Positions 1-64,000 of a stretch of DNA of 64,000 bases are shown one piece after another (the stretch's first letter is position 1; each line of letters begins with the position of its first letter). The stretch is from positions 1 through 64,000 of the forward strand of contig NZ_JQKE01000008.1 of the NCBI RefSeq assembly GCF_000745895.1, in the 5' to 3' direction. The position numbers and the translations under genes are program-made. A model generated the notes under the pieces. That model was not told the DNA's origin. It made no database searches and saw nothing but the letters and a program-made list of their open reading frames with translations. Source of the stretch: Stenoxybacter acetivorans DSM 19021. GTDB taxonomy: Bacteria; Pseudomonadota; Gammaproteobacteria; Burkholderiales; Neisseriaceae.

Positions 1-306
1 CATGCTGATATTAACAGCGTCCTCCATACAGATGGCAGTCGCGGTTACGACGGTTTGGTTGATGTGGGTTTTGAAAAGCATTTTCGTGTCAATCATGGTA
101 ATGATGAGTTTTCCGACGGTAAGGGCAATCATGTAAACGGTATTGAAAGCTTTTGGGGCTTCGCTAAACACCGCTTGGCGAAGTTTAAAGGTATTCATAA
201 GCACTTATTTGAAATTCATCTTAAAGAAACTGAGTTTCGTTTTAACCATAGAGAGCAAAATATCTATAAAATCTTGCTTAAATGGTTTAGAACCGAGAAA
301 ATTTAG
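1..306 (+). CDS. IS1595-family (ISXO2/IS1016-like) transposase, C-terminal part cut by window edge
   Basis: The open frame runs in from the left edge and ends at TAG 304-306. The visible 101 residues hold the second half of a DDE-type transposase core: HTDG with the second catalytic Asp near residue 11, a HFRVNH strand, then HVNGIESFW, which carries the third acidic residue, and the family signature HLKETEFRFNHR near the C-terminus. These match the IS1595 family, to which IS1016 of Haemophilus and Neisseria belongs. The N-terminal part and left inverted repeat lie outside the window, so integrity of the whole element cannot be judged. The downstream inverted repeat was not identified with certainty. 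It lies against an IS5-type remnant, suggesting a nested insertion site. Confidence 0.85.
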   Translation, partial: HADINSVLHTDGSRGYDGLVDVGFEKHFRVNHGNDEFSDGKGNHVNGIESFWGFAKHRLAKFKGIHKHLFEIHLKETEFRFNHREQNIYKILLKWFRTEKI

Positions 307-342
307 TTGTCTTGTTTTTACCTTGTTTGGTTGTCTTGTCCC

Positions 343-444
343 TAAACGATTATTTTTCCCTGTTCTTCCTCTGTCTGTTGCTTTTCCAAGACATAAAGGT
401 TCTATTTTTTTCCATTGGGTATCGGTTAGTTTTAATCTATCCAT
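343..444 (-). pseudogene. IS5-family transposase N-terminal remnant
   Basis: Thirty-four codons from an ATG at 444 read MDRLKLTDTQWKKIEP followed by GKATDRGRTGKNNRL. This is the typical first helix and GKxxDxGRTGxDNR segment of IS5/IS1031-type transposases. After this the frame runs into sequence unrelated to the family and ends without any DDE core. The fragment is therefore a broken end, probably cut when the neighbouring IS1595-type element inserted or by a deletion. It cannot be active. Confidence 0.75.
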
Positions 445-506
445 TTGTTTATTATACATTATATAGGTAAATATCCACAGCCCCTAGTATAAATATAAAT
501 TACTCA

Positions 507-1229
507 TCAACCCAAATCGCCCCACAGTATTTGCATACCGGCAATAGCAACCAGTGCCGCCGTTTCAGTACGCAAAATGCGAGGTCCTAAACCGGCTGCC
601 TGAAAACCATATTTTATGGCAATGGTTTCTTCAGCATAACTTAAGCCACCCTCAGGACCAACCAGCAAAAAAACTGTCTGCGGTGCATCAAATTGCGGCA
701 ATTGCTGTGCGTGATTCAGGCTCATCAGCAAACGCAAACCTTTATCTGGCAGACTGCTTAAGGCTGCCTGAAAAGTTTGTATCGGCAAAATACACGGCAC
801 AGTGCTTCTGCCGCACTGTTCACACGCGCCTTGAGCAATTTCCTGCCACCGAGCCACTTTTTTATCTGCACGCTCACCACTGAGACGCTGGCTGCTGCGT
901 TCGGTTACAATCGGACAAATGGCAAATACACCCAACTCCACGCTTTTTTGAATGGTAAAATCCATGCGCTCGGCAGATGAGATGGATTGTAATAAAGTGA
1001 TGCGCAAAGGAGATTCGGCGTTGTGTTCGGTGCGCGTTAAAAGACGCACATCAACATTTTTTTTACCCATTGACGCAATTTCAGCGGTATAAACAAAACC
1101 GGTGCCGTCAAAAAGCTCTATGATGTCTTGAGGCTGGCTGCGCAAGACTTGTACGTGCCGTGCGGCATTTTCCGGTAAACGAAAAATATCGGCATCGGTG
1201 TTAATTTCAGCGACAAAAAAACGGGGCAT
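507..1229 (-). CDS. rsmE: 16S rRNA m3U1498 methyltransferase RsmE
   Basis: A 240-residue SPOUT-class methyltransferase that methylates N3 of U1498 in 16S rRNA using S-adenosylmethionine. The knotted SAM-binding motifs are clear: LLVGPEGG at residues 188-195 and LGPRILRTETA at 214-224, both diagnostic of the RsmE family. The N-terminal PUA-like RNA-binding part begins MPRFFV. I chose the ATG at 1227-1229 because the family starts with this motif; the frame stays open for 23 more codons upstream, but these do not resemble the family. The residues RLPE at 17-20 are encoded by an uptake sequence. It is divergent from the inositol monophosphatase gene, with about 70 bases between the two starts. 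Confidence 0.93.
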   Translation of the reverse strand: MPRFFVAEINTDADIFRLPENAARHVQVLRSQPQDIIELFDGTGFVYTAEIASMGKKNVDVRLLTRTEHNAESPLRITLLQSISSAERMDFTIQKSVELGVFAICPIVTERSSQRLSGERADKKVARWQEIAQGACEQCGRSTVPCILPIQTFQAALSSLPDKGLRLLMSLNHAQQLPQFDAPQTVFLLVGPEGGLSYAEETIAIKYGFQAAGLGPRILRTETAALVAIAGMQILWGDLG

Positions 1230-1300
1230 GGTGTTTGTGTTGTGATAAAAAATAGGTAATATTGCGAACATTTTCCCGAAATGGCAAGTTTGGAGCAACA

Positions 1301-2098
1301 GTGTCGGAACAACTCAATCAACTTATCAGTTTAGTCCGCCGTGTGGCACAAATGGAAGTCATGCCGCGTTTTTTAGCGGTAAGCGTAAGTAAAAAACACG
1401 ATGGTTCACTTTTAACAGAAGCCGACATCGCCGCACAAGCCGCATTTGCCGAACGTTTACCGCACATCATTGATTGCCCGATGCTGGGTGAAGAAATGAG
1501 TACGGAGCGGCAACATGATTTGTGGGAAAAACACAGCGACGGCTTATGGATAGTTGATCCCATTGACGGCACCACTAATTTCATCAACGGATTGCCCCAC
1601 TTTGCTTTGTCTGTCGCGTATATGCAAAACGGCATCAGTCAGTTAGGTGTTATTTATAATCCCATTTCTCAAGAATTATTTTACGCGCAGCGCGGATGTG
1701 GCTCATATCTGAACGGACAGCCGCTGCCCTTGCGTTGCGCACCCAAACCATTGAGTGAAGCCATTGCCGGCGTAGAAGTAAAATACCTGCGCTCAGGCAA
1801 GCTCGCCACACGCATGTATAGCTTATCACCGGTAAACAGCCGCCGCAGCATGGGCTGCAGTACATTGGATTGGTGCTATCTGGCGGCAGGTCGCTATGAT
1901 GTTTACGTTCACGGCGGACAGCGTTTGTGGGATTACGCCGCGGGTGCCCTGATTTACGAAGAAGCCGGCGGGCAGCTTGCTACACTGGAAGGCGATGAAT
2001 TTTGGAGCGGTAAACATGTGTTTTATCGCTCCGTGATTGCCGCTTTACAGCCGGATTTATTCGACCGTTGGCTAAAATGGATACGCGCCAATCAATAA
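1301..2098 (+). CDS. Inositol monophosphatase family protein (SuhB-like)
   Basis: A 265-residue magnesium-dependent phosphatase of the IMPase superfamily. Metal-binding motifs are GEE at residues 63-65, DPIDGTTNF at 86-94 and WDYAAG at 210-215, so the catalytic set is complete. The family hydrolyses inositol-1-phosphate or related sugar phosphates; in E. coli SuhB also acts on rRNA maturation through Nus factors, which cannot be inferred here. The GTG at 1301 is preferred over an upstream TTG at 1262, because GGAG lies five bases before it and the protein then starts in register with the family. The gene is followed after 28 bases by fpr on the same strand. Confidence 0.85.
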   Translation: MSEQLNQLISLVRRVAQMEVMPRFLAVSVSKKHDGSLLTEADIAAQAAFAERLPHIIDCPMLGEEMSTERQHDLWEKHSDGLWIVDPIDGTTNFINGLPHFALSVAYMQNGISQLGVIYNPISQELFYAQRGCGSYLNGQPLPLRCAPKPLSEAIAGVEVKYLRSGKLATRMYSLSPVNSRRSMGCSTLDWCYLAAGRYDVYVHGGQRLWDYAAGALIYEEAGGQLATLEGDEFWSGKHVFYRSVIAALQPDLFDRWLKWIRANQ

Positions 2099-2126
2099 AT
2101 AATTCAATAATAATGAAAGTCAGTCA

Positions 2127-2903
2127 ATGACACACACATCAAACAGTAAATTCACTGAAGAAACCGTGTTGTGGGTTAAACAACACACCCAAAAACTCAT
2201 CACCTTTTGTCTGACCCGCCCCGAACATTACCGTTTCCACGCAGGGCAGTTTTCGCGTTTGGGTTTTCGCGACGGCGCGGGTTTTCTTTGGCGCGCTTAT
2301 TCAGTGGTTTCCGCCGAATATGCCAATCATCTGGAATATATTGCCGTTTTAATTGAAGACGGACCAATGAGTGCGCGTTTAGCAGAATTACATGCAGGCG
2401 ATACCGTTTTGCTCGACAAAACCACCACCGGCTTTTTGCTGCCTGAACGCTTTGTCGGCGGCAGTGATTTAATCATGCTGGCAACCGGCTCCGGTATCGC
2501 ACCGTTTCTATCGATGTTACAGAACCCCACTCTTTGGCAGCGATTTGATCACTTGGTATTGGCACACTCAGTGTCATTTGCCAATGAATTGATTTTTAAC
2601 GATGCCATAACACAATTGCCGCAGCACCCATTGGTGGGTGAATATGCACATCAATTGCACTTTTGTCCGATTGCTACCCGCGACAGTACTGTAGTCGGCT
2701 TGCACCACAGGCTACCTGAATTATTAAAAAGCGGCGAATTGGCAGCAGCAGCAAACATAAATTTCACACCCGAACAGAGCCGCTTTATGCTGTGCGGCAA
2801 TCCCGCCATGGTAAAGGACTGTTTTCAAGCCTTATTGGATTTGGGTTTTGTCATGCACCGCAACCGTGTGCCCGGTCAGATCATGATGGAAAACGGTTTC
2901 TAA
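2127..2903 (+). CDS. fpr: Ferredoxin/flavodoxin--NADP+ reductase
   Basis: A 258-residue plant-type FNR of the bacterial Fpr class, which transfers electrons between NADPH and ferredoxin or flavodoxin through FAD. The FAD-binding RAYSVVS motif is at residues 56-62, the NADP pyrophosphate-binding LATGSGIAPF at about 118-127, and the C-terminus MMENGF lacks the aromatic terminal residue of plant FNRs, as is common in bacterial Fpr. The protein is cytosolic. It may supply electrons to Fe-S and oxidative-stress enzymes; the electron acceptor is not shown by context. An Eikenella-dialect uptake sequence (AGGCTACCTGAA) lies within the gene at 2709-2720. Confidence 0.9.
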   Translation: MTHTSNSKFTEETVLWVKQHTQKLITFCLTRPEHYRFHAGQFSRLGFRDGAGFLWRAYSVVSAEYANHLEYIAVLIEDGPMSARLAELHAGDTVLLDKTTTGFLLPERFVGGSDLIMLATGSGIAPFLSMLQNPTLWQRFDHLVLAHSVSFANELIFNDAITQLPQHPLVGEYAHQLHFCPIATRDSTVVGLHHRLPELLKSGELAAAANINFTPEQSRFMLCGNPAMVKDCFQALLDLGFVMHRNRVPGQIMMENGF

Positions 2904-2921
2904 CAACAAATTGAATTGCTG

Positions 2922-2958
2922 CCCGCGCCGTTATCGCGAAGCCGCCGATAGGCGCGGC
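2922..2958. terminator. GC-rich hairpin between convergent fpr and ftsX
   Basis: The outer arms CCGCGCC and GGCGCGG and inner arms TATCG and CGATA pair around a short loop. It sits between two convergent genes where a terminator is expected. No T-run follows on either strand, so it is a weak or Rho-assisted candidate only. Confidence 0.4.
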
Positions 2959-2985
2959 AAATCTGTGATTAACAACCCAGCAACA

Positions 2986-3903
2986 CTAATGCGTGTCTTC
3001 GTGAAACCGCAATAAATGCTGCCGCGTTGCCAGCCACGCACCGAATATGCCCAAACCGCACACCACAGCCACCACCAAAATCATTTCAGACAGTGTGAAA
3101 AAACGCCAAGCCAAATTCACACCGTAGGGTTGCACAATAGCGGCGAGCAAAGGCTGGGTTTGCCGCGCCAGCCACCAACACAAGCCCAAACTGATTACTG
3201 CGGCACTCAGGCTTTGCCAAACCGCCAAATACACAAATGGGCGGCGAATAAACGATGCGGGCGCACCCAATAATTTGGTTATTTCAATGGCGGCGCGATG
3301 ACTCAAAATCTGCAAACGTATGGTATTGTGCGCCACCAAGGCAAATGCCAAACTTAAAGTAACTGCCAAAAACAAAAACACACGATCAATAAAAAGATTG
3401 ATGTGGCGCAAAGTGCTTACCCATTTATCATCGCTTTGCACAGAATCTATCATAGGCAATTGGTTTAAATCATCTTGCAAAGCAGCAACCTGTTCGGCAG
3501 ATTCACTCTCTTTAGCAGTAATGGTAAACACATCAGGCAAAGGATTACTGTCAAGCATGGATACCAAATCCTGATCGCCCATGCTTTGCTGCAATTGCGC
3601 CAAACCCTCTTGCTTGGGGATAAAAGCATAATGTGCAATACGCGAATCCTGCGCCAATGCCGAATCAATGGTTTTAATGTCATCAGTATCCGCATTCACA
3701 GCCAAATACAGCGTAATTTCAGGTGATTGCTTGAGTTTACCCAATAACTGCTGTGTGCTTTGCACACCCAAATATAAAGCCAGCGGCAAAGTCATCGCCA
3801 TCGCCAGCATCAGCAAAATCAGCAAAGCTGCCACAGGCTGCCTGAATAAAGTACGCAATGCGTGAACAGCAGCTTCACGATGCACAGACAAATACGGATT
3901 CAT
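2986..3903 (-). CDS. ftsX: Cell division protein FtsX
   Basis: A 305-residue membrane subunit of the FtsEX complex, which couples ATP hydrolysis at the septum to activation of peptidoglycan hydrolases. The protein has a short cytoplasmic N-terminus, a transmembrane segment near residues 25-45, a periplasmic domain of about 125 residues and three C-terminal membrane segments, the standard FtsX layout. The ATG at 3901-3903 overlaps the ftsE stop in an ATGA junction, which fixes the start. The frame remains open 71 codons upstream only because it shadows ftsE. In this family the periplasmic loop contacts EnvC-like activators; none is encoded here. Confidence 0.92.
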   Translation of the reverse strand: MNPYLSVHREAAVHALRTLFRQPVAALLILLMLAMAMTLPLALYLGVQSTQQLLGKLKQSPEITLYLAVNADTDDIKTIDSALAQDSRIAHYAFIPKQEGLAQLQQSMGDQDLVSMLDSNPLPDVFTITAKESESAEQVAALQDDLNQLPMIDSVQSDDKWVSTLRHINLFIDRVFLFLAVTLSLAFALVAHNTIRLQILSHRAAIEITKLLGAPASFIRRPFVYLAVWQSLSAAVISLGLCWWLARQTQPLLAAIVQPYGVNLAWRFFTLSEMILVVAVVCGLGIFGAWLATRQHLLRFHEDTH

Positions 3904-4553
3904 GCGTATAACCTGCCTTCCTGCAAACGAATAATGCGGTGTCCGTAATCTGACATCAGCGTTTCGTCGTGTGCCGCCACCAATACCGTGGTGCCGGCTT
4001 CGTGAAAAGTTTTGAATAATTCCATAATGTCTAAGGCATAAGCACGATCCAAATTGGCAGATGGTTCGTCTGCCAGCAACAAGCTCGGTTGATGCACCAC
4101 TGCCCGTGCGATACACAGCCGTTGCTGTTCACCGCCCGATAAAGTAATCGGATTTGCATTTTCGCGCCCGCTCAAACCCACTTTTTCAACAGCGGCGCGC
4201 GCCCGTTTATCAGCTTGTTTTGCTTCGTAGCCAATAATGCGCAAAGGCAGCAGCACATTTTGCAGCACCGTTCGGTCAAATAAAATTTTGTGGTCTTGAA
4301 ACACAATGCCGATGTGCTGGCGCAAAAAGCCCAGCTGATTATCCGACAGATGCCCCAAATCCTGATTATTCAGCCACACCTTGCCGCTCGTTGGTTTAAT
4401 AATGCCGCTGATGAGTTTGAGTATGGTGGATTTACCCGCACCGGAATGCCCTGCAACAAAAACCATCTCGCCTTTATTGATATTAAAGCTGAGGTTTTTT
4501 AAGGCGGAAAAACCGCCCGGGTAGGTTTTGGAAACTTGGTCGAAACGAATCAT
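3900..4553 (-). CDS. ftsE: Cell division ATP-binding protein FtsE
   Basis: A 217-residue ABC ATPase, partner of FtsX. It has Walker A GHSGAGKST near residue 35, the signature LSGGEQQR near 137 and Walker B LLLADEP near 158, followed by the D-loop SANLD and switch His in AAHDE. The start MIRFDQVSKTYPGG at 4553 fits the family; upstream in-frame starts give an extension unlike other FtsE proteins. It is translationally coupled to ftsX through a four-base overlap. The operon starts in the 186-base gap before the divergent lipoprotein gene at 4740. Confidence 0.94.
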   Translation of the reverse strand: MIRFDQVSKTYPGGFSALKNLSFNINKGEMVFVAGHSGAGKSTILKLISGIIKPTSGKVWLNNQDLGHLSDNQLGFLRQHIGIVFQDHKILFDRTVLQNVLLPLRIIGYEAKQADKRARAAVEKVGLSGRENANPITLSGGEQQRLCIARAVVHQPSLLLADEPSANLDRAYALDIMELFKTFHEAGTTVLVAAHDETLMSDYGHRIIRLQEGRLYA

Positions 4554-4739
4554 GGTGGTGTGGTGAATAACTGATGAACCTAAAAGCATATTGTCCTGAA
4601 ATATGGCACAATACGCCAGTATTTATTGATGCAAATCATGACAACTTAAAGATAGTGGGAGTATAATAAATTGAAAGATAATTTATCATACTAAACTAAA
4701 CAAATACAATAATCACAAATACAATAATCGGGGTGCAAT

Positions 4740-5153
4740 ATGAAATATATTCAAATAATTTTTTTGGCGGTTTCGTTTGCAATGTTAGCATCATGTTACT
4801 CACCGTCTAAACGACCTGCCGCTACACGACCTGCCATCAATTGGACAATGCAACCAATTGAATTAGCCACGAGTTTACGCCCAGGCATGTCAGAGAATCA
4901 AGTTATTGAAATAATGGGGCAGCCCATAACCAGAGAATTTCAAATGGATGGAGCAGCACTCCAATGGTGTAAAACTGGTAGAGGTCATCAATTTCCGCTT
5001 GATAGATTCGTCATAGGCTTCTTCTATATGGATAAGTTAGTCGGCTTAAGAAATTATCAAGGGCAGCATGGTATATATGGCGATTGCGCTACACTTTATA
5101 AGCAAATAGAGTGGAAACCATCTGATAAGGTAATTGAATATAGGTTCAGATAA
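4740..5153 (+). CDS. Small lipoprotein with a SmpA/BamE-like fold (predicted)
   Basis: A 137-residue protein with a signal peptide and lipobox LASC, giving Cys19 as the likely lipidated residue. After a Pro/Ala-rich linker, the segment LRPGMSENQVIEIMGQPI resembles the helix-and-turn repeat of SmpA/OmlA (BamE-like) domains, where an xPGMxxxQVxxxxGxP motif is typical; strands with Trp and Cys follow. I do not recognise a specific ortholog. A GGGGT ribosome-binding site precedes the ATG and a strong terminator follows at 5197, so it is probably monocistronic. Upstream there is a direct repeat of ACAAATACAATAATC. Function is unknown; an envelope location is the only safe inference. Confidence 0.7.
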   Translation: MKYIQIIFLAVSFAMLASCYSPSKRPAATRPAINWTMQPIELATSLRPGMSENQVIEIMGQPITREFQMDGAALQWCKTGRGHQFPLDRFVIGFFYMDKLVGLRNYQGQHGIYGDCATLYKQIEWKPSDKVIEYRFR

Positions 5154-5196
5154 CCTTAGTGTAAAGATAGAAAATCAGATAAACTGAATAATATAT

Positions 5197-5230
5197 AAGG
5201 CTTCCTGAGTATTTTCAGGAAGCCTTTTTA
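5197..5230 (+). terminator. Rho-independent terminator after the lipoprotein gene
   Basis: Arms AAGGCTTCCTGA and TCAGGAAGCCTT form a perfect 12-bp stem with a six-base loop, followed by TTTA. The arm sequence resembles, but is not, an uptake sequence. Because the left arm is preceded by A-rich sequence, it may also serve the convergent ftsY on the minus strand. Confidence 0.8.
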
Positions 5231-5327
5231 TTGAACCAGAACATTGAGCTTTAAATTAAAAACCTCACTACAATATGATTTGCATGAATTTAGCGAAAAC
5301 TTTTACAAATAAGGCTTACCTGAAAAC

Positions 5328-6548
5328 TCACTCTCCCAACAACGCTTCCGTAAACGCCCGTGCATCGAACGGACGCAAATCATCAATGCCTTCACCAACG
5401 CCAATATAGCGCACGGGAATCGGACGTTTGCTTGCCAATGCTGCGAGTATGCCGCCTTTAGCTGTACCGTCCAGTTTGGATACGATTAAGCCGGTTAAAC
5501 CCAGCGCATCATCGAAAGCAATCACTTGATTGACGGCATTTTGCCCGATGGTGGCATCTAACACCAATATGATTTCGTGCGGTGCGTCGGGCAAGGATTT
5601 TTGTAAGACGCGTTTCACTTTTTTAATTTCTTCCATTAAATGCAATTGTGTCGGCAAGCGTCCGGCGGTATCTGCCAGCACCACATCAATACCGCGCGCC
5701 TTGGCGGCTTCTACTGCATCGAAACACACAGCGGCAGAATCGCCGCCGCTTTGTGAAATAACTGCAACTTGATTGCGTTCACCCCATTGCTGCAATTGTT
5801 CACGGGCAGCGGCTCGAAAAGTATCGCCCGCCGCCAGTAATACACTTTTGCCTTGCACTTGAAACTGTTTCGCAAGTTTGCCGATACTGGTGGTTTTACC
5901 TGCACCGTTTACGCCCGTCATCATGATGACAAACGGCTTGCTGTTTTCAGGCAGCTTTAAAGGCTGCTCCAAAGGTTTGAGCAATTCATACAAAGCGTCT
6001 TTTAATGCACCGCGCAATTCGTTCGCATCTTTTAAACCTTTTAAACTAACGCGGCAGCGTACATCTTGCAACAAGGTTCCGGTGGCTTCCACGCCCATAT
6101 CGGCACCCAGCAGCACCGCCTCCAAATCTTCATAAAGATCTTCATCAATTTTGCCGCCGCCGAATATGCCCGCCAATGATTTTGCCATTTGGCTGCGCGA
6201 TTTACTCAAGCCTTGCCTGAGCCGCTCAGCCCAACTGAGTCGAACAGTTTCGTTTGTGTTGTCATTGTTATCGGTATTATTTTTTTTTTCAGCTGTGTTG
6301 TTATTTTCATCAGGCAAAGACGGCGGTAAAGGCGGGTTGTCGTCAATGGTATCTGCCACCAATTGGCTGATCGGATTACCGTGTATGTGTTTGGCAACAG
6401 CAACTTTTTGTTCGTTGTTCAACGGCGGCGGTAATTCTTCTTCTGGCTCGTCGCCGAGAAAAACGGAGTTGTCATACGGCTGCGATTTGACTTTGCTTAA
6501 ATCCACTTCAGATTCAGCGGGTTTCTTTTTTTTGAACAGTCCAAACAT
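5328..6548 (-). CDS. ftsY: Signal recognition particle receptor FtsY
   Basis: A 406-residue SRP-family GTPase that docks the SRP-ribosome complex at the inner membrane. The N-terminus MFGLFKKKK and the acidic, Asn-rich A domain (to about residue 100) are the usual variable membrane-binding part. The NG domain follows with GVNGAGKTT (G1), DTFRAAA (G2), DTAGR (G3) and TKLDG-type SKLDGTAKGG (G4/G5). The ATG at 6548 is preceded by AGGA at good spacing. It is divergent from the SulP gene across about 160 bases. Confidence 0.95.
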   Translation of the reverse strand: MFGLFKKKKPAESEVDLSKVKSQPYDNSVFLGDEPEEELPPPLNNEQKVAVAKHIHGNPISQLVADTIDDNPPLPPSLPDENNNTAEKKNNTDNNDNTNETVRLSWAERLRQGLSKSRSQMAKSLAGIFGGGKIDEDLYEDLEAVLLGADMGVEATGTLLQDVRCRVSLKGLKDANELRGALKDALYELLKPLEQPLKLPENSKPFVIMMTGVNGAGKTTSIGKLAKQFQVQGKSVLLAAGDTFRAAAREQLQQWGERNQVAVISQSGGDSAAVCFDAVEAAKARGIDVVLADTAGRLPTQLHLMEEIKKVKRVLQKSLPDAPHEIILVLDATIGQNAVNQVIAFDDALGLTGLIVSKLDGTAKGGILAALASKRPIPVRYIGVGEGIDDLRPFDARAFTEALLGE

Positions 6549-6619
6549 GGTGTATCCTGTGCAGATAATGGCAGAAAATTTGATTTGTATTGTAGCTTAA
6601 TTTGGCTGAATACAATATC

Positions 6620-6631
6620 AGGCTGCCTGAA
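6620..6631 (+). repeat. DNA uptake sequence, exact AGGCTGCCTGAA
   Basis: An exact copy of the dominant 12-mer in the intergenic region between divergent ftsY and the SulP gene. In Neisseriaceae such sites are recognised by the minor pilin ComP during transformation. Other exact copies in the window include 761, 3835, 22597, 29461, 31414, 32221, 39817, 49909, 51152, 61512, 61864 (plus) and 12048, 24678, 62413, 63517 (minus). Confidence 0.9.
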
Positions 6632-6708
6632 AGGTTGATTATTCGATTGATGATACCGCTCGGTAGGACTATGATTAACACATTCACACACTTTTTCACA
6701 AACACGCC

Positions 6709-8385
6709 ATGAAATTCACTACGCGTTTTAATCCAAAACTCTACGAATTGCTGCAAGGATATAACAAACAACGATTTATTAAAGATTTAGGCGCAGGCTT
6801 AACCGTAAGCGTGGTCGCTTTACCTCTGGCAATGGCATTTGCGATTGCCTCGGGTTTAAAACCGGAAGCGGGTTTATTTACAGCGATTATTGCGGGTTTT
6901 TTGATCTCACTTTTCAGCGGTTCACGGGTGCAAATCGGCGGTCCGGCAGGTGCGTTCATTGTCATTGTTTACGGCATTGTCGAGCAATACGGTACAGGCG
7001 GGTTACTGCTGGCAACGTTTATGTCGGGCATTGTGCTGTGGGTGATGGGTTTTTTACGCATGGGCGTGCTGATTAAGTTTATTCCGATAGCGGTGATTAT
7101 CGGTTTTACCAACGGCATTGCGGTGTTGATCGGCTTGTCACAAATCAAAGATTTTTTGGGCTTAACGATAGACGGCAAAGTGCCGGCTGAGTTTTTTGCT
7201 CTGCTCGAAACCTTGTGGCATGCCTTGCCCTCTTGGAATGGACAAGCCATTTTTATTTCAATATTTTCACTGGGATTGATTGTCGCTTGGCAAAAAATCA
7301 TGAGCCGAAAAGTCTCGCTTTCTGCGGAAACGGGCGTATTGCCGCGTGTTTCTGGCTCTTTGGCATTGATTCCGGGGTCAATTGTTGCGCTGATTTTGGC
7401 AACCATTTTGGTACAGTTGTTCGGCATGAATGTGGAAACCATCGGCTCTCGTTTCGGCGGTATTCCGCAAGGGCTGCCTGAATTAACCGTACCGATATTC
7501 AGCTGGAGTGCCATTAAAGGCTTGTTTATGCCGGCAGTAACCCTCGCTGTATTAGGGGCGATTGAGTCCTTGCTGTGTGCACGGGTTGCCGACAGCATGA
7601 TTCGCGACAAACACGATTCCAATCAGGAACTTTTGGCACAAGGTTTTGCCAATATGGTGGTGCCGTTTTTCGGCGGCATGCCTGCCACGGGTACGATTGC
7701 CCGCACCGTTACCAACATCAAAAATGGTGGTAACAGCCCGATTGCGGGCATGGTACATTCTGTCGGTTTATTGCTGGTGGTGCTGATTGCTGCGCCCTTG
7801 GCACAATATATTCCCCTGCCTGCTTTATCGGCGATTTTAATGTTTGTGGCATGGAATATGGGAGAGTGGCGGGAATTTGCACGATTAAAATCATTCCGAA
7901 TGCCTTATCGCATTGTGTTGTTGTCGGTATTTGTACTCACTGTAGTGATGGATTTAACCGTGGCAGTGGAAGTGGGGATTTTTCTGGCGTGCTTTGTGTT
8001 TATTTATCGCGTGTCTAATTTATCGGCGGCGGAAGAATGGCGGCTGCCTGAAAACATCAATCAGCCGGGCATCCGCGCTTACCGCTTAACCGGTGCGATT
8101 TTTTTCGGTGCAGTCAAGTTGATTGATGACTTGCAAATAAAACCGCCAGAAAAAGCCTTGATTTTGGATTTTTCCGGTGTGATTTATGTTGATACCTCCG
8201 GCGGCGATTCCTTAGAAGAATTGCTGGAACTTTATCAAGACAAAGGCATTGATATTTTAGTATGCGGTTTACGCCGACAACCTCACGATATGTTAACGCG
8301 TTCAGGCTGGCTGAGAAAACTGGGTAAAAACAATGTATTTTCAAATATTAATGATTTAGAAAATCATTTGAGGCAAATGACTTAA
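6709..8385 (+). CDS. SulP-family inorganic anion transporter with STAS domain
   Basis: A 558-residue membrane protein of the SLC26/SulP family, which moves sulfate, bicarbonate or dicarboxylates across the inner membrane. It begins with the family motif around DLGAGLTVSVVALPLAMAFAIASG, where the Pro and the following Ala-rich stretch line the transport path, has roughly 12-14 hydrophobic segments to about residue 430, and ends in a cytoplasmic STAS domain (about 440-555) with LDFSGVIYVDTSGG. Substrate cannot be told from sequence. It stands alone, divergent from ftsY. Given the sulfur genes 45 kb away, sulfate is possible, but bicarbonate is just as likely. Confidence 0.88.
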   Translation: MKFTTRFNPKLYELLQGYNKQRFIKDLGAGLTVSVVALPLAMAFAIASGLKPEAGLFTAIIAGFLISLFSGSRVQIGGPAGAFIVIVYGIVEQYGTGGLLLATFMSGIVLWVMGFLRMGVLIKFIPIAVIIGFTNGIAVLIGLSQIKDFLGLTIDGKVPAEFFALLETLWHALPSWNGQAIFISIFSLGLIVAWQKIMSRKVSLSAETGVLPRVSGSLALIPGSIVALILATILVQLFGMNVETIGSRFGGIPQGLPELTVPIFSWSAIKGLFMPAVTLAVLGAIESLLCARVADSMIRDKHDSNQELLAQGFANMVVPFFGGMPATGTIARTVTNIKNGGNSPIAGMVHSVGLLLVVLIAAPLAQYIPLPALSAILMFVAWNMGEWREFARLKSFRMPYRIVLLSVFVLTVVMDLTVAVEVGIFLACFVFIYRVSNLSAAEEWRLPENINQPGIRAYRLTGAIFFGAVKLIDDLQIKPPEKALILDFSGVIYVDTSGGDSLEELLELYQDKGIDILVCGLRRQPHDMLTRSGWLRKLGKNNVFSNINDLENHLRQMT

Positions 8386-8500
8386 ATGTTTGGGCAGTGA
8401 TGAATTGATTACAAACGGCGCGGTAAGATTGACGGCTTTAAAATCGGTTTACCGCGTTTGCTTCAGCCAACATAAAAAACCGACAATTTTTCAGGGAAAC

Positions 8501-9577
8501 TCAAGCCAACCCATTATTTTTGCCTGTGATTTTTGACAAATACGCTGCCAGCGGTTTGGGCAAACCCAAATCAGTCCATGATGCCGCCGTCAGCCACTGA
8601 CCACTTATACTCAGTGAAGGCACGGCATCAACCGCAACGAGCAACGGTGTGATATGCAGTAAACGGTGCGTTAAGCGATGCTTGAACGGCGGCATTTCCT
8701 GCCACTCTTCTGCCGCAACACCAAAAAGCGCACCATAATCCAATGCTGCCTGAAAACCATCAACACACGGCACACACCACAAACCGCCCCAAATCCCTTT
8801 GGCAGGACGTTTCTCCAGCCACACCGCGCCATCACCGCGCCGAATAATTAACCAATACCAAAACACTTCCTGTACCGGCGTCGCCGTTTTCTTTCGCGGC
8901 AATTGTGCCTGCTGTTCATGCCGATAAGCCAAGCAATGGTTTATCATCGGGCAAACAGCGCATTCAGGCTTGTTTCGTTTACACAAAGTTGCACCCAAAT
9001 CCATTAGCCCTTGTGTATAAGCCGACATATCTGTTTCGTTTTCAGGCAACAATTTTTCTGCCAATGCCCATAATTGGTCAGTGAATGTTTTGTCGTTTAA
9101 ATCGCCGTCCAACGCAAACACACGGCACAATACCCGCTTAACATTGCCGTCTAAAATCGTTTCACGTTTATTGAATGCAAACGCCGCAATTGCCGCCGCA
9201 GTGCTGCGCCCCACACCACGTAAAGTTTCCAATTGAATCCGCGTTTGCGGAAATACCCCGCCAAAATCATTCACCACTTGTTTGGCGGCATTATGCAAAT
9301 GCCGTGCGCGGCTGTAGTAACCCAATCCCTGCCACAAACTCAATACTGCATCTTCATCGGCATCTGCCAGTGCTTGCACTGTTGGAAACGCCGCAATGAA
9401 ACGCGGATAATAATCACGCACGGTCGATACCTGTGTTTGCTGCAACATGATTTCCGACAACCACACGCGATATGGATCGCTGCTTTGCCACGGCAAATCA
9501 TGCCGCCCGTATTGCCGTTGCCAAGCGATTAAATTTTCGGCAAACCAAGTGGTGTTCTCGGTTTTATTTGATGTCAT
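8501..9577 (-). CDS. mutY: A/G-specific adenine DNA glycosylase MutY
   Basis: A 358-residue base-excision repair enzyme that removes adenine mispaired with 8-oxoguanine. Present are the catalytic Glu in LSEIMLQQTQV, the helix-hairpin-helix LRGVGRSTAAAI, the catalytic Asp in LDGNVKRVLCR, and the 4Fe-4S ligands Cys-X6-Cys-X2-Cys-X5-Cys in CKRNKPECAVCPMINHC. A C-terminal NUDIX-like domain that recognises 8-oxoG follows. I start at the ATG at 9575-9577; the frame extends 11 codons to a TTG that would overlap metZ. The gene lies immediately downstream of metZ in the same direction, with starts and stop about 25 bases apart. Confidence 0.94.
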   Translation of the reverse strand: MTSNKTENTTWFAENLIAWQRQYGRHDLPWQSSDPYRVWLSEIMLQQTQVSTVRDYYPRFIAAFPTVQALADADEDAVLSLWQGLGYYSRARHLHNAAKQVVNDFGGVFPQTRIQLETLRGVGRSTAAAIAAFAFNKRETILDGNVKRVLCRVFALDGDLNDKTFTDQLWALAEKLLPENETDMSAYTQGLMDLGATLCKRNKPECAVCPMINHCLAYRHEQQAQLPRKKTATPVQEVFWYWLIIRRGDGAVWLEKRPAKGIWGGLWCVPCVDGFQAALDYGALFGVAAEEWQEMPPFKHRLTHRLLHITPLLVAVDAVPSLSISGQWLTAASWTDLGLPKPLAAYLSKITGKNNGLA

Positions 9578-9602
9578 TTTCAGGCATAACCATTGGCTGT
9601 TT

Positions 9603-10781
9603 TTACACAATCTTCGCCAGAGCCTGTGTCAAATCGGCGCATAAATCACCAACATGCTCCAAGCCCACCGATAAGCGAATCAGACCAGGCTGAATACCGG
9701 CAGCGCGTTTTGCTTCCGGAGTCATGCGTGCATGTGTGGTTGTCCACGGGTGGGTAATGGTGGATTTCACATCACCAAGATTGGCTGTTTTACTAAAAAC
9801 AGATACATTATCAATTACTTGCCATGCACCCACCTGCTCACCCATCACCTCAAATGCCACCACTATTCCGCCTGCGCTTTGCTGTTTTTTAACCAGCTCT
9901 GCTTGCGGGTGTTCAGGCAGCCCTGTGTAATACACTTGTTTTACTTGCGGCTGTTTACATAAAAACTCTGCCAGAGCCAACGCATTGGCACATTGCTTTT
10001 CCATACGCACATACAAAGTCTCCAAACCGGAAAGCAATACCCAAGCATTAAACGGAGACAATGTTTCACCTGCCGTGCGTACATGCAAATAAATGTCATT
10101 CATTAAATTGACCGCACCGCATATCACGCCGCCCATCACCCGCCCTTGTCCGTCAATGGCTTTAGTAGCAGATTGCAATGAAATATCCGCGCCCAAACGC
10201 AAAGGCTGCTGAACAGCAGGGGATAAAAATGAATTATCCACCACCAAAACCGCACTGTGCTGATGCGCAATCTTTGCCAAAGCGGCAATATCTGCCAATT
10301 CATTCAAAGGATTAGACGGGGTTTCCACAAACAGCATTTTGGTGTTACCGCAACATGCCGCCGCCCATTCATCAATGTTGGTTTGGCTCACCCACGTTAC
10401 TTCCACGCCAATGCGCGGCAATAAGCTGTTAATCAAACCAACTGTCGTCCCAAATAAACTGCGGCTCACCACCAAATGATCGCCTTGCTTGAGTAAACTC
10501 AGAAACACTGCCGTAATTGCCGCCATGCCGCTGGCAGTGGCAATGCCCATTTTGCCCTGTTCTAATTGGGCTGCACGATCTTGAAAAGCCGCTACTGTGG
10601 GATTGGCTGTGCGGCTGTAGGTATAACCCGCCTCTTCACCCAAAAAACGTGCCGCACCGCTTTGCGCGGTGTCAAACATAAAACTACTGCTTAAAAACAG
10701 CGCATGACTGTGTTCGCCGTAAGTGGTTTGTTCTTTACTGCCGCGAATGGCAATGGTTTCAGGGTGTAAATGTTGAGTCAT
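9603..10781 (-). CDS. metZ: O-succinylhomoserine sulfhydrylase MetZ
   Basis: A 392-residue PLP enzyme of the Cys/Met metabolism family that forms homocysteine directly from O-succinylhomoserine and sulfide. It shows the SATKAIDGQGRVMGG motif with the Schiff-base Lys, the AGYTYSRTANPTV substrate-binding segment and the VETPSNP loop. MetZ rather than MetB is suggested by the GxGR segment after the lysine and by overall similarity to sulfhydrylases; the cystathionine-synthase reaction cannot be excluded from sequence alone. The sulfide would come from CysJI, encoded near the other end of this window. The start MTQHLHPETIAIRG at 10781 is the family start. Confidence 0.85.
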   Translation of the reverse strand: MTQHLHPETIAIRGSKEQTTYGEHSHALFLSSSFMFDTAQSGAARFLGEEAGYTYSRTANPTVAAFQDRAAQLEQGKMGIATASGMAAITAVFLSLLKQGDHLVVSRSLFGTTVGLINSLLPRIGVEVTWVSQTNIDEWAAACCGNTKMLFVETPSNPLNELADIAALAKIAHQHSAVLVVDNSFLSPAVQQPLRLGADISLQSATKAIDGQGRVMGGVICGAVNLMNDIYLHVRTAGETLSPFNAWVLLSGLETLYVRMEKQCANALALAEFLCKQPQVKQVYYTGLPEHPQAELVKKQQSAGGIVVAFEVMGEQVGAWQVIDNVSVFSKTANLGDVKSTITHPWTTTHARMTPEAKRAAGIQPGLIRLSVGLEHVGDLCADLTQALAKIV

Positions 10782-10848
10782 ATTCGGGTATCTCAAAAAT
10801 GGAAAACAGAATAGCTAAATCAAGTATGTTTATTCAACGCCCAACAAC

Positions 10849-10860
10849 AGGCTACCTGAA
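10849..10860 (+). repeat. Variant uptake sequence AGGCTACCTGAA
   Basis: This 12-mer differs from the dominant site by one base (T-A for T-G in the core) and equals the dialect described for Eikenella. It lies just before the mscL stop codon. A second copy is at 2709-2720 inside fpr. Confidence 0.7.
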
Positions 10861-10861
10861 A

Positions 10862-11311
10862 CTACGTTAATAACGACGTACAATTCGGGCAGCGTTTGGC
10901 AGCAATCGGAATATCCGTGCAACACTCGGGGCAAGATTTTGTTGTCGGCACTGTTTCAGGGGCTGCCTGAAAGCGGCTGATAAAACGCACCAGCATAAAA
11001 ATAGCAAAACCAACAATGATTAAACTGATTACAGTATTGATAAATAAGCCGATATTCAGCGTAACCGCGCCCGCGTCTTGCGCCGCTTTTAAAGAAACGT
11101 AGGGTGCAGCCGCTTTGCTGCCTTCTTTGAGCGTGATAAATAAATTGGAAAAGTCCACACCGCCAATCAGTAAACCAATCGGCGGCATAATCACATTGTC
11201 CACCAAAGACTTCACCATACCCGAAAACGCCGTCCCCACCACCATGCCAACCGCCAAATCCATGACATTACCGCGAAGCAGAAACGCTTTGAAGTCGCTG
11301 ATTAAACGCAT
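10862..11311 (-). CDS. mscL: Large-conductance mechanosensitive channel MscL
   Basis: A 149-residue channel that opens under membrane tension to release solutes in hypo-osmotic shock. TM1 includes FLLRGNVMDLAVGMVVGTAF, TM2 is near residues 88-110, and the N-terminal amphipathic helix is intact. The C-terminus carries a short zinc-ribbon-like segment with paired CPEC and CPNC motifs instead of the simple charged helix of E. coli MscL; similar Cys pairs are seen in other bacterial MscL proteins. The gene is monocistronic, with an AT-rich 180-base gap upstream. Confidence 0.93.
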   Translation of the reverse strand: MRLISDFKAFLLRGNVMDLAVGMVVGTAFSGMVKSLVDNVIMPPIGLLIGGVDFSNLFITLKEGSKAAAPYVSLKAAQDAGAVTLNIGLFINTVISLIIVGFAIFMLVRFISRFQAAPETVPTTKSCPECCTDIPIAAKRCPNCTSLLT

Positions 11312-11492
11312 TACTTTTTCCTCATTATTGTGTGTAATGATTGAATTATAGCCGATATACTGAGACTTCAGCGTTCAAAATGAGTAATATATAAAAGAAA
11401 ATAAATTTAATGTAATGATATAAATCATATTTTTATATAACGTGCAACCAAAAAAGATACAAAGTAAATCAAATTTACTGATTTAACGCGAT

Positions 11493-12491
11493 TCAATCAG
11501 ACTGAATCAAAACTGACTCAATTTTTTCAACATCGGTTAAACACCGCAGCTGCTCAAATAATAATGCGGCTTCGGAGTAATTGAGTTTCAACATGCCCAG
11601 CCATTGTTTTAAACGAGCCGCCGCATAACGCGGTTTATCGGTTTTTGTACAGCATAAATCCAAGAACAGTTTCAGCCAGTCCAAAACCTCTGTCCATGCC
11701 ATTGGTTCAATCACTTTACCCGCCTCGTATGCGGCGCATTGCCGTGCCAAACCCGGCTGCATGATCACGCCGCGCCCAATCATCACACTTTTGCAACCGC
11801 TGATTTTTTTTACTTCAATATAATCATTTAAAGTAAATACATCGCCGTTGGCGATTACCGGTATTTGCACTGCTTCAGCAATGCGGGCAATCCACAGCCA
11901 ATCAGCGGGCGGTTGGTAGGCCTGTTGTTTCGTACGGGCGTGAACGGTAAGCATTTGCGCGCCGCCCAATTCAATGGCATGGGCACAATCCAAAGCCAAG
12001 TCAGTATTGTCATAGCCCAAGCGCATTTTGGCACTCAAAATAATGCTTTCAGGCAGCCTATTGCGTACTGTATGAACAATGTGTTCAATTTGTTTGGGAT
12101 AGCGCAGCAATGCCGCACCGCCGGCATGTTTGTTTACTGTTGGTGCGGGACAGCCAAAATTAAGGTCGATTTTATCCGCGCCAAAAGCAACCGCATTCAA
12201 CGCATTCTCTGCCACCATATCGGCATCGCTGCCCAAAAGCTGCAAATACACCGCCGTACCCGCTACGGTGTGATTGCGGGTGTACAATTCAGGCATGTAT
12301 TTTTGCCACACCGTGTGCGAATGAATGGTGTGGGTGATGCGCACAAACTCGGTAACACAAGCATTAAAACCGCCGATACGGGTTAATACATCGCGAATCA
12401 CATCATCTGCCAAACCGTGCATGGGAGCTAAAATTAAGCGCGGCGGCACAAAAGATTCAGGCAGCCTGAAAGAAGAAAACGGCTGTTTCAC
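11493..12491 (-). CDS. dusC: tRNA-dihydrouridine(16) synthase DusC
   Basis: A 332-residue FMN enzyme of the Dus family, reducing uridine in the tRNA D-loop. It has the N-terminal LAPMHGLADDVIRD barrel start, the catalytic-Cys motif LNFGCPAPTVNKHAGG, KMRLG, the HART phosphate-binding segment and GRG near the end. The ITEFVRI segment and the C-terminal helical domain length place it nearest DusC (U16-specific) rather than DusA or DusB. An uptake sequence at 12456-12470 encodes part of the N-terminal FRLPE. It follows the 6S RNA gene and its terminator on the same strand. Confidence 0.87.
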   Translation of the reverse strand: MKQPFSSFRLPESFVPPRLILAPMHGLADDVIRDVLTRIGGFNACVTEFVRITHTIHSHTVWQKYMPELYTRNHTVAGTAVYLQLLGSDADMVAENALNAVAFGADKIDLNFGCPAPTVNKHAGGAALLRYPKQIEHIVHTVRNRLPESIILSAKMRLGYDNTDLALDCAHAIELGGAQMLTVHARTKQQAYQPPADWLWIARIAEAVQIPVIANGDVFTLNDYIEVKKISGCKSVMIGRGVIMQPGLARQCAAYEAGKVIEPMAWTEVLDWLKLFLDLCCTKTDKPRYAAARLKQWLGMLKLNYSEAALLFEQLRCLTDVEKIESVLIQSD

Positions 12492-12507
12492 ATCTCATAA
12501 CCAAAAA

Positions 12508-12539
12508 TAAAACGGACGGTTAACACCGTCCGTTTTTTA
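12508..12539 (-). terminator. Rho-independent terminator of the 6S RNA gene
   Basis: Arms ACGGACGGT and ACCGTCCGT with a TAAC/GTTA loop form an 11-bp stem flanked by A- and T-runs on both sides. On the minus strand it is followed by TTTTATTTTT, ideally placed about 10 bases past the 6S RNA 3' end and 20 bases before the dusC start. Confidence 0.85.
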
Positions 12540-12542
12540 TAT

Positions 12543-12727
12543 TGAATCCCCCGCAAATGCCGCTTGGATCGTATCCGCCTGAACCTTGCAAACAAGGCCG
12601 ACAACTTCGGATAACTTTGGGTACATTTGCTGACGCAAACGCGCACACCCATTATCAACACAGCCATCGAAAAAAGCGAACTATTGGTTCAAAGGAATAT
12701 ATATCCTTACAAACACCGCAGGGGAAA
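12543..12727 (-). ncRNA. ssrS: 6S RNA (SsrS), inhibitor of sigma70-RNA polymerase
   Basis: Between zapA and dusC the minus strand encodes no protein but shows the hallmarks of 6S RNA. The 5' end, with CCCCTGCGGTGTTTG, can pair with the 3' end, with GCGGCATTTGCGGGGG, forming the closing stem. The interior has the CCTTTGAACC and CCTTGTTTGCAAGG-type elements around the large central bubble. The roughly 185-nt length and a position immediately after zapA match the conserved zapA-ssrS order in proteobacteria. 6S RNA mimics an open promoter and sequesters the housekeeping holoenzyme in stationary phase. The ends are estimated from the terminal pairing; the 5' end lies within a few bases of the zapA stop. 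Confidence 0.8.
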
Positions 12728-12733
12728 ACCGGT

Positions 12734-13027
12734 TCACAATAAAGCCAGCGCATCATCGCAGGCTTTGGTAAGATCTGCAATTCTACGCTCAAAATCGCCG
12801 ATTGCCAAATCATCTTTTAAAGACATTTTTAATAAATCATGCGTTAAATTGAGTGCCGCCATAATAACAATTTTATCGGTTTCTACAATACGTCCTGTGT
12901 TTTGAATCGCACTGATTTTTTCATTGAGCATCGTAACCGCTTGCATTAAGGTGTTGTATTCTTCTGCCGGTGTACCGATATTAAAATGACGCCCCAAAAT
13001 TTCTACTTTAACTTGCTGAATATCCAT
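12734..13027 (-). CDS. zapA: Cell division protein ZapA
   Basis: A 97-residue FtsZ-ring stabiliser. The N-terminal globular domain starts with MDIQQVKVEILGRHFNI, containing the typical V-I-L-G-R strand, and the C-terminal half is a long helix that forms a coiled coil in the tetramer. Its ATG directly follows the TAA of the upstream coiled-coil gene, indicating coupled translation. The 6S RNA gene follows at its stop codon. Confidence 0.9.
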   Translation of the reverse strand: MDIQQVKVEILGRHFNIGTPAEEYNTLMQAVTMLNEKISAIQNTGRIVETDKIVIMAALNLTHDLLKMSLKDDLAIGDFERRIADLTKACDDALALL

Positions 13028-13399
13028 TTACGCCCCCTCTTTCTGAACGGCCGCACTTTGTGTTTCTTTTTGCATCACCGCATTTTGCCGCACAGGCACA
13101 CGCTTTGCCAGCGCATCAATATCTTTTGCTATTTGTTGCAACTGCATTTGGTAATCCTGGTTTTCTGTTTTGAGGTCGTTAATGGTTTTCTGAAAACCGG
13201 CTTCCAAGCGTTTAATTTTTAACCCATTTTCTTGAGTAACACTGGTACGCTCCGCTTGGAACGCTTGCTGCTGTTGCTGATTTTGTTCACGCAAACGCCC
13301 TACTTCCGTTGTTAAACGCCGCTTATCTTCAGCCAGCAATTTGCATTGAGCCAACACGCGTTGCAGGCTGGTTTCTAATTTTTGCAGTTGATTATCCAT
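13028..13399 (-). CDS. Coiled-coil protein, ZapB/TIGR02449-like
   Basis: A 123-residue soluble protein, mostly heptad-rich helix: MDNQLQKLETSLQRVL and the LAEDKRRLTTEVGRLREQN segment resemble the short ZapB-like (TIGR02449) proteins that precede zapA in many beta- and gammaproteobacteria. It is about 50 residues longer than those, with a second coiled-coil segment and a Gln/Ala-rich tail. The start at 13397-13399 is chosen for similarity; the frame is open 14 codons further up. The TAA stop abuts the zapA ATG, so the two are cotranslated and probably act together at the division site. The function is an inference. Confidence 0.75.
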   Translation of the reverse strand: MDNQLQKLETSLQRVLAQCKLLAEDKRRLTTEVGRLREQNQQQQQAFQAERTSVTQENGLKIKRLEAGFQKTINDLKTENQDYQMQLQQIAKDIDALAKRVPVRQNAVMQKETQSAAVQKEGA

Positions 13400-13500
13400 A
13401 AATGCGCAAACTCGCTGAGAAATGGGTGAATGGTTGCCCATTTTGTTAAAACTGTCAATGCCGCTGCTTTAATTCGCTTCACTGAAACCACACGAAACCA

Positions 13501-14493
13501 TCAACACCGCTCTACTTTTTCGGTTTTCGGTTCACGTTCCATTAAGCATTCTGCCACTGCTGAAACATCAATTTGTTCGTGAAGCAGCTGATGTAAAACC
13601 GTGGTTATCGGCATATCCACATTCAACAACCGTGCTTGACGAACGGTTTCTTCAATGGTGTAAATACCTTCCGCCACATGCCCCAATTCCTGCAAAATAG
13701 ACGGCAAATCTTTGCCTTCTACCAGCAACAAACCCACCTTACGGTTACGCGATAAAGAACCTGTGCAGGTAAGAATCAAGTCTCCCATGCCCGCCAAACC
13801 CATAAGCGTGGTGGCTTGCGCACCCATAGCCAATGCCAAACGCGTGATTTCAGCCAGCCCACGCGTTATCAGAGCCGCTCGGGCATTCATACCGCACGCC
13901 AATCCATCAGCAATACCGGTGGCAATCGCCATGACGTTTTTCACTGCGCCGCCCACTGCCGCACCAATAACATCAGCATTGGCATAAAGGCGCAATACGC
14001 GGCTGTTTAGCCGAGCAGCGGCTTCCTCTGCCCAAAAAACATTGTTTGATGCCAAGGTGATGGCACAGGGTAACTGCTGCGCCAATTCCTGTGCAAAGCT
14101 GGGACCGGATAAAACACCAATACACCGATTGTGCAACAATACTTCTTGCAGCACTTGATGCGGCAGCAAACCCGTTTCTTGCTCAAAACCTTTACAGGCT
14201 GCCAATATCGGCGTATCGGCAAGACCGCAATCTTGCAAGCGCACGGCACTTTCACGCAAAGCCGACATTGGTGTAGCTATAATAATTAAATCGGCAGGTT
14301 TTACTTCAGTATCGATTACCAATGAATCAGGGAAAGTAAAATCGGGCAAATACAAACGATTAGCGCGATCTTGCCGCAACTGTGCGGCATGTTCATCGGT
14401 ATGTGTCCACAAAGACACGGCATGCGCGTGTTGTGAAAAATGAACCGCCAGTGCCGTACCCCAAGCACCTGCGCCCATAACAGTAATATTCAT
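13501..14493 (-). CDS. gpsA: Glycerol-3-phosphate dehydrogenase [NAD(P)+]
   Basis: A 330-residue cytosolic enzyme that reduces dihydroxyacetone phosphate to sn-glycerol-3-phosphate for phospholipid synthesis. The N-terminal Rossmann motif GAGAWGTALA, the SGPSFAQE segment, the catalytic Lys in GGAVKNVMAIATGIADGL and the GLAGMGDLILT loop are all present at normal spacing. It lies 100 bases downstream of no other gene and is divergent to none; both neighbours run in the same direction. Confidence 0.94.
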   Translation of the reverse strand: MNITVMGAGAWGTALAVHFSQHAHAVSLWTHTDEHAAQLRQDRANRLYLPDFTFPDSLVIDTEVKPADLIIIATPMSALRESAVRLQDCGLADTPILAACKGFEQETGLLPHQVLQEVLLHNRCIGVLSGPSFAQELAQQLPCAITLASNNVFWAEEAAARLNSRVLRLYANADVIGAAVGGAVKNVMAIATGIADGLACGMNARAALITRGLAEITRLALAMGAQATTLMGLAGMGDLILTCTGSLSRNRKVGLLLVEGKDLPSILQELGHVAEGIYTIEETVRQARLLNVDMPITTVLHQLLHEQIDVSAVAECLMEREPKTEKVERC

Positions 14494-14559
14494 GTGTTCA
14501 TTATTGCTGAATTAATCCGCATTGATTATACCAGATACGCGAAAACAACCGCTTCAGAA

Positions 14560-14609
14560 TGAAACAAAACTTGCTCTCACCGAATAAATAAATGATGAGA
14601 ACAAGTTTT
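14560..14609 (-). terminator. Terminator of the metNIQ operon
   Basis: On the minus strand AAAACTTG(T)TCTCA pairs with TGAGA(G)CAAGTTTT around a 16-base loop, with one U-G wobble, and is followed by a short T-run. It lies about 25 bases past the metQ stop. Confidence 0.65.
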
Positions 14610-14632
14610 AATGCGGTTAAAACAACTTAATC

Positions 14633-15532
14633 TTATTGAGCAACTGAAGCCTTAGCCGCTTCGCCGGTTTGCGCTTGCTCACCCCAAACAGCCGGATATT
14701 TATAGCCCGGAAAACGTTGGTTTGCATAGGCTTTAAAGTCGTCGGAATTATAAGCCTCGGTGATGTCTTTCACCCATTGCGTGTCTTTGTCGGCGGTGCG
14801 AATGGCAGACCAGTTGACATAAGCGTAACTGGGTTCTTGGAACAGCGCATCGGTGAGTTTCATACCGGAACTCGTGGCATAGTTACCGTTTATCACGGCA
14901 AAATCCACATCGGCACGTGAACGCGGCAATTGCGCGGCTTCCAATTCAACGATTTTAATGCCTTTCGGATTTTCGGCAATATCATTTTTAGAAGCCCTAA
15001 GCGGGTCAATATTGTCTTTTAATTTCAGCCAGCCCAATTCATTCATCATCACCAAGGCACGAGCAAAATTAGACGGGTCATTCGGCGCGGAAACGCTGAC
15101 ACCATCTTTTACCTCATTCAAGGAGGTTAATTTTCCGGTGTATAAACCCAAAGGTGCGGTTGGCACTTGGAAAGCCTCGGTAATATTCAATTTGTGTTCG
15201 GCTTTAAAGTTATCCAAATAAGGTTTGTGCTGGAAAACATTGATGTCGATTTCACCGTCTGCCAGAGCCAAATTCGGGCGTACGTAGTCGCTGAATTCAA
15301 TCAGTTTAACGGTATAGCCTTTTTGCTCCAAAGCCGGTTTAATTTGCTCTTTTACCATATCACCGAAATCACCCGCTGTTGTACCAAACACGATTTCGGT
15401 TTTGGCAAGTACTCCAGCTGGGCTGCCTGAAGCAGCAGAAGCAGCATCGGTAGCTTGTTGTTGACCGCCGCAAGCGGTCAAAGTCAATGCCAACGCCGTG
15501 GCGAAAAGGGGTTTAAACCAAGATAATTGCAT
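14633..15532 (-). CDS. metQ: Methionine ABC transporter, substrate-binding lipoprotein MetQ
   Basis: A 299-residue NlpA-family protein that captures L- and D-methionine for MetNI. The signal peptide ends in LTAC, a lipobox with Cys21 lipidated. The family segment TAGDFGDMVKEQIKPALE and the FNVFQHKPYL-like INVFQHKPYLDNF motif identify the family. AGGAG precedes the ATG at good spacing. It is the last gene of metNIQ; a 59-base gap separates it from metI. Neisserial MetQ is also reported at the cell surface, which cannot be judged here. Confidence 0.92.
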   Translation of the reverse strand: MQLSWFKPLFATALALTLTACGGQQQATDAASAASGSPAGVLAKTEIVFGTTAGDFGDMVKEQIKPALEQKGYTVKLIEFSDYVRPNLALADGEIDINVFQHKPYLDNFKAEHKLNITEAFQVPTAPLGLYTGKLTSLNEVKDGVSVSAPNDPSNFARALVMMNELGWLKLKDNIDPLRASKNDIAENPKGIKIVELEAAQLPRSRADVDFAVINGNYATSSGMKLTDALFQEPSYAYVNWSAIRTADKDTQWVKDITEAYNSDDFKAYANQRFPGYKYPAVWGEQAQTGEAAKASVAQ

Positions 15533-15591
15533 AAAAATACTCCTGTTGTTAGGTGTGTAAAAATAGCTCTTTATTCAAAAAACTCAATACT

Positions 15592-16278
15592 TCAACGTTT
15601 ATCCAACTTACGGGCAATAAAATTGCCCAGGCTTTGCATCAAAATCACCAACAATGCCAACACCGCCACGATGAAAATGATGACTTCGGTTTGATAGCGA
15701 TAATAGCCGTAACGAATCGCCAAGTCGCCCAAACCGCCGCCGCCGATCATGCCTGCCGCCGCGCTGTAAGACAATAAGCTGATGGACAACACAGTGATAC
15801 TGGACACCATGCCCGAACGTGCTTCATTCAGTAACACCCTGATGATGACGGTAAACGGCGACGCGCCCATGCTGATGGCAGCTTCAATGATGCCGCGCGG
15901 TACTTCGCGTAAGTTTTGCTCTACCAATCGCGCAAAGAAAAACACGCCTGAAACCGAGAGCACCAATGATGCTGCAATGGGACCGATAGCGATGCCAATC
16001 ACCATGCGCGTGAACGGTATCATGGCGATCATCAAAATCACAAACGGAAAAGCACGGATCAGGTTTACGACACCCTCAGCGATGCTGTTAAAGCGCTGGT
16101 TACGATAAAGCTGCTTACTGGCAGTTACATACATATATACGCCCAAAACGGTGCCGAAAATAGTTGCCAGCAATGTGGACAAACCCACCATCACAAAGGT
16201 TTCCCACAAGGCTTGTACAATTTCGCTTTTCATTGAAATGAGATTATTTACGGCTTGAGAAAAATTCGCAGCTGCCAT
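15592..16278 (-). CDS. metI: Methionine ABC transporter permease MetI
   Basis: A 228-residue inner-membrane permease with five hydrophobic segments and the EAA-type loop EAAISMGASPFTVI that contacts the ATPase. The ATG at 16276-16278 has a perfect AGGAGG seven bases upstream, lying inside the end of metN; upstream in-frame codons are discarded for that reason. The metN stop and this start are one base apart, so translation is coupled. Confidence 0.92.
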   Translation of the reverse strand: MAAANFSQAVNNLISMKSEIVQALWETFVMVGLSTLLATIFGTVLGVYMYVTASKQLYRNQRFNSIAEGVVNLIRAFPFVILMIAMIPFTRMVIGIAIGPIAASLVLSVSGVFFFARLVEQNLREVPRGIIEAAISMGASPFTVIIRVLLNEARSGMVSSITVLSISLLSYSAAAGMIGGGGLGDLAIRYGYYRYQTEVIIFIVAVLALLVILMQSLGNFIARKLDKR

Positions 16279-16279
16279 G

Positions 16280-17017
16280 TTAATCCTCCTGCACCAATTC
16301 TTGACCAATGGCGGATTGTGCGTGAATTTGGTTGTCTTTCACCACAATTGTTTCCAAAAGTTTACCTTGATGCAGTAATGCAGTGCGATCACACAATCGG
16401 CGAATCACGCTCATTTCATGGGTAACAATCACAATGGTTACGTTAAAGCGATGATTGATGTCAGCCAAACACGCCAGCACACTGCGCGTGGTGGCAGGAT
16501 CTAAAGCACTCGTTGGCTCGTCTGCCAAAATCACTTTCGGGCTGGGTGCAAGCGCACGGGCAATACCCACCCGCTGTTTTTGTCCGCCCGATAATTGCGC
16601 GGGGTAATGATTCGCGCGATCACATAAACCAACAATATCCAAACATTCAGCAACGCGCTTATCCCGCGCCGCTTTATCCCAGCCAGCCACCGTCAGCGGA
16701 AACGCCACATTGTCTGCCACCGTGCGGTTTGCCAATAAGTTAAATTGCTGAAACACCATACCAATATTCTGCCGAGAACGGCGCAAATCGGCAGCATTCA
16801 AAGCGGTTAGATCTTGCCCGTCCACCGTTACCCGCCCGCTGTCGGGGCGTTCCAATAAATTAATCAGCCTCAGTAAAGTGGATTTACCCGCACCGGAATA
16901 ACCCATCAAGCCAAAAATTTCTCCTGCTTCAACACGCAAACAAAGCGGCTCAACCGCAGTAAACCATGTTTTATCGCGATGTTGGTAGCGTTTAGAAACA
17001 TTATCCAAAACAATCAT
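16280..17017 (-). CDS. metN: Methionine ABC transporter ATP-binding protein MetN
   Basis: A 245-residue ABC ATPase with GYSGAGKST (Walker A), LSGGQKQRVGIARAL (signature), ILADEPTSALDP (Walker B and D-loop) and the switch His in VTHEM. It is shorter than E. coli MetN (about 343 residues) because the C-terminal ACT-like regulatory domain that gives methionine feedback inhibition in E. coli is absent here. Control may therefore rest more on gene expression. Its 135-base leader contains a promoter, a SAM-II-like pseudoknot and a terminator hairpin right before the start codon. Confidence 0.92.
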   Translation of the reverse strand: MIVLDNVSKRYQHRDKTWFTAVEPLCLRVEAGEIFGLMGYSGAGKSTLLRLINLLERPDSGRVTVDGQDLTALNAADLRRSRQNIGMVFQQFNLLANRTVADNVAFPLTVAGWDKAARDKRVAECLDIVGLCDRANHYPAQLSGGQKQRVGIARALAPSPKVILADEPTSALDPATTRSVLACLADINHRFNVTIVIVTHEMSVIRRLCDRTALLHQGKLLETIVVKDNQIHAQSAIGQELVQED

Positions 17018-17031
17018 TATTTATCACTGCT

Positions 17032-17062
17032 ATATAAAAAGCCCATTGTCAATGCAATGGGC
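17032..17062 (-). terminator. Intrinsic terminator inside the metN leader
   Basis: On the minus strand GCCCATTG and CAATGGGC form a 9-bp stem around a short loop, followed by TTTTTATATA. It lies only about 20 bases before the metN ATG and after the promoter at 17160-17188, so it can only act as an attenuator of metNIQ. This is the layout expected for an expression platform. Confidence 0.75.
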
Positions 17063-17098
17063 TGTAAAAAATCAAAGCATGGGGCAAATATACCCCGC

Positions 17099-17145
17099 AC
17101 GCTTTAGCTGTTTTACGCCCGCAAGCTGTATCAAATCGGCGTTTG
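17099..17145 (-). promoter_or_regulatory. SAM-II-like riboswitch aptamer, metNIQ leader
   Basis: On the minus strand the order is ACGCC, GATTTG, five bases, GCTTGC, GGCGT, AAAAC, AGCTAAAGC. ACGCC and GGCGT form P1; CTTGC in the P1 loop pairs with GCTAAAG downstream, giving an H-type pseudoknot. The conserved words GAUUUG, GCUUGC and GCUAAAG in this order and spacing match what I know of the SAM-II (metA-motif) class, which binds S-adenosylmethionine and represses methionine genes. It starts about ten bases after the predicted transcription start and is followed by a second hairpin overlapping the GCTAAAGC strand and then an intrinsic terminator. The identification rests on my memory of the consensus, not on a covariance search. 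Confidence 0.62.
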
Positions 17146-17159
17146 GTTAAATTTCAGTC

Positions 17160-17188
17160 ATTACACCCGAAAATACAAACAAGGTCAA
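17160..17188 (-). promoter_or_regulatory. Sigma70 promoter of metNIQ
   Basis: On the minus strand a TTGACC -35 (17183-17188) and a TGTAAT -10 (17160-17165) are separated by exactly 17 bases. The implied start near 17152 leaves a leader of about 135 nt that begins almost directly with the pseudoknot. Confidence 0.65.
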
Positions 17189-17306
17189 GCGTAAAACATC
17201 AAGGTATTTAGAATTTTTAGGCATAAACATTTGAACAAATCGGCATAACAACCGAAACAATTGATTTTTCAAGCTGCCTGAAAGCTGACTCCTGCCACAT
17301 CGCACA

Positions 17307-18728
17307 TCAAAATGTTTTACTGAAATCCAAATAAAGTTGTTTTTTATCATATTGATAAAAAACATCATTACTGTACACTCTATTATATTGAAAAGTTAAT
17401 TTTGGTGTCAGCCCATGCCATTGCCAGGCTCGGTTCCAAACAGAAGCTGTGGCAAATAAGGAGTTTTCATTTCTACGGATATAAAAAAAATCTTCTTCTT
17501 GATAATGTTTATTCCACCAGCCAAATTGAATTGATGTAGATATTGATTTCGGCCATTCGTTCCCCCAAGCGAAACGCGCACCGTAATAGCGATAGGCTTC
17601 GCTCAAATCCTCCGCGCCGTTTCTGCCTACATCTAAACCCACCAACCAATATTGTTTGGCGGACTGACGATACACAACAGACGTGGATATCGATAAATTT
17701 GTACCGGTTAGAAACGGGCGGTCAATATAAACATCTCGCCCGTATTCCAATGCGCCCAAAGCTTGCCACCGACCACTGATTAGATAAGTGCCTTGAACGC
17801 GCATCCCCAAAGTATGTGAATAAGGCAGTGTGCCAAACCAGCGGTAGCCGTAAAACGGCTGCACTGCCCACTCCTGACGCGCACTTTTGTACACTGGTCC
17901 GAGTGTAAAGCGAGCCTGTACATCGTCATAGTCATGGTTGTCCCAATAAAATTTACCGTAAACATCAGTACCGATACGCCAATACACATGGTCTTTTACA
18001 AGAGTATCTTTTTGTGCATTTACCTGATAACCAATACCGTGCGCAGACTGTGGTTTGGGAAATGTCCAAACTCCGTAATCAGTAGGTAAATAACGCTGTT
18101 TGGGCGCATTATTGACGTTGTTGTCAGACAAATAACGAACACTGGCATTAATTGACCATTCTGTTTGTTTGGCTAAAATTTCTTCATATTGCTTAACTGC
18201 ATCTGCCCCAAGTAAAGGCAAATCAGGTGCTGCTTTAATTTTGTTAAACTGATCTTGGGCGGCTTGCAATTGCCCGTTGGTAAATAAAGCCTCAGCCAAA
18301 GCCAAACGAGTTGGCGTTAAATCAGGGTTTTCAGCAAGTATTTTCCGATAATAGGCAATTGCATCTGCGTAGCGATTTTCTGCTTTTGCCAACAGTGCTT
18401 GTGCATACCACACCAACAGCACATCATGATTTTCCTGAGCTTGATATGGTGGCAGCAACATTTGTACAGCGGCAATATTTTGAGTGGCAACAGATGAATC
18501 CAAGGCATGTTGCAACAACAGCGGATTTTTTTGTAACTCCTCCAAACTAATATTCACCTCTTTTTCCTCATCATCTCCCGTTTCAGCAGCAGGAAACAAT
18601 TCGGATTGTTGCGGCGCGGTGATATTAAGATTGTTTTGTGGTAAGGCAGTATTTGGCAGTGATTCACCCGATGCCTTGCCAAAACCAAATACAACCAAAA
18701 ATGACAAAGTACAATAAGGAAATTTCAT
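17307..18728 (-). CDS. Surface lipoprotein assembly modifier (Slam)
   Basis: A 473-residue outer-membrane protein that moves specific lipoproteins to the cell surface in Neisseria and relatives. A signal peptide covers about residues 1-20. An N-terminal periplasmic domain with TPR-like helices (about 60-190, including the YADAIAYYRKILAENPDLTPTRLALAEALF repeat region) is followed by a barrel of about 270 residues (DUF560 type) rich in alternating aromatic strands and ending in Phe, as outer-membrane barrels do. It lies directly downstream of two TbpB-like lipoprotein genes on the same strand, the arrangement known for Slam and its substrates. It most likely exports those two. Slam1 versus Slam2 class cannot be assigned by eye. 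Confidence 0.88.
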   Translation of the reverse strand: MKFPYCTLSFLVVFGFGKASGESLPNTALPQNNLNITAPQQSELFPAAETGDDEEKEVNISLEELQKNPLLLQHALDSSVATQNIAAVQMLLPPYQAQENHDVLLVWYAQALLAKAENRYADAIAYYRKILAENPDLTPTRLALAEALFTNGQLQAAQDQFNKIKAAPDLPLLGADAVKQYEEILAKQTEWSINASVRYLSDNNVNNAPKQRYLPTDYGVWTFPKPQSAHGIGYQVNAQKDTLVKDHVYWRIGTDVYGKFYWDNHDYDDVQARFTLGPVYKSARQEWAVQPFYGYRWFGTLPYSHTLGMRVQGTYLISGRWQALGALEYGRDVYIDRPFLTGTNLSISTSVVYRQSAKQYWLVGLDVGRNGAEDLSEAYRYYGARFAWGNEWPKSISTSIQFGWWNKHYQEEDFFYIRRNENSLFATASVWNRAWQWHGLTPKLTFQYNRVYSNDVFYQYDKKQLYLDFSKTF

Positions 18729-18751
18729 ACGCTACATTCTTTACAGACTAA

Positions 18752-18784
18752 AATCCCTAAGTTCCATTAAGGACCTTAGGGATT
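18752..18784 (-). terminator. Hairpin between the lipoprotein genes and the Slam gene
   Basis: On the minus strand AATCCCTAAG and CTTAGGGATT pair around a 13-base loop and are followed by TTAG, a poor T-run. It may attenuate rather than stop transcription, giving more lipoprotein than Slam transcript. Confidence 0.5.
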
Positions 18785-18808
18785 AAAGCGAGGATTATTT
18801 CTCTGAAC

Positions 18809-19579
18809 TTATTGCTTTTTAGCACCAAACGCACCGCCGAAACCTTCATTGGTATTAACAAAAGTACCCGCTATTTCATTGGCGTTGGGACCAAAAAAAT
18901 CTCCTGCCGTAGTAGTCCCTTTCGATGAATTGCCGTAAAACTGATGGCCATTAATAACACCGCTAAGTTCAATGTTGTCAGCAGGTTTTTTATTGATATC
19001 AACTATATTGGCAATAGTACCGGATATGGCTTTCTTACCAAAATCCACCGTGAAGTTAGCGGTTGCATCAGCTGTGTCGTAATTCACACCCTTGACATAG
19101 GCTATACCTGCATATTTGGCAGTACCGCTGATGGGCATATTTTTATCAGGAGTACCTTCTCCTTGTGCGTAAAGATAAGTGCCCTTGCCACCAAGATAGG
19201 CACCATACCGCGCATAACTAAGATTCATGCCGACAACCACATCATTTGCGATCACAAATTTTCCGGTACTGATTCCCGGGTAAACCAATTGAATGCGCTT
19301 ACCGTCCACCACCAAAATATCTTTATTGGTATTGTCGGGAGATTCCACTCCGGTGCCTATGCGTCCGCCGCTGCCCGGTGAAGTAAAACTGGCATAACTA
19401 CCAGCCATTCTTATGGGACTCGAACCGCCACCTGAATCACCTGAATTAGAGCCGCCGCCTGTACCCGGGCTGTTTGATGAGGACGTATTGGGCGAGGAAC
19501 TGCCACCACCGCCGCCACCGCAAGCCGTTAAGACAAATGCAACTATCAATAAAGTTGCCATTGCTTTTGTATTGTTCAT
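18809..19579 (-). CDS. Slam-type surface lipoprotein, TbpB-like barrel (copy 2)
   Basis: A 256-residue predicted lipoprotein. The signal peptide ends in LTAC with Cys near residue 20, followed by a poly-Gly run and a Ser/Gly/Asn linker, as in neisserial surface lipoproteins. The C-terminal part, with TVDFGKKAISG, the ANFTVDF strand and a GAFGAKKQ end, is the eight-stranded barrel type found in TbpB, fHbp and HpuA. It is nearly identical to the upstream copy but shorter by seven residues near position 172 and divergent around residues 45-75. GGAGGG precedes the ATG at 19577-19579. Ligand unknown; iron-carrier or complement-factor binding are only analogies. Confidence 0.82.
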   Translation of the reverse strand: MNNTKAMATLLIVAFVLTACGGGGGGSSSPNTSSSNSPGTGGGSNSGDSGGGSSPIRMAGSYASFTSPGSGGRIGTGVESPDNTNKDILVVDGKRIQLVYPGISTGKFVIANDVVVGMNLSYARYGAYLGGKGTYLYAQGEGTPDKNMPISGTAKYAGIAYVKGVNYDTADATANFTVDFGKKAISGTIANIVDINKKPADNIELSGVINGHQFYGNSSKGTTTAGDFFGPNANEIAGTFVNTNEGFGGAFGAKKQ

Positions 19580-19638
19580 TGAAAAATCCCTCCATAAAGC
19601 GCAGAAAAACACACAAATCGAAAAAATTAAAGCATTAC

Positions 19639-20421
19639 TTATTGCTTTTTAGCACCAAACGCGCCGCCGAAACCTGCACCCATATTAACAAAAGTACCTG
19701 CTATTTCATCGGCGTTGGGACCGAAAAAATCCCCTTCCATATGGGTACCACTCAATGAACGACCATAAAATTGATGACCATTGATAACACCACTAAGTTC
19801 AATGTTATTAGCAGGTTTTTTATTAATATCAACTATATTGGCAATAGCACCGGATATGGCTTTTTTACCAAAATCCACCGTGAAGTTAGCGGTTGCATCA
19901 GCTGTATTGTACTTCACACCACTCTCCTGGTAATTTACACCCTTGACATAGGCTATACCTGCATATTTGGCAGTACCGCTGATGGGCATATTTTTATCGG
20001 GAGTACCTGTTCCTTGTGCGTAAAGATAAATATCCTTACCGCCAAGATAGGCACCATACCGCGCATAACTAAGATTCATGCCGACAACCACATCATTTGC
20101 GATCACAAATTTTCCGGCACTGATTCCCGGGTAAACCAATTGAATACGTTTACCGTCCACCACCAAAACATCTTTATTTTTATTGTCGAAAGATTCCACC
20201 AAACGACCTATTTCTGCGCCGCCACCCGACGAGTTAAAGCTGGCATAACTACCGTCCAATCTTCCGGCAATTGAACCATCCGAACCACTCGAATTAGAAC
20301 CGCCGCCTGTACCTGGGCTGTTTGATGAGGACGTATTGGGCGAGGAACTGCCACCGCCGCCGCAAGCCGTTAAGGCAAATGCAACCATCAATAAAGTTGC
20401 CATTGCTTTTGTATTGTTCAT
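19639..20421 (-). CDS. Slam-type surface lipoprotein, TbpB-like barrel (copy 1)
   Basis: A 260-residue paralog of the next gene and the first of this transcription unit. It has the same signal peptide and lipobox LTAC, a slightly shorter Gly run, and a TbpB-like barrel ending in GAFGAKKQ. Differences cluster in two places: a variable stretch after the linker (RLDGSYASF) and a seven-residue insertion with QESGVKY, suggesting surface-loop diversification. GGAGGGG-like pairing sequence lies before the ATG at 20419-20421. A promoter candidate and an 11-copy heptanucleotide repeat lie upstream, hinting at variable expression. Dependence on the downstream Slam gene is inferred from context. Confidence 0.82.
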   Translation of the reverse strand: MNNTKAMATLLMVAFALTACGGGGSSSPNTSSSNSPGTGGGSNSSGSDGSIAGRLDGSYASFNSSGGGAEIGRLVESFDNKNKDVLVVDGKRIQLVYPGISAGKFVIANDVVVGMNLSYARYGAYLGGKDIYLYAQGTGTPDKNMPISGTAKYAGIAYVKGVNYQESGVKYNTADATANFTVDFGKKAISGAIANIVDINKKPANNIELSGVINGHQFYGRSLSGTHMEGDFFGPNADEIAGTFVNMGAGFGGAFGAKKQ

Positions 20422-20512
20422 TGAAAAACCCCTCCATAAAGTACAGAAAAACACACAAATCAAAAAAATTAAAGCATTACCCACCCATCAATTCAAACGA
20501 CAATATTTTTCA

Positions 20513-20542
20513 ATAATAATAGACTTTAACAAATCTGGTCAA
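20513..20542 (-). promoter_or_regulatory. Candidate sigma70 promoter for the lipoprotein/Slam unit
   Basis: On the minus strand TTGACC (20537-20542) and TATTAT (20513-20518) are 18 bases apart, about 90 bases before the first lipoprotein ATG. A second possible -10 (TATAAT) lies at 20573-20578, with its -35 region falling inside the heptanucleotide repeat. Confidence 0.45.
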
Positions 20543-20586
20543 TATCTGTATTGATTGGCAGTATAATACAACATTATATACATATT

Positions 20587-20663
20587 ATTTTACATTTTAC
20601 ATTTTACATTTTACATTTTACATTTTACATTTTACATTTTACATTTTACATTTTACATTTTAC
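20587..20663. repeat. Heptanucleotide tandem repeat, (ATTTTAC) x 11
   Basis: Eleven perfect copies of ATTTTAC, plus a partial copy, lie about 165 bases upstream of the first lipoprotein gene and downstream of yejA. Perfect identity means the array is young or prone to slippage. Seven-base arrays upstream of hmw1A/hmw2A adhesin genes in Haemophilus and TAAA arrays upstream of nadA in Neisseria alter transcription with copy number. Because seven is not a multiple of three or of the helical repeat, each slip would rotate upstream factors relative to the promoter. The plus-strand frame through it is not a gene. Confidence 0.9.
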
Positions 20664-20804
20664 ATTTATTTATCAAATAAACTTGCTTGCTGCTACACTG
20701 AATCACACTTCAAAAGACACAAAACCACCATCAATACAAGGCAAAATCAAAACAGTTTATTTCAGTGTACTCAAAATGCTTTCTTAGTCGGTTAAACTCT
20801 TTTT

Positions 20805-22592
20805 TCAGGCAGTCCACCACGTACTCAGCACCCAATCACTTGCCTGAAAATACTTCGGTACACGCTGCGGTTTACCGAATTTATCCCAATACACCAAACG
20901 GTGATTCTGGGAATACCAATTGGGTATCACCAAATAGCGATCACGCAAGACACGGTCAAGCGCACGGGCGGCGGCAACGAGTTGGCGGCGATTGTCGAAA
21001 TGAATAAAGTGTTTGAGTAATTCGTTCACAGCCGCATCACACAACCCTGCCCAGTTTTTACTGCCGGGCGTTTTGGCGGCTTCGCAACCGTGGTAATCCC
21101 ATTGTTCATTGCCGGGGCTTTCGCTGTTGGCGTACACCACCACAGTTAAATCATAATCAAATTGATTCATGCGCCGCTGATACACGGCGGCATCAACCAC
21201 GCGCACATTTAATTGAATGCCGATTTTGGCTAAGTCACGCTGCCATTTGGCGGTAACACGCTCATAAATTTTACTGTAACTCAAAAACTCCAATACCAAC
21301 GGCTTGCCTTGCCTATCCGTCAAACGCCCGTTTTGGTAACGGAAACCGGCCTCTTCCAGCAAATGGCGGGCTTTTAAAAGATTCGGACGAATGCCCAATT
21401 TTGAATCGGTTTGCGGCGGTTCAACCGCAGCTTGGGTAAAAACACTGTTGGGCAAGCGGGTGCGCAGCGGATTTAATACCACCAATTCATCGCTTTCAGG
21501 CACCCCTGCTGCTGCCATTTCGCTGTTGGTGAAATAACTGTTACTGCGGTGATAACTGCCGTAAAACAATTGCCGATTCACAGTTTCAAAATCAAAACTC
21601 AGTGTGAGTGCTTGACGCACACGCAAATCATTCAACGGCGCACGGCGGGTATTCAGCACAAAGCCTTGCATACCGGCGGTGTTGTGTTGTGTGAATTCTT
21701 GACGGCGCAAACCTTTTTTTTGTAAATCAGGATTGTTATAGGCACGCGCCCACAGGCGGGCAATGTTTTCTTGTAGCACATCATATTGCGCTGCTTTCAT
21801 GCCTTCCACTTTAGCGGTTTCATCTTGATAGTATTTGAAGCGCACGGTATCAAAGTTATACATACCCCGCCGTGTTGGCAGATTTTTTGCCCAATATCCG
21901 GAATCACGCCGAAATTCGCTCATGCGGTTGCCGTTGGTTCGCAAAAATCGATAGGGTCCCGAGCCGATTGGCGGCGTATTGGCAGAAGCGGCCAGACCCT
22001 GCGGATAACTTTTGTGCGAAAACACCGGCAAACTGCCCAAAATTAAATGCAGTTCAGCGTTTTGGCGTTTAAAATCAAAACGCACGGTATGGTCATCAAC
22101 AGCGACAACTTGTGCCACGTCAGCCCAATAGAATCGATACATCGGCGAGGCGGCGGGATCGGTGGTTAATGTATTAAACGAAGACACCACATCTTTTGCC
22201 AACACCGCATCGCCATTGTGAAAACGCGCCTGCGGATTAAGGGTGAATACCACCGAACGCGCATCTGCCGCCAGCGCGATGTCGTTTGCTAACAAACCAT
22301 ACATGGCAAACGGCTCATCTTGCCCCTGCACCATAAGCGTATCCAGTGTTAGGGCGGCGATACCGGATTCTTTATCGCCTTTAAGCGTAAATGGGTTAAG
22401 TGTGTCGAAACTGCCGTACATCGGCAAGTTGATGCTGCCGCCTTTGGGTGCGTTGGGATTAACGTATCCGAATGCTTTAAAATCAGCAGGATACTGCGGT
22501 TTCTGCCCCAAACTCATGGCATATTCCGCGTGTACCGGTGTGATGAATACGCACAATAAACTGATGATCGCTGTTTTTTGCCAAAACTTCAT
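20805..22592 (-). CDS. yejA: Peptide ABC transporter substrate-binding protein YejA
   Basis: A 595-residue periplasmic protein of solute-binding family 5. An N-terminal signal peptide ends after residue 22 (VHA-EYAMSLG). The segment FKAFGYVNPNAPKGGSI is typical of the YejA subgroup, and the DxxTVRFDFK and FNTRRAPLNDLRVRQALTLS motifs are general SBP5 features. YejABEF of enterics imports peptides, including microcin C. Its membrane and ATPase partners yejB, yejE and yejF lie 10 kb away in this window rather than beside it. Confidence 0.87.
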   Translation of the reverse strand: MKFWQKTAIISLLCVFITPVHAEYAMSLGQKPQYPADFKAFGYVNPNAPKGGSINLPMYGSFDTLNPFTLKGDKESGIAALTLDTLMVQGQDEPFAMYGLLANDIALAADARSVVFTLNPQARFHNGDAVLAKDVVSSFNTLTTDPAASPMYRFYWADVAQVVAVDDHTVRFDFKRQNAELHLILGSLPVFSHKSYPQGLAASANTPPIGSGPYRFLRTNGNRMSEFRRDSGYWAKNLPTRRGMYNFDTVRFKYYQDETAKVEGMKAAQYDVLQENIARLWARAYNNPDLQKKGLRRQEFTQHNTAGMQGFVLNTRRAPLNDLRVRQALTLSFDFETVNRQLFYGSYHRSNSYFTNSEMAAAGVPESDELVVLNPLRTRLPNSVFTQAAVEPPQTDSKLGIRPNLLKARHLLEEAGFRYQNGRLTDRQGKPLVLEFLSYSKIYERVTAKWQRDLAKIGIQLNVRVVDAAVYQRRMNQFDYDLTVVVYANSESPGNEQWDYHGCEAAKTPGSKNWAGLCDAAVNELLKHFIHFDNRRQLVAAARALDRVLRDRYLVIPNWYSQNHRLVYWDKFGKPQRVPKYFQASDWVLSTWWTA

Positions 22593-22608
22593 TATCAGGC
22601 TGCCTGAA

Positions 22609-22894
22609 AGATGTTGTTTGCTTTAATCCAAAAGTAAAAGTATTCGCTGTGGTTTTTGCCAATTATAGCCAAACTGCTTTCTTTTTCATCACGTAACAAT
22701 CCAAAATAATCAACCCATATACGGCAGAAATCGGAATAAAAATCGTATCTATATGCAAAAAACAATTGTTTATCCATATGAACCTTTTCAGATGGTTTTA
22801 TGCGGCGAAGCAACCAAACGCCCAAACATGCCTTAAGCATGTTGCGCGTCGGTTGGCATTACCGCGATACTTAGAACCTATGTTCAATAATGTT
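22609..22894. other. Intergenic stretch, no gene assigned
   Basis: This holds a minus-strand frame of 81 codons (22595-22840) with no recognisable domain and poor start context; I do not call it a gene. An uptake sequence is at 22597-22608. At 22871-22891 a piece resembling the outer end of the adjacent MITE (TTAGAACCTATGTTCAATAA) suggests an older insertion. Confidence 0.5.
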
Positions 22895-23076
22895 TAAGAA
22901 CCAATATTCAAAAAATTCTTAATAAAATCATATGGCGTATAATTAGCAGATAAACCAAGATAGTAGGTAATCCTTTATGTACCCGAGTGATTTGACAGAT
23001 AGCCAATGGGCGATGATTGAACCGTTTTTTGACATCATATGATTTTATTAAGAATTTTTTTGAACATGGGTTCTTA
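22895..23076 (+). mobile_element. MITE derived from an IS5-family element
   Basis: Near-perfect inverted repeats of about 40 bases (22895-22934 and 23036-23076, both containing TTCTTAATAAAATCATATG) enclose about 100 bases. Inside is the 5' end of a transposase frame from ATG 22977: MYPSDLTDSQWAMIEPFF, then a stop in the right repeat. This is the start of IS5-type transposases, so the element is an internal-deletion derivative mobilised in trans. TA flanks both ends, which is compatible with a short target duplication but also with the repeat itself. Confidence 0.8.
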
Positions 23077-24162
23077 ATCCAACTGTTTTTCTTTCAGCCA
23101 TGCAGACAGAAGATCGGCAATTTTCACATTATTCAGATCAGAGAATGGAAAGTGCGTATTTCCGTGAACTCCTGCTTTGGGCAGATGAACCACCGTTACA
23201 TCGCCGCCATGGCTATTGACAACCTCTGCCCACTTGTTCGCCATTTGCAGGCAAGCTCTCCAATAGTCCTTGGCAGGAATTTCGTCAGGAGATTCGGGAA
23301 TATAGTCACCGTAATAGATGATGATCGGTATGCGGGTTAGCTTCCTGAATTCGTCCATTGGTACACCATATGCGCTGAGTGTACTGAATTTATTCGGAAT
23401 TGGCTCCGGAACTTCATTTTCAGGGAAGGCAAAATTGCTGCCGGGTTCATACGACACAACCGCTTTGATGTTCGGGCTTTTCATGGCTGTAACCCAACCC
23501 GGACCACCGCCCTGGGAATGGGTAACAAGAATCCCCGGACCTGTTTCTGCATACAGAGCAACAAGAGCATCAGAAATTACAGCCATATCAAATGGACCGG
23601 TATTGGGTGTCATTTGGCGGAAATACTGATCCAAAGTTTTTGCATCTTTCGGGAACTGCACACCAGAATGGAATTCAGGCCACACGCCTACACGGAATTG
23701 CGTGAACCACATCTGCTCATCGGCAATCGGAGAAAGGTTCGCGGCCACGGTGCTGCGACCGGCATCTCCCCTGCGTGGCTGATCAATCAGATATACGCTG
23801 AAATTACGGCGCAGGAATATGTTTTGAAATCCTTCGCGCCCGTCAGGAGTGCTTTCCCAAGTTTTGGAGAACTGCCCTGCACCGTGCAGGAACATAAGCG
23901 GGTATTTACGAGCATTGACAGGCTTCTGATAAAATACATAGGCGTGATCGCCATGCAGGGTTTGCCCTTGGGGATTTGCCGGTTGTTTAGGGTCAAAAAT
24001 TCCGGGGGTCGTGATTACTGTTCCTCCCGCCGCGAAGCTGCCTTGTTCCTTAATTTGGATTATGTCTGCGTTGCTGTTGATACCGTAGGTGGAACATGCT
24101 GAGATAAAAAGACATGCTGCGATCAAAAAAAGCAGGCATGGTTTTGAGATACCGCTACGCAT
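23074..24162 (-). CDS. Alpha/beta-hydrolase lipoprotein
   Basis: A 362-residue secreted hydrolase. The signal peptide ends with ISAC, giving a lipidated Cys near residue 22. The catalytic domain shows an oxyanion-region LMFLHGAGQ, the nucleophile elbow VTHSQGGGPGW and a late GVHGNTHFP carrying the probable catalytic His. The substrate cannot be deduced. The start at 24160-24162 is chosen because AGGAGG lies six bases upstream; an earlier ATG at 24249 would add a non-signal extension. The TAA stop lies in the terminal bases of the adjacent MITE, so the C-terminus may have been set by that insertion. Confidence 0.78.
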   Translation of the reverse strand: MRSGISKPCLLFLIAACLFISACSTYGINSNADIIQIKEQGSFAAGGTVITTPGIFDPKQPANPQGQTLHGDHAYVFYQKPVNARKYPLMFLHGAGQFSKTWESTPDGREGFQNIFLRRNFSVYLIDQPRRGDAGRSTVAANLSPIADEQMWFTQFRVGVWPEFHSGVQFPKDAKTLDQYFRQMTPNTGPFDMAVISDALVALYAETGPGILVTHSQGGGPGWVTAMKSPNIKAVVSYEPGSNFAFPENEVPEPIPNKFSTLSAYGVPMDEFRKLTRIPIIIYYGDYIPESPDEIPAKDYWRACLQMANKWAEVVNSHGGDVTVVHLPKAGVHGNTHFPFSDLNNVKIADLLSAWLKEKQLD

Positions 24163-24434
24163 AAATCCTCCTGTAGCACGCCGACTTTTCTCAACCTGTT
24201 TGTATTCGTCAAGAAAAGGTAAGGCTATTGGTTGATCCTTATTTTTCATATACCCACCATGCCGAGTTAAAATTTGAGGCTGTACTTAAGTGGTGCAACC
24301 TTTTTTCATTCAAACAACCATTTGGTTTACTTTTTTGGTTTAATTGTTATATTTAAAATTGAATTATGGTGTTGTGTCCGCAGTTTATTATAATCTTGTG
24401 TTACATCTCAGTCTGTTTGCACACAGTAAACAGC

Positions 24435-25337
24435 TTATTGATTCTTTAATTGCTCACAAGTAAGCAAAAACACAAAACCATCGCCGCCGCTGGTGGTCAG
24501 CCAAGTGAACGGCAGCTTGGGAAAAGCATGTTCCAAAGCATCACGGTTATGACCAATTTCCACCACCAATACCCCGTGCGGATTTAAATGCGCTGCGGCT
24601 TCCTGAATAATGCGGCGTACGATGTCCAAGCCATCGCTGCCGCTACCCAAGGCAATTGAAGGTTCTTTGCGGTATTCTTCAGGCAGCCTGCTCATGGAAT
24701 CGGCATCAACATAGGGCGGATTGGCGATGATGAGATCATATCTTTCATCAACGCCGTTGAATAAATCAGTGTGTATCAGATGGATACGCTCTTTTAAATC
24801 ATAGGCTTCGATATTAATGGCAGCCACTTCCAGCGCATCAAGGCTGATGTCCACGGCATCAATTTGCGCGGCAGGGTAATAATGCGCCAATTGAATCGCC
24901 AACGTACCGCTGCCGGTGCAAAGGTCTAAAGCACGGTGAACCAATTCTTCATGCTCTATCCACGCATGCAAGGGTTTGCCCATGAGTTCGTAAATAAATG
25001 AACGCGGAATCAAGACGCGTTCGTCCACATAAAATTCAAAATCACCCTGCCATGCCTGATGCGTTAAATAAGGCGCGGGAATGCGCTCGTTGGCACGCTT
25101 GTCAATAATATCCAAAACAGAAGTTTTTTCTTCAGGCAGCAATCGGGCATCTAAGAAAGGATCCAGCTGATTGAGCGGCAGATGCAATTGATGCAAAATT
25201 AAATAAGCGGCTTCATCATAGGCGTTGTCGCTGCCGTGTCCGAAAACCAATTCGGCTTCATTGAAACGGCTCACGGCAAAGCGCAGAAAGTCGCGCACAG
25301 TGTGTAATTGGTCGGCGGCAGAAAGATAAACAGACAC
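24435..25337 (-). CDS. prmB: Ribosomal protein uL3 glutamine methyltransferase PrmB
   Basis: A 300-residue SAM-dependent enzyme that N5-methylates a glutamine in ribosomal protein L3. It has the helical N-terminal substrate domain with RIPAPYLTHQAWQGDFEFYVD, the SAM motif LDLCTGSGTLAIQLA and the catalytic NPPYVD. The ERIPAPYL and VLIPRSFI segments separate PrmB from PrmC. The start is GTG at 25335-25337, preceded by AAGGA at seven bases. It is 18 bases from the end of the dolP gene upstream. Confidence 0.92.
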   Translation of the reverse strand: MSVYLSAADQLHTVRDFLRFAVSRFNEAELVFGHGSDNAYDEAAYLILHQLHLPLNQLDPFLDARLLPEEKTSVLDIIDKRANERIPAPYLTHQAWQGDFEFYVDERVLIPRSFIYELMGKPLHAWIEHEELVHRALDLCTGSGTLAIQLAHYYPAAQIDAVDISLDALEVAAINIEAYDLKERIHLIHTDLFNGVDERYDLIIANPPYVDADSMSRLPEEYRKEPSIALGSGSDGLDIVRRIIQEAAAHLNPHGVLVVEIGHNRDALEHAFPKLPFTWLTTSGGDGFVFLLTCEQLKNQ

Positions 25338-25355
25338 GCGAAATTCCTTGCTTGG

Positions 25356-26063
25356 TTAGGGTTGCTGCACGGCGGGAGCCGGTTCAAAGGTTTGATACAG
25401 GGTAATTACTTTTTGTACACCGGCGGTGGTGCTGACAGTATCAGTAGCACTTTGCTGTTCAGCAGGCGTTAAGATGCCCATGACGTAAGTAACACCGTTG
25501 TAGGTTACTATTTTAACTTGATTAGACGAAAATTGCGGGGCATTGAGCAGGTTGGTACGTACTTTGGAGGTAATCCACGCATCATTGGTAACACTGCCGA
25601 TGCCTCGGTCAGAATCGGCAACTTCAATATAGCTGTATATTTTCTGTACGGCGGGTTGGGCGCGAGCGATGCGTTCTACTTGTATTTTGTCTGCGTCAGT
25701 CGGTACTTGCCCCAACAGCAGAATTTGGCGGTTATAGCTCACCACCGATAATTTCGGTTCGGCATTTTCGGCGGTTTTGTGGGCATTAAGATAGGATAAA
25801 GCATTATTTTTAATACGCAATTCCAAAACCTCATCGTCGGCTTGCGCACCGGTAGTGCGCCGATCTACGGCGGATAAAGTGCCAACGGCGGCGGCTCCGC
25901 CCAATACGGCGGCGGCACAGCCGCTCAAGATGATGAGTGTGGCAGTAAAAAAGAAGAATGTGAATATTTTTTTGATAACAGATTCGGCGTGTTTCAATCC
26001 CAATCCCACAGCTGGTTGATACAACGCGCTGTTACCAATCATTTGAAATAAACTTGTTTTCAT
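25356..26063 (-). CDS. dolP: BON-domain outer-membrane lipoprotein DolP (YraP)
   Basis: A 235-residue protein with lipobox LSGC, Cys at about residue 50, and two BON domains (about 75-140 and 155-225, with GIGSVTNDAWITSKVRTNLL between them). In E. coli DolP supports outer-membrane integrity and BAM function; in Neisseria the homolog is a surface-immunogenic lipoprotein. The n-region before the hydrophobic core is unusually long (about 30 residues), but AGGAG sits six bases before this ATG, so I keep it. A shorter start inside is possible. It belongs to the yraN-diaA-dolP group conserved with E. coli, without lpoA. Confidence 0.85.
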   Translation of the reverse strand: MKTSLFQMIGNSALYQPAVGLGLKHAESVIKKIFTFFFFTATLIILSGCAAAVLGGAAAVGTLSAVDRRTTGAQADDEVLELRIKNNALSYLNAHKTAENAEPKLSVVSYNRQILLLGQVPTDADKIQVERIARAQPAVQKIYSYIEVADSDRGIGSVTNDAWITSKVRTNLLNAPQFSSNQVKIVTYNGVTYVMGILTPAEQQSATDTVSTTAGVQKVITLYQTFEPAPAVQQP

Positions 26064-26171
26064 GAGCGGCTCCTAATTTTTTGGTTTGTTTTCAGTCGCA
26101 ATACCCGTCAGCTTACACTGAATTTATCGGACACCCAAGTGCAAATTTATGTGTGCAAAACGGTGCTGTCA

Positions 26172-26744
26172 TCACAATCCTTCAAGTAAAACACCGTCGA
26201 TTTGGCGGCACAAGGCGTGAATACAAACCAAATGGATTTCCAAAATACGCGCAGGATTGTCGTGCGGGATATTGATTAGTGAATCATCATCACGCAGCAA
26301 AGCGGCAATTTTACCGCCGTTATTGCCGGTCATCGCCAAAACACACATATCGCGTTCATGGGCTGCCTGAATAGCGGTCAGTAAATTAGAACAATTGCCA
26401 TCGGCAGACAACACGCACAGGATGTCTTTGGGCTTACCCAAGGCTTGTACTTGTGCGCTGTAAACAAATTCGGATTCATCGTTTTCAGCCAGCCTGCTGA
26501 GGAGCGCGGCATTACCGCACAGCGACATTGCCGCCAAATTCATGCGCTTTTGCCGAAAAGAAGCCACCAAATAGGCGGCAAAAACATCGGCCAATGCGGT
26601 GTGCATGCCATTGCCCGCCAGCAAAATTTTGCCGTCGTTCATTAATGCTTGCAGCAAAGCGTGTGCAGCGTGTTCCAGCGGTTCTGCCAGCCAGTCTTGG
26701 CAAGAGGCAATGAGTTCGGCATTGTCTTTAAAATCTTGATTCAT
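26172..26744 (-). CDS. diaA: SIS-domain protein DiaA/GmhA-like
   Basis: A 190-residue SIS-domain protein. The phosphosugar-binding loop is present in changed form (AGNGMHTALADVF where GmhA and DiaA have GNGxSAxxA), followed by SADGNCSNLL and MTGNNGG. The C-terminal HLVCIHALCRQID is nearer DiaA, a DnaA-binding initiation regulator, than GmhA. The gene order yraN-diaA-dolP beside rsmI supports DiaA. Neisserial homologs at this locus are often named gmhA (phosphoheptose isomerase); the altered loop argues against that activity here but does not settle it. ATG at 26742-26744 lies two bases after the yraN stop. Confidence 0.75.
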   Translation of the reverse strand: MNQDFKDNAELIASCQDWLAEPLEHAAHALLQALMNDGKILLAGNGMHTALADVFAAYLVASFRQKRMNLAAMSLCGNAALLSRLAENDESEFVYSAQVQALGKPKDILCVLSADGNCSNLLTAIQAAHERDMCVLAMTGNNGGKIAALLRDDDSLINIPHDNPARILEIHLVCIHALCRQIDGVLLEGL

Positions 26745-26745
26745 A

Positions 26746-27090
26746 TTATCCCGTAATATTGGTGAGCCATTGCGGTTTCTGTTCGCCTTCCAGTAATATG
26801 GCATCAATTCGGCAAGGACAATTGATGTGCTGGGTTTGCAAATAGTATTCGGCACTTCGCTGCAATTTGCCGATTTTGCGGCCATCAATGCTGGCGGCGG
26901 CTCCGCCATAACGTTGATTTTTACGAAAACGCACTTCCACAAAAATCAAATCATTGCCCTGTTTGGCAATTAAATCGATTTCACCAAAAGGACAGTGCCA
27001 ATTTTGTGCCACAATGCGACAGCCTTGTGCTTGTAAAAAACGTTTGGCAATTTCTTCTGCCGCTGCCCCCTGCGGGTGATTTAAACGCAT
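26746..27090 (-). CDS. yraN: UPF0102 endonuclease-fold protein YraN
   Basis: A 114-residue protein of the UPF0102 family. The family core GEIDLIAKQGNDLIFVEVRFR has the acidic and Lys/Gln residues of a restriction-endonuclease-like fold (GEIDLI and EVR). Function is unproven; association with recombination has been suggested for the family. The start MRLNHPQG at 27088-27090 fits the family length. It is divergent from rsmI with about 40 bases between starts, and overlaps translation with diaA downstream. Confidence 0.88.
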   Translation of the reverse strand: MRLNHPQGAAAEEIAKRFLQAQGCRIVAQNWHCPFGEIDLIAKQGNDLIFVEVRFRKNQRYGGAAASIDGRKIGKLQRSAEYYLQTQHINCPCRIDAILLEGEQKPQWLTNITG

Positions 27091-27132
27091 GAATAACCTG
27101 TTTATTGATTTCAGAGTAAGGAAAGAAAATCG

Positions 27133-28014
27133 GTGCAAACCCATTATCAAAAAGCCGTGTCGCGCATTCTACCGCAAACCTTGTATGTGGTGGCGACACC
27201 CATTGGTAATTTATCTGACATCACTTTACACGCACTGGCAGTATTGGGACGTGCAGATTTGATTTGTGCGGAAGACACTCGGGTTACACAGCAATTATTG
27301 CGCGCTTTCGGCATCAATACTCGGCTTTTAAGTGTTCGTGAACAAAACGAACAAAGCATGGCGGATAAGGTGATTGAAGCATTGAGCGCAGGGCTGGTGG
27401 TGGCGCAGGTGTCTGATGCGGGCACGCCGGCAGTGTGCGATCCAGGTGCTAGATTGGTTACACGGGTGCGCGAAGCGGGCTTTCGAGTAGTGCCGACGGC
27501 GGGAATCAGCGCGGTCATGGCGACGTTAAGTGTGGCGGGTGTTGTGCAATCTGACTTTTATTTTGCCGGTTTCCTGCCGCCGAAAAGTCAGGAACGGCAA
27601 CGATGGTTTGCCCGTTGGCAGGAAGCGGATTATGCGGTAGTGATGTTTGAAACACCGCATCGCATTGAAAGAACCTTGTCGGAAATGGCACATTGTTTTC
27701 CCAATCGCCGCTTGGTGTTTGCACGTGAACTCACCAAAAGCCACGAAACCATTCTTTGCGGTACAGTGTCCGATATTCAGGCAGCCGTGTCATCAGACAG
27801 CCAACAAAAAAAAGGTGAAATGGTGTTGGTGTTGCACCCATGCGAAACGGTTAAAAACCAAGAATTATCGGCAAGTGCGTGTCAAACTTTGATTTTATTA
27901 AGCCAAGAATTACCATTAAAACGAGCGGCGGCACTCACTGCGGAAATTTATAATACCAATAAAAAAGCTTTATACGATTGGGCAATTCAGCAAAAATTGC
28001 GCACACAAGAATAA
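27133..28014 (+). CDS. rsmI: 16S rRNA (cytidine1402-2'-O)-methyltransferase RsmI
   Basis: A 293-residue tetrapyrrole-methylase-fold enzyme that 2'-O-methylates C1402 at the ribosomal P site. Motifs are VVATPIGNLSDITLHAL at about residues 19-35, CAEDTR, VSDAGTPAVCDPG, and FLPPKSQERQ; the C-terminal helical domain ends with NTNKKALYDWAI. The start codon is GTG at 27133 with AAGGA about nine bases upstream. It is followed after 18 bases by the halogenase-family gene. Confidence 0.93.
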   Translation: MQTHYQKAVSRILPQTLYVVATPIGNLSDITLHALAVLGRADLICAEDTRVTQQLLRAFGINTRLLSVREQNEQSMADKVIEALSAGLVVAQVSDAGTPAVCDPGARLVTRVREAGFRVVPTAGISAVMATLSVAGVVQSDFYFAGFLPPKSQERQRWFARWQEADYAVVMFETPHRIERTLSEMAHCFPNRRLVFARELTKSHETILCGTVSDIQAAVSSDSQQKKGEMVLVLHPCETVKNQELSASACQTLILLSQELPLKRAAALTAEIYNTNKKALYDWAIQQKLRTQE

Positions 28015-28032
28015 TAATTATGGAACACATCA

Positions 28033-29553
28033 ATGCAGGACTTCAACACAATAAAAAACATTGTGATTCTCGGCGATGGCTTGGAAGCATGGTTTGCGGC
28101 TTTATTTTTAAAGCGGCTTTTTGCCAAGTCAAATATTAAAGTCGTTGAATCCCCTGTAGAAAATTCACTTCAAGGACATGGTGAAACCAGTATTTTCAAT
28201 ATTGTCTCCATGCTCAATGAACTGGATATTCCCACCTCTGCTTTTATGCGGGAAACCCAAGCCACTTTGCACTGGGGGCAATCTTATGCGCGCTGGCGCA
28301 GCGATGCCGATGCCAAAGACGATGCTTTTTTTATTTTACGCGTGGACGGCACACAAGAGCCGTTTAATCGCTGGCATGAGGGCTTGGCCTATCAAGTATC
28401 GGCATTGTTTGCACGGCAAGTTCCTCTGCCGCATACGGTTGCTGCTTTCACTGCCGCCATGCAGGCGGTTTCACGCGAAGATGCTGCCGCCATTATCGGT
28501 AGCGGGCAATCCGGCATTTTGCCTTCTTTTCATTTCAACAAAAAACAAGCCATTGACTTTTTAAAAAAAACAGCCATTGAACAAGATATTTCACACACGG
28601 TTTCTCGGTTTAAAGAAACGGTGTGGGATAAAGCAGGCAATGTGCGCGGTGTTTTAACGGAAAGAGGCAATTTCCGCACCGATTTTCTTATTGACGCTTC
28701 AGGCAGCCGCCGTTTGGTGGTCGGTAACAGCGTTGGTTGGCAATGGCAATCGGTACAATCATTTTTCAATACTGATTCGGCGGTTTCACTCTATTATCCC
28801 GCTGCCGGCACTAATCCGGCATTGCTCACTCGCCATACCGCCATGAATGCCGGCTGGCTCAGACAAATACCATTGATGGATACCGTATGCTGTGATTATG
28901 TTTACAGCAGTCAATATGCCGATGAGAATGCCGTTCAAGCAGAATTGGTGAATTTTTTTTCAGGTAGCATAGGCACACCCGAATCTTGGGGTTTTGAGCA
29001 GGGTTATTATGCTGATGTGTGGCGCGGCAATGTGATGGCTCTGGGTGATGCCGCCGGCTTTATTGAACCTTTAGTCAATTCTGCCAACGGGCAAATGCTG
29101 GCACAGCTACTGCACTTTGGACAAGTGGTCAATGCCGGCGGCAAAATTGTTTCCGAGCACAGCATTAACGAATTCAATCGTGCCCAACGCGCCGCATGGG
29201 AAGAAGCCGTTGACTTTACACGATTGTTTTATCATGGCACACGCAACGATACACCATTTTGGCAAGCCGCCGATCAGATGACTGTGTCTGATCGGTATCA
29301 AGCCTTGCTGGAAATTCTCAAACACCGCAGCCCACGCCTGATTGATTTTACCGACTACAATCAAGGCGGCAGACAACGCGTATTTGCACCGAGCGACTGG
29401 CTGTTCGCGGCACAAGCACTGGGGTGGGTGTCGCATGAAAGCATTATTCGCGAACAAGCAAGGCTGCCTGAAAATCAACAACTTGACGTGCAACAGTTTT
29501 TAACCAAACTCGGTTTAACAGAAGCAATTGAACCAATCATGGGATCTGTCTGA
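28033..29553 (+). CDS. Tryptophan-halogenase-family flavoprotein, atypical catalytic residues
   Basis: A 506-residue flavoprotein of the flavin-dependent tryptophan halogenase (PrnA/RebH) family. The FAD-binding start reads VILGDGLEAWFAALFLKRL, next comes GHGETSIFNIVSML, and GDAAGFIEPLVNSANGQM matches the conserved GDAAGFIDPL-type motif. However, the Lys equivalent to PrnA Lys79 appears as His in ATLHWGQS, and the diagnostic WxWxIP is WLRQIP, lacking the second Trp. Halogenation is therefore doubtful; a flavin oxidoreductase with another substrate is more likely. It lies between rsmI and trpF on the same strand, 69 bases before trpF. No flavin reductase partner is adjacent. Confidence 0.8.
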   Translation: MQDFNTIKNIVILGDGLEAWFAALFLKRLFAKSNIKVVESPVENSLQGHGETSIFNIVSMLNELDIPTSAFMRETQATLHWGQSYARWRSDADAKDDAFFILRVDGTQEPFNRWHEGLAYQVSALFARQVPLPHTVAAFTAAMQAVSREDAAAIIGSGQSGILPSFHFNKKQAIDFLKKTAIEQDISHTVSRFKETVWDKAGNVRGVLTERGNFRTDFLIDASGSRRLVVGNSVGWQWQSVQSFFNTDSAVSLYYPAAGTNPALLTRHTAMNAGWLRQIPLMDTVCCDYVYSSQYADENAVQAELVNFFSGSIGTPESWGFEQGYYADVWRGNVMALGDAAGFIEPLVNSANGQMLAQLLHFGQVVNAGGKIVSEHSINEFNRAQRAAWEEAVDFTRLFYHGTRNDTPFWQAADQMTVSDRYQALLEILKHRSPRLIDFTDYNQGGRQRVFAPSDWLFAAQALGWVSHESIIREQARLPENQQLDVQQFLTKLGLTEAIEPIMGSV

Positions 29554-29622
29554 AAACCAATTTCAGGCAACCTCAGATGGTGAAGAAATATTCAATTTTA
29601 ACGGATACATTCAATTAAACAC

Positions 29623-30261
29623 ATGAAAATAAGAGTAAAAATTTGCGGAATCACGCGGGTTGAAGATGCAGTTACCGCTGCCGATGCGGGCGTTGACGCC
29701 ATCGGCTTGGTGTTTTTTTCAGGCAGCCGCCGATGCGTGTCAATTGAACAAGCACAGAAAATTGTGCACGCTTTGCCGCCGTTTGTGAGTGCGGTGGGTT
29801 TGTTTGTGAATGCCGATGCAACAGAAGTGAATCAGGTGTTAAACACCGTTCCTCTGGATATTTTACAATTTCACGGCGATGAAACGCCCGCGTTTTGCCG
29901 ACAATTTGCACGGCCGTTCATGAAAGCGATTCGGGTGAAAAGCCGTGAAGACATTCAGGCAGCCGCTGAACACTTTCCTGATGCACGTGCTTTATTGTTT
30001 GATGCTTATGTGCACGGACAATTCGGCGGCACCGGACAATGTTTTGATTGGCAAATGCTGCCCGAAAACCTGCCTTGCGCTTGGGTATTGTCGGGCGGTT
30101 TAAATGAAGGCAATATCAAAGAAGCATTGGCAGCAAGCGGTGCGGCAGCCGTAGATATATCCAGCGGCGCAGAAAGCAGCGCAGGAATAAAGGACGCAAT
30201 CAAAATCCGTGCATTGATGCGGGCAATTCGTGCACAGGAAAATACTGAAAATCGGTTTTAA
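29623..30261 (+). CDS. trpF: Phosphoribosylanthranilate isomerase TrpF
   Basis: A 212-residue TIM-barrel enzyme for the third step of tryptophan synthesis. The catalytic Cys is in VKICGITRVEDA, the general acid Asp in LLFDAY, and phosphate-binding segments LSGGL and DISSGAES close the barrel. It is separated from other trp genes, as is usual in Neisseriaceae. A strong terminator follows at 30299. An uptake-sequence fragment encodes SGSR near residue 30. Confidence 0.94.
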   Translation: MKIRVKICGITRVEDAVTAADAGVDAIGLVFFSGSRRCVSIEQAQKIVHALPPFVSAVGLFVNADATEVNQVLNTVPLDILQFHGDETPAFCRQFARPFMKAIRVKSREDIQAAAEHFPDARALLFDAYVHGQFGGTGQCFDWQMLPENLPCAWVLSGGLNEGNIKEALAASGAAAVDISSGAESSAGIKDAIKIRALMRAIRAQENTENRF

Positions 30262-30298
30262 CGCCGATAAATATCCGTTATGAACTTCAAATACAACC

Positions 30299-30337
30299 AA
30301 ACCCTTTTCAAGTTAAATAACAAGAAAAGGGTTTTTA
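30299..30337. terminator. Bidirectional terminator between trpF and trxA
   Basis: AAACCCTTTTC and GAAAAGGGTTT form an 11-bp stem with a 14-base loop, with A-runs before and T-runs after, so it can work for both convergent genes. Confidence 0.85.
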
Positions 30338-30428
30338 AAATAATGAATTACTGAAAAATCACTGTACTTGACTGATGTTTTTTAACACAGAAACAACCCA
30401 CCAATTTATCAGACCAACTACAAATCAA

Positions 30429-30755
30429 TTACACCGATGCGTTGATGAAATTTTGCAATTGCGGGCGGCTCAAAGCACCCACTTTGGTGGCAACGTTAGT
30501 ACCGTTTTTAAACACCATTAGAGTGGGAATACCGCGCACGCCGAATTGAGCGGCAATTTCGTTGTTTTCATCAACATTGATTTTCACGATTTTCACTTTG
30601 CCTTGGTATTCAGCAGACAAATCGTCCAAAATCGGCCCAATCAGTTTACACGGACCACACCACGGTGCCCAAAAATCCAGCAATACCGGTAATTCAGATT
30701 GCAACACCTCTTTTTCAAAAGTGGCATTGGTGGCGTGTACAATTAATTCGCTCAT
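30429..30755 (-). CDS. trxA: Thioredoxin 1
   Basis: A 108-residue thioredoxin with the redox site [10 protein letters not shown] at about residues 28-37, the cis-Pro in RGIPTLMVF and the conserved Asp in LLDFWA. It is cytosolic (no signal peptide). It reduces ribonucleotide reductase and, in sulfate assimilators, APS/PAPS reductase such as the CysH at the end of this window. Monocistronic. Confidence 0.95.
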
Positions 30756-30845
30756 GAGGTTTTCCTTAAGTTGTGTTGGCTGCCGAAGTGAGCCGATAAG
30801 TTATTTTTTCTCAATTGCACAAGATACGGGCTGACGGTCATTGTT

Positions 30846-32408
30846 TCAAGCCAGGCTGTATTGTAATAGTTTTTGAGTATAAGCCGTATTGGGTGAGGCA
30901 AACACGGCTTCACAATCACCGGATTCTATCACTTCACCGTCTTTCAACACCAGCACACGATGTGATAAGGCACGGATAACCGCCAAATCATGGCTTATCA
31001 ACACATAACTCAAGCCCAGCCGATGTTGTAAATCTGCCAATAATGCCAATAATTGCTGCTGCCACTGTACATCCAGCGCACTGGTGGGTTCGTCCAAAAT
31101 CAAAACTTGCGGTCGGGTGATGAGTGCACGTGCTAAGGCGATGCGCTGACGCTGTCCTCCTGAAAAAGCATGCGGGTAGCGAGGCAAAATGTCTTCAGGT
31201 AGCCCGACTGTGTGCAGCACATCAATTACCTGCTGCTTTCTTTGCGGCAACGACAAATGCGGTTCGTGTACCTGCAAGGCTTCTGTAACAATTTCAAATA
31301 CGGTTAAACGCGGATTGAGTGCGCCGAACGGGTCTTGAAACACCATTTGCATGTTGCGGCGCATGGCAGTTTGCCACGGTTTACCCAACAAGCTGACTGT
31401 ACCTTGTGCTTTCAGGCTGCCTGAAAAAGGAATTAAGTGCATCAACGCTTTGGCCAATGTGGTTTTACCGCTGCCGCTCTCGCCGATAATGCCCAGCGTT
31501 TCGCCGTAGCGAAGACGAAAAGAAACGGGTTGCAATAAGGGAATTTCCCGCCGCCGCAACCAACCGCTTTTTTGTTGAACCGATACCGTAATATTGTCAG
31601 CATCCAACACTTCTGCGGTATTTTCAGGCAGCGGTACATTAAAACGGGCGGCGCGGGCGTTGAGCAGCAGCCGCGTGTATTCGTGCTGTGGCCGACAGAA
31701 AATATCTTGAGTATTGCCTGTTTCGACGATACGCCCGTGCTGCATCACGCTGACTTTATCGGCAAAGCGGCGCACCAAATTCAAGTCATGGCTGATGTAC
31801 AGCACTGCCATGCCGCGTTCGGCTTGCAATCGTGCCAGCAAGGTTAAAATTTGGGCTTGCACGGCGGCATCTAATGCAGTGGTGGGTTCATCGGCAATCA
31901 ATAATTTCGGCTCTGCCGCCAATGCCAGCGCAATCATTGCCCGTTGGCGCTGCCCGCCTGAAAGCTGAAACGGATAGGCTTGTGCTTTTTGTTCGGCGTC
32001 TTTGATTTCCATGTCTGCCAATAAAGCGATGGCACGGCTGTGCGCTTCTTTCGGCGGCAATCCCAAATGCAAGGTGAACACTTCGGCAATCTGCTGTCCG
32101 ATTTTCATTACCGGATTTAACGCGCTCATCGGCTCTTGAAATACCATGCCGATTTCACATCCGCGTATCTTGCGCAGCTGACTTGGCAGCGCACCCAATA
32201 ATTCTTTGCCGCCAAACTTCAGGCTGCCTGAAAACCGAGCCTGTTCATTTAACTGCATGATGCCTTGTGCCAGCACGGTTTTACCGCTGCCGCTCTCACC
32301 GATTAACGCGTGTTTTTCTCCTGCTTGCAAACCCAAATCAATATCAAACAATACTTGTTTTTTACCGAAAAAGGCATTCAAACCACTGATATTTAACAGT
32401 GCATTCAT
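30846..32408 (-). CDS. yejF: Peptide ABC transporter ATP-binding protein YejF
   Basis: A 520-residue ATPase with two fused nucleotide-binding domains: Walker A GESGSGKT occurs twice (about residues 37 and 310), LSGGQRQR-type signatures twice, and Walker B LLIADEP and LILDEPTSALD. The two-domain fusion is typical of YejF/DppDF-like peptide importers. ATG at 32406-32408 overlaps the yejE stop (ATGA). Two exact uptake sequences lie within the gene. Confidence 0.93.
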   Translation of the reverse strand: MNALLNISGLNAFFGKKQVLFDIDLGLQAGEKHALIGESGSGKTVLAQGIMQLNEQARFSGSLKFGGKELLGALPSQLRKIRGCEIGMVFQEPMSALNPVMKIGQQIAEVFTLHLGLPPKEAHSRAIALLADMEIKDAEQKAQAYPFQLSGGQRQRAMIALALAAEPKLLIADEPTTALDAAVQAQILTLLARLQAERGMAVLYISHDLNLVRRFADKVSVMQHGRIVETGNTQDIFCRPQHEYTRLLLNARAARFNVPLPENTAEVLDADNITVSVQQKSGWLRRREIPLLQPVSFRLRYGETLGIIGESGSGKTTLAKALMHLIPFSGSLKAQGTVSLLGKPWQTAMRRNMQMVFQDPFGALNPRLTVFEIVTEALQVHEPHLSLPQRKQQVIDVLHTVGLPEDILPRYPHAFSGGQRQRIALARALITRPQVLILDEPTSALDVQWQQQLLALLADLQHRLGLSYVLISHDLAVIRALSHRVLVLKDGEVIESGDCEAVFASPNTAYTQKLLQYSLA

Positions 32409-33442
32409 GTTTGTGCCTCGCTACGGGTATCCAAAGCATGGCGCAAACCTTCACCGATAAAAATCAGCAGCAACAGCATTATGGTCAGCACGGCAAAGGC
32501 GGATAAGCCAATCCACCAAGCATCTAAATTGTCTTTGCCTTGTGCCAGCAATTCACCCAAACTCGCCTGCGAAGAAGATACACCCAAACCCAAAAAGTCC
32601 AAGCTGGTGAGTGCCAACACCGCACCGGATATGCGAAACGGCAAAAATGCCAGCACCGGCGTTAAACTGTTGGGCAGTATGTGCCGCCGCATAATTGCCC
32701 AATTGGATACACCCATGCTCTTTGCCGCCAACACATATTCTGCCTGACGATTTTTTAAAAATTCGGCACGCACATAATCAGACAAACCCATCCAACTGAA
32801 CAGCGACAACAATATCAGCAATAACCATAAACCAGGCTGAAAAAACGATGACAAAATAATCAGCAAATACAATTCCGGCAACGCACCCCAAACCTCCATA
32901 AAACGCTGCAATGCCAAATCGGTTTTACCGCCGAAATAACCTTGCACTGCACCTGCCAGCACACCGACGGCGGTTGCAATTGCGGTGAGTGCCAGTGCGA
33001 ATAACAGCGAATCGCGAAAACCATATATCAGCCGCGCCAATACATCACGCCCGCGATCATCTGTACCCAGCCAATGCCGTGAACTCGGCGCGGCAGGGAA
33101 AGGCTGGGTATCGAAGTCATTAAGCGTATTCGGTGCATAAGGAATAAGCGGCATCACTATTTGGTTGCCGTTTTCACTGAGTTTTTGGCGTAAATATGGG
33201 TCAAGATAATCGGCTGGTGTTTCAAAATCGCCGTCAAAAGCAGTTTCATGATAATCGTGTAACAAAGGAAAATAAAACTGCTGCTGATAGCGTACCCACA
33301 GCGGTTTGTCATTGCTCCACAGCGGCGCGGCAAGTGCTGCCAACAATAATAAACACAGCAAACGCAAGCTGAACCACGCACGTTTGTGTGCTTTAAAACG
33401 GCGGACTGCCCGCCGCCATAATCCGTCGGTGCTACGGCTCAC
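32405..33442 (-). CDS. yejE: Peptide ABC transporter permease YejE
   Basis: A 345-residue DppC-type permease. A cytoplasmic N-terminus and first membrane segment (about 20-40) are followed by a long periplasmic stretch typical of YejE containing HWLGTDDRGRDVLARLIYGFR, then five membrane segments and the EAA-like loop AAKSMGVSNWAIMRRHILPN. The start is GTG at 33440-33442, overlapping the yejB stop by GTGA. Confidence 0.92.
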   Translation of the reverse strand: MSRSTDGLWRRAVRRFKAHKRAWFSLRLLCLLLLAALAAPLWSNDKPLWVRYQQQFYFPLLHDYHETAFDGDFETPADYLDPYLRQKLSENGNQIVMPLIPYAPNTLNDFDTQPFPAAPSSRHWLGTDDRGRDVLARLIYGFRDSLLFALALTAIATAVGVLAGAVQGYFGGKTDLALQRFMEVWGALPELYLLIILSSFFQPGLWLLLILLSLFSWMGLSDYVRAEFLKNRQAEYVLAAKSMGVSNWAIMRRHILPNSLTPVLAFLPFRISGAVLALTSLDFLGLGVSSSQASLGELLAQGKDNLDAWWIGLSAFAVLTIMLLLLIFIGEGLRHALDTRSEAQT

Positions 33443-34488
33443 GATGATGTTCCGCCAAAATGAATGCGCGGATCAATCCAAGCATAAGACAAGTCTGACA
33501 ACAATTTTGCCAGCAAACCCAGCAGCGTAAAGACGTAAAGCGTACCCATCACCACCGGATAATCACGCTTAATGACCGCTTCATAAGACAGCAAACCCAA
33601 GCCATCAAGTGAAAACAGCGTTTCAATCAACAGGCTGCCTGTAAAAAATGCACCAATAAAAGCAGCTGGAAAACCGGTAACCAGCGGAATGAGTGCATTA
33701 CGAAACACATGGCGCAACAAAATTTGCCGTTCAGGCAACCCTTTGGCACGTGCGGTATAGACATATTGGCGGCGAATTTCTTCCAAAAACACGTTTTTGG
33801 TCAATACCGTCATCACTGCCAAATTACCTGCGGTCATTGCGGTAATCGGCAAAGCAATATGCCACAGATAATCGGTGATTTTGTGCCATAAACTCAATTC
33901 AGACCAACCATCGCTCACCAGACCGCCCAGCGGAAACCATGCCCAAAAGCTGCCGCCGCCAAACAACACCAGTAATACCAAACCCAAAACAAACGGCGGA
34001 ATGGCATAACCCACCAGAATCAGCAAACTGCTGGCGGCATCAAAACGCGAACCATCGTTGACGGCTTTGGCAATGCCCAAAGGAATACAAATTAAATAAG
34101 TGAGGAAAAAAGTCCACAAACCCAAACTCATTGACACCGGCAATTTGGCACGTATCAATTCAAGCACGGTTTGATGATGAAAAAAACTCTCTCCCAAATC
34201 AAAACGCAAAAACCGCCAAAGCATGTCGCCGAAGCGTTGTAACGGCGGTTTATCGAAGCCGTAAATACGATTGAGCTGCGCCAAATCTTCTGCACTCAGC
34301 CGCGCGCCCTTTTGCCAAGCACTGCCGCTGACGCTGACTTCGCCGCCAAATTGACTTTGCGTCAATTGCGCCGCCATTTGTTCCACAGGACCGCCCGGCA
34401 CCAATTGAATCACCGCAAAGGTAATCGCCAAAATACCCAATAAAGTGGGTATCAGCAACAACAAACGTTTGATAATATAGGAAAACAC
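33439..34488 (-). CDS. yejB: Peptide ABC transporter permease YejB
   Basis: A 349-residue DppB-type permease. From a GTG at 34486-34488 it begins (V)FSYIIKRLLLLIPTLLG, matching the start of E. coli YejB, and has the EAA-type loop ARAKGLPERQILLRHVFRNALIP. The frame is open 43 codons further upstream, but that would overlap the DUF2788 gene and adds no similarity. No good Shine-Dalgarno is visible, so coupling to the preceding gene (13 bases away) is likely. Confidence 0.88.
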   Translation of the reverse strand: MFSYIIKRLLLLIPTLLGILAITFAVIQLVPGGPVEQMAAQLTQSQFGGEVSVSGSAWQKGARLSAEDLAQLNRIYGFDKPPLQRFGDMLWRFLRFDLGESFFHHQTVLELIRAKLPVSMSLGLWTFFLTYLICIPLGIAKAVNDGSRFDAASSLLILVGYAIPPFVLGLVLLVLFGGGSFWAWFPLGGLVSDGWSELSLWHKITDYLWHIALPITAMTAGNLAVMTVLTKNVFLEEIRRQYVYTARAKGLPERQILLRHVFRNALIPLVTGFPAAFIGAFFTGSLLIETLFSLDGLGLLSYEAVIKRDYPVVMGTLYVFTLLGLLAKLLSDLSYAWIDPRIHFGGTSS

Positions 34489-34501
34489 AGTTATTGAACA
34501 A

Positions 34502-34717
34502 TCAGGGAGTTTGTTTAAGATGGGTGAGAATTTCAACCAATGTTTCTTTAAATACAAAACCAAACACCCCAAAACCCAGCACCAAAAATAATACAAACAT
34601 ACCGGTTTTACCCGCATTGGACTGTTTTCCCAAATTCCAAACGATAAAACCCATAAAAACGATTAGAATAGTCAAACAAATGCGCAATGACCAAGTGGAA
34701 AATTCAGCTTCATTCAT
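34502..34717 (-). CDS. DUF2788 small membrane protein
   Basis: A 71-residue protein with two hydrophobic segments separated by LGKQSNAGKTG. The pattern NEAEFSTWSLRICL, IVWxLGKxSxAGxxG and GFVFKxxLVE matches the DUF2788 family of small inner-membrane proteins. Function is unknown. It precedes yejB by 13 bases, so it probably shares the transcript with yejBEF. Confidence 0.8.
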   Translation of the reverse strand: MNEAEFSTWSLRICLTILIVFMGFIVWNLGKQSNAGKTGMFVLFLVLGFGVFGFVFKETLVEILTHLKQTP

Positions 34718-35021
34718 GATTTATGCTTTCTGGCATGGTTATTTGGTTTAAGTTTGTTTAATAACAGACGCGGCTAGTGTTATATACTTGACATTAAAAC
34801 ATGTCAAACGTAGAATACAAAAATCGCTTTGTTCTTGAAATGAAGAACAGCCCGATATTTTCACGCATTCACAAGCGTTCCCGATTTTACCCGAATTATT
34901 CTTCGCACTCACCCTAATCATCACGTTCATTTTTTATTGTTTTTCAGGCTGCCTGAAAAATAAAACTGTTAAATAATACGTGATTACTCACTAACACTAC
35001 ATTATATCGACTCAATCAAAC
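34718..35021. other. Intergenic region between divergent DUF2788 gene and rho
   Basis: No convincing gene here; a 60-codon minus-strand frame (34748-34930) has no recognisable features. A double uptake sequence is at 34943-34957. The rho promoter should lie in the AT-rich stretch after 34960, but I could not single out a clear -35/-10 pair. Confidence 0.5.
34943..34957. repeat. Dual-dialect uptake sequence TTCAGGCTGCCTGAA
   Basis: This 15-mer reads AGGCTGCCTGAA on the plus strand and AGGCAGCCTGAA on the minus strand. The first is the local dialect and the second the one described for Kingella. The same arrangement recurs at 12456-12470, 31411-31425, 49906-49920, 51149-51163, 59581-59595 and 61509-61523. 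Confidence 0.8.
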
Positions 35022-36281
35022 ATGCACGTTTCTGAATTACAAACCCAACACGTATCCCAATTGCTGGAATTAGCCGAAGAATTGGGCATTGAAAACGCCA
35101 ACCGTTTGCGCAAACAAGATTTAGTATTTGCCATTGTGCGCATCAAAATGAAGCAAGGCGAAAGTTTTACTTGCTCAGGTACTTTGGAAATTCTGCCCGA
35201 CGGCTTTGGTTTTCTGCGCAGTATGGATACCTCTTATTTGGCAGGCCCCGATGATATTTACGTCAGCCCCAGCCAGATTCGCCGCTTTAATCTGCATACA
35301 GGCGATACCATTGAGGGCAGCGTGCGTGTACCAAAAGACAATGAGCGTTATTTCGCATTGGTTCGGCTGGACAAGATCAACGGCGATGCCCCTGATGTCT
35401 GCAAACACAAAATTCTGTTTGAAAACCTCACCCCGCTGTTCCCCAACCGCCAATTTGTACTGGAACGCGACACCCGTGCCGATGAAAATCTCACCAGCCG
35501 TGCCATTGATTTAATCGCGCCGATTGGGTTTGGACAGCGTGCCCTTTTGGTTGCGCCGCCCAAAACCGGTAAAACCGTGATGTTGCAAAACATTGCCCAC
35601 GCCATCACCGCCAATTATCCTGCCGCTGAATTGATTGTACTGTTGATTGACGAACGGCCGGAAGAAGTAACCGACATGATGCGTTCGGTTCGCGGCGAAG
35701 TGGTGTCGTCCACTTTTGATGAGCCCGCCACCCGCCATGTTCAGGTAGCCGAAATGGTGATGGAAAAGGCCAAACGTTTGGTTGAACACAAACGCGATGT
35801 GGTTATCTTGCTGGACTCAATTACCCGTTTGGCACGTGCTTACAACACCGTGATTCCGAGTTCCGGCAAAGTATTAACCGGCGGCGTTGATGCCAACGCC
35901 CTGCACCGCCCGAAACGTTTTTTCGGTGCGGCACGCAACATCGAAGAAGGCGGCTCGCTGACCATTATTGCCACAGCCTTGGTGGAAACCGGTAGCCGCA
36001 TGGATGATGTCATCTACGAGGAATTCAAAGGCACAGGCAATATGGAATTGCATCTTGACCGCCGCATGGCAGAAAAACGCCTGTTTCCCGCGATTAATAT
36101 CAACCGCTCCGGTACACGCCGCGAAGAATTGCTGGTATCCAACGAACAACTGCAAAAAATGTGGTTGTTGCGAAAATTCCTGCACCCGATGGACGACATC
36201 GAAGCCATGGAATTCTTGCGCGAAAAACTCAAAAATTCTAAAAATAATGCTGATTTTTTTGATTTGATGCGTGGTCGTTAA
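35022..36281 (+). CDS. rho: Transcription termination factor Rho
   Basis: A 419-residue RNA-dependent helicase. The N-terminal Rho_N helix domain starts [23 protein letters not shown]-like, then the cold-shock RNA-binding fold (about 50-125, with DGFGFLRS and [10 protein letters not shown]), Walker A APPKTGKT at about residue 181, Walker [15 protein letters not shown], the Q-loop [11 protein letters not shown] and R-loop segment. It has normal length and no insertion domain. It is monocistronic, with a strong terminator downstream. Confidence 0.96.
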
Positions 36282-36392
36282 GAAAAATAAACCTCAGTAC
36301 ATTCATACCACTATTTGCTTTTGTGCAAAAAAAGCAATGTATCAATCTGTTTTTGAAAATTATTAAACCATAAAATCAATTTATCATACATG

Positions 36393-36428
36393 AAAAAAGC
36401 CGGATTATTGAATAATCCGGCTTTTTTA
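36393..36428. terminator. Bidirectional terminator between rho and hfq
   Basis: AAAAAGCCGGATTATT and AATAATCCGGCTTTTT pair perfectly around a single G (about 17 bp including A/U pairs). It serves both convergent genes. Confidence 0.9.
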
Positions 36429-36454
36429 TAATGGCTGCAATTAATGAATATTTA

Positions 36455-36712
36455 TTATTCGCTTACTTCAGGTGCAATCGCTTTACTTTCCTGCTGCAAA
36501 CTGACGGCTCGTGCCGGCACAATCGTCGAAATCGCGTGTTTATACACCATTTGCGTTACCGAAGTATTGCGCAACAGCACGACATACTGGTCGAAAGACT
36601 CCACCTGCCCTTGTAATTTAATGCCGTTTACCAAATAAATAGAAACAGGCACATGCTCCTTGCGCAAGGCGTTTAAAAAAGGATCTTGTAACATTTGTCC
36701 TTTAGCGGTCAT
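36455..36712 (-). CDS. hfq: RNA chaperone Hfq
   Basis: An 85-residue Sm-like protein that helps small RNAs pair with mRNAs. Sm1 ([25 protein letters not shown]) and Sm2 ([12 protein letters not shown]) are intact, with the distal-face and rim residues conserved and a short C-terminal tail. Two ATGs exist (36718 and 36712). The second is chosen, because GGAG lies seven bases before it but only one base before the first. It lies upstream of nothing else and downstream of der on the same strand. Confidence 0.95.
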
Positions 36713-36797
36713 CTTCATACTCCGTTTTTAATTTTCGTGTTTTGTTATGTATTGAGTATTTCTGTTTACCCAACTGCGTTTCGGCAATCGTAGCACA

Positions 36798-38252
36798 TTA
36801 ACGCGCATTTGTTTTCTTCGCACTTGCTTTATTTTTACGCTTTACTTGCTTTTTCACTTGCTTATGTTCTTCGCGCTTGGCAATGCGGTTGCTCAAAGTT
36901 ACCCTGCGCAGCGGTTTTTTGGGTTTGGTGTCGGTTTCTTCATACGGATTTTCACCCACATTATACTGAATGCGTAGCGGCGTTCCCTGAAGGTTAAACG
37001 CTTTGCGGAATGTTTGTGTTAAATAGCGGGTGTATGCATCAGAAATATGCTGCAAAGCGTTGCCGTGAATAACAATAATCGGCGGATTCATGCCTCCTTG
37101 GTGGGCATAACGCATTTTCGGGCGCACCAAGCCGGCACGCGGCGGTTGCTGCCGCTCCACCGCACTTTGCAGCACCCGCGTGATTTTGGGTGTGGACATT
37201 TTGGTCATCGCGGCATCATAAGCTGCCTGAATGGAATCAAATAAGCCGTCTATCCCTCGTCCATGCAACGCCGATACATAATGAAACCGAGCAAATTCCA
37301 AGAAATACAGCTTTCGGGCAATATCACGCTTTATTTGCTCTTTACGTTCTTCGCTGATGTTATCCCACTTATTCACCGCCACGACCAATGCCCGCCCAGC
37401 TTCCAAGGCAAAACCCGCAATGGTGGCATCTTGATCGGCAATGTCTTGCTGTGCATCCAGCACCAACACCGCCACATTGGCGGCTTCCACCGCTTGCATG
37501 GCTTTAATCACCGAGAATTTTTCAACGGCTTCGTCCACTTTGCCTCGGCGGCGCACACCTGCGGTATCGATGATGGTAAACGGTTTACCGCCGCGCTCAA
37601 AATCAATGTGGATGCTGTCGCGGGTGGTTCCCGCCATATCAAATGTAATAACTCTTTCTTCACCCAAGATGGTATTGACCAAAGTGGATTTGCCCACATT
37701 CGGACGGCCAATCACCGCAAACACAGGGTGCTTTTCAACGCGTTCTTCTTCTGCCGCATCAGGGAAATGCGCCAATACGATTTCGATTAAATCATAAACA
37801 CCATCACCGTGCGCACCGGAAATCACCAAAGGTTCGCCCAATGCCAATTCATAAAATTCTGCCGCCAGCACTGCCTGATTACCGCCCTCACCTTTATTAA
37901 CTGCCAAAAACACCGGACGCGGGCTTTGACGTAAACGGTTGGCAATGATTTTATCCTGCGGCGTGATTCCTGCTCGTGCGTCCACCAAAAACACCACCGC
38001 ATCGGCTTCATCAATGGCTTGCAAGGTGTGTTTTGCCATTTCATACAAAATGCCGCTGTCCACCACCGGTTCAAAACCACCGGTATCCACTGCCAAATAA
38101 GGCTTACTGCCTACGCGTCCATGTCCGTAATGACGGTCACGGGTCAGCCCTGGCAAATCCGCCACCAGTGCATCACGGCTGCGGGTTAAACGATTAAACA
38201 AGGTGGATTTACCCACATTGGGGCGGCCAACTAAGGCAATGGTTGGTTTCAT
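36798..38252 (-). CDS. der: Ribosome assembly GTPase Der
   Basis: A 484-residue protein with two tandem G domains ([14 protein letters not shown] near residue 8 and [13 protein letters not shown] near 185; DLPGLTRD and DMAGTTRD switch regions; NKGE and NKWD specificity motifs) and a KH-like C-terminal domain ending in a Lys-rich tail ([14 protein letters not shown]). It acts in 50S subunit maturation. It sits between murE and hfq on the same strand. Confidence 0.95.
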
Positions 38253-38304
38253 ATTATTTTGTGTCTTTCAGGCAGCCTGCTTCAGGCTGCTTTTAATCAT
38301 TCAT

Positions 38305-39789
38305 TTAATGCGTGTTTCGCTTTTGTAATGCAGCCGCTGCCGCTTCAAAATCAGAAAAATGATGTTTTTCACCATTGATGTCTTGATAAGTTTCATGCCC
38401 TTTGCCGGCAATCAACACCACATCAGATACGCCGGCGTGTTCAACGGCGTATTCTATGGCAAGCTGACGATCAGCTTCTACCAAAACAGGATTGGGCACA
38501 GCAGGCAAAATATCGGCAATGATTTGCAGAGGTTCTTCGCGGCGCGGATTATCGCTGGTGATAACAACACAGTCTGCACTTGATACTGCTGCCGCACCCA
38601 TCAGCGGCCGTTTGCCTCGGTCGCGATTGCCGCCGCAGCCGAAAACGCACCACAGTTTTGCACCTTTCGGTTTGATTTCCTGCAAGGTGGATAAAGCCTT
38701 TTCGAGCGCATCAGGGGTATGTGCATAATCCACCACAATTAAAGGCTGATTATCACCCATGAGGCAGTCCATGCGTCCGGTAGCCGGGTGAATTTGTGCC
38801 AAGGCAATCAACACTTCAGGCAGCCCAAAACCTTCAGCACACAACACACCCACGCAAGCGGCTAAGTTTTGCGCATTAAACCTGCCCAAAAGATGCGTTT
38901 TTACTTCACCTTCGCCCCAAGGCGTGGTCAAACCAATATTCATACCGCTGGCGGCTGCCTGAAAATGGCTGATACAAATATCCGCATCTTCGGCAAATCC
39001 GTAACTCAATACCGTTAATTCCGAATATTGGCTGCGCAAATGTGCCGCCAGCTGCCGCCCGAATGGATCATCAATATTGATGACGGCATGACGCAAACCC
39101 TGCCAGCTGAATAATTTGGCTTTACTTTCACCATAACTGGCCATGTCGCCGTGGTAATCCAAATGATCGCGGGTAAGATTGGTGAACACGGCGGTTTTAA
39201 ACGGCACACCAATGACACGATGTTGTTCCAAGCCATGACTGGACACCTCCATTGCCACGGCTTTTGCACCCTCACACACAAACCGCATCAGCCACGACTG
39301 CACGGAAACCGCATCTAATGTTGTGTGGGTACTGCTTTGCAGATGCTGCCAATAGCCGTTGCCCACCGTTCCCATGATGCCACAGCGTTTGCCCAATAAG
39401 TCGGCAGCCTGAGCCAACCACTGGCTGACTGAGGTTTTGCCGTTGGTGCCGGTGATGCCCCATACGCTCAATTGTTTGCCGGGTATGCCATAACACGCTG
39501 CCGCCAGCAAACCGACTTGTTTACTCAAATTCGGCACGCCCAAATTCGGCACATTCCATTCAGCCTGCCACACAAAACCGCCGTCACTGTCCCAGAACAC
39601 AAAGGCTGCCCCGCGCGAAACAGCATCAGCAATATAGCCGCGTCCATCGGTATATTCACCCTGACATGCCACAAAAACATTACCACGCTCTATTCGTCGG
39701 CTGTCTGCGTGTAAACGCCGTCCGACAATTTGATCGTAAATATCGGCAGGTAACTCAAAATTCGGCAGCGGGTATGATTGGGGGAACAT
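38305..39789 (-). CDS. murE: UDP-MurNAc-L-Ala-D-Glu:meso-diaminopimelate ligase MurE
   Basis: A 494-residue cytosolic Mur ligase adding meso-diaminopimelate to the peptidoglycan stem peptide. ATP motif GITGTNGKTS near residue 112, the HSR-like segment LHADSRR, and DNPRREEP, the DNPR motif that marks specificity for diaminopimelate over lysine. It lies between ftsI and der; murF, which usually follows murE in the dcw cluster, is not here. Confidence 0.95.
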   Translation of the reverse strand: MFPQSYPLPNFELPADIYDQIVGRRLHADSRRIERGNVFVACQGEYTDGRGYIADAVSRGAAFVFWDSDGGFVWQAEWNVPNLGVPNLSKQVGLLAAACYGIPGKQLSVWGITGTNGKTSVSQWLAQAADLLGKRCGIMGTVGNGYWQHLQSSTHTTLDAVSVQSWLMRFVCEGAKAVAMEVSSHGLEQHRVIGVPFKTAVFTNLTRDHLDYHGDMASYGESKAKLFSWQGLRHAVINIDDPFGRQLAAHLRSQYSELTVLSYGFAEDADICISHFQAAASGMNIGLTTPWGEGEVKTHLLGRFNAQNLAACVGVLCAEGFGLPEVLIALAQIHPATGRMDCLMGDNQPLIVVDYAHTPDALEKALSTLQEIKPKGAKLWCVFGCGGNRDRGKRPLMGAAAVSSADCVVITSDNPRREEPLQIIADILPAVPNPVLVEADRQLAIEYAVEHAGVSDVVLIAGKGHETYQDINGEKHHFSDFEAAAAALQKRNTH

Positions 39790-40079
39790 AATGTTTTCTC
39801 AAACAAAAAGGCTCTCAGGCTGCCTGAAACACGCCAATTGTGATGTGCATTAACGGCTGCCTGTCTGTTTTGACGGATTATTTTTCAGCTGGGTTGATTT
39901 GCTGTTTCCATGCTTACTTGAAAATCAATTTGCATTCAACAGCAAATCAGCACTCAACACACAGGAATGACAAAATTTTTCATTCCGCCTGATTGAATGC
40001 CGATTATTCTGTTTACTCATTATTCAGGTGTGTATTCTACCTGTTTTTTGAAGAACTTTCGTGAAAATACAAAATAGCA
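39790..40079. other. Gap between ftsI and murE
   Basis: No gene or RNA seen in these 290 bases. It contains one exact uptake sequence (39817-39828). The size of the gap suggests murE has its own promoter, but none stands out. Confidence 0.5.
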
Positions 40080-41825
40080 TTATCGTTGCGCCAATACGCG
40101 CGATTTATTGGCAGCTGGCATATCCGGCAACACACCTAAAAGATTCAAGCTGCCTGCCATCACATTCTTGAACACGGGACCGGACACCACACCGGCGTAA
40201 TAACCATTGGCACTGGGTTCATCAATATTCACCGCCACAATAACACGCGGATTATCCGCCGGCGCGAAACCCACAAATGTTGCCATGTGTTTATTTTCGG
40301 CATATTGTCCATTGACTAATTTACGCGCCGTGCCGGTTTTACCCGCTACTTTAAAGCCGGATATTGCGCCTTGTGTTCCCGTACCGCCTCGTTCGGTTAC
40401 CGCTGCCAGCATTTTTCGCATCTGCCGCGCGGTTTCTTCTTGAGTTATCGGTTCACCTTTTGGGATATTGTCCAGCTTCACAAAACTCACCGGCAATAAT
40501 CTGCCGTCATTAGTAAAAATAGTATAAGCCCGCGCCAATTGCAATAAGCTGGCTTGTACGCCGTAACCATACGACATGGTTGCCTGATCAATCGGCCTCC
40601 ATTGATGCCAATCACGCAATTTTCCTCGTGTTTCTCCCGGAAAATCTGACTTTATGGATTCACCAAAACCAACCGCTCGGTAAAATTGATGCATTTGCTC
40701 CGGACGAAACAGCGCAGACAATTTACTCGTGCCGACATTAGATGATTTTTGAATCACACCGCTCACATCTAAAGAAGCATAATCATGCGTATCACTAATG
40801 CGTTTGCTGCCAATAAAATACGGGCGCGTATCCAAGCGGGTTTGCGGAAAAACCTTGCCTGAATCCAAGGCTTTGGCAACGGCAAACGGTTTCATCACAC
40901 TGCCCAGCTCAAACTGGTCGGTTAATGCACGGTTTCGGCGGCTTTCGCCATCGCTGTTGTTTAGCTGATTGGGGTTATATGTCGGCGCGTTTACCAATGC
41001 CAACACCTCGCCCGTTTTGGCATCTAATACCACCACACTACCCGCCTTGGCTTGATAATGCGCCATCGCTTTGTTCAATTCAGCATAAGCCAAAGATTGA
41101 ATGCGCTGGTCCAAAGATAAAAACAAATCACTGCCGTTTTGCGGCGCACGGTTGTGAACCGAGTTCAAGCTGTCAACAACATTGCCTCTGTTGTCGCGCA
41201 AAATTGCTTTCACACCATCTTGCCCATGCAGGGTATTTTCGTAGGCCGATTCCAAGCCCTCTTGCCCCACCCCGTCAATATTGGTAAAACCGATTACGTG
41301 AGCAAATACCTCACCGCTCAGATAGTGCCGTTTACTCTCTTTCTCAAAAGCCAAGCCCGGGATATTCAATGCCTCTATTTGACGGCGGGTTTCAATCGGC
41401 AACTGCCGTTTCAGACTCACATATGCTTTATTTTTCTGGCTTAAGCGGTCACGCAAAGTATCGGTCGGTACACCAATCAATGCCGACAATTGAGCCAACC
41501 GCTTATCATCAGGCAATTGAGTTATTTGTTCAGGATTGGCATACAAGGTATCCACGGGCACACTAATCGCCAAATCTTCTCCATTGCGATCATGGATAGC
41601 ACCGCGCGCTGCCATCAGCGAAATGGTACGCATCACCCGATTATTACTCTCTGCCGCCAGCTTGGGGTGCTCAACAACTTGTAAATAAGAACCTTGTATC
41701 AGCAAAGCAGTAAACAGCAACACCAAAAACAGCAGCACCCATTTAATGCGATGGTTTTCCGGCGATATGGCTGGTTTTGGCCTTTCAGACAGCATTTGCG
41801 GCTTATAGTCGTTTTTGATTAACAT
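40080..41825 (-). CDS. ftsI: Septal peptidoglycan transpeptidase FtsI (PBP2/PenA)
   Basis: A 581-residue class B penicillin-binding protein anchored by one membrane segment (about residues 28-48). The dimerisation domain has [13 protein letters not shown], and the transpeptidase domain shows the active-site GSVMKPF (Ser-X-X-Lys), SSN, and KTGTA motifs. In neisseriae this protein, PenA, is the target of penicillins and cephalosporins; I see a normal wild-type-like active site but did not check resistance positions. Follows ftsL by 100 bases. Confidence 0.95.
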
Positions 41826-41925
41826 GGCATTAAAACCTGTTGTTTCTTTCTTCGTGTCCGTTTAACGAGCAATCATTATGACTGCCAACATATTTACAAC
41901 CATTTGAAGTAATTGATAATTGGGA

Positions 41926-42195
41926 TTATCTTCCCAAGACTGCATCAATGATTCGCGTTTCACCCAACCCGGGCAAATGCAACTGCTGCTTGGCGGCATT
42001 CGCTTGAATCAAATGCGATTCAGACAATTGTGCTTGCGCCAACTTCAAACGATTAAAATCTTCGTTCAGCAACACTTCTTTTCTCTGCTCTTTTAACAAT
42101 TGCACATAGGCCTGACTCAAATCAGAGCGCATATGAACCATTGCAAAGCCGGAAACCAACGTTAAAACATACAGTGCCAAATTCAATTTACCCAT
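41926..42195 (-). CDS. ftsL: Cell division protein FtsL
   Basis: An 89-residue bitopic membrane protein: short cytoplasmic start [11 protein letters not shown], one membrane segment, and a periplasmic coiled coil ([19 protein letters not shown]). It forms the FtsQLB complex. The start at 42193-42195 lies eight bases inside the end of rsmH, the usual coupling. The longer frame upstream only shadows rsmH. Confidence 0.88.
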
Positions 42196-43147
42196 AAAAC
42201 ACCCCCTCTGTCCGCTCCGCCGTCCGCAGTACTGCGGAACGGGCACGCGGATTGCCCTCAATTTCTGCCGATGTTGCCCGCACGGCTTTGCCGACTAAGC
42301 GCAAAGGCGGCTGCTCGCGATCGGCTTCTTTCACTGCTGCCCAGCGTGGTAAAGGCGCGGGCGTGCTGTGTTGACGCATAAACTGTTTGACAATGCGATC
42401 TTCTAAAGAATGAAATGCAATCACCACTAACCGTCCGCCTACTTTCAGGCAGCCTGCGGCTTGCGGCAGCACCGCGCTGATTTCTTCCAATTCACGGTTA
42501 ATAAAAATACGAATGGCTTGGAAAGTACGTGTTGCCGGATCTTGTCCGCGTTCGCGGGTTTTTACATTTCTTGCCGCCAAACGTGCTAATTGTGCAGTGG
42601 TGGTCAATGGTGTAACGCTGCGCTCGGCAACAATCGCCCGTGCAATTTGACGGCTAAACCGTTCCTCACCGTAATTTTTAATCACTTCTTGTATGTCTGC
42701 TTCATCGGCACTGTTTAACCACTCTTTTGCCGACATGCCGCGTGTGGTATCCATACGCATATCTAAAGGCGCATCAAACCGAAAACTGAAACCGCGATCA
42801 GCCTCATCGATTTGCGGTGATGACACACCCAAATCAAACAATGATCCGTCTATTTTTTCGATATTGCGTTGTGCCAATGCGGATTGCAGCTGCGCAAAAC
42901 CATCGTGTATCACCGTTACGCGTTTATCTTGTGCTGCCAACTCATTTGCCGCCGCAATCGCTTGCGGGTCTTTATCGAATACCAGCAGACGCCCTGCCGC
43001 ACCCAATTGAGTCAAAATCAAGCGCGAATGCCCGCCGCGCCCGAATGTACCGTCCACATAAACGCCGTCGGCATAAATATTCAACGCGGCAACCGCCTCA
43101 TGCAGCAATACGGTGATGTGTTGGTATGTTTGTTTGGCTTCACTCAT
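42188..43147 (-). CDS. rsmH: 16S rRNA m4C1402 methyltransferase RsmH (MraW)
   Basis: A 319-residue SAM-dependent enzyme that N4-methylates C1402, the same nucleotide modified by RsmI encoded earlier in this window. Motifs: [11 protein letters not shown] (SAM site), [34 protein letters not shown] and [14 protein letters not shown]. Its ATG overlaps the mraZ stop by ATGA. Confidence 0.95.
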
Positions 43148-43599
43148 AGTTGTAATTGGGTTTTACTCAATTCAGCGGCAAGCATATCTTCGTCCATATC
43201 CAAAGCAGCATTGTTTTGCTCTTCCCAACATGCTCTGCCCCACACTTCCAAACGGTTGGAACGCCCAACCACATACACTTCTTTATCAAACGCCATCAAT
43301 CGGCGCAGATTCGGCGACAACAACACCCGCCCCGCACTGTCTAATTCCACGGTATCGGCATTGTGCAGCAATAAATTTTGATACGCCTGCAACACCTTAT
43401 TGCCTGCTGTAGGTAATGCCAAAAGCTGCGATTCAACTGTTCTCCATTGTGTTTCCGGATACAGCAATAAATGCGTGCGCCGCTCCAAAGTAGCGACCAA
43501 AACCGAAGAATAATGGCGCGCCAACAGATCGCGGAATTTGGCGGGAATTGCCAAACGCCCCTTGCTGTCAATGCTTAATTCATACGCGCCGCCAAACAT
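43144..43599 (-). CDS. mraZ: Transcriptional regulator MraZ
   Basis: A 151-residue protein with two AbrB-like SpoVT folds, each with the DxKGRLxIPxKFR / [13 protein letters not shown] motif (residues about 11-24 and 88-100). MraZ forms a ring and represses its own dcw operon. The upstream region holds a strong promoter overlapped by 10-bp-spaced repeats that fit its operator. Confidence 0.94.
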
Positions 43600-43648
43600 G
43601 TTTCAGCCTTATGTTTCGTCAATCCAAAACCACACGGTGTCAAATATA

Positions 43649-43694
43649 CCCCACTTCTCGATACTTTTCGACACTTTATAACACTTTGCCCCAC
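43649..43694 (-). promoter_or_regulatory. MraZ operator: five direct repeats at 10-base spacing
   Basis: On the minus strand the sequence runs GTGGGGCAAA, GTGTTATAAA, GTGTCGAAAA, GTATCGAGAA, GTGGGG. Read as AAAGTG boxes it fits the MraZ boxes described in mycoplasmas, and the GTGGG ends fit the TGGGN repeats bound by E. coli MraZ. The array overlaps the -10 and start region, ideal for autorepression. Confidence 0.75.
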
Positions 43695-43722
43695 TATAAA
43701 TGAACAAACCGTTTTAAGTCAA
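43693..43722 (-). promoter_or_regulatory. Sigma70 promoter of the mraZ-led dcw operon
   Basis: TTGACT (43717-43722) and TATAGT (43693-43698) on the minus strand, 18 bases apart. The predicted start near 43686 lies inside the MraZ repeats, about 87 bases before the mraZ ATG. Confidence 0.7.
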
Positions 43723-43774
43723 TGTTAATTAAATAGTTTAAGTAAGTAATAATTTTTTAAGCAGCAGATAAAAC

Positions 43775-43805
43775 TCAGGCTGCCTGAATTTTCAGGCAGC
43801 CTGAG
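43775..43805. repeat. Inverted pair of uptake sequences
   Basis: CTCAGGCTGCCTGAA and TTCAGGCAGCCTGAG form a perfect 15-bp inverted repeat with a 1-2 base loop. Such pairs often act as terminators in Neisseria, but this one lies between divergent mraZ and rph and has no T-run, so it would not terminate either gene. Confidence 0.8.
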
Positions 43806-43940
43806 TACCGCAAAACCGCATCACAAAAATCAACCAAACACTTGTCTTTTCTTATCGGCAGCCGCAGATGCACGGTTGGTAAAAACCTGTTATTGTGCAT
43901 ACTGAACACACCATATATTTTTATTTACAGCAAAATTTCT

Positions 43941-44672
43941 ATGAACAACACCCCTTTTATCCGCAGCACCCGCGCCAACAACGCCATGCGTGAAGTGCGC
44001 ATCACACCCAACTTCCTCCCCCACGCAGACGGTTCTTGCCTCATAGAATTCGGCAACACCAAAGTGATTTGTACCGCCAGCATTGACCCGAATGTGCCGC
44101 CATTTTTACGCGGCAAAAATCAAGGTTGGATAACGGCAGAATACGGTATGTTGCCTGCCGCCACCGCCACTCGAACACGCCGTGAAGCCGCCGCAGGGAA
44201 ACAAGGCGGGCGCACCCAAGAAATCCAACGCTTAATCGGCCGCTCTTTACGTGCGGTAACCGACCTGACACTATTGGGTGAACGGCAAATTCTGATTGAC
44301 TGCGATGTTATTCAGGCTGACGGCGGCACACGCACAGCAGCAATCACCGGTGCATTTATTGCCTTAAAAATGGCAATTATGCGATTGACTGAACAAAAAG
44401 TGATACCAACCAATCCCACTCGCGAAGCACTTGCCGCCGTATCTGTGGGTGTGGTCGGCGGTATGCCGTTACTTGATTTAGACTACCCCGAAGATTCCGG
44501 CTGTGATTGTGATGTCAATATTGTTATGACCGCTTCGGGCAAGCTGATTGAAATTCAAGGAACGGCGGAGGGCGCACCATTTGACTTAAACACTTTGCAG
44601 CAATTGATTGATTTGGCAAAAAAAGGCATTCAAGAATTACTGATTAAACAACAGGAAATTTTGAATACATAA
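43941..44672 (+). CDS. rph: Ribonuclease PH
   Basis: A 243-residue phosphorolytic 3'-5' exoribonuclease that trims tRNA 3' ends. It has an RStRxNxAMREV start, [45 protein letters not shown]-like catalytic region (residues about 60-105) with the phosphate-binding Arg, and LDLDYPEDS near residue 180. ATG at 43941 is chosen over an upstream frame start because the family begins just before the [12 protein letters not shown] segment. Monocistronic. Confidence 0.94.
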
Positions 44673-44993
44673 CAAATACGCTTCAGCAATGAATAAACCG
44701 CCTGATTGTTTATTAAAAAGCTTCGGTGAATTGTTAAAACAAATCAAGGCAATTGAAATAGTAATGTGAGCGATTGTACTGAATAGGCAAATCAGCTTAA
44801 ACTATTTGGTATAACTACGGCATATTCAACAGTTCATTAACGCAACCTACATCTACATCTGTGGCTGCCTGAAAATCAATACGCCGGCAACGGCTGGGTA
44901 AAACACAAAACAAACCTGCCGCAATACAATCAATAACAATATCAAATATCTTATGATAAAACCCACAATAAAAATATCAAACAGGACACAACC
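44673..44993. other. Intergenic region before fdnG
   Basis: AT-rich, no gene seen. One near-exact uptake sequence (TGGCTGCCTGAA) is at about 44863-44874. The fdn promoter should be here; AGGACA precedes the fdnG ATG as ribosome-binding site. I see no confident FNR or NarP site. Confidence 0.45.
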
Positions 44994-47900
44994 ATGAATC
45001 TGACCAGACGCCAGTTTTTCAAAGTAACGGCAGCGGGCGCGGGTGCGACTTCGCTGGCAGTGCTGGGGGCTTTACCCGCCAATGCGTGGGCGGAAGTTCG
45101 GCAATATAAATTAACGCGTGCCATTGAAGCGCGTAATAATTGTACTTACTGCTCCGTTGGCTGCGGCACGCTGATTTACAGTCTGGGCGATGGTGCGCGA
45201 AACGCCAAACGCAAAATCTTCCACATTGAGGGCGACCCCGATCATCCTGTCAGCCGCGGCAGTTTATGCCCCAAAGGCGCGTCTTTGATTGATTTTGTCA
45301 ATAGCCCAAACCGTGTGTTGTTTCCTGAAGTGCGCGAAGCAGGCAGCAATGAATGGAAGCAAATCAGCTGGCACGAAGCATTCGACCGCATTGCACGCTT
45401 ACTCAAAGACGAACGCGATGCCAATTTAAAAGAGAAAAACGCCGACGGAATACCGATTAATCGCTTGGAAAGTGTCGGTTTATTGTGTGCCTCCGCCAGT
45501 TCTAATGAGACCGGTATTCTCACCCAAAAATTCATGCGATCCTTGGGTCTGGTGGGCACAGACTCCCAAGCACGGGTGTGTCATGGTCCCACTGTATCCG
45601 CCTTGGCGTCCACATTCGGGCGCGGGGCGATGACCAACACTTTTGTTGATATTCAAAATTCAGATTTCATTTTAATCATGGGCGGCAACGCCGCCGAAGC
45701 ACACCCTGTCGGCTTTAAATGGGTGATTGAAGCCAAAAAGCGCAATGGTACAAAATTGATTGTGTGCGACCCGCGCTTTAATCGATCCGCTGCCGTTGCC
45801 GATCATTATTTACCGATACGATCAGGTACGGATATTGCCTTTTTAGGCGCAGTTATCAATTGGTTATTGGCAAACGATAAAGTTCAATGGGACTACGTTA
45901 AAAACTACACCAATGCCAGTTTTATTGTGTCTGAAGGCTTTGGTTTTCATGACGGTTTATTCTCCGGCCATGCCGACTACCAAAGCGATCGTGAAACCAC
46001 ACAAAGCGGCTACGACAACAGCACTTGGGTGTATGAACTCGACGGCAACGGGCACGCCAAAATTGATGAAACCTTGCAGCATCCGCGCTGTGTGTGGCAA
46101 ATGATGAAGCAACATTACGCCCAATACACACCGGAAATGATGACCAAAATTACCGGTACACCCATTGAAGACTTCTTAAAAGTATGTGAAGCCTTGGGTG
46201 CAACATCTGCCAAAGACAAAGCGGGTACAATTTTATACGCCTTAGGTTGGACACAACACACTTACGGTGCGCAAAACATTCGCACCATGGCAATGATTCA
46301 ATTGATTTTAGGCAATATTGGTGTCGCGGGCGGAGGCGTAAACGCCTTACGCGGACACTCCAATATTCAAGGTCTGTCTGATTTAGGCTTATTGTCCACC
46401 AGCCTGCCGGGTTACTTATCTTTGCCCAACGAAAAAGCGCATCCCACTTTTGAAGATTATTTGGCAAAACAAACGCCGAAAGCCCTGCGCCCAAACCAAT
46501 TGAACTACTGGAGCAATACGCCCAAATTCATGGTGAGCCTGCTCAAATGGTTCTTCGGTGATGCAGCAACCAAGGAAAACAACTGGGGCTACGATTGGCT
46601 GCCCAAATGGGACAAAATGTACGACGTGCTGCAAATGGTGGAAATGATGTACCAAGGGCAAATGAATGGCTTATTGGTGCAAGGCTTTAATGCCATGGGA
46701 TCATTTCCCGATTCCAACCGTGTAACAGAAGCCTTTGCCAAACTGAAATGGTTGGTGGTTATGGATCCGCTGGATACCGAAACCGCTACTTTCTGGCAAA
46801 ATCATGGCGATGCCCACGATGTTGATCCCAAACAAATCCAAACCACGGTATTCCGTTTGCCAACCCCCTGCTTTGCCGAAGAAGCAGGTTCAATTGTTAA
46901 TTCTTCACGCTGGCTGCAATGGCACTGGGCGGGTGCAGAACCACCGGGCGAAGCCCTGCCTGATTTGGAAATCATGGCAGAATTAATGTTGCGGCTGAAA
47001 GACTTGTATGCCAAAGAAGGCGGCAAATCACCCGAACCTATTCTGAATTTGGATTGGCAATATAAGAACCCTCATTCACCGCAGCCGGAAGAAACCGGCA
47101 AAGAATCCAATGGCTGGGCATTGGCAGACATCAAAGACGACAAAGGCAATGTCATTGTTGCCAAAGGTCAGCAATTGGACGCATTCTCACAATTAAAAGA
47201 CGACGGCAGCACCGCTTGCGCCTGTTGGATTTTTGCTGGTTCATGGACAAAAAATGGCAACCAAATGGCACGCCGCGATAACACCGACAGCGGCTTGGGC
47301 AACACCCCAAATTGGGCGTGGGCTTGGCCGGCAAATCGGCGGGTATTGTACAACCGTGCCTCTTGCGACCCGCAAGGCAAGCCTTGGAATCCACACCGAG
47401 TCTTGATTAAATGGGACGGCAAAAAATGGACAGGCGCAGACGTTGCTGACTTCAAAGCCGATGAAGCACCGGGCAGCGGTATGAATCCGTTTATCATGGC
47501 AGAAGAAGGTGTCGGCCGTTTATTCTGCACTCAAAAAATGGTGGACGGTCCTTTCCCCACTTTCTATGAGCCCATGGAAACGCCTGTCGGCAAAAATTTA
47601 ATGTATCCGAAAGTATTGAATTCACCTGCTGTACGCCTGTTCGACAGCGTGAAAAGTCGTTTGGGTAAAAAAGAGCAATTCCCTTACGTTGGTACTACTT
47701 ATCGGCTCACCGAACACTTCCAATTTTGGACGAAATCAGTGAAATTGCTGATGATCGCTCAGCCGGAGCAATTCATTGAAATCAGCGAAGAATTGGCAAA
47801 AGAAAAAGGCATTGCCAAAGGTGATTGGGTGAAAATCAGCACCATACGCGGCGCAGTTCAAGCCAAAGCAGTGGTAACCAAGCGTGTCAAACCCTTGCAA

Positions 47901-48068
47901 ATTGACGGCAAAACCGTGCATCAAGTGGGCATTCCCTTGCACGGCGGCTGGGTGAACGTGAGCGGCAGAAAGCAATACCTCATCAATACACTCACCCCGT
48001 TTGTCGGCGATTGCAACACACAAACACCTGAATACAAAACCTTTTTGTGCAACATCGAAAAAGCGTAA
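44994..48068 (+). CDS. fdnG: Formate dehydrogenase-N alpha subunit, Cys-containing
   Basis: A 1024-residue periplasmic molybdopterin enzyme oxidising formate to CO2. The twin-arginine signal TRRQFFK at residues 5-11 directs folded export. The 4Fe-4S ligands follow (NNCTYCSVGCGTL, then a Cys in GSLCPKG). The metal-binding residue is Cys196 (codon TGT at 45579-45581 in ARVCHGPTV), exactly where E. coli FdnG has selenocysteine; the next residue, His, is conserved as required. It is the first gene of fdnGHI. Electrons would pass through FdnH and FdnI to quinone. FdhD and FdhE maturation factors are not in the window. Confidence 0.94.
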   Translation: MNLTRRQFFKVTAAGAGATSLAVLGALPANAWAEVRQYKLTRAIEARNNCTYCSVGCGTLIYSLGDGARNAKRKIFHIEGDPDHPVSRGSLCPKGASLIDFVNSPNRVLFPEVREAGSNEWKQISWHEAFDRIARLLKDERDANLKEKNADGIPINRLESVGLLCASASSNETGILTQKFMRSLGLVGTDSQARVCHGPTVSALASTFGRGAMTNTFVDIQNSDFILIMGGNAAEAHPVGFKWVIEAKKRNGTKLIVCDPRFNRSAAVADHYLPIRSGTDIAFLGAVINWLLANDKVQWDYVKNYTNASFIVSEGFGFHDGLFSGHADYQSDRETTQSGYDNSTWVYELDGNGHAKIDETLQHPRCVWQMMKQHYAQYTPEMMTKITGTPIEDFLKVCEALGATSAKDKAGTILYALGWTQHTYGAQNIRTMAMIQLILGNIGVAGGGVNALRGHSNIQGLSDLGLLSTSLPGYLSLPNEKAHPTFEDYLAKQTPKALRPNQLNYWSNTPKFMVSLLKWFFGDAATKENNWGYDWLPKWDKMYDVLQMVEMMYQGQMNGLLVQGFNAMGSFPDSNRVTEAFAKLKWLVVMDPLDTETATFWQNHGDAHDVDPKQIQTTVFRLPTPCFAEEAGSIVNSSRWLQWHWAGAEPPGEALPDLEIMAELMLRLKDLYAKEGGKSPEPILNLDWQYKNPHSPQPEETGKESNGWALADIKDDKGNVIVAKGQQLDAFSQLKDDGSTACACWIFAGSWTKNGNQMARRDNTDSGLGNTPNWAWAWPANRRVLYNRASCDPQGKPWNPHRVLIKWDGKKWTGADVADFKADEAPGSGMNPFIMAEEGVGRLFCTQKMVDGPFPTFYEPMETPVGKNLMYPKVLNSPAVRLFDSVKSRLGKKEQFPYVGTTYRLTEHFQFWTKSVKLLMIAQPEQFIEISEELAKEKGIAKGDWVKISTIRGAVQAKAVVTKRVKPLQIDGKTVHQVGIPLHGGWVNVSGRKQYLINTLTPFVGDCNTQTPEYKTFLCNIEKA

Positions 48069-48080
48069 GGAGCGGAAAAA

Positions 48081-48995
48081 ATGGCTTTACAATCATTAGA
48101 CATTAAACGCCGCTCAGCCACCAGCGGCATGACCCCGCCGCCCAAGGCGCGGCAGCCCATTGAAGTGGCAAAACTGATTGATGTATCTACCTGTATCGGC
48201 TGCAAATCCTGCCAAGTCGCTTGTTCAGAGTGGAACGATATTCGTGATAAAGTCGGTGAAAACATTGGCGTGTATGACAACCCAATTGATTTAACCGCCG
48301 ACAGCTGGACAGTAATGCGTTTTTCCGAAACCGAAGAAAACGGCAAACTGGAATGGTTAATCCGCAAAGACGGCTGTATGCACTGCAGCGATCCCGGCTG
48401 CCTGAAAGCCTGCCCATCGCCCGGTGCAATTATTCAATACGAAAACGGAATTGTTGATTTTCATCAAGAAAATTGTATCGGCTGCGGCTATTGTGTTTCC
48501 GGCTGCCCGTTTAATATCCCGCGTATTTCCAAAAAAGACAACCGCGCTTACAAATGCACTTTGTGCTCAGACCGAGTGGCCGTTGGTCAAGAACCTGCTT
48601 GCGCCAAATCCTGCCCTACCGGTGCAATTCAGTTTGGCAGCAAAGAAGCCATGAAACAGGTTGCCGCCGAGCGCGTTGCCGAATTGAACACACGAGGCTT
48701 TGCCAACGCAGGGCTCTACGATCCGCAAGGCGTGGGCGGCACACACGTTATGTATGTTTTGCACCATGCTGATAAACCGCAGCTTTATCACGGGCTGCCT
48801 GAAAATCCTTCAATCAGCCCCACCGTGCGTTTGTGGAAAGGCATACTGAAACCGCTGGCAACAATCGGCATTGCCGCAGCTGGATTCATCGGCTGGCTGC
48901 ACTACATCACTGTCGGTCCTAACCGCGCCGACGAAGAAGAAACACCTGTTATCGGTAAAGACGGCGATACTTTACCGGGCAAGGAGGAAGCATAA
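48081..48995 (+). CDS. fdnH: Formate dehydrogenase-N beta subunit (Fe-S protein)
   Basis: A 304-residue electron-transfer subunit with four Cys-rich clusters binding four 4Fe-4S centres: [37 protein letters not shown] and [17 protein letters not shown] single C-terminal membrane helix (about 250-270) anchors it to the periplasmic face of the membrane, as in E. coli FdnH. It starts 12 bases after fdnG with AGGAG, and its TAA overlaps the fdnI ATG. Confidence 0.94.
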
Positions 48996-49648
48996 TGAAA
49001 CAACAACCTCTGTTACAACGCTATAAACGCGCCGAACGGATTAATCACTGGGTAGTGGCGGGCTGCTTTGTTCTGCTGGCAATATCAGGCTTAGGCTTTT
49101 TTTACTCATCCTTCTTCTGGCTGACCAACATCTTCGGATCACCACAGCTGGCGCGGATTTTTCATCCGTTTATCGGCATCGTGATGTTTATCGGCTTTTT
49201 TATCCTGTTTCTCCGCTATTGGCGGCATAATTTCTTGGATAAAGAAGACGTGAGATGGCTGAAATCGGTCAAAACCATTTTAAAAGGACATGAAGTCGGC
49301 GACATCGGCAAATACAACGGCGGTCAAAAAGCCATGTTCTGGCTGATGAGTGCGTGTGTGGCATTATTGTTTATCTCCGGCATCATCATATGGCGGCCTT
49401 ATTTCGCGCCCTTATTCCCAATTCCGCTGATCCGAATCGCGCTTTTAGTACACTGCTGCGCTGCCGTGGTTTTAATTTCCGGCATCATCATTCACGTTTA
49501 TGCCGCCATTTGGGTTAAAGGCACGATTCCTTCTATGGTTGAAGGTGTAGTCAGCCAAGAGTGGGCAAAAAAACACCACCCACGCTGGTATCGGGAAATG
49601 ATGGAAAAACACCGGCGGCAGGAACAAGGCGAAAAAGAGACATCGTAA
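48995..49648 (+). CDS. fdnI: Formate dehydrogenase-N gamma subunit (cytochrome b556)
   Basis: A 217-residue membrane cytochrome with four hydrophobic helices and the haem-ligand His residues in ERINHWVVAG, FHPFIGIVMF and LVHCCAAVVLISGIIIHVYAAIW. It passes electrons from FdnH to the quinone pool. The ATG shares a base with the fdnH stop (TAATG). Ends with a charged cytoplasmic tail; a terminator follows at 49688. Confidence 0.93.
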   Translation: MKQQPLLQRYKRAERINHWVVAGCFVLLAISGLGFFYSSFFWLTNIFGSPQLARIFHPFIGIVMFIGFFILFLRYWRHNFLDKEDVRWLKSVKTILKGHEVGDIGKYNGGQKAMFWLMSACVALLFISGIIIWRPYFAPLFPIPLIRIALLVHCCAAVVLISGIIIHVYAAIWVKGTIPSMVEGVVSQEWAKKHHPRWYREMMEKHRRQEQGEKETS

Positions 49649-49687
49649 AGCTCTTTTAAAGCTGTGCTGTTAAATCAAATGATTTAC

Positions 49688-49729
49688 AAGGACTGAATTT
49701 TGTATTGCACAAGATTTCAGTCCTTTTTA
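49688..49729 (+). terminator. Rho-independent terminator of fdnGHI
   Basis: AAGGACTGAA and TTCAGTCCTT form a 10-bp stem around an 18-base loop, followed by TTTAT. Confidence 0.75.
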
Positions 49730-50037
49730 TTTAATCAATCAAAGAAAACAGTACGCACCGTTATCCCAATCAATCAATATTGAATACTCTGATTTGCAAA
49801 AAACCAGATATTTTTGCTCTTTATACTGTGGATTAAAGTGCCGCATTCACAGATGATTTTCAAACAACCCAATGCTTTCCAAGCAGCCTTTTAAACCACA
49901 CAATATTCAGGCTGCCTGAAAATCCAAGTCAAAATCCATTCAGCATTTTTCGTTATAAACAAACAAAAAAACAGTATTTAGTTTCCATAATCATCCGTGT
50001 TACATTGCTTCACCGAAATTAACAACCGGAGCAAAAC
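49730..50037. other. Intergenic region before sbp
   Basis: No gene seen. A dual-dialect uptake sequence lies at 49906-49920. The ribosome-binding GGAG before sbp is at about 50028. A CysB-type site is likely in such a promoter, but none can be placed confidently. Confidence 0.4.
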
Positions 50038-51102
50038 ATGAAAACGAAATCACTGTGGCTGGCTTTGCCTTTAATCTTGGCATTGGCATCTTGCGGTCAA
50101 AATACTGACCAATCAAATAATGCTTCTAATGCTTCCGATGAAGCAGCAAGCAAACCTGTAAAAAGCGAAGTATCTATTTTGAATGTGTCCTACGACCCCA
50201 CGCGTGAGCTTTATCAGCAATACAATCCGATTTTCCAACAATATTGGAAACAGAAAACCGGACAAGACTTAACCATTCAACAATCCAACGGCGGCTCCGG
50301 CAAACAAGCATTGGCTGTACAAAACGGCTTGAAAGCCGATGTCGTAACACTGGCATTGGCAGGCGATATTGATGCGCTAAACGACGGCAGTAAACAATTG
50401 ATTAACCCTGGCTGGCAAAAAACACTGCCGGACAACAGCACACCCTATACCTCGACCATTGTCTTTTTGGTGCGCAAAGGCAATCCGAAAAACATCAAAG
50501 ACTGGAACGATTTAACCAAGGGCAACGTAGAAATTATTACCCCGAATCCAAAAACCTCCGGCGGTGCACGCTGGAATTTCTTGGCAGCATGGGCATATGC
50601 CAAACACTTGCCGGGCGGCAGTGACGAAACCGCGAAAAAATTTGTGGCTGACATTTACAACCGCGTATCGGTAATGGATACCGGAGCACGCGGTTCTACC
50701 ATTTCTTTTACTCAGCGCGGCTTGGGTGATGTGCTTTTGGCTTGGGAAAATGAAGCCTATTTGGCGGTTAAAGAAGCCGGCGACCAATTTGAGATTCTTA
50801 CGCCTTCTTTGTCTATTTTGTGCGAGCCGCCGGTAGCCGTTGTGGATTCAGTGGCAGATGCCAAAGGCACACGTGAAGCAGCTACCGAATACCTCAAATA
50901 TTTGTACACAGAAGATGCTCAGCGCATCATCGCCAAAAATTTCTATCGTCCGACTAACCCTGCCGTGCAGGCTGAATTCAAAGACCAGTTCCCGCCGCTG
51001 AATTTAGTCACCATAGACAAAGAGTTTGGCGGTTGGAAGCAAGCACAACAGCATTTCTTTGCAGACGGTGGTGTCTTCGATCAAATCTACAGTAAAAAAT
51101 AA
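50038..51102 (+). CDS. sbp: Sulfate/thiosulfate ABC transporter substrate-binding lipoprotein Sbp
   Basis: A 354-residue protein of the sulfate-binding family. The signal ends in LASC, so it is a lipoprotein (Cys19) followed by an Asn/Ser/Ala linker, whereas E. coli Sbp is soluble. Family segments are LNVSYDPTRELYQQYN, QSNGGSGKQALAVQNGLKADVVTLAL (sulfate-binding loop) and NPKTSGGARWNFLAAWAYA. The permease and ATPase genes cysTWA are not nearby. Confidence 0.93.
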   Translation: MKTKSLWLALPLILALASCGQNTDQSNNASNASDEAASKPVKSEVSILNVSYDPTRELYQQYNPIFQQYWKQKTGQDLTIQQSNGGSGKQALAVQNGLKADVVTLALAGDIDALNDGSKQLINPGWQKTLPDNSTPYTSTIVFLVRKGNPKNIKDWNDLTKGNVEIITPNPKTSGGARWNFLAAWAYAKHLPGGSDETAKKFVADIYNRVSVMDTGARGSTISFTQRGLGDVLLAWENEAYLAVKEAGDQFEILTPSLSILCEPPVAVVDSVADAKGTREAATEYLKYLYTEDAQRIIAKNFYRPTNPAVQAEFKDQFPPLNLVTIDKEFGGWKQAQQHFFADGGVFDQIYSKK

Positions 51103-51151
51103 TCGATACAATTCGGGGCAGCCAACACATTGACTGCCCCATCTTGTTTTC

Positions 51152-51163
51152 AGGCTGCCTGAA
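51152..51163 (+). repeat. DNA uptake sequence, exact
   Basis: AGGCTGCCTGAA, part of a dual-dialect 15-mer, about 50 bases after the sbp stop. No T-run follows, so not a terminator on its own. Confidence 0.85.
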
Positions 51164-51333
51164 ATCTTTGTTTTATCTACTCGGATAACGCTTTACAACA
51201 ATCCATTGACCAACTGCTGATTCTTGCTCGTATTACTTGCGCAGTAAAATCTTAAGCAATCTCATGCAACACAATCCAATAAATTAATGGTTTACACCTC
51301 TATCTACTACGGACATAACCGGAGGAATGCAAT

Positions 51334-51972
51334 ATGCAAAAAAGCCGTTTGCATTGGGATAAACAGAATAGATTAATAAAGCTCTTCGTTGCCAACACAA
51401 CGCCGCAAACAGCTGCTGTTTTGGCTGAAGTTCAAGCCGCTACCGCCGCGCTGTATTTCAATAAATTACGCCACCTAATTTATCAATATGGTGCCGAACC
51501 GGGTTTTTTGGAAAGCAACGCACACATAACAGAAATTCTCCGGCAACACCCTGCATTGGCTACATTTCACGGCCATTTAGTGGGTTTTGGCCTAACCATC
51601 AAACAAGGTAAAGTATTATTGACATTGTGCCAACACCGCTCCGGCACACACTGGGTGCCATTAATACGCGGCAAAATCATACCACACGGTTTGGTGGCTG
51701 CAATTTTTGATGGGAAGCAACGCAATTGGAATGCAGAATCTTTTCAATACTACCCGCTGAATTTCTCTGAAGTGCCGCCACTAGATAGTACCGGTACTGA
51801 AAAATTGGCAGTGTTTTGGCAATCAGCAATACATCACCTCAACAGATTGCAACCCATACACAAAGAACATTTTTATTTACATTTAAAAGAATGTGAATGG
51901 CGTTTTAATTACCCTAGCACCACACAACAATGGCAGGAAATTCATCGGCTGGCTCAACGTCATCTGGCTTAA
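51334..51972 (+). CDS. IS1595-transposase-derived protein lacking the catalytic DDE residues
   Basis: An intact 212-residue frame colinear over its length with IS1595/IS1016-type transposases: MQKSRLHWDKQNRLIKLFVA at the start, TAALYFNKLRHLIYQ, a GKVLLTLCQHRSGTHWVP region where the core beta-strands lie, FWQSAIHHLNRL where active copies have NGIExFWxxAKxxLxKF, and HFYLHLKECEWRFN at the end. None of the three catalytic acidic positions is kept: no DESYFGG, no TDG, and the Glu of NGIE is replaced. Despite this there is no stop or frameshift and a strong GGAGG lies eight bases before the ATG. It may be a domesticated DNA-binding protein or simply a recent relic. No inverted repeats are evident. 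Confidence 0.7.
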   Translation: MQKSRLHWDKQNRLIKLFVANTTPQTAAVLAEVQAATAALYFNKLRHLIYQYGAEPGFLESNAHITEILRQHPALATFHGHLVGFGLTIKQGKVLLTLCQHRSGTHWVPLIRGKIIPHGLVAAIFDGKQRNWNAESFQYYPLNFSEVPPLDSTGTEKLAVFWQSAIHHLNRLQPIHKEHFYLHLKECEWRFNYPSTTQQWQEIHRLAQRHLA

Positions 51973-52217
51973 TGCCCCAATGAAATTCATCATACTTTAT
52001 ATATGCTATATTTTCCCTGCACATACAAAAAAAACCGGCAGGGCAAATCACCCAACCGACAACATAAGGAATCAATGTTCGCTTAAATATAGCTAAATAA
52101 CTTTATTTTTCATTATTCAGAGTAGGTTGCAATCATAATAACTTTTTTAAAAACACAATATTAAATATTAAAACCTATGCTGGAATAATGGATTTTTTAT
52201 TTATTCGGTCATATGTA
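51973..52217. other. Gap between convergent genes, no gene seen
   Basis: About 245 AT-rich bases separate the transposase-like gene from ssuB. I see no clear terminator, IS end or RNA. Confidence 0.4.
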
Positions 52218-52967
52218 TTAAATAGAAAAACCCACATCGTACCTCGGCAAATGCAAAATCCTATCCAAAATCATCTGTTCCAATGGCGCAGTTTCAGTAA
52301 CAACATTGATACGCGGGTGCGGCAACCGAATAGGCACATCTAAATCAATTTTACCGCCCTCAATCAACAAGACGCGATTGGCTGTCAATACCGCTTCACT
52401 AACATCATGCGTTACCAAAATCACGGTAAACCGGTGTTGCTGCCACAAACGAACAATCAATTGCTGCATTTCCAAACGCGTGAGCGCATCCAGCGCACCC
52501 AGCGGTTCGTCCAGCAACAACAATTGAGGACGATGGATTAAAGCCCGTGCCAATGCCACACGCTGACGCTGTCCGCCAGACAATGCCGACGGCCAATCAT
52601 GGGCACGATCAGCTAAGCCCACCTCTGCCAACACCTGCAATGCCCGCTCCCGCCAATGACCGCTCAAACCGAAACCCACGTTTCCCAATACTGTTTTCCA
52701 CGGCAGCAAACGGGCTTCCTGAAACATCAGCCGAGTACGGCTTTGCAAATCCGCAGCAGTCAATTCATCAGACATCAACACACCATCACTGAAGTCGTCC
52801 AACTGAGCCAATAGCCGCAATAGCGTGCTTTTACCGCAACCGCTGCGCCCAACCACCGCAATGAATTCACCGGCGGCAATATCCAGATCCAAGTCATGAA
52901 TCACTGTTCGCGTACCAAATTTTTTGGCAATCCGCTGCAAACTCAATGGCAATCCGGTTTGTGTCAT
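52218..52967 (-). CDS. ssuB: Aliphatic sulfonate ABC transporter ATPase SsuB
   Basis: A 249-residue ABC ATPase: Walker [22 protein letters not shown] in the Q-loop, [30 protein letters not shown] and switch His in VTHDVSEA. The [12 protein letters not shown] and the Q-loop text place it in the nitrate/sulfonate/taurine group. The ATG at 52965-52967 overlaps the ssuC stop by ATGA. Last gene of the ssu operon. Confidence 0.92.
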
Positions 52968-53857
52968 AAGACATTCCTTTTTTGATAGGCAGGATGCCAA
53001 CGCAGCCAATGTTGTTCTAATTGACGTGCAATAAAGTCAGCCAAAAAGCCGAGAAAGGCATATACCAAAATGGCAAAAATAATAATATCCACCTGAAAAA
53101 ACTCACGTGCATGCATGGCTAAGTAGCCAATACCTGACCCTGCAGAAATGGTTTCAGCCACAATCAGTGTGAGCCACATAATGCCCAGAGAAAAGCGCAG
53201 ACCAACCAAAATGCTGGGCAAAGCACCGGGTAAAATAACTTGCCGGAACAGCGGCCAACCTTGTACACCATAACTTTTTGCCATTTCCAACAAACTTTTA
53301 TCCACATTACAAATGCCGTGATAAGTATTGAGGTAAATCGGGAAAAATGTACCCAAAGCCACCAAAGAAATTTTGGCGGTTTCATCAATACCAAACCACA
53401 CAATCACCAAAGGAATTAACGCCAGATGCGGAATATTACGCAGCATTTGCAGCGTATTGTCGAGCAACACACGCAAAGCCGGAATAGTGCCTGTGAGCAA
53501 CCCTAAACCCAAACCCAATGCACCGCCAATCAATAAACCGACCAGAGCGCGAGCGGCACTCACCGCCAAGTGATGCAGTAACTCACCGCTGACACTGAGG
53601 GTATAACCCGCCTGTATTACAGCCCAAGGTGAAGAAATATTATTTAAGTAGGCTTCAGGCAGCCAGTGAAAACTCGCAATCAACTGCCATAGAATCAGCA
53701 GCAATAAGGGCAACCACCAACCACCGGTGTGCTGATACAAACCAATAAACTGCACACGCAACCGTGTATTAATGCTCTCTCGCGGTGGCAGATGCGGCGA
53801 TGTTGATGCCGCCGCAGTCTGCCAGCATTCAGGTACGGTTTGCTCTGAAGTTTTCAT
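52964..53857 (-). CDS. ssuC: Aliphatic sulfonate ABC transporter permease SsuC
   Basis: A 297-residue permease with six membrane segments and the EAA-type loop [25 protein letters not shown]-like near residue 195. A 45-residue polar N-terminal extension precedes the first membrane segment, longer than in E. coli SsuC. It is coupled to ssuB and lies 95 bases after ssuD. Confidence 0.92.
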
Positions 53858-53952
53858 ATCACATACTCACTTCCTGTTTGAATTGATAATACTGCGGCAC
53901 TCATTGCCGCAGCATCGGCTCGGCTGCCGTTTTCACTTTTTCATTACACGCA

Positions 53953-55068
53953 TTACAAGCCTATGGTTTCTCTTTTGGTGCGTAAACGGTGCGGCTGCGG
54001 AATATCGGTTTGCACCACATCTAATAACGGAAACAGCAATTCAGCCACACGATAAGCTTCTTCCAGATGCGGATAACCTGAAAGCACAAATGAATCAGCA
54101 CCCAAATCGGCATACTCCTGTATACGCTTCGCCACAGTAACCGGATCGCCCACCAAAGCCGTACCCGCACCACCGCGAACCAAGCCCACACCCGCCCATA
54201 AATTGGGACTGACTTCCAGATGATCACGGCTGCCGCCATGCAAAGCCGCCATGCGTTGCTGACCAACAGAATCGGATTTTGCAAATGAGGCTTGTGCTTG
54301 CGCGATGGTTTCATCACTCAAATGGCTGATTAACCGATTGGCAGCAGCCCATGCTTCCTCATTGGTTTCACGCACAATCACATGCAAGCGAACACCAAAA
54401 CGCACAGTACGTCCCTGCTCTGCCGCACGGCGGCGCACATCATCCAATTTTTCTTTCACCCGCTCCGGCGGTTCGCCCCAAGTTAAATACAGATCCACCT
54501 GTTCCGCCGCCAATTGATGCGCCGCATCAGATGATCCGCCAAAATAAAGCGGTGGATGCGGCTGCTGAATAGCGGCGTTATCCAAAACAGCGTTGTCCAC
54601 ATGCAAGTGCTTGCCATGAAAAGTAACCACTTCATTATTCAGCAAACGACGCCAAATCTCGGTAAACTCAGCCGCAGATTCATACCGTTCCTCATGATCC
54701 AAATACACGCCCTCTGCTGCCAACTCTTCGGGCCGACCGCCGGCAACAAGATTAAACAACACACGTCCATTGGATAAACGATCCAAAGTAGCCGCCTGAC
54801 GTGCCGCCACAGTGGGAGAAATTACACCCGGGCGCAATGCCACCAAAAACCGCAGCTTGCGGGTGATGCCGATTAACGATGCGGCCACCAAAAACGGATC
54901 ATCGCAATTGCGCCCGGTGGGAATCAACACACCGCCAAACCCCAAGTTTTCTACTGCCAAAGCCAGTTGGCTTAAATAAGCGTGATCAACTGTGCGTGCA
55001 AATTTATCGCTGCCCAGATAGCGGCCTTCACCTTGCGTGGGTAAAAACCAAAAGATATTCAGACTCAT
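53953..55068 (-). CDS. ssuD: FMNH2-dependent alkanesulfonate monooxygenase SsuD
   Basis: A 371-residue TIM-barrel flavin monooxygenase that cleaves C1-C14 alkanesulfonates to aldehyde and sulfite. Segments: [19 protein letters not shown] at the start, the [14 protein letters not shown] region with the conserved active-site Cys, [25 protein letters not shown] and the mobile-loop Arg region [15 protein letters not shown]. It uses FMNH2 from SsuE, encoded two genes upstream. Confidence 0.95.
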
Positions 55069-55134
55069 AATGCTTTCCTTTACTTTAAAAGATAATGAAC
55101 GGGTTAAACAAAATTCAAAAGATAATGCTTGGTG

Positions 55135-56121
55135 TTATTGCGGTGGATTCCACACGATGTCTTTTACTTGTATTGGTTTGGGAATCAATTTTTGCCGGTA
55201 AAACGCATCTGCCACTTGCTGCTGCGCCTGTATCGTGTCGGCACTGATATAAGACACACCATAATTGCGCGCCGTTACCGAACTCAGCGCAATTTCAGGT
55301 TTCAGCCCGGTGATGTTTTCAATGATTTTGCCGTATTTTTCAGGATTGGCAGTGATGGCTTTATCTGCCTCACCCACCGCACTCACAAACTGTTCCACCA
55401 AATCAGGATGGGCTTGAGCAAAATCTTTAGATGCCAAATAAAATCCCGTATTGGGTTTCAGTCCTTCGCCATCGGTCAGCACTCGTGCATTCAATTCTAT
55501 TTTTACACTCGACAAATACGGCTCCCAAATTGCCCAGGCAGCCACTTGACCGGTTTCAAACGCTGCCCGAGCATCAGCCGGCTGCAAATACTTCGGCTTA
55601 ATGTCGTCAAACGTTAATTTGTCGCGCTCTAAGGCTTTCAATAAAGTGTAATTGGCACTCGAACCTTTGGTTACCGCCACCGCTTTGCCTTTTAACTCAG
55701 ATACACTGCGTATCGGTGAATTAGCCGGCACAATAATCGCTTCCGCTTTTGGCGATGGCAGCTCGTTTGCCACATACATCAGCTTGGCTCCTGCCGCTTG
55801 TGCAAATATCGGCGGACTGTCCCCGACAGTGCCGAGATCCAGATTGCCGGTATTGAGTGCTTCCAGCATCGGCGGACCGGACGGGAATTCCACCCACTTC
55901 ACCTGAATACCCTGTTTAGCCCAAACATCTTCTAAATAGCGGACATCACGCAGATACACCAGCGAACCGGATTTCTGCAAACCGATACGTACTTCACTGA
56001 CCTTGGCTTTTCCCGCCGCTTCATCGCCGGAAGCCGCCGTATCGGTTTCACTGCGGCAAGCACCCAACGTCAATCCGGTCAATGTGATTGCAAGTAATGA
56101 ATAAATGGATTTAATGCGCAT
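55135..56121 (-). CDS. ssuA: Aliphatic sulfonate-binding lipoprotein SsuA
   Basis: A 328-residue SBP of the nitrate/sulfonate/taurine family. The signal ends in LGAC, so it is lipidated at Cys22, unlike the soluble E. coli SsuA. Core segments: VRIGLQKSGSLVYLRD, VKWVEFPSGPPMLEALNTGNLDLGTVGDSPPIFAQAAG and GKAVAVTKGSSANYTLLKAL. It sits between ssuE and ssuD. Confidence 0.93.
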   Translation of the reverse strand: MRIKSIYSLLAITLTGLTLGACRSETDTAASGDEAAGKAKVSEVRIGLQKSGSLVYLRDVRYLEDVWAKQGIQVKWVEFPSGPPMLEALNTGNLDLGTVGDSPPIFAQAAGAKLMYVANELPSPKAEAIIVPANSPIRSVSELKGKAVAVTKGSSANYTLLKALERDKLTFDDIKPKYLQPADARAAFETGQVAAWAIWEPYLSSVKIELNARVLTDGEGLKPNTGFYLASKDFAQAHPDLVEQFVSAVGEADKAITANPEKYGKIIENITGLKPEIALSSVTARNYGVSYISADTIQAQQQVADAFYRQKLIPKPIQVKDIVWNPPQ

Positions 56122-56155
56122 AATGTTCCCTTAAATTAATAATGATGTATTTGAT

Positions 56156-56722
56156 TTAAATAACGTATTCAGGCAACTCAATGTGTTTAATCAAGAGGCG
56201 GCAATGAATCGCTTGAGTGAACTGAGCCGCGGCAGCTTCTAACCGTTCGCGTAAGCCCTCATCAAAGCGGGCATCGGCATCACGGTATTCAACTTGTTTA
56301 TCTTGTACGAATACTCCGGCAATGATTTCCTGCGCCTTCATCGCCGAAAGCACAGGCTTGAGCGCATAATCCAATACCAACAAATGCGCAATGCTGCCTG
56401 CGCTGGCAATGGGCAAAACCACCTTATTTTGCAGCGCTTCTTGCGGCAACAAATCCAACATCGTTTTCAGAACACCGGAAAATGATGCTTTGTACACCGG
56501 CGTAGCCACCACCAAACCATCTGCCTCTGCCACATCACGCTGAAACTGCTTCACACTGGTCGAATCAAACTGACCCAACAGCAACGCTTCCGGTGCAAAA
56601 TCATTCACGCCATAACGAATAGTGGCAATACCTTGCCGACGCAGATAATCTTCAATCAAAAACAGCACGGCAGCCGAACGCGACGGACTGCTGGGACTGC
56701 CGGTCAATAACACAACAGACAT
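56156..56722 (-). CDS. ssuE: NAD(P)H-dependent FMN reductase SsuE
   Basis: A 188-residue flavodoxin-like reductase that supplies FMNH2 to SsuD. The FMN phosphate-binding loop is LTGSPSSPSRSAAV at residues 6-19, and ATPVYKASFSGVLKTMLDLLP near 75-95 marks the SsuE group. First gene of ssuEADCB. Confidence 0.93.
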   Translation of the reverse strand: MSVVLLTGSPSSPSRSAAVLFLIEDYLRRQGIATIRYGVNDFAPEALLLGQFDSTSVKQFQRDVAEADGLVVATPVYKASFSGVLKTMLDLLPQEALQNKVVLPIASAGSIAHLLVLDYALKPVLSAMKAQEIIAGVFVQDKQVEYRDADARFDEGLRERLEAAAAQFTQAIHCRLLIKHIELPEYVI

Positions 56723-56990
56723 AATGGTTTTCCTCAGCTAAGCAATTGAATGAGAAAGCAGTCTATCAAAGCGCATTTCAAATCAGAAAGAAGAAATGGC
56801 GCTTTGCATAGAACAAACCACCATAATTTTCTCAAACACCATTAATATAAATAAATATTTAATATCAATATATTAGACTGCCATTTCAATAGAAATAATA
56901 AAGTTATTATCATAACAATATGAATTGATACTGATTGATAAAACAGCTTGATTTGAAATCCTGCTGTTTACAGCAGCCATAAACAAACAA
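56723..56990. other. Promoter region upstream of ssuE with an inverted repeat
   Basis: No gene seen. At 56903-56916 GTTAT and ATAAC are separated by four bases, a short dyad of the sort bound by LysR-type regulators such as CysB or Cbl. It lies about 180 bases before the ssuE ATG, rather far, so the link is only suggestive. Confidence 0.4.
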
Positions 56991-57024
56991 CACAGGCTGC
57001 CTGAATGCTTTCAGACAGCCTGTG
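56991..57024. terminator. Hairpin formed by inverted uptake-like sequences
   Basis: CACAGGCTGCCTGAA and TTCAGACAGCCTGTG pair with one wobble around TGCT. Second of two such hairpins downstream of cysI. Confidence 0.55.
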
Positions 57025-57089
57025 CAACCATAACAAAACCGCTCGTGTACACGACACAAACACCTTGTTTGTGAAAATTACCAAAAACA

Positions 57090-57125
57090 AAAAGGCTGCC
57101 TGAAAATATTTTCAGACAGCCTTTT
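57090..57125 (-). terminator. cysI terminator made of inverted uptake-like sequences
   Basis: AAAAGGCTGCCTGAAAAT and ATTTTCAGACAGCCTTTT form an 18-bp near-perfect palindrome with A- and T-rich ends, 53 bases after the cysI stop. The single mismatch is a G-U wobble in the minus-strand RNA. Confidence 0.75.
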
Positions 57126-57177
57126 ACATCCCCCTGCTCAAAAAACAACTGCCGTGAATTGGCAGACAAAACAGTAA

Positions 57178-58944
57178 TCAAGCCGGTATTTTGCTTTCGT
57201 CCCAAAAATCAACGGCAGCATTCACTACGGGTTTCACAATACCGCTGCGAACGGCAAAATCACCAAAAGATTCTGCGGCTTCGCGCTCGCTTGCCCAAGC
57301 CGCAATCCAGGCATCAATTTGGGTTAAGATTTCGTCGGCGGTGATGTTTTCCTTAAAGAGCCGCGGGATACGCGTACCGGCGCGATTGCCGCCCACATAC
57401 AGGTTATAGCGGCCAATGGCTTTACCGACCATACCGATTTCTGCCAGCATGGCGCGGCCGCAGCCATTGGGACAACCGGTGATGCGCAAAATAATATTAT
57501 CGTTCTGCAAACCATTTTTTGCCATCATGGCATCAATTTGATCAATGAATTCCGGCAGAAAACGTTCAGACTCAGCCATTGCCAACGGACAAGTGGGGAA
57601 TGCCACGCATGCCATGCTGTTTTTACGCTGTTCGGTTACCTTGTCATCAATCAAACCGTGTTCACGGGCAATTTTTTCAATTTTGGCTTTATCACGTGCG
57701 GATACACCCGCCACAATCAAATTCTGGTTAGCCGTTAAGCGAAAATCGCCTGTGTGAATTTTGGCAATTTCCCGAACACCGGTTTTCAGCGGTTTATTCG
57801 GATAGTCAAGCAAGCGGCCATTTTCAATGAATAAGGTAAGATGCCATTTTTTGTCTTCTCCCTCTACCCAACCAATGCGGTCGCCGCGTTCAGTAAACGC
57901 ATACGGGCGGCTGGCTTGAAATGGCACACCCATGCGTTGTTCCACCTCATTTTTGAACACATCAACGCCGACGCGTTGCAAGGTATAGCGGGTTTTGGCT
58001 GCTTTGCGGTTGGTGCGGTCTCCCCAATCACGCTGCGTGGTTACAACTGCCTCGGCACATTTGAGCACATCACTCAGCCCAACAAAGCCAAAGTCATATG
58101 CGGTGTTCGGGAAGGTTTTGCGGTTGCCGTGTTCCATTGATAAACCGCCGCCCACCAGCACATTGAAACCCACCAGCTTACCGTTTTCACCGATTGCCAC
58201 AAAATTCAAATCGTTGGCATGTAAATCCACATCGTTTAACGGCGGAATCACCACAGTGGTTTTGAATTTGCGCGGCAGATAAGTTTTGCCCAATATCGGT
58301 TCTGCTTTATCGGCAATTTCTTTGGTTTGCGGCGCAGTCAATTCCGTTGAAAATACTTTTTCACCGTCCAGCCAAATATCTGCATAAGCCGTGGTTTTCG
58401 GCAATAAATGCTCAGAAATGGCTTTTGCCCATTCATACGCTTCACGATGCAGACTGCTTTCAATCGGGTTACTGGTGCACAGCACATTGCGGTTGACATC
58501 ACCTGCGGTGGCAATGGAATCCAAACCCAGCTGATGCAGCCATTGGTGCATGGGTTTGATATTATTTTTGAGTACACCGTGAAACTGAAAAGTTTGGCGT
58601 GTGGTCAGCCGAATGCTGCCGTACAGGGTGTGTTCGGCAGCAAATTCATCAATCCCGAGCCATTGCTTGGGGCTGATGATGCCCCCGGACAAACGGCAGC
58701 GTAACATGACATTTTTCAAAGGCTCCAGCTTTTGTTCCGCGCGTTCGGCGCGAATATCGCGGTCGTCTTGCTCATACATACCGTGAAACCGTATAAGCTG
58801 AAAATTATCACCGTTAAATCCACCGGTAAGCCCGTCTTTTAAATCTTGAGCGATACTGCCATGCAAATAATCGCTTTGATCTTTCAGGCGTTCATTGTCG
58901 GTCAACGGCGCATCGGGTAATTTGGCGCGCGGATCAGATTTCAT
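57178..58944 (-). CDS. cysI: Sulfite reductase hemoprotein subunit CysI
   Basis: A 588-residue enzyme that reduces sulfite to sulfide with six electrons from CysJ. The sirohaem-4Fe4S ligands are in [16 protein letters not shown] and [14 protein letters not shown]; sulfite-contacting Arg/Lys residues lie in [16 protein letters not shown] and [17 protein letters not shown] at 58944. Last gene of cysHDNJI; 183 bases after cysJ with a hairpin between them. Confidence 0.95.
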
Positions 58945-59069
58945 GCTGTTGATTCCTTTAAATTGTGTTTTTGCATATTGAGATTAAGCGCAATTCTGTT
59001 ATCAGAATAATTAGATACGGTAAAAATGCTTGGCTGCATCAAAATAGATTTTGATTATGTTATCCACAC

Positions 59070-59097
59070 AGGCTGCCTGAAACATTTCAGACAGCCC
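59070..59097 (-). terminator. Uptake-sequence hairpin between cysJ and cysI
   Basis: GGCTGCCTGAAA and TTTCAGACAGCC pair around three bases. No T-run follows on the minus strand, so it may lower read-through into cysI or protect the cysJ mRNA end rather than terminate. Confidence 0.5.
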
Positions 59098-59127
59098 GTT
59101 CAGATAACATTTGGATAACAATGCTGT

Positions 59128-60909
59128 TTAATAAACATCACGCTGATAGCGTTTATTTTCACGAAGCTCATTTAAATAATCATCGGCATCATCGATACTT
59201 AATTTACCCTGCTCGGCAATGATACCAAGCAAAGCCAGCTCAACATCGCGCGCCATTTTGGCAGCATCGCCGCACACATACACATGCGCACCGCGCTGCA
59301 ACCATGCCCACACTTCAGCCGCTTCTTCGTGCAATTTATGCTGCACATACACTTTTTCGCTGCCCTCACGGCTCCATGCAAAATTGTATTTATTCAGCAA
59401 ACCGTTTTTACGGTATTGCTGCCATTCAGTCTGATACAGAAAATCATCGGTAAATTTCTGATTACCGAATATCAGCCAATTTTCGCCGCTGTCGCCATTG
59501 GCTTCGCGCTGCTGCATAAAAGCACGGAACGGCGCAATACCCGTGCCCGCACCAATCATAATGATTGGTGTACCGCCATTTTCAGGCAGCCTGAAATGGT
59601 TGTTTTCCTCAATAAATACACGCACAGCACCGCCTTCTTCCAAACGCTCGCCCAGATAACCCGAAGCACCGCCAGTATGGATTTTGCCATGATGTTCAAA
59701 GCGCACCACGCCCACAGTAATGTGAACTTCCTCGCCCACTTCTTCCTGTGATGACGCAATAGAATACAAACGCGGCGTCAGCGAGCGGAATAAATCATGC
59801 AAATCCTGAGCCGCCAACACATGCGGATAAGCGGCAAATACGCCCATCGGCGGGGTATTTGTAACGTAATCGTTCAATTTGGCGGCATCGGCGGCCATTT
59901 CGCGTAAATCATTCTGAGCGACCCACTGCGCATAGGTTTTCACCAATGCAGGGGTGTTTTGGGTGATGTCCAAATAATTCAGCAATGCGGTTTCGATACT
60001 GACTTCTTTGCCATTAACCAAACGCACGGGCGCATCTTTAGCCACTTGCGTGTGTTGCAAAATTTCGGCAACCAATATCGGATTGTTTTGATAATACACA
60101 CCCAAAGCATCACCCGGTTTGTATCGGATACCGGAGCCGGTCAAGTCAATTTCAATGTGTTCTACGTCCTTAGCGGCATAACGCGAAGTGATTTTTTGAC
60201 GTATGTTCAAAGAAGCAGAAAACGGGGTTTCTTTGCTAAACACCTGTGCGGGTGCGGCAACGGCAGCATTGGCAACGGCAACCGCCGCATCACCACCTTG
60301 ATGAACCAAAGCCGCCACTTCTGCGGTAATTTTATCTTGCCACTGAGCAGCAGTGCTTTGGTAATCCAAATCACAATCCACGCGATTGAGCAAACGTTTA
60401 GCACCCAATTTCGCCAACTGTGCATCAAAGTCTTTGCCTGCTTGGCAGAAATTCGGATAACCGGTATCGCCCAATCCCAAAACCGAGAAACTCAACTGAC
60501 TCAAATTCGGTGCTTTCTTGCCAAACAGAAATTTATACAGCGGCACAGCCTCTTCAGGCGGTTCGCCTTCACCCTGCGTGGAAGTTACCAACAGTACAAT
60601 GTCTTCATCGGTAATGTTTTTACTTTTGAAGTCGCCCGCAGCCATCAGCTGAGTATTGATGCCTGCATCTTTCAGTTTCACCAACACCTCTTCAGCCACG
60701 CGGCGTGCATTGCCGGTTTGTGAAGCAGACAAAACCGTTACTTTTCGTGCGGCTGCCGTTATTGCGGCGGCGGGCACAGCGACCGCAGCAGATAAAGCAG
60801 CACCTGCCGCTTCGCTTTTTGCCCAAGCGTAACCGGACAGCCACGCCAATTGTGCAGACGACAGCGCAGCCAATTGCTGCACCAGTTCAGAAGAAATCGG
60901 TAAGGTCAT
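59128..60909 (-). CDS. cysJ: Sulfite reductase flavoprotein subunit CysJ
   Basis: A 593-residue diflavin reductase. A flavodoxin-like FMN domain (SASQTGNARRVAEE near residue 60, STQGEGEPPEEA near 110) joins an FAD/NADPH module with RLYSIASSQ, GGASGYLGERL, GAGTGIAPFRAFMQQREA and the terminal RYQRDVY, where the last Tyr stacks on FAD. An exact dual-dialect uptake sequence encodes FRLPE in the FAD domain. Confidence 0.95.
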   Translation of the reverse strand: MTLPISSELVQQLAALSSAQLAWLSGYAWAKSEAAGAALSAAVAVPAAAITAAARKVTVLSASQTGNARRVAEEVLVKLKDAGINTQLMAAGDFKSKNITDEDIVLLVTSTQGEGEPPEEAVPLYKFLFGKKAPNLSQLSFSVLGLGDTGYPNFCQAGKDFDAQLAKLGAKRLLNRVDCDLDYQSTAAQWQDKITAEVAALVHQGGDAAVAVANAAVAAPAQVFSKETPFSASLNIRQKITSRYAAKDVEHIEIDLTGSGIRYKPGDALGVYYQNNPILVAEILQHTQVAKDAPVRLVNGKEVSIETALLNYLDITQNTPALVKTYAQWVAQNDLREMAADAAKLNDYVTNTPPMGVFAAYPHVLAAQDLHDLFRSLTPRLYSIASSQEEVGEEVHITVGVVRFEHHGKIHTGGASGYLGERLEEGGAVRVFIEENNHFRLPENGGTPIIMIGAGTGIAPFRAFMQQREANGDSGENWLIFGNQKFTDDFLYQTEWQQYRKNGLLNKYNFAWSREGSEKVYVQHKLHEEAAEVWAWLQRGAHVYVCGDAAKMARDVELALLGIIAEQGKLSIDDADDYLNELRENKRYQRDVY

Positions 60910-61066
60910 GTTGTTCTCAGTATCTCGGTATTATTGCCGCACGCTCGGTAACTTAATCGGCAGCCAATTCGGCACAAGCAGCAGCAAGCCGCAAAAAGCT
61001 TAAGAAAGAAATAACGTTTATCAAAACAAAAGCGGCAACCGCATTCAGGCAGCCGCCAAAATAAAT

Positions 61067-62380
61067 TTAAATAACCCAATCACCTTCATCATCGGTTTCA
61101 ACAATCATACCGGCGGCAACAGTGTGGTTGGTGGCTTCATCAATCAAAATAAACGCACCGGCAGCCGGATTTTGCACATATGCCACAGGCACGATTGGTT
61201 TTTGCAAATTTAAGTGAACACGGCCAATGTCGTTGCGTTTCAGCGTATCGGCATTTTCCGTGTGGCTCAGGGTTTGCACGTCCCACAGATAATCAATGTT
61301 TTTAACTTTGGCGTACACGGTTTGCGTGCTGTGTTTCAACAGGTAGCGGCGTGCTGTGTTCAGCGGTTTGTCATCAAACCAGCACAGCGCAGCAGTGAGT
61401 ATTTTGGTAGCACGCACACTGCTGTCGGCTGCCACAATGCTGTCCCCGCGGGACACGTCTATGTCATCATCAAGGGTAACGGTTAATACATCGCCTGGCT
61501 TGGCTTCTTTCAGGCTGCCTGAAATACCGAAAATGGCTTTGATGCGGCTTTTGTATCCGGCAGGCTCAATGCGCACGGCATCACCCGCCGTCAGCGTCCC
61601 CTGTTCCAACCGACCTTGGTAACCGCGAAAATCATCGGCGGCACTGCCGTCTTGACGTGCCACACGCTGCACCGGAAACAAAACGGCTTCGGGTGTAGCG
61701 GATACACCGCTATCAATCGGCAATTCTTCCAAAACGCGCAGCAAAGGCCGGCCGTGATACCACGACATGTGTTCGCTGGGATTAACAATGTTGTCGCCAT
61801 TGAGCGCGGAAATCGGTACATACCGTACATTATTCAGTTTTAAAGTATCCGCCAATTCTTGATAGGCTGCCTGAATGGCATTGAATTTATCTTCACTGTA
61901 ATCCAACAAATCCAGTTTATTCACCGCTGCAATAACGTGGTGCGTACCCAATAATTTCAGCAAAGCACTGTGGCGTCGGGTTTGCGGCAGCAATATCGGT
62001 TTACCGCCGGAAAAGTCCACACGGGCGGCATCAATCAACACAATTGCCGCATCGGCAGTCGATGCACCGGTAACCATATTGCGGGTGTATTGTTCGTGCC
62101 CGGGCGTATCGGCAATAATGAATTTGCGAACAGGTGTCGCAAAATAGCGGTAGGCAACATCAATGGTAATGCCCTGCTCTCGTTCGGCAGCCAAGCCGTC
62201 GGTGAGCTGTGCAAAATCGGGAACGCCTTGAGCGGTGCGTTTGTGTTTGCCGCTGTACAAAGAAGCCACTTGATCAGCCAGCAAGGCTTGGCTGTCATAC
62301 AGCAAACGTCCAATTAACGTTGATTTGCCGTCGTCCACGCTGCCGGCAGTGATGAATCGCAATACGGAATCGGTATTCAT
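61067..62380 (-). CDS. cysN: Sulfate adenylyltransferase subunit 1 CysN
   Basis: A 437-residue GTPase subunit of ATP sulfurylase, which activates sulfate to APS with CysD. G motifs: GSVDDGKST, DTPGHEQYTRNM and NKLD. It has EF-Tu-like domains 2 and 3 and no fused APS kinase (CysC), so PAPS formation is not encoded here. Lies 58 bases after cysD. Confidence 0.94.
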   Translation of the reverse strand: MNTDSVLRFITAGSVDDGKSTLIGRLLYDSQALLADQVASLYSGKHKRTAQGVPDFAQLTDGLAAEREQGITIDVAYRYFATPVRKFIIADTPGHEQYTRNMVTGASTADAAIVLIDAARVDFSGGKPILLPQTRRHSALLKLLGTHHVIAAVNKLDLLDYSEDKFNAIQAAYQELADTLKLNNVRYVPISALNGDNIVNPSEHMSWYHGRPLLRVLEELPIDSGVSATPEAVLFPVQRVARQDGSAADDFRGYQGRLEQGTLTAGDAVRIEPAGYKSRIKAIFGISGSLKEAKPGDVLTVTLDDDIDVSRGDSIVAADSSVRATKILTAALCWFDDKPLNTARRYLLKHSTQTVYAKVKNIDYLWDVQTLSHTENADTLKRNDIGRVHLNLQKPIVPVAYVQNPAAGAFILIDEATNHTVAAGMIVETDDEGDWVI

Positions 62381-62438
62381 ATTGTTCTCTCGTGTTTTTG
62401 TTTTTAATTTTTTTCAGGCAGCCTGTTTATAAATCGTC

Positions 62439-63353
62439 TTAGAAATAGCCGGCTTTTTTGCGCTCTTCCATTGCGGCTTCCGACACTTGATCGTCCATGC
62501 GCGTGGCACTGCGTTCAGAAATGGTGGTTTCGGCGGTTTCAGCAATAATTTCTTCCGGTGTCGCCGCCGTGCTGGCCACAGGACAGGTGCAGGAAATATC
62601 GCCCACGGTACGAAAGCGAACAGAGCGAATTTCACTGGTTTCACCGTCTTTTTTCGGCGTAAACCGTGTTATCGGCACCAGCAAGTTGCCACGCACCACC
62701 ACTTCTCGCTCGTGCGTGTAGTAAATCGGCGGCAACGCCAATTGTTCGCGGGCAATGTATTGCCAGATGTCTAATTCAGTCCAATTAGAAATCGGAAACA
62801 CCCGCATGTTTTCACCCGCATGCAGCCGTGTGTTGTAGAGACTCCACAGCTCGGGGCGTTGATTTTTCGGGTCCCATTGACCGAATTCATCACGAAACGA
62901 AAAAATACGTTCCTTGGCACGCGCTTTCTCTTCATCGCGGCGCGCACCGCCCATTAAGGCATCAAAACCGTTTTCCTCAATGGTTTCCAATAAAGTAACT
63001 GCCTGTGCGGCGTTGCGTGAATCGGTTTCTCGGCGCAGCACCACAGTGCCTTTGGCAATTGATTTTTCCACACTGCCCACCACCAATCTGGCACCGATGC
63101 GGCGCACTGTTTCATCACGAAACGCAATCACTTCGGGATAATTATGACCGGTGTCCACATGCACCAAGGCAAACGGCAGCTGCAAAGCACGGCCGGGAAT
63201 TTGAAACGCCTTGATTGCCAATGCCAGCAACACCACCGAATCCTTACCGCCGGAAAACAGCAAAGCCGGATTTTTCGATTCCGCTACAACTTCACGGATA
63301 ATGTAAATTGATTCAGCTTCCAACCAATCCAAATGTTTGTCTTGAATGCTCAT
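62439..63353 (-). CDS. cysD: Sulfate adenylyltransferase subunit 2 CysD
   Basis: A 304-residue ATP pyrophosphatase-type subunit. PP-loop LLFSGGKDSVVLL near residue 30, HVDTGHNYPEV, and GGARRDEEKARAKERIFSFRD, and a C-terminal MEERKKAGYF that is a family hallmark. The ATG at 63351-63353 is chosen; the frame is open 90 codons upstream, but that stretch lacks family similarity and covers the gap after cysH. Confidence 0.94.
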   Translation of the reverse strand: MSIQDKHLDWLEAESIYIIREVVAESKNPALLFSGGKDSVVLLALAIKAFQIPGRALQLPFALVHVDTGHNYPEVIAFRDETVRRIGARLVVGSVEKSIAKGTVVLRRETDSRNAAQAVTLLETIEENGFDALMGGARRDEEKARAKERIFSFRDEFGQWDPKNQRPELWSLYNTRLHAGENMRVFPISNWTELDIWQYIAREQLALPPIYYTHEREVVVRGNLLVPITRFTPKKDGETSEIRSVRFRTVGDISCTCPVASTAATPEEIIAETAETTISERSATRMDDQVSEAAMEERKKAGYF

Positions 63354-63516
63354 GGTCTTCCCATTTTGTTTTTTTATCTTGATTACTTGATTACGTTTAC
63401 TCAGGTGCTTGATACAAAACCATTTATCCCGCGATTTCGTATGATTTATCACCAAGTGAACCTTTTTTATGTATGCGCCGTCACTTCGCACGGCAAAAAC
63501 ACTGCGTGAACAGACT

Positions 63517-63528
63517 TTCAGGCAGCCT
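63517..63528 (-). repeat. DNA uptake sequence, exact (reverse orientation)
   Basis: TTCAGGCAGCCT, reverse complement of the dominant 12-mer, 25 bases beyond the cysH stop. Confidence 0.85.
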
Positions 63529-63552
63529 GTAACTGTAAACAGGGCGCACGGC

Positions 63553-64000
63553 TTATTTGTGCAAACCGCATTCTTTGCTGTCTCGGCTTTCCCACCACCA
63601 CCGTCCCGCACGAATATCTTCACCCGCTTTCACAGGCTTGGTGCACGGTTCACAGCCAATACTCGGATAACCTTGATGGTATAAAGCATTAATCGGTAAA
63701 TCATATTGTTCGGCATACGCCCACACATCGGTTTCATGCCAATCAAAAATAGGATTGAACTTGGCAATATCGCGTGCACTATCGTGTTCTGCCAACCCCA
63801 ATTCTGCACGCGTATCCGATTGCTCACGCCGCTGACCGCTGAGCCAAGCATCGGCATCAGCCAAAGCACGGTTCAGTGGCTCAATTTTGCGGATATGACA
63901 ACACAAACGGCGCAGTGCCACGCTGTCATAAAAAGCATTTTCACCATATTCGCGCACATACTGCGCCGCTACTGCCGCTTCAGGCATGTATTCAACAATC
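63553..64000 (-). CDS. cysH: Assimilatory APS reductase CysH, C-terminal part (runs off the window)
   Basis: The last 149 codons of a phosphoadenylyl/adenylyl-sulfate reductase; the 5' end lies beyond 64000 and the frame is open to the edge. It contains RRLCCHIRKIEPL, then CEPCTKPVKAGEDIRAGRWWWE, and ends KECGLH with the catalytic Cys. The CC...CxxC set binds a 4Fe-4S cluster and marks the APS-reducing type rather than E. coli-type PAPS reductase, consistent with CysN lacking a kinase domain. First visible gene of cysHDNJI. Confidence 0.92.
   Translation of the reverse strand, partial: IVEYMPEAAVAAQYVREYGENAFYDSVALRRLCCHIRKIEPLNRALADADAWLSGQRREQSDTRAELGLAEHDSARDIAKFNPIFDWHETDVWAYAEQYDLPINALYHQGYPSIGCEPCTKPVKAGEDIRAGRWWWESRDSKECGLHK

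Follow-up and report, generated by a model that had tools for sequence, protein, structure and literature searches.

The metNIQ genes of Stenoxybacter acetivorans DSM 19021 raise the question of how methionine import is controlled in the Neisseriaceae, and what the leader ahead of these genes senses. They lie on the minus strand of the 64 kb stretch of DNA that was analysed as a whole (hereafter the window). An earlier note had read their leader as a transcription-attenuating SAM-II switch on a methionine importer. Our results favour that reading: a covariance model trained outside the family finds the site, its P1 helix covaries, a model of beta- and gammaproteobacterial sequences detects alphaproteobacterial SAM-II RNAs, and terminator and antiterminator provide a logic for control. 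We regard the leader, with a probability of roughly 85%, as a SAM-II-class riboswitch of the transcriptional OFF type, one that very probably halts transcription when S-adenosylmethionine (SAM) is abundant.

The metNIQ Genes and Their Leader

The genes and the candidate promoter are located as follows.

14633 to 15532, minus strand: metQ, methionine-binding lipoprotein (best-scoring name)
15592 to 16308, minus strand: metI, methionine importer permease (best-scoring name; open reading frame as listed, longest start)
16280 to 17017, minus strand: metN, methionine importer ATPase, 245 aa (best-scoring name; ATG at 17017)
17160 to 17188, minus strand: plausible sigma-70 promoter, TTGACC-17-TGTAAT (by eye)
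17188 to 17183, minus strand: its -35 element, TTGACC, followed by a 17-nt spacer
17165 to 17160, minus strand: its -10 element, TGTAAT

As had been claimed, MetN is without a regulatory C-terminal domain: Pfam detected the ATPase domain and no such regulatory domain, and in TIGR02314, a model of 343 positions, the protein covers 1-242. The promoter fared less well. Both hexamers and the 17-nt spacer are there, matching the consensus at 10 of 12 bases (by eye), but the promoter scan, whose rule requires A as the second base of the -10 element, does not list it, and hence it is only plausible. Transcription would be expected to start about 7 nt 3' of it, a few bases 5' of the aptamer. On the minus strand, the leader runs through the aptamer, a hairpin overlapping the last aptamer strand, a T-run, a terminator and the metN ATG, and its fold is better than those of shuffled sequences (z -3.15).

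The surroundings hold other features. Just 5' of the leader (17307-20484, minus strand) are a gene for Slam-type surface lipoprotein assembly and, in tandem, two TbpB/fHbp-like lipoprotein genes, and a 6S RNA (RF00013, 63.7 bits) occupies 12544-12727 on the minus strand.

A SAM-II-Like Aptamer Ahead of metN

The minus strand of the leader reads ACGCC-GATTTG-N5-GCTTGC-G-GGCGT-N6-GCTAAAGC, with the following parts.

17101 to 17142, minus strand: SAM-II-like aptamer, whole (words, covariance models, P1 covariation)
17138 to 17142, minus strand: P1 5' strand, ACGCC (P1 covariation)
17132 to 17137, minus strand: GATTTG, third strand predicted to lie in the major groove and line the SAM site (analogy with SAM-II and SAM-V structures; PMC6061858)
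17121 to 17126, minus strand: GCTTGC, P2 5' strand
17115 to 17119, minus strand: P1 3' strand, GGCGT (P1 covariation)
17101 to 17108, minus strand: GCTAAAGC, P2 3' strand (its U and AAA correspond to SAM-contacting residues of SAM-II and SAM-V)

All the words named in the earlier note (ACGCC, GATTTG, GCTTGC, GGCGT and GCTAAAGC) are in place. The 64 kb contain a single instance of the pattern, and 100 dinucleotide-preserving shuffles gave no instance at all. The spacing given for them was right for the five nucleotides between GATTTG and GCTTGC (ATACA), but the linker from P1 to the GCTAAAGC strand has six (AAAACA), not five. When SAM contacts were taken from the SAM-II and SAM-V structures (PMC6061858), all corresponding nucleotides were found to be kept, GAUUUG, GCUUGC and GCUAAAG being the RF00521 consensus, and we infer that SAM is the ligand.

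Pairing in P1 has comparative support. Over 41 diverse sequences 98.5% of its pairs are kept, both-sided changes (GC to AU, CG to UA) occur in four of the five pairs, and the covariation score was reached by none of 500 shuffles; sliding the P1 registers yielded no both-sided changes. One row of alignment A2, from the tandem locus L156, is two bases short and out of register, and the unpaired cells that it adds work against this result. Among 23 metN-type sequences, the outermost counted C-G pair has become U-A seven times with no broken cell. P2 is complementary in all sequences with invariant pairs, which the search words fix in part; GATTTG, likewise, is invariant in alignments A1 and A2 by selection. 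The covariation check suggested for both helices thus succeeded for P1 but not for P2, whose core pairs never vary in the 41- and 23-sequence alignments, and P2 appears to be backed by the identity of its words, not by covariation. The extended P2a helix is missing, nothing complementary being seen by eye past GCTT/AAGC.

Covariance-Model Searches and Homology

Standard annotation overlooks this element. Rfam at the gathering threshold reports nothing at the leader site. Run on the leader alone, RF00521 (SAM-II) aligns over its whole model with 21.6 bits against a cut-off of 36, which is a detection threshold and not a biochemical trait; in a loose search over the organism's own genome it gave weak matches only and missed the window site. 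SAM-V (RF01826) had no match in the Rfam scan of the leader. Model R3, a covariance model made from 26 sequences without any Neisseriaceae, picked out exactly the aptamer site in the window (57.9 bits, E 7.6e-15; runner-up 14.5 bits). The Rfam check proposed earlier therefore came out divided, RF00521 remaining sub-threshold and SAM-V unmatched while R3 located the site. The earlier note had also tied its claim to a significant covariance match and to conservation of P1 and P2; such a match exists at the E value of R3, and P1 covaries, so the claim withstood its own test.

Further support comes from model R2, which was built from beta- and gammaproteobacterial sequences and run over 398 genomes of the phylum. 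Its matches include alphaproteobacterial genomes, and all ten loci fetched with their flanks, which had been picked as alphaproteobacterial-looking, are RF00521 at 60-86 bits; by eye, they precede metA- and metZ-like genes. RF00521 itself rises above its cut-off in some beta- and gammaproteobacterial loci (36.6, 38.1, 39.5 and 44.8 bits). Because the model built from beta- and gammaproteobacterial sequences detects alphaproteobacterial SAM-II RNAs, we assign the metN element to the same aptamer class as canonical SAM-II, reciprocal profile detection pointing to common descent, and the metN-type and RF00521 classes shade into each other.

Distribution and Downstream Genes

We searched for the exact-word pattern GATTTG-N-GCTTGC-N-GCTAAAG, with the reversed pattern as control. 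Of 83 Neisseriaceae genomes, 41 carry it, always as a single copy, and they span 6 of 12 genera (reversed control, 0). The metN-type covariance model adds four genomes, three whose variant tail reads GCTAAG and one in which a long insertion separates P1 and P2; with 45 of the 83 genomes carrying an element, the leader is not the isolated case that it had seemed. MetN was the next gene in all 30 Neisseriaceae loci read. Carriers include Neisseria gonorrhoeae, N. sicca, N. elongata, N. polysaccharea, Bergeriella denitrificans, a Conchiformibius bin, an Eikenella bin and Snodgrassella sp. CFCC 13594, and beyond the family the element accompanies metN in Aquitalea, Vogesella, Craterilacuibacter, Paludibacterium and Crenobacter. 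Burkholderiales show the pattern in 204 of 399 genomes, often twice. Over the whole set the downstream genes are metN, metX, metZ and its relatives, metA, metQ and metH, all of them methionine genes. Since metQ-like genes are found in 76 of the 83 Neisseriaceae, several lineages own importer genes without the element, among them most members of genus g11.

Some matches were set aside: those of model R1 below 27 bits in Neisseria genomes as noise (mostly inside thiC-like and phosphoenolpyruvate carboxykinase-like coding genes, by eye), and the pattern matches L123 and L140, being without P1, as chance. Several elements depart from the usual form. In N. elongata (L083, L285), an insert of about 100 nt separates P1 from the GCTAAAGCG strand of the metN element. 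Three Neisseria bins (L282, L283, L284) have metN elements in which GCTAAG stands for GCTAAAG, so that the SAM site lacks one A, and these may be decaying or altered. In the gammaproteobacterium Cocleimonas (L110, element at 112 on the minus strand), metA is preceded by a SAM-II-like element that contains a long insertion.

Terminator, Antiterminator and Proposed Switching

The leader holds a set of competing strands.

17073 to 17106, minus strand: anti-P2 hairpin, TAAAGCGT..GGGGTA/TGCCCC..ATGCTTTG, which excludes P2
17111 to 17120, minus strand: antiterminator 5' strand, GGGCGTAAAA (P1 3' strand and linker)
17059 to 17069, minus strand: antiterminator 3' strand, TTTTAC-A-GCCC, which shares bases with the 5' arm of the terminator
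17036 to 17063, minus strand: intrinsic terminator, AGCCCATTG-CATTGA-CAATGGGCT and T-run (terminator scan)

The overlapping hairpin (17106-17073) followed by an intrinsic terminator ahead of metN, as noticed earlier, is borne out; the terminator hairpin (17063-17040) has nine pairs and lies 22 nt before the metN ATG. GCCC is present in the terminator 5' arm of 53 of 55 metN leaders (the window being represented by its scan-listed terminator, 17063-17040), compared with 25 of 1577 terminator-like hairpins (1.6%) elsewhere in the same DNA. This GCCC is complementary to an invariant GGGC that overlaps the P1 3' strand.

For the antiterminator, each leader was folded as if polymerase had just made the terminator 5' arm, and in 49 of 49 distinct leaders that arm pairs with the aptamer stretch over at least 4 bp. 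The window has a ten-pair helix of GGGCGUAAAA with UUUUAC-a-GCCC that encloses the anti-P2 hairpin, with a z of -3.9 against spacer shuffles; the mean over all leaders is a modest -1.5, and outside the GCCC/GGGC core the antiterminator differs between lineages. In metX leaders another competitor is seen, for instance GCUAAAGACGA with UCGUUUUUAGC (L132, by eye). Full-length fold energies are -38.7 kcal/mol with the terminator and -36.2 kcal/mol with the antiterminator, rough values from programs that ignore the pseudoknot; as the two are nearly equal, a bound ligand could tip the balance.

These features suggest a route for control. At low SAM, the P2 3' strand (GCUAAAGC) would be sequestered in the downstream hairpin while GGGCGUAAAA, comprising the P1 3' strand and linker, would pair with UUUUAC-a-GCCC and so capture the terminator 5' arm, letting polymerase enter metNIQ for methionine import. 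At high SAM, the ligand would bind the predicted H-type pseudoknot of P1 and P2, both competing strands would be occupied, and the GCCCAUUG/CAAUGGGC terminator would form, ending transcription before metN. The metN leaders would thereby present a clear antiterminator design, with the terminator captured by the P1 strand of the aptamer itself.

Other Readings of the Leader

The aptamer might keep this fold and sense SAH, methionine or decarboxylated SAM instead, its short linker and missing P2a then reflecting altered specificity. The metN-type linker is shorter than those of the metX and metZ types and the Rfam score is low, but every position equivalent to a SAM contact in SAM-II and SAM-V is unchanged, and the U:A.U sulfonium site of those structures disfavours SAH, so we consider another ligand unlikely. 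We find it harder still to credit an ON switch, in which hairpin 17106-17073 with GATTTTTT would act as the terminator, SAM-stabilised P2 would block it, and SAM would raise metN. That hairpin overlaps P2, precedes a T-run and is the best in the window in the leader-terminator search; it is, however, absent from the terminator scan listing, relatives keep the second terminator with its GCCC arm and not this hairpin, and more import at high SAM would make little physiological sense.

The opposite strand invites a different question, whether the functional product is a plus-strand small RNA of the RF02424 (Bp2_287) type. This family goes back to a Burkholderia sRNA candidate near metX/metZ, Bp2_Cand287_SIPHT, which was reported in 2012 and seen by RT-PCR; the authors' own proposal was a cis element of methionine genes (PMC3521395). 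RF02424 scores 23.6 bits on the plus strand of the leader, well short of its cut-off of 70. In Burkholderia-like genomes (L120, L122) it reaches 203.9 bits and runs antisense to metZ, to the aptamer words and to the terminator. Reverse-complemented, its consensus gives a SAM-II-like aptamer with terminator; the family is annotated as an sRNA on the other strand, and this strand assignment is probably wrong. In the window, too, the T-run and the direction of the genes agree with the minus strand, and a plus-strand product seems very improbable. Just as little can be said for a leader-peptide or protein-dependent attenuator with no riboswitch: leader length and terminator would suit one, but the one frame translated holds no methionine-rich reading frame, and conservation tracks SAM-II words and P1 pairing, not codons. 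An OFF switch of the SAM-II class thus accounts best for the leader.

Altered-Pocket Relatives Before metK

Model R2 also detects elements in which GAGTTA replaces GATTTG before metK. Many Burkholderiales families have the motif GAGUUA..A[AC]UUGC..GCUAAAG 5' of metK (L291-L316, L264-L266, L290). The GAGTTA pattern was present in 53 of 300 Burkholderiales genomes; 26 of the 30 loci read were upstream of metK, and the other four were of a tandem type before a small unknown protein. In the six metK loci scanned at E 0.1, neither RF00521 nor RF02424 matched. P1 of the metK element covaries, its eight distinct helices retaining every pair (against a mean of 0.83 and a maximum of 0.975 in shuffles), a result favoured by the preselection of helices for at least 4 pairs. 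By analogy, the U replaced by G in GAGUUA would be the one that touches the adenine-binding U, the partner of the SAM adenine. These relatives offer a ready case of pocket change when the target is the synthetase of the riboswitch's own ligand.

Tandem SAM-II RNAs are known (PMC9481103). At several loci (L317-L320, L045, L052, L068, L087, L119), GAUUUG and GAGUUA-like elements stand in tandem before a conserved small protein that starts with MYDC. It has about 100 aa and no Pfam or NCBIfam match, and in several loci a MATE-like transporter gene is next (by eye).

Rather tentatively, and at somewhat less than even odds, we suggest that a large SAM-II-type regulon has escaped annotation in beta- and gammaproteobacteria, with GAUUUG aptamers on metNIQ, metQ, metA, metH, metX and metZ and a distinct GAGUUA...ACUUGC...GCUAAAG class mostly on metK, possibly tuning affinity or ligand.

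Comparison With Known Systems

SAM-II in its Rfam form (RF00521, SAM_alpha) shares with the metN element the order GATTTG, GCTTGC, GCTAAAG, the P1 helix, a metabolic context and a 3' terminator. The metN element differs in falling below the Rfam cut-off, in its metNIQ target and in a host that is not alphaproteobacterial; its linker is about 6 nt against about 12 nt in RF00521, and it is without the stable P2a (about 5 bp) found in 60% of RF00521 members. P2a is also short in the crystallised metX SAM-II and hence not strictly defining (PMC6061858). A 2009 paper already gave SAM-II as occurring in alpha-, beta- and gammaproteobacteria (PMC2704228). SAM-V (RF01826) has a related pseudoknot and SAM site and a short or missing P2a, but possesses a P3 stem-loop and acts on translation, whereas the window leader has no P3 and carries a terminator.

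The closest precedent is the metXZ RNA element of betaproteobacteria, described by Leyn et al. (2014) as a novel element distinct from SAM_alpha and confined to metX and metZ, with conserved blocks, a pseudoknot and downstream terminators in methionine leaders; pairing of the blocks with the terminator was a speculation there (PMC4239095). Conserved pseudoknot blocks followed by a terminator in betaproteobacterial methionine leaders are common to both, but that element precedes metX or metZ, while the window element precedes metN and its relatives precede metX and metZ. From taxon, gene and the layout given there, we infer that the two are the same element. Close relatives had in this way been reported earlier, as the metXZ element, though not under the name SAM-II (PMC4239095).

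A SAM-sensing leader is known from the same family in the SAM-I-IV element (RF01725) before gonococcal metK, but it has an unrelated fold and another gene; we found it upstream of N. gonorrhoeae metK at 42.9 bits (L321), giving the gonococcus two unrelated SAM-type leaders. The gonococcal SAM riboswitch of PMC5399841, considered as prior art, is this SAM-I-IV element and was rejected.

Our search of the open literature, subscription literature lying outside it, found no description of SAM-II on metN or in Neisseriaceae. The 2014 survey states that betaproteobacterial metNIQ is without a known regulator (PMC4239095); the genes of Neisseriaceae and Chromobacteriaceae, gonococcus included, would now gain the one left missing there. 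SAM-II, the metXZ element and RF02424, three separate records, would be joined as one class. Within it, the metN element is a divergent SAM-II-type switch and not an RF00521 entry, the target and the family being new but not the principle; what is new is metNIQ as a target in Neisseriaceae and Chromobacteriaceae, together with the GGGC/GCCC expression platform.
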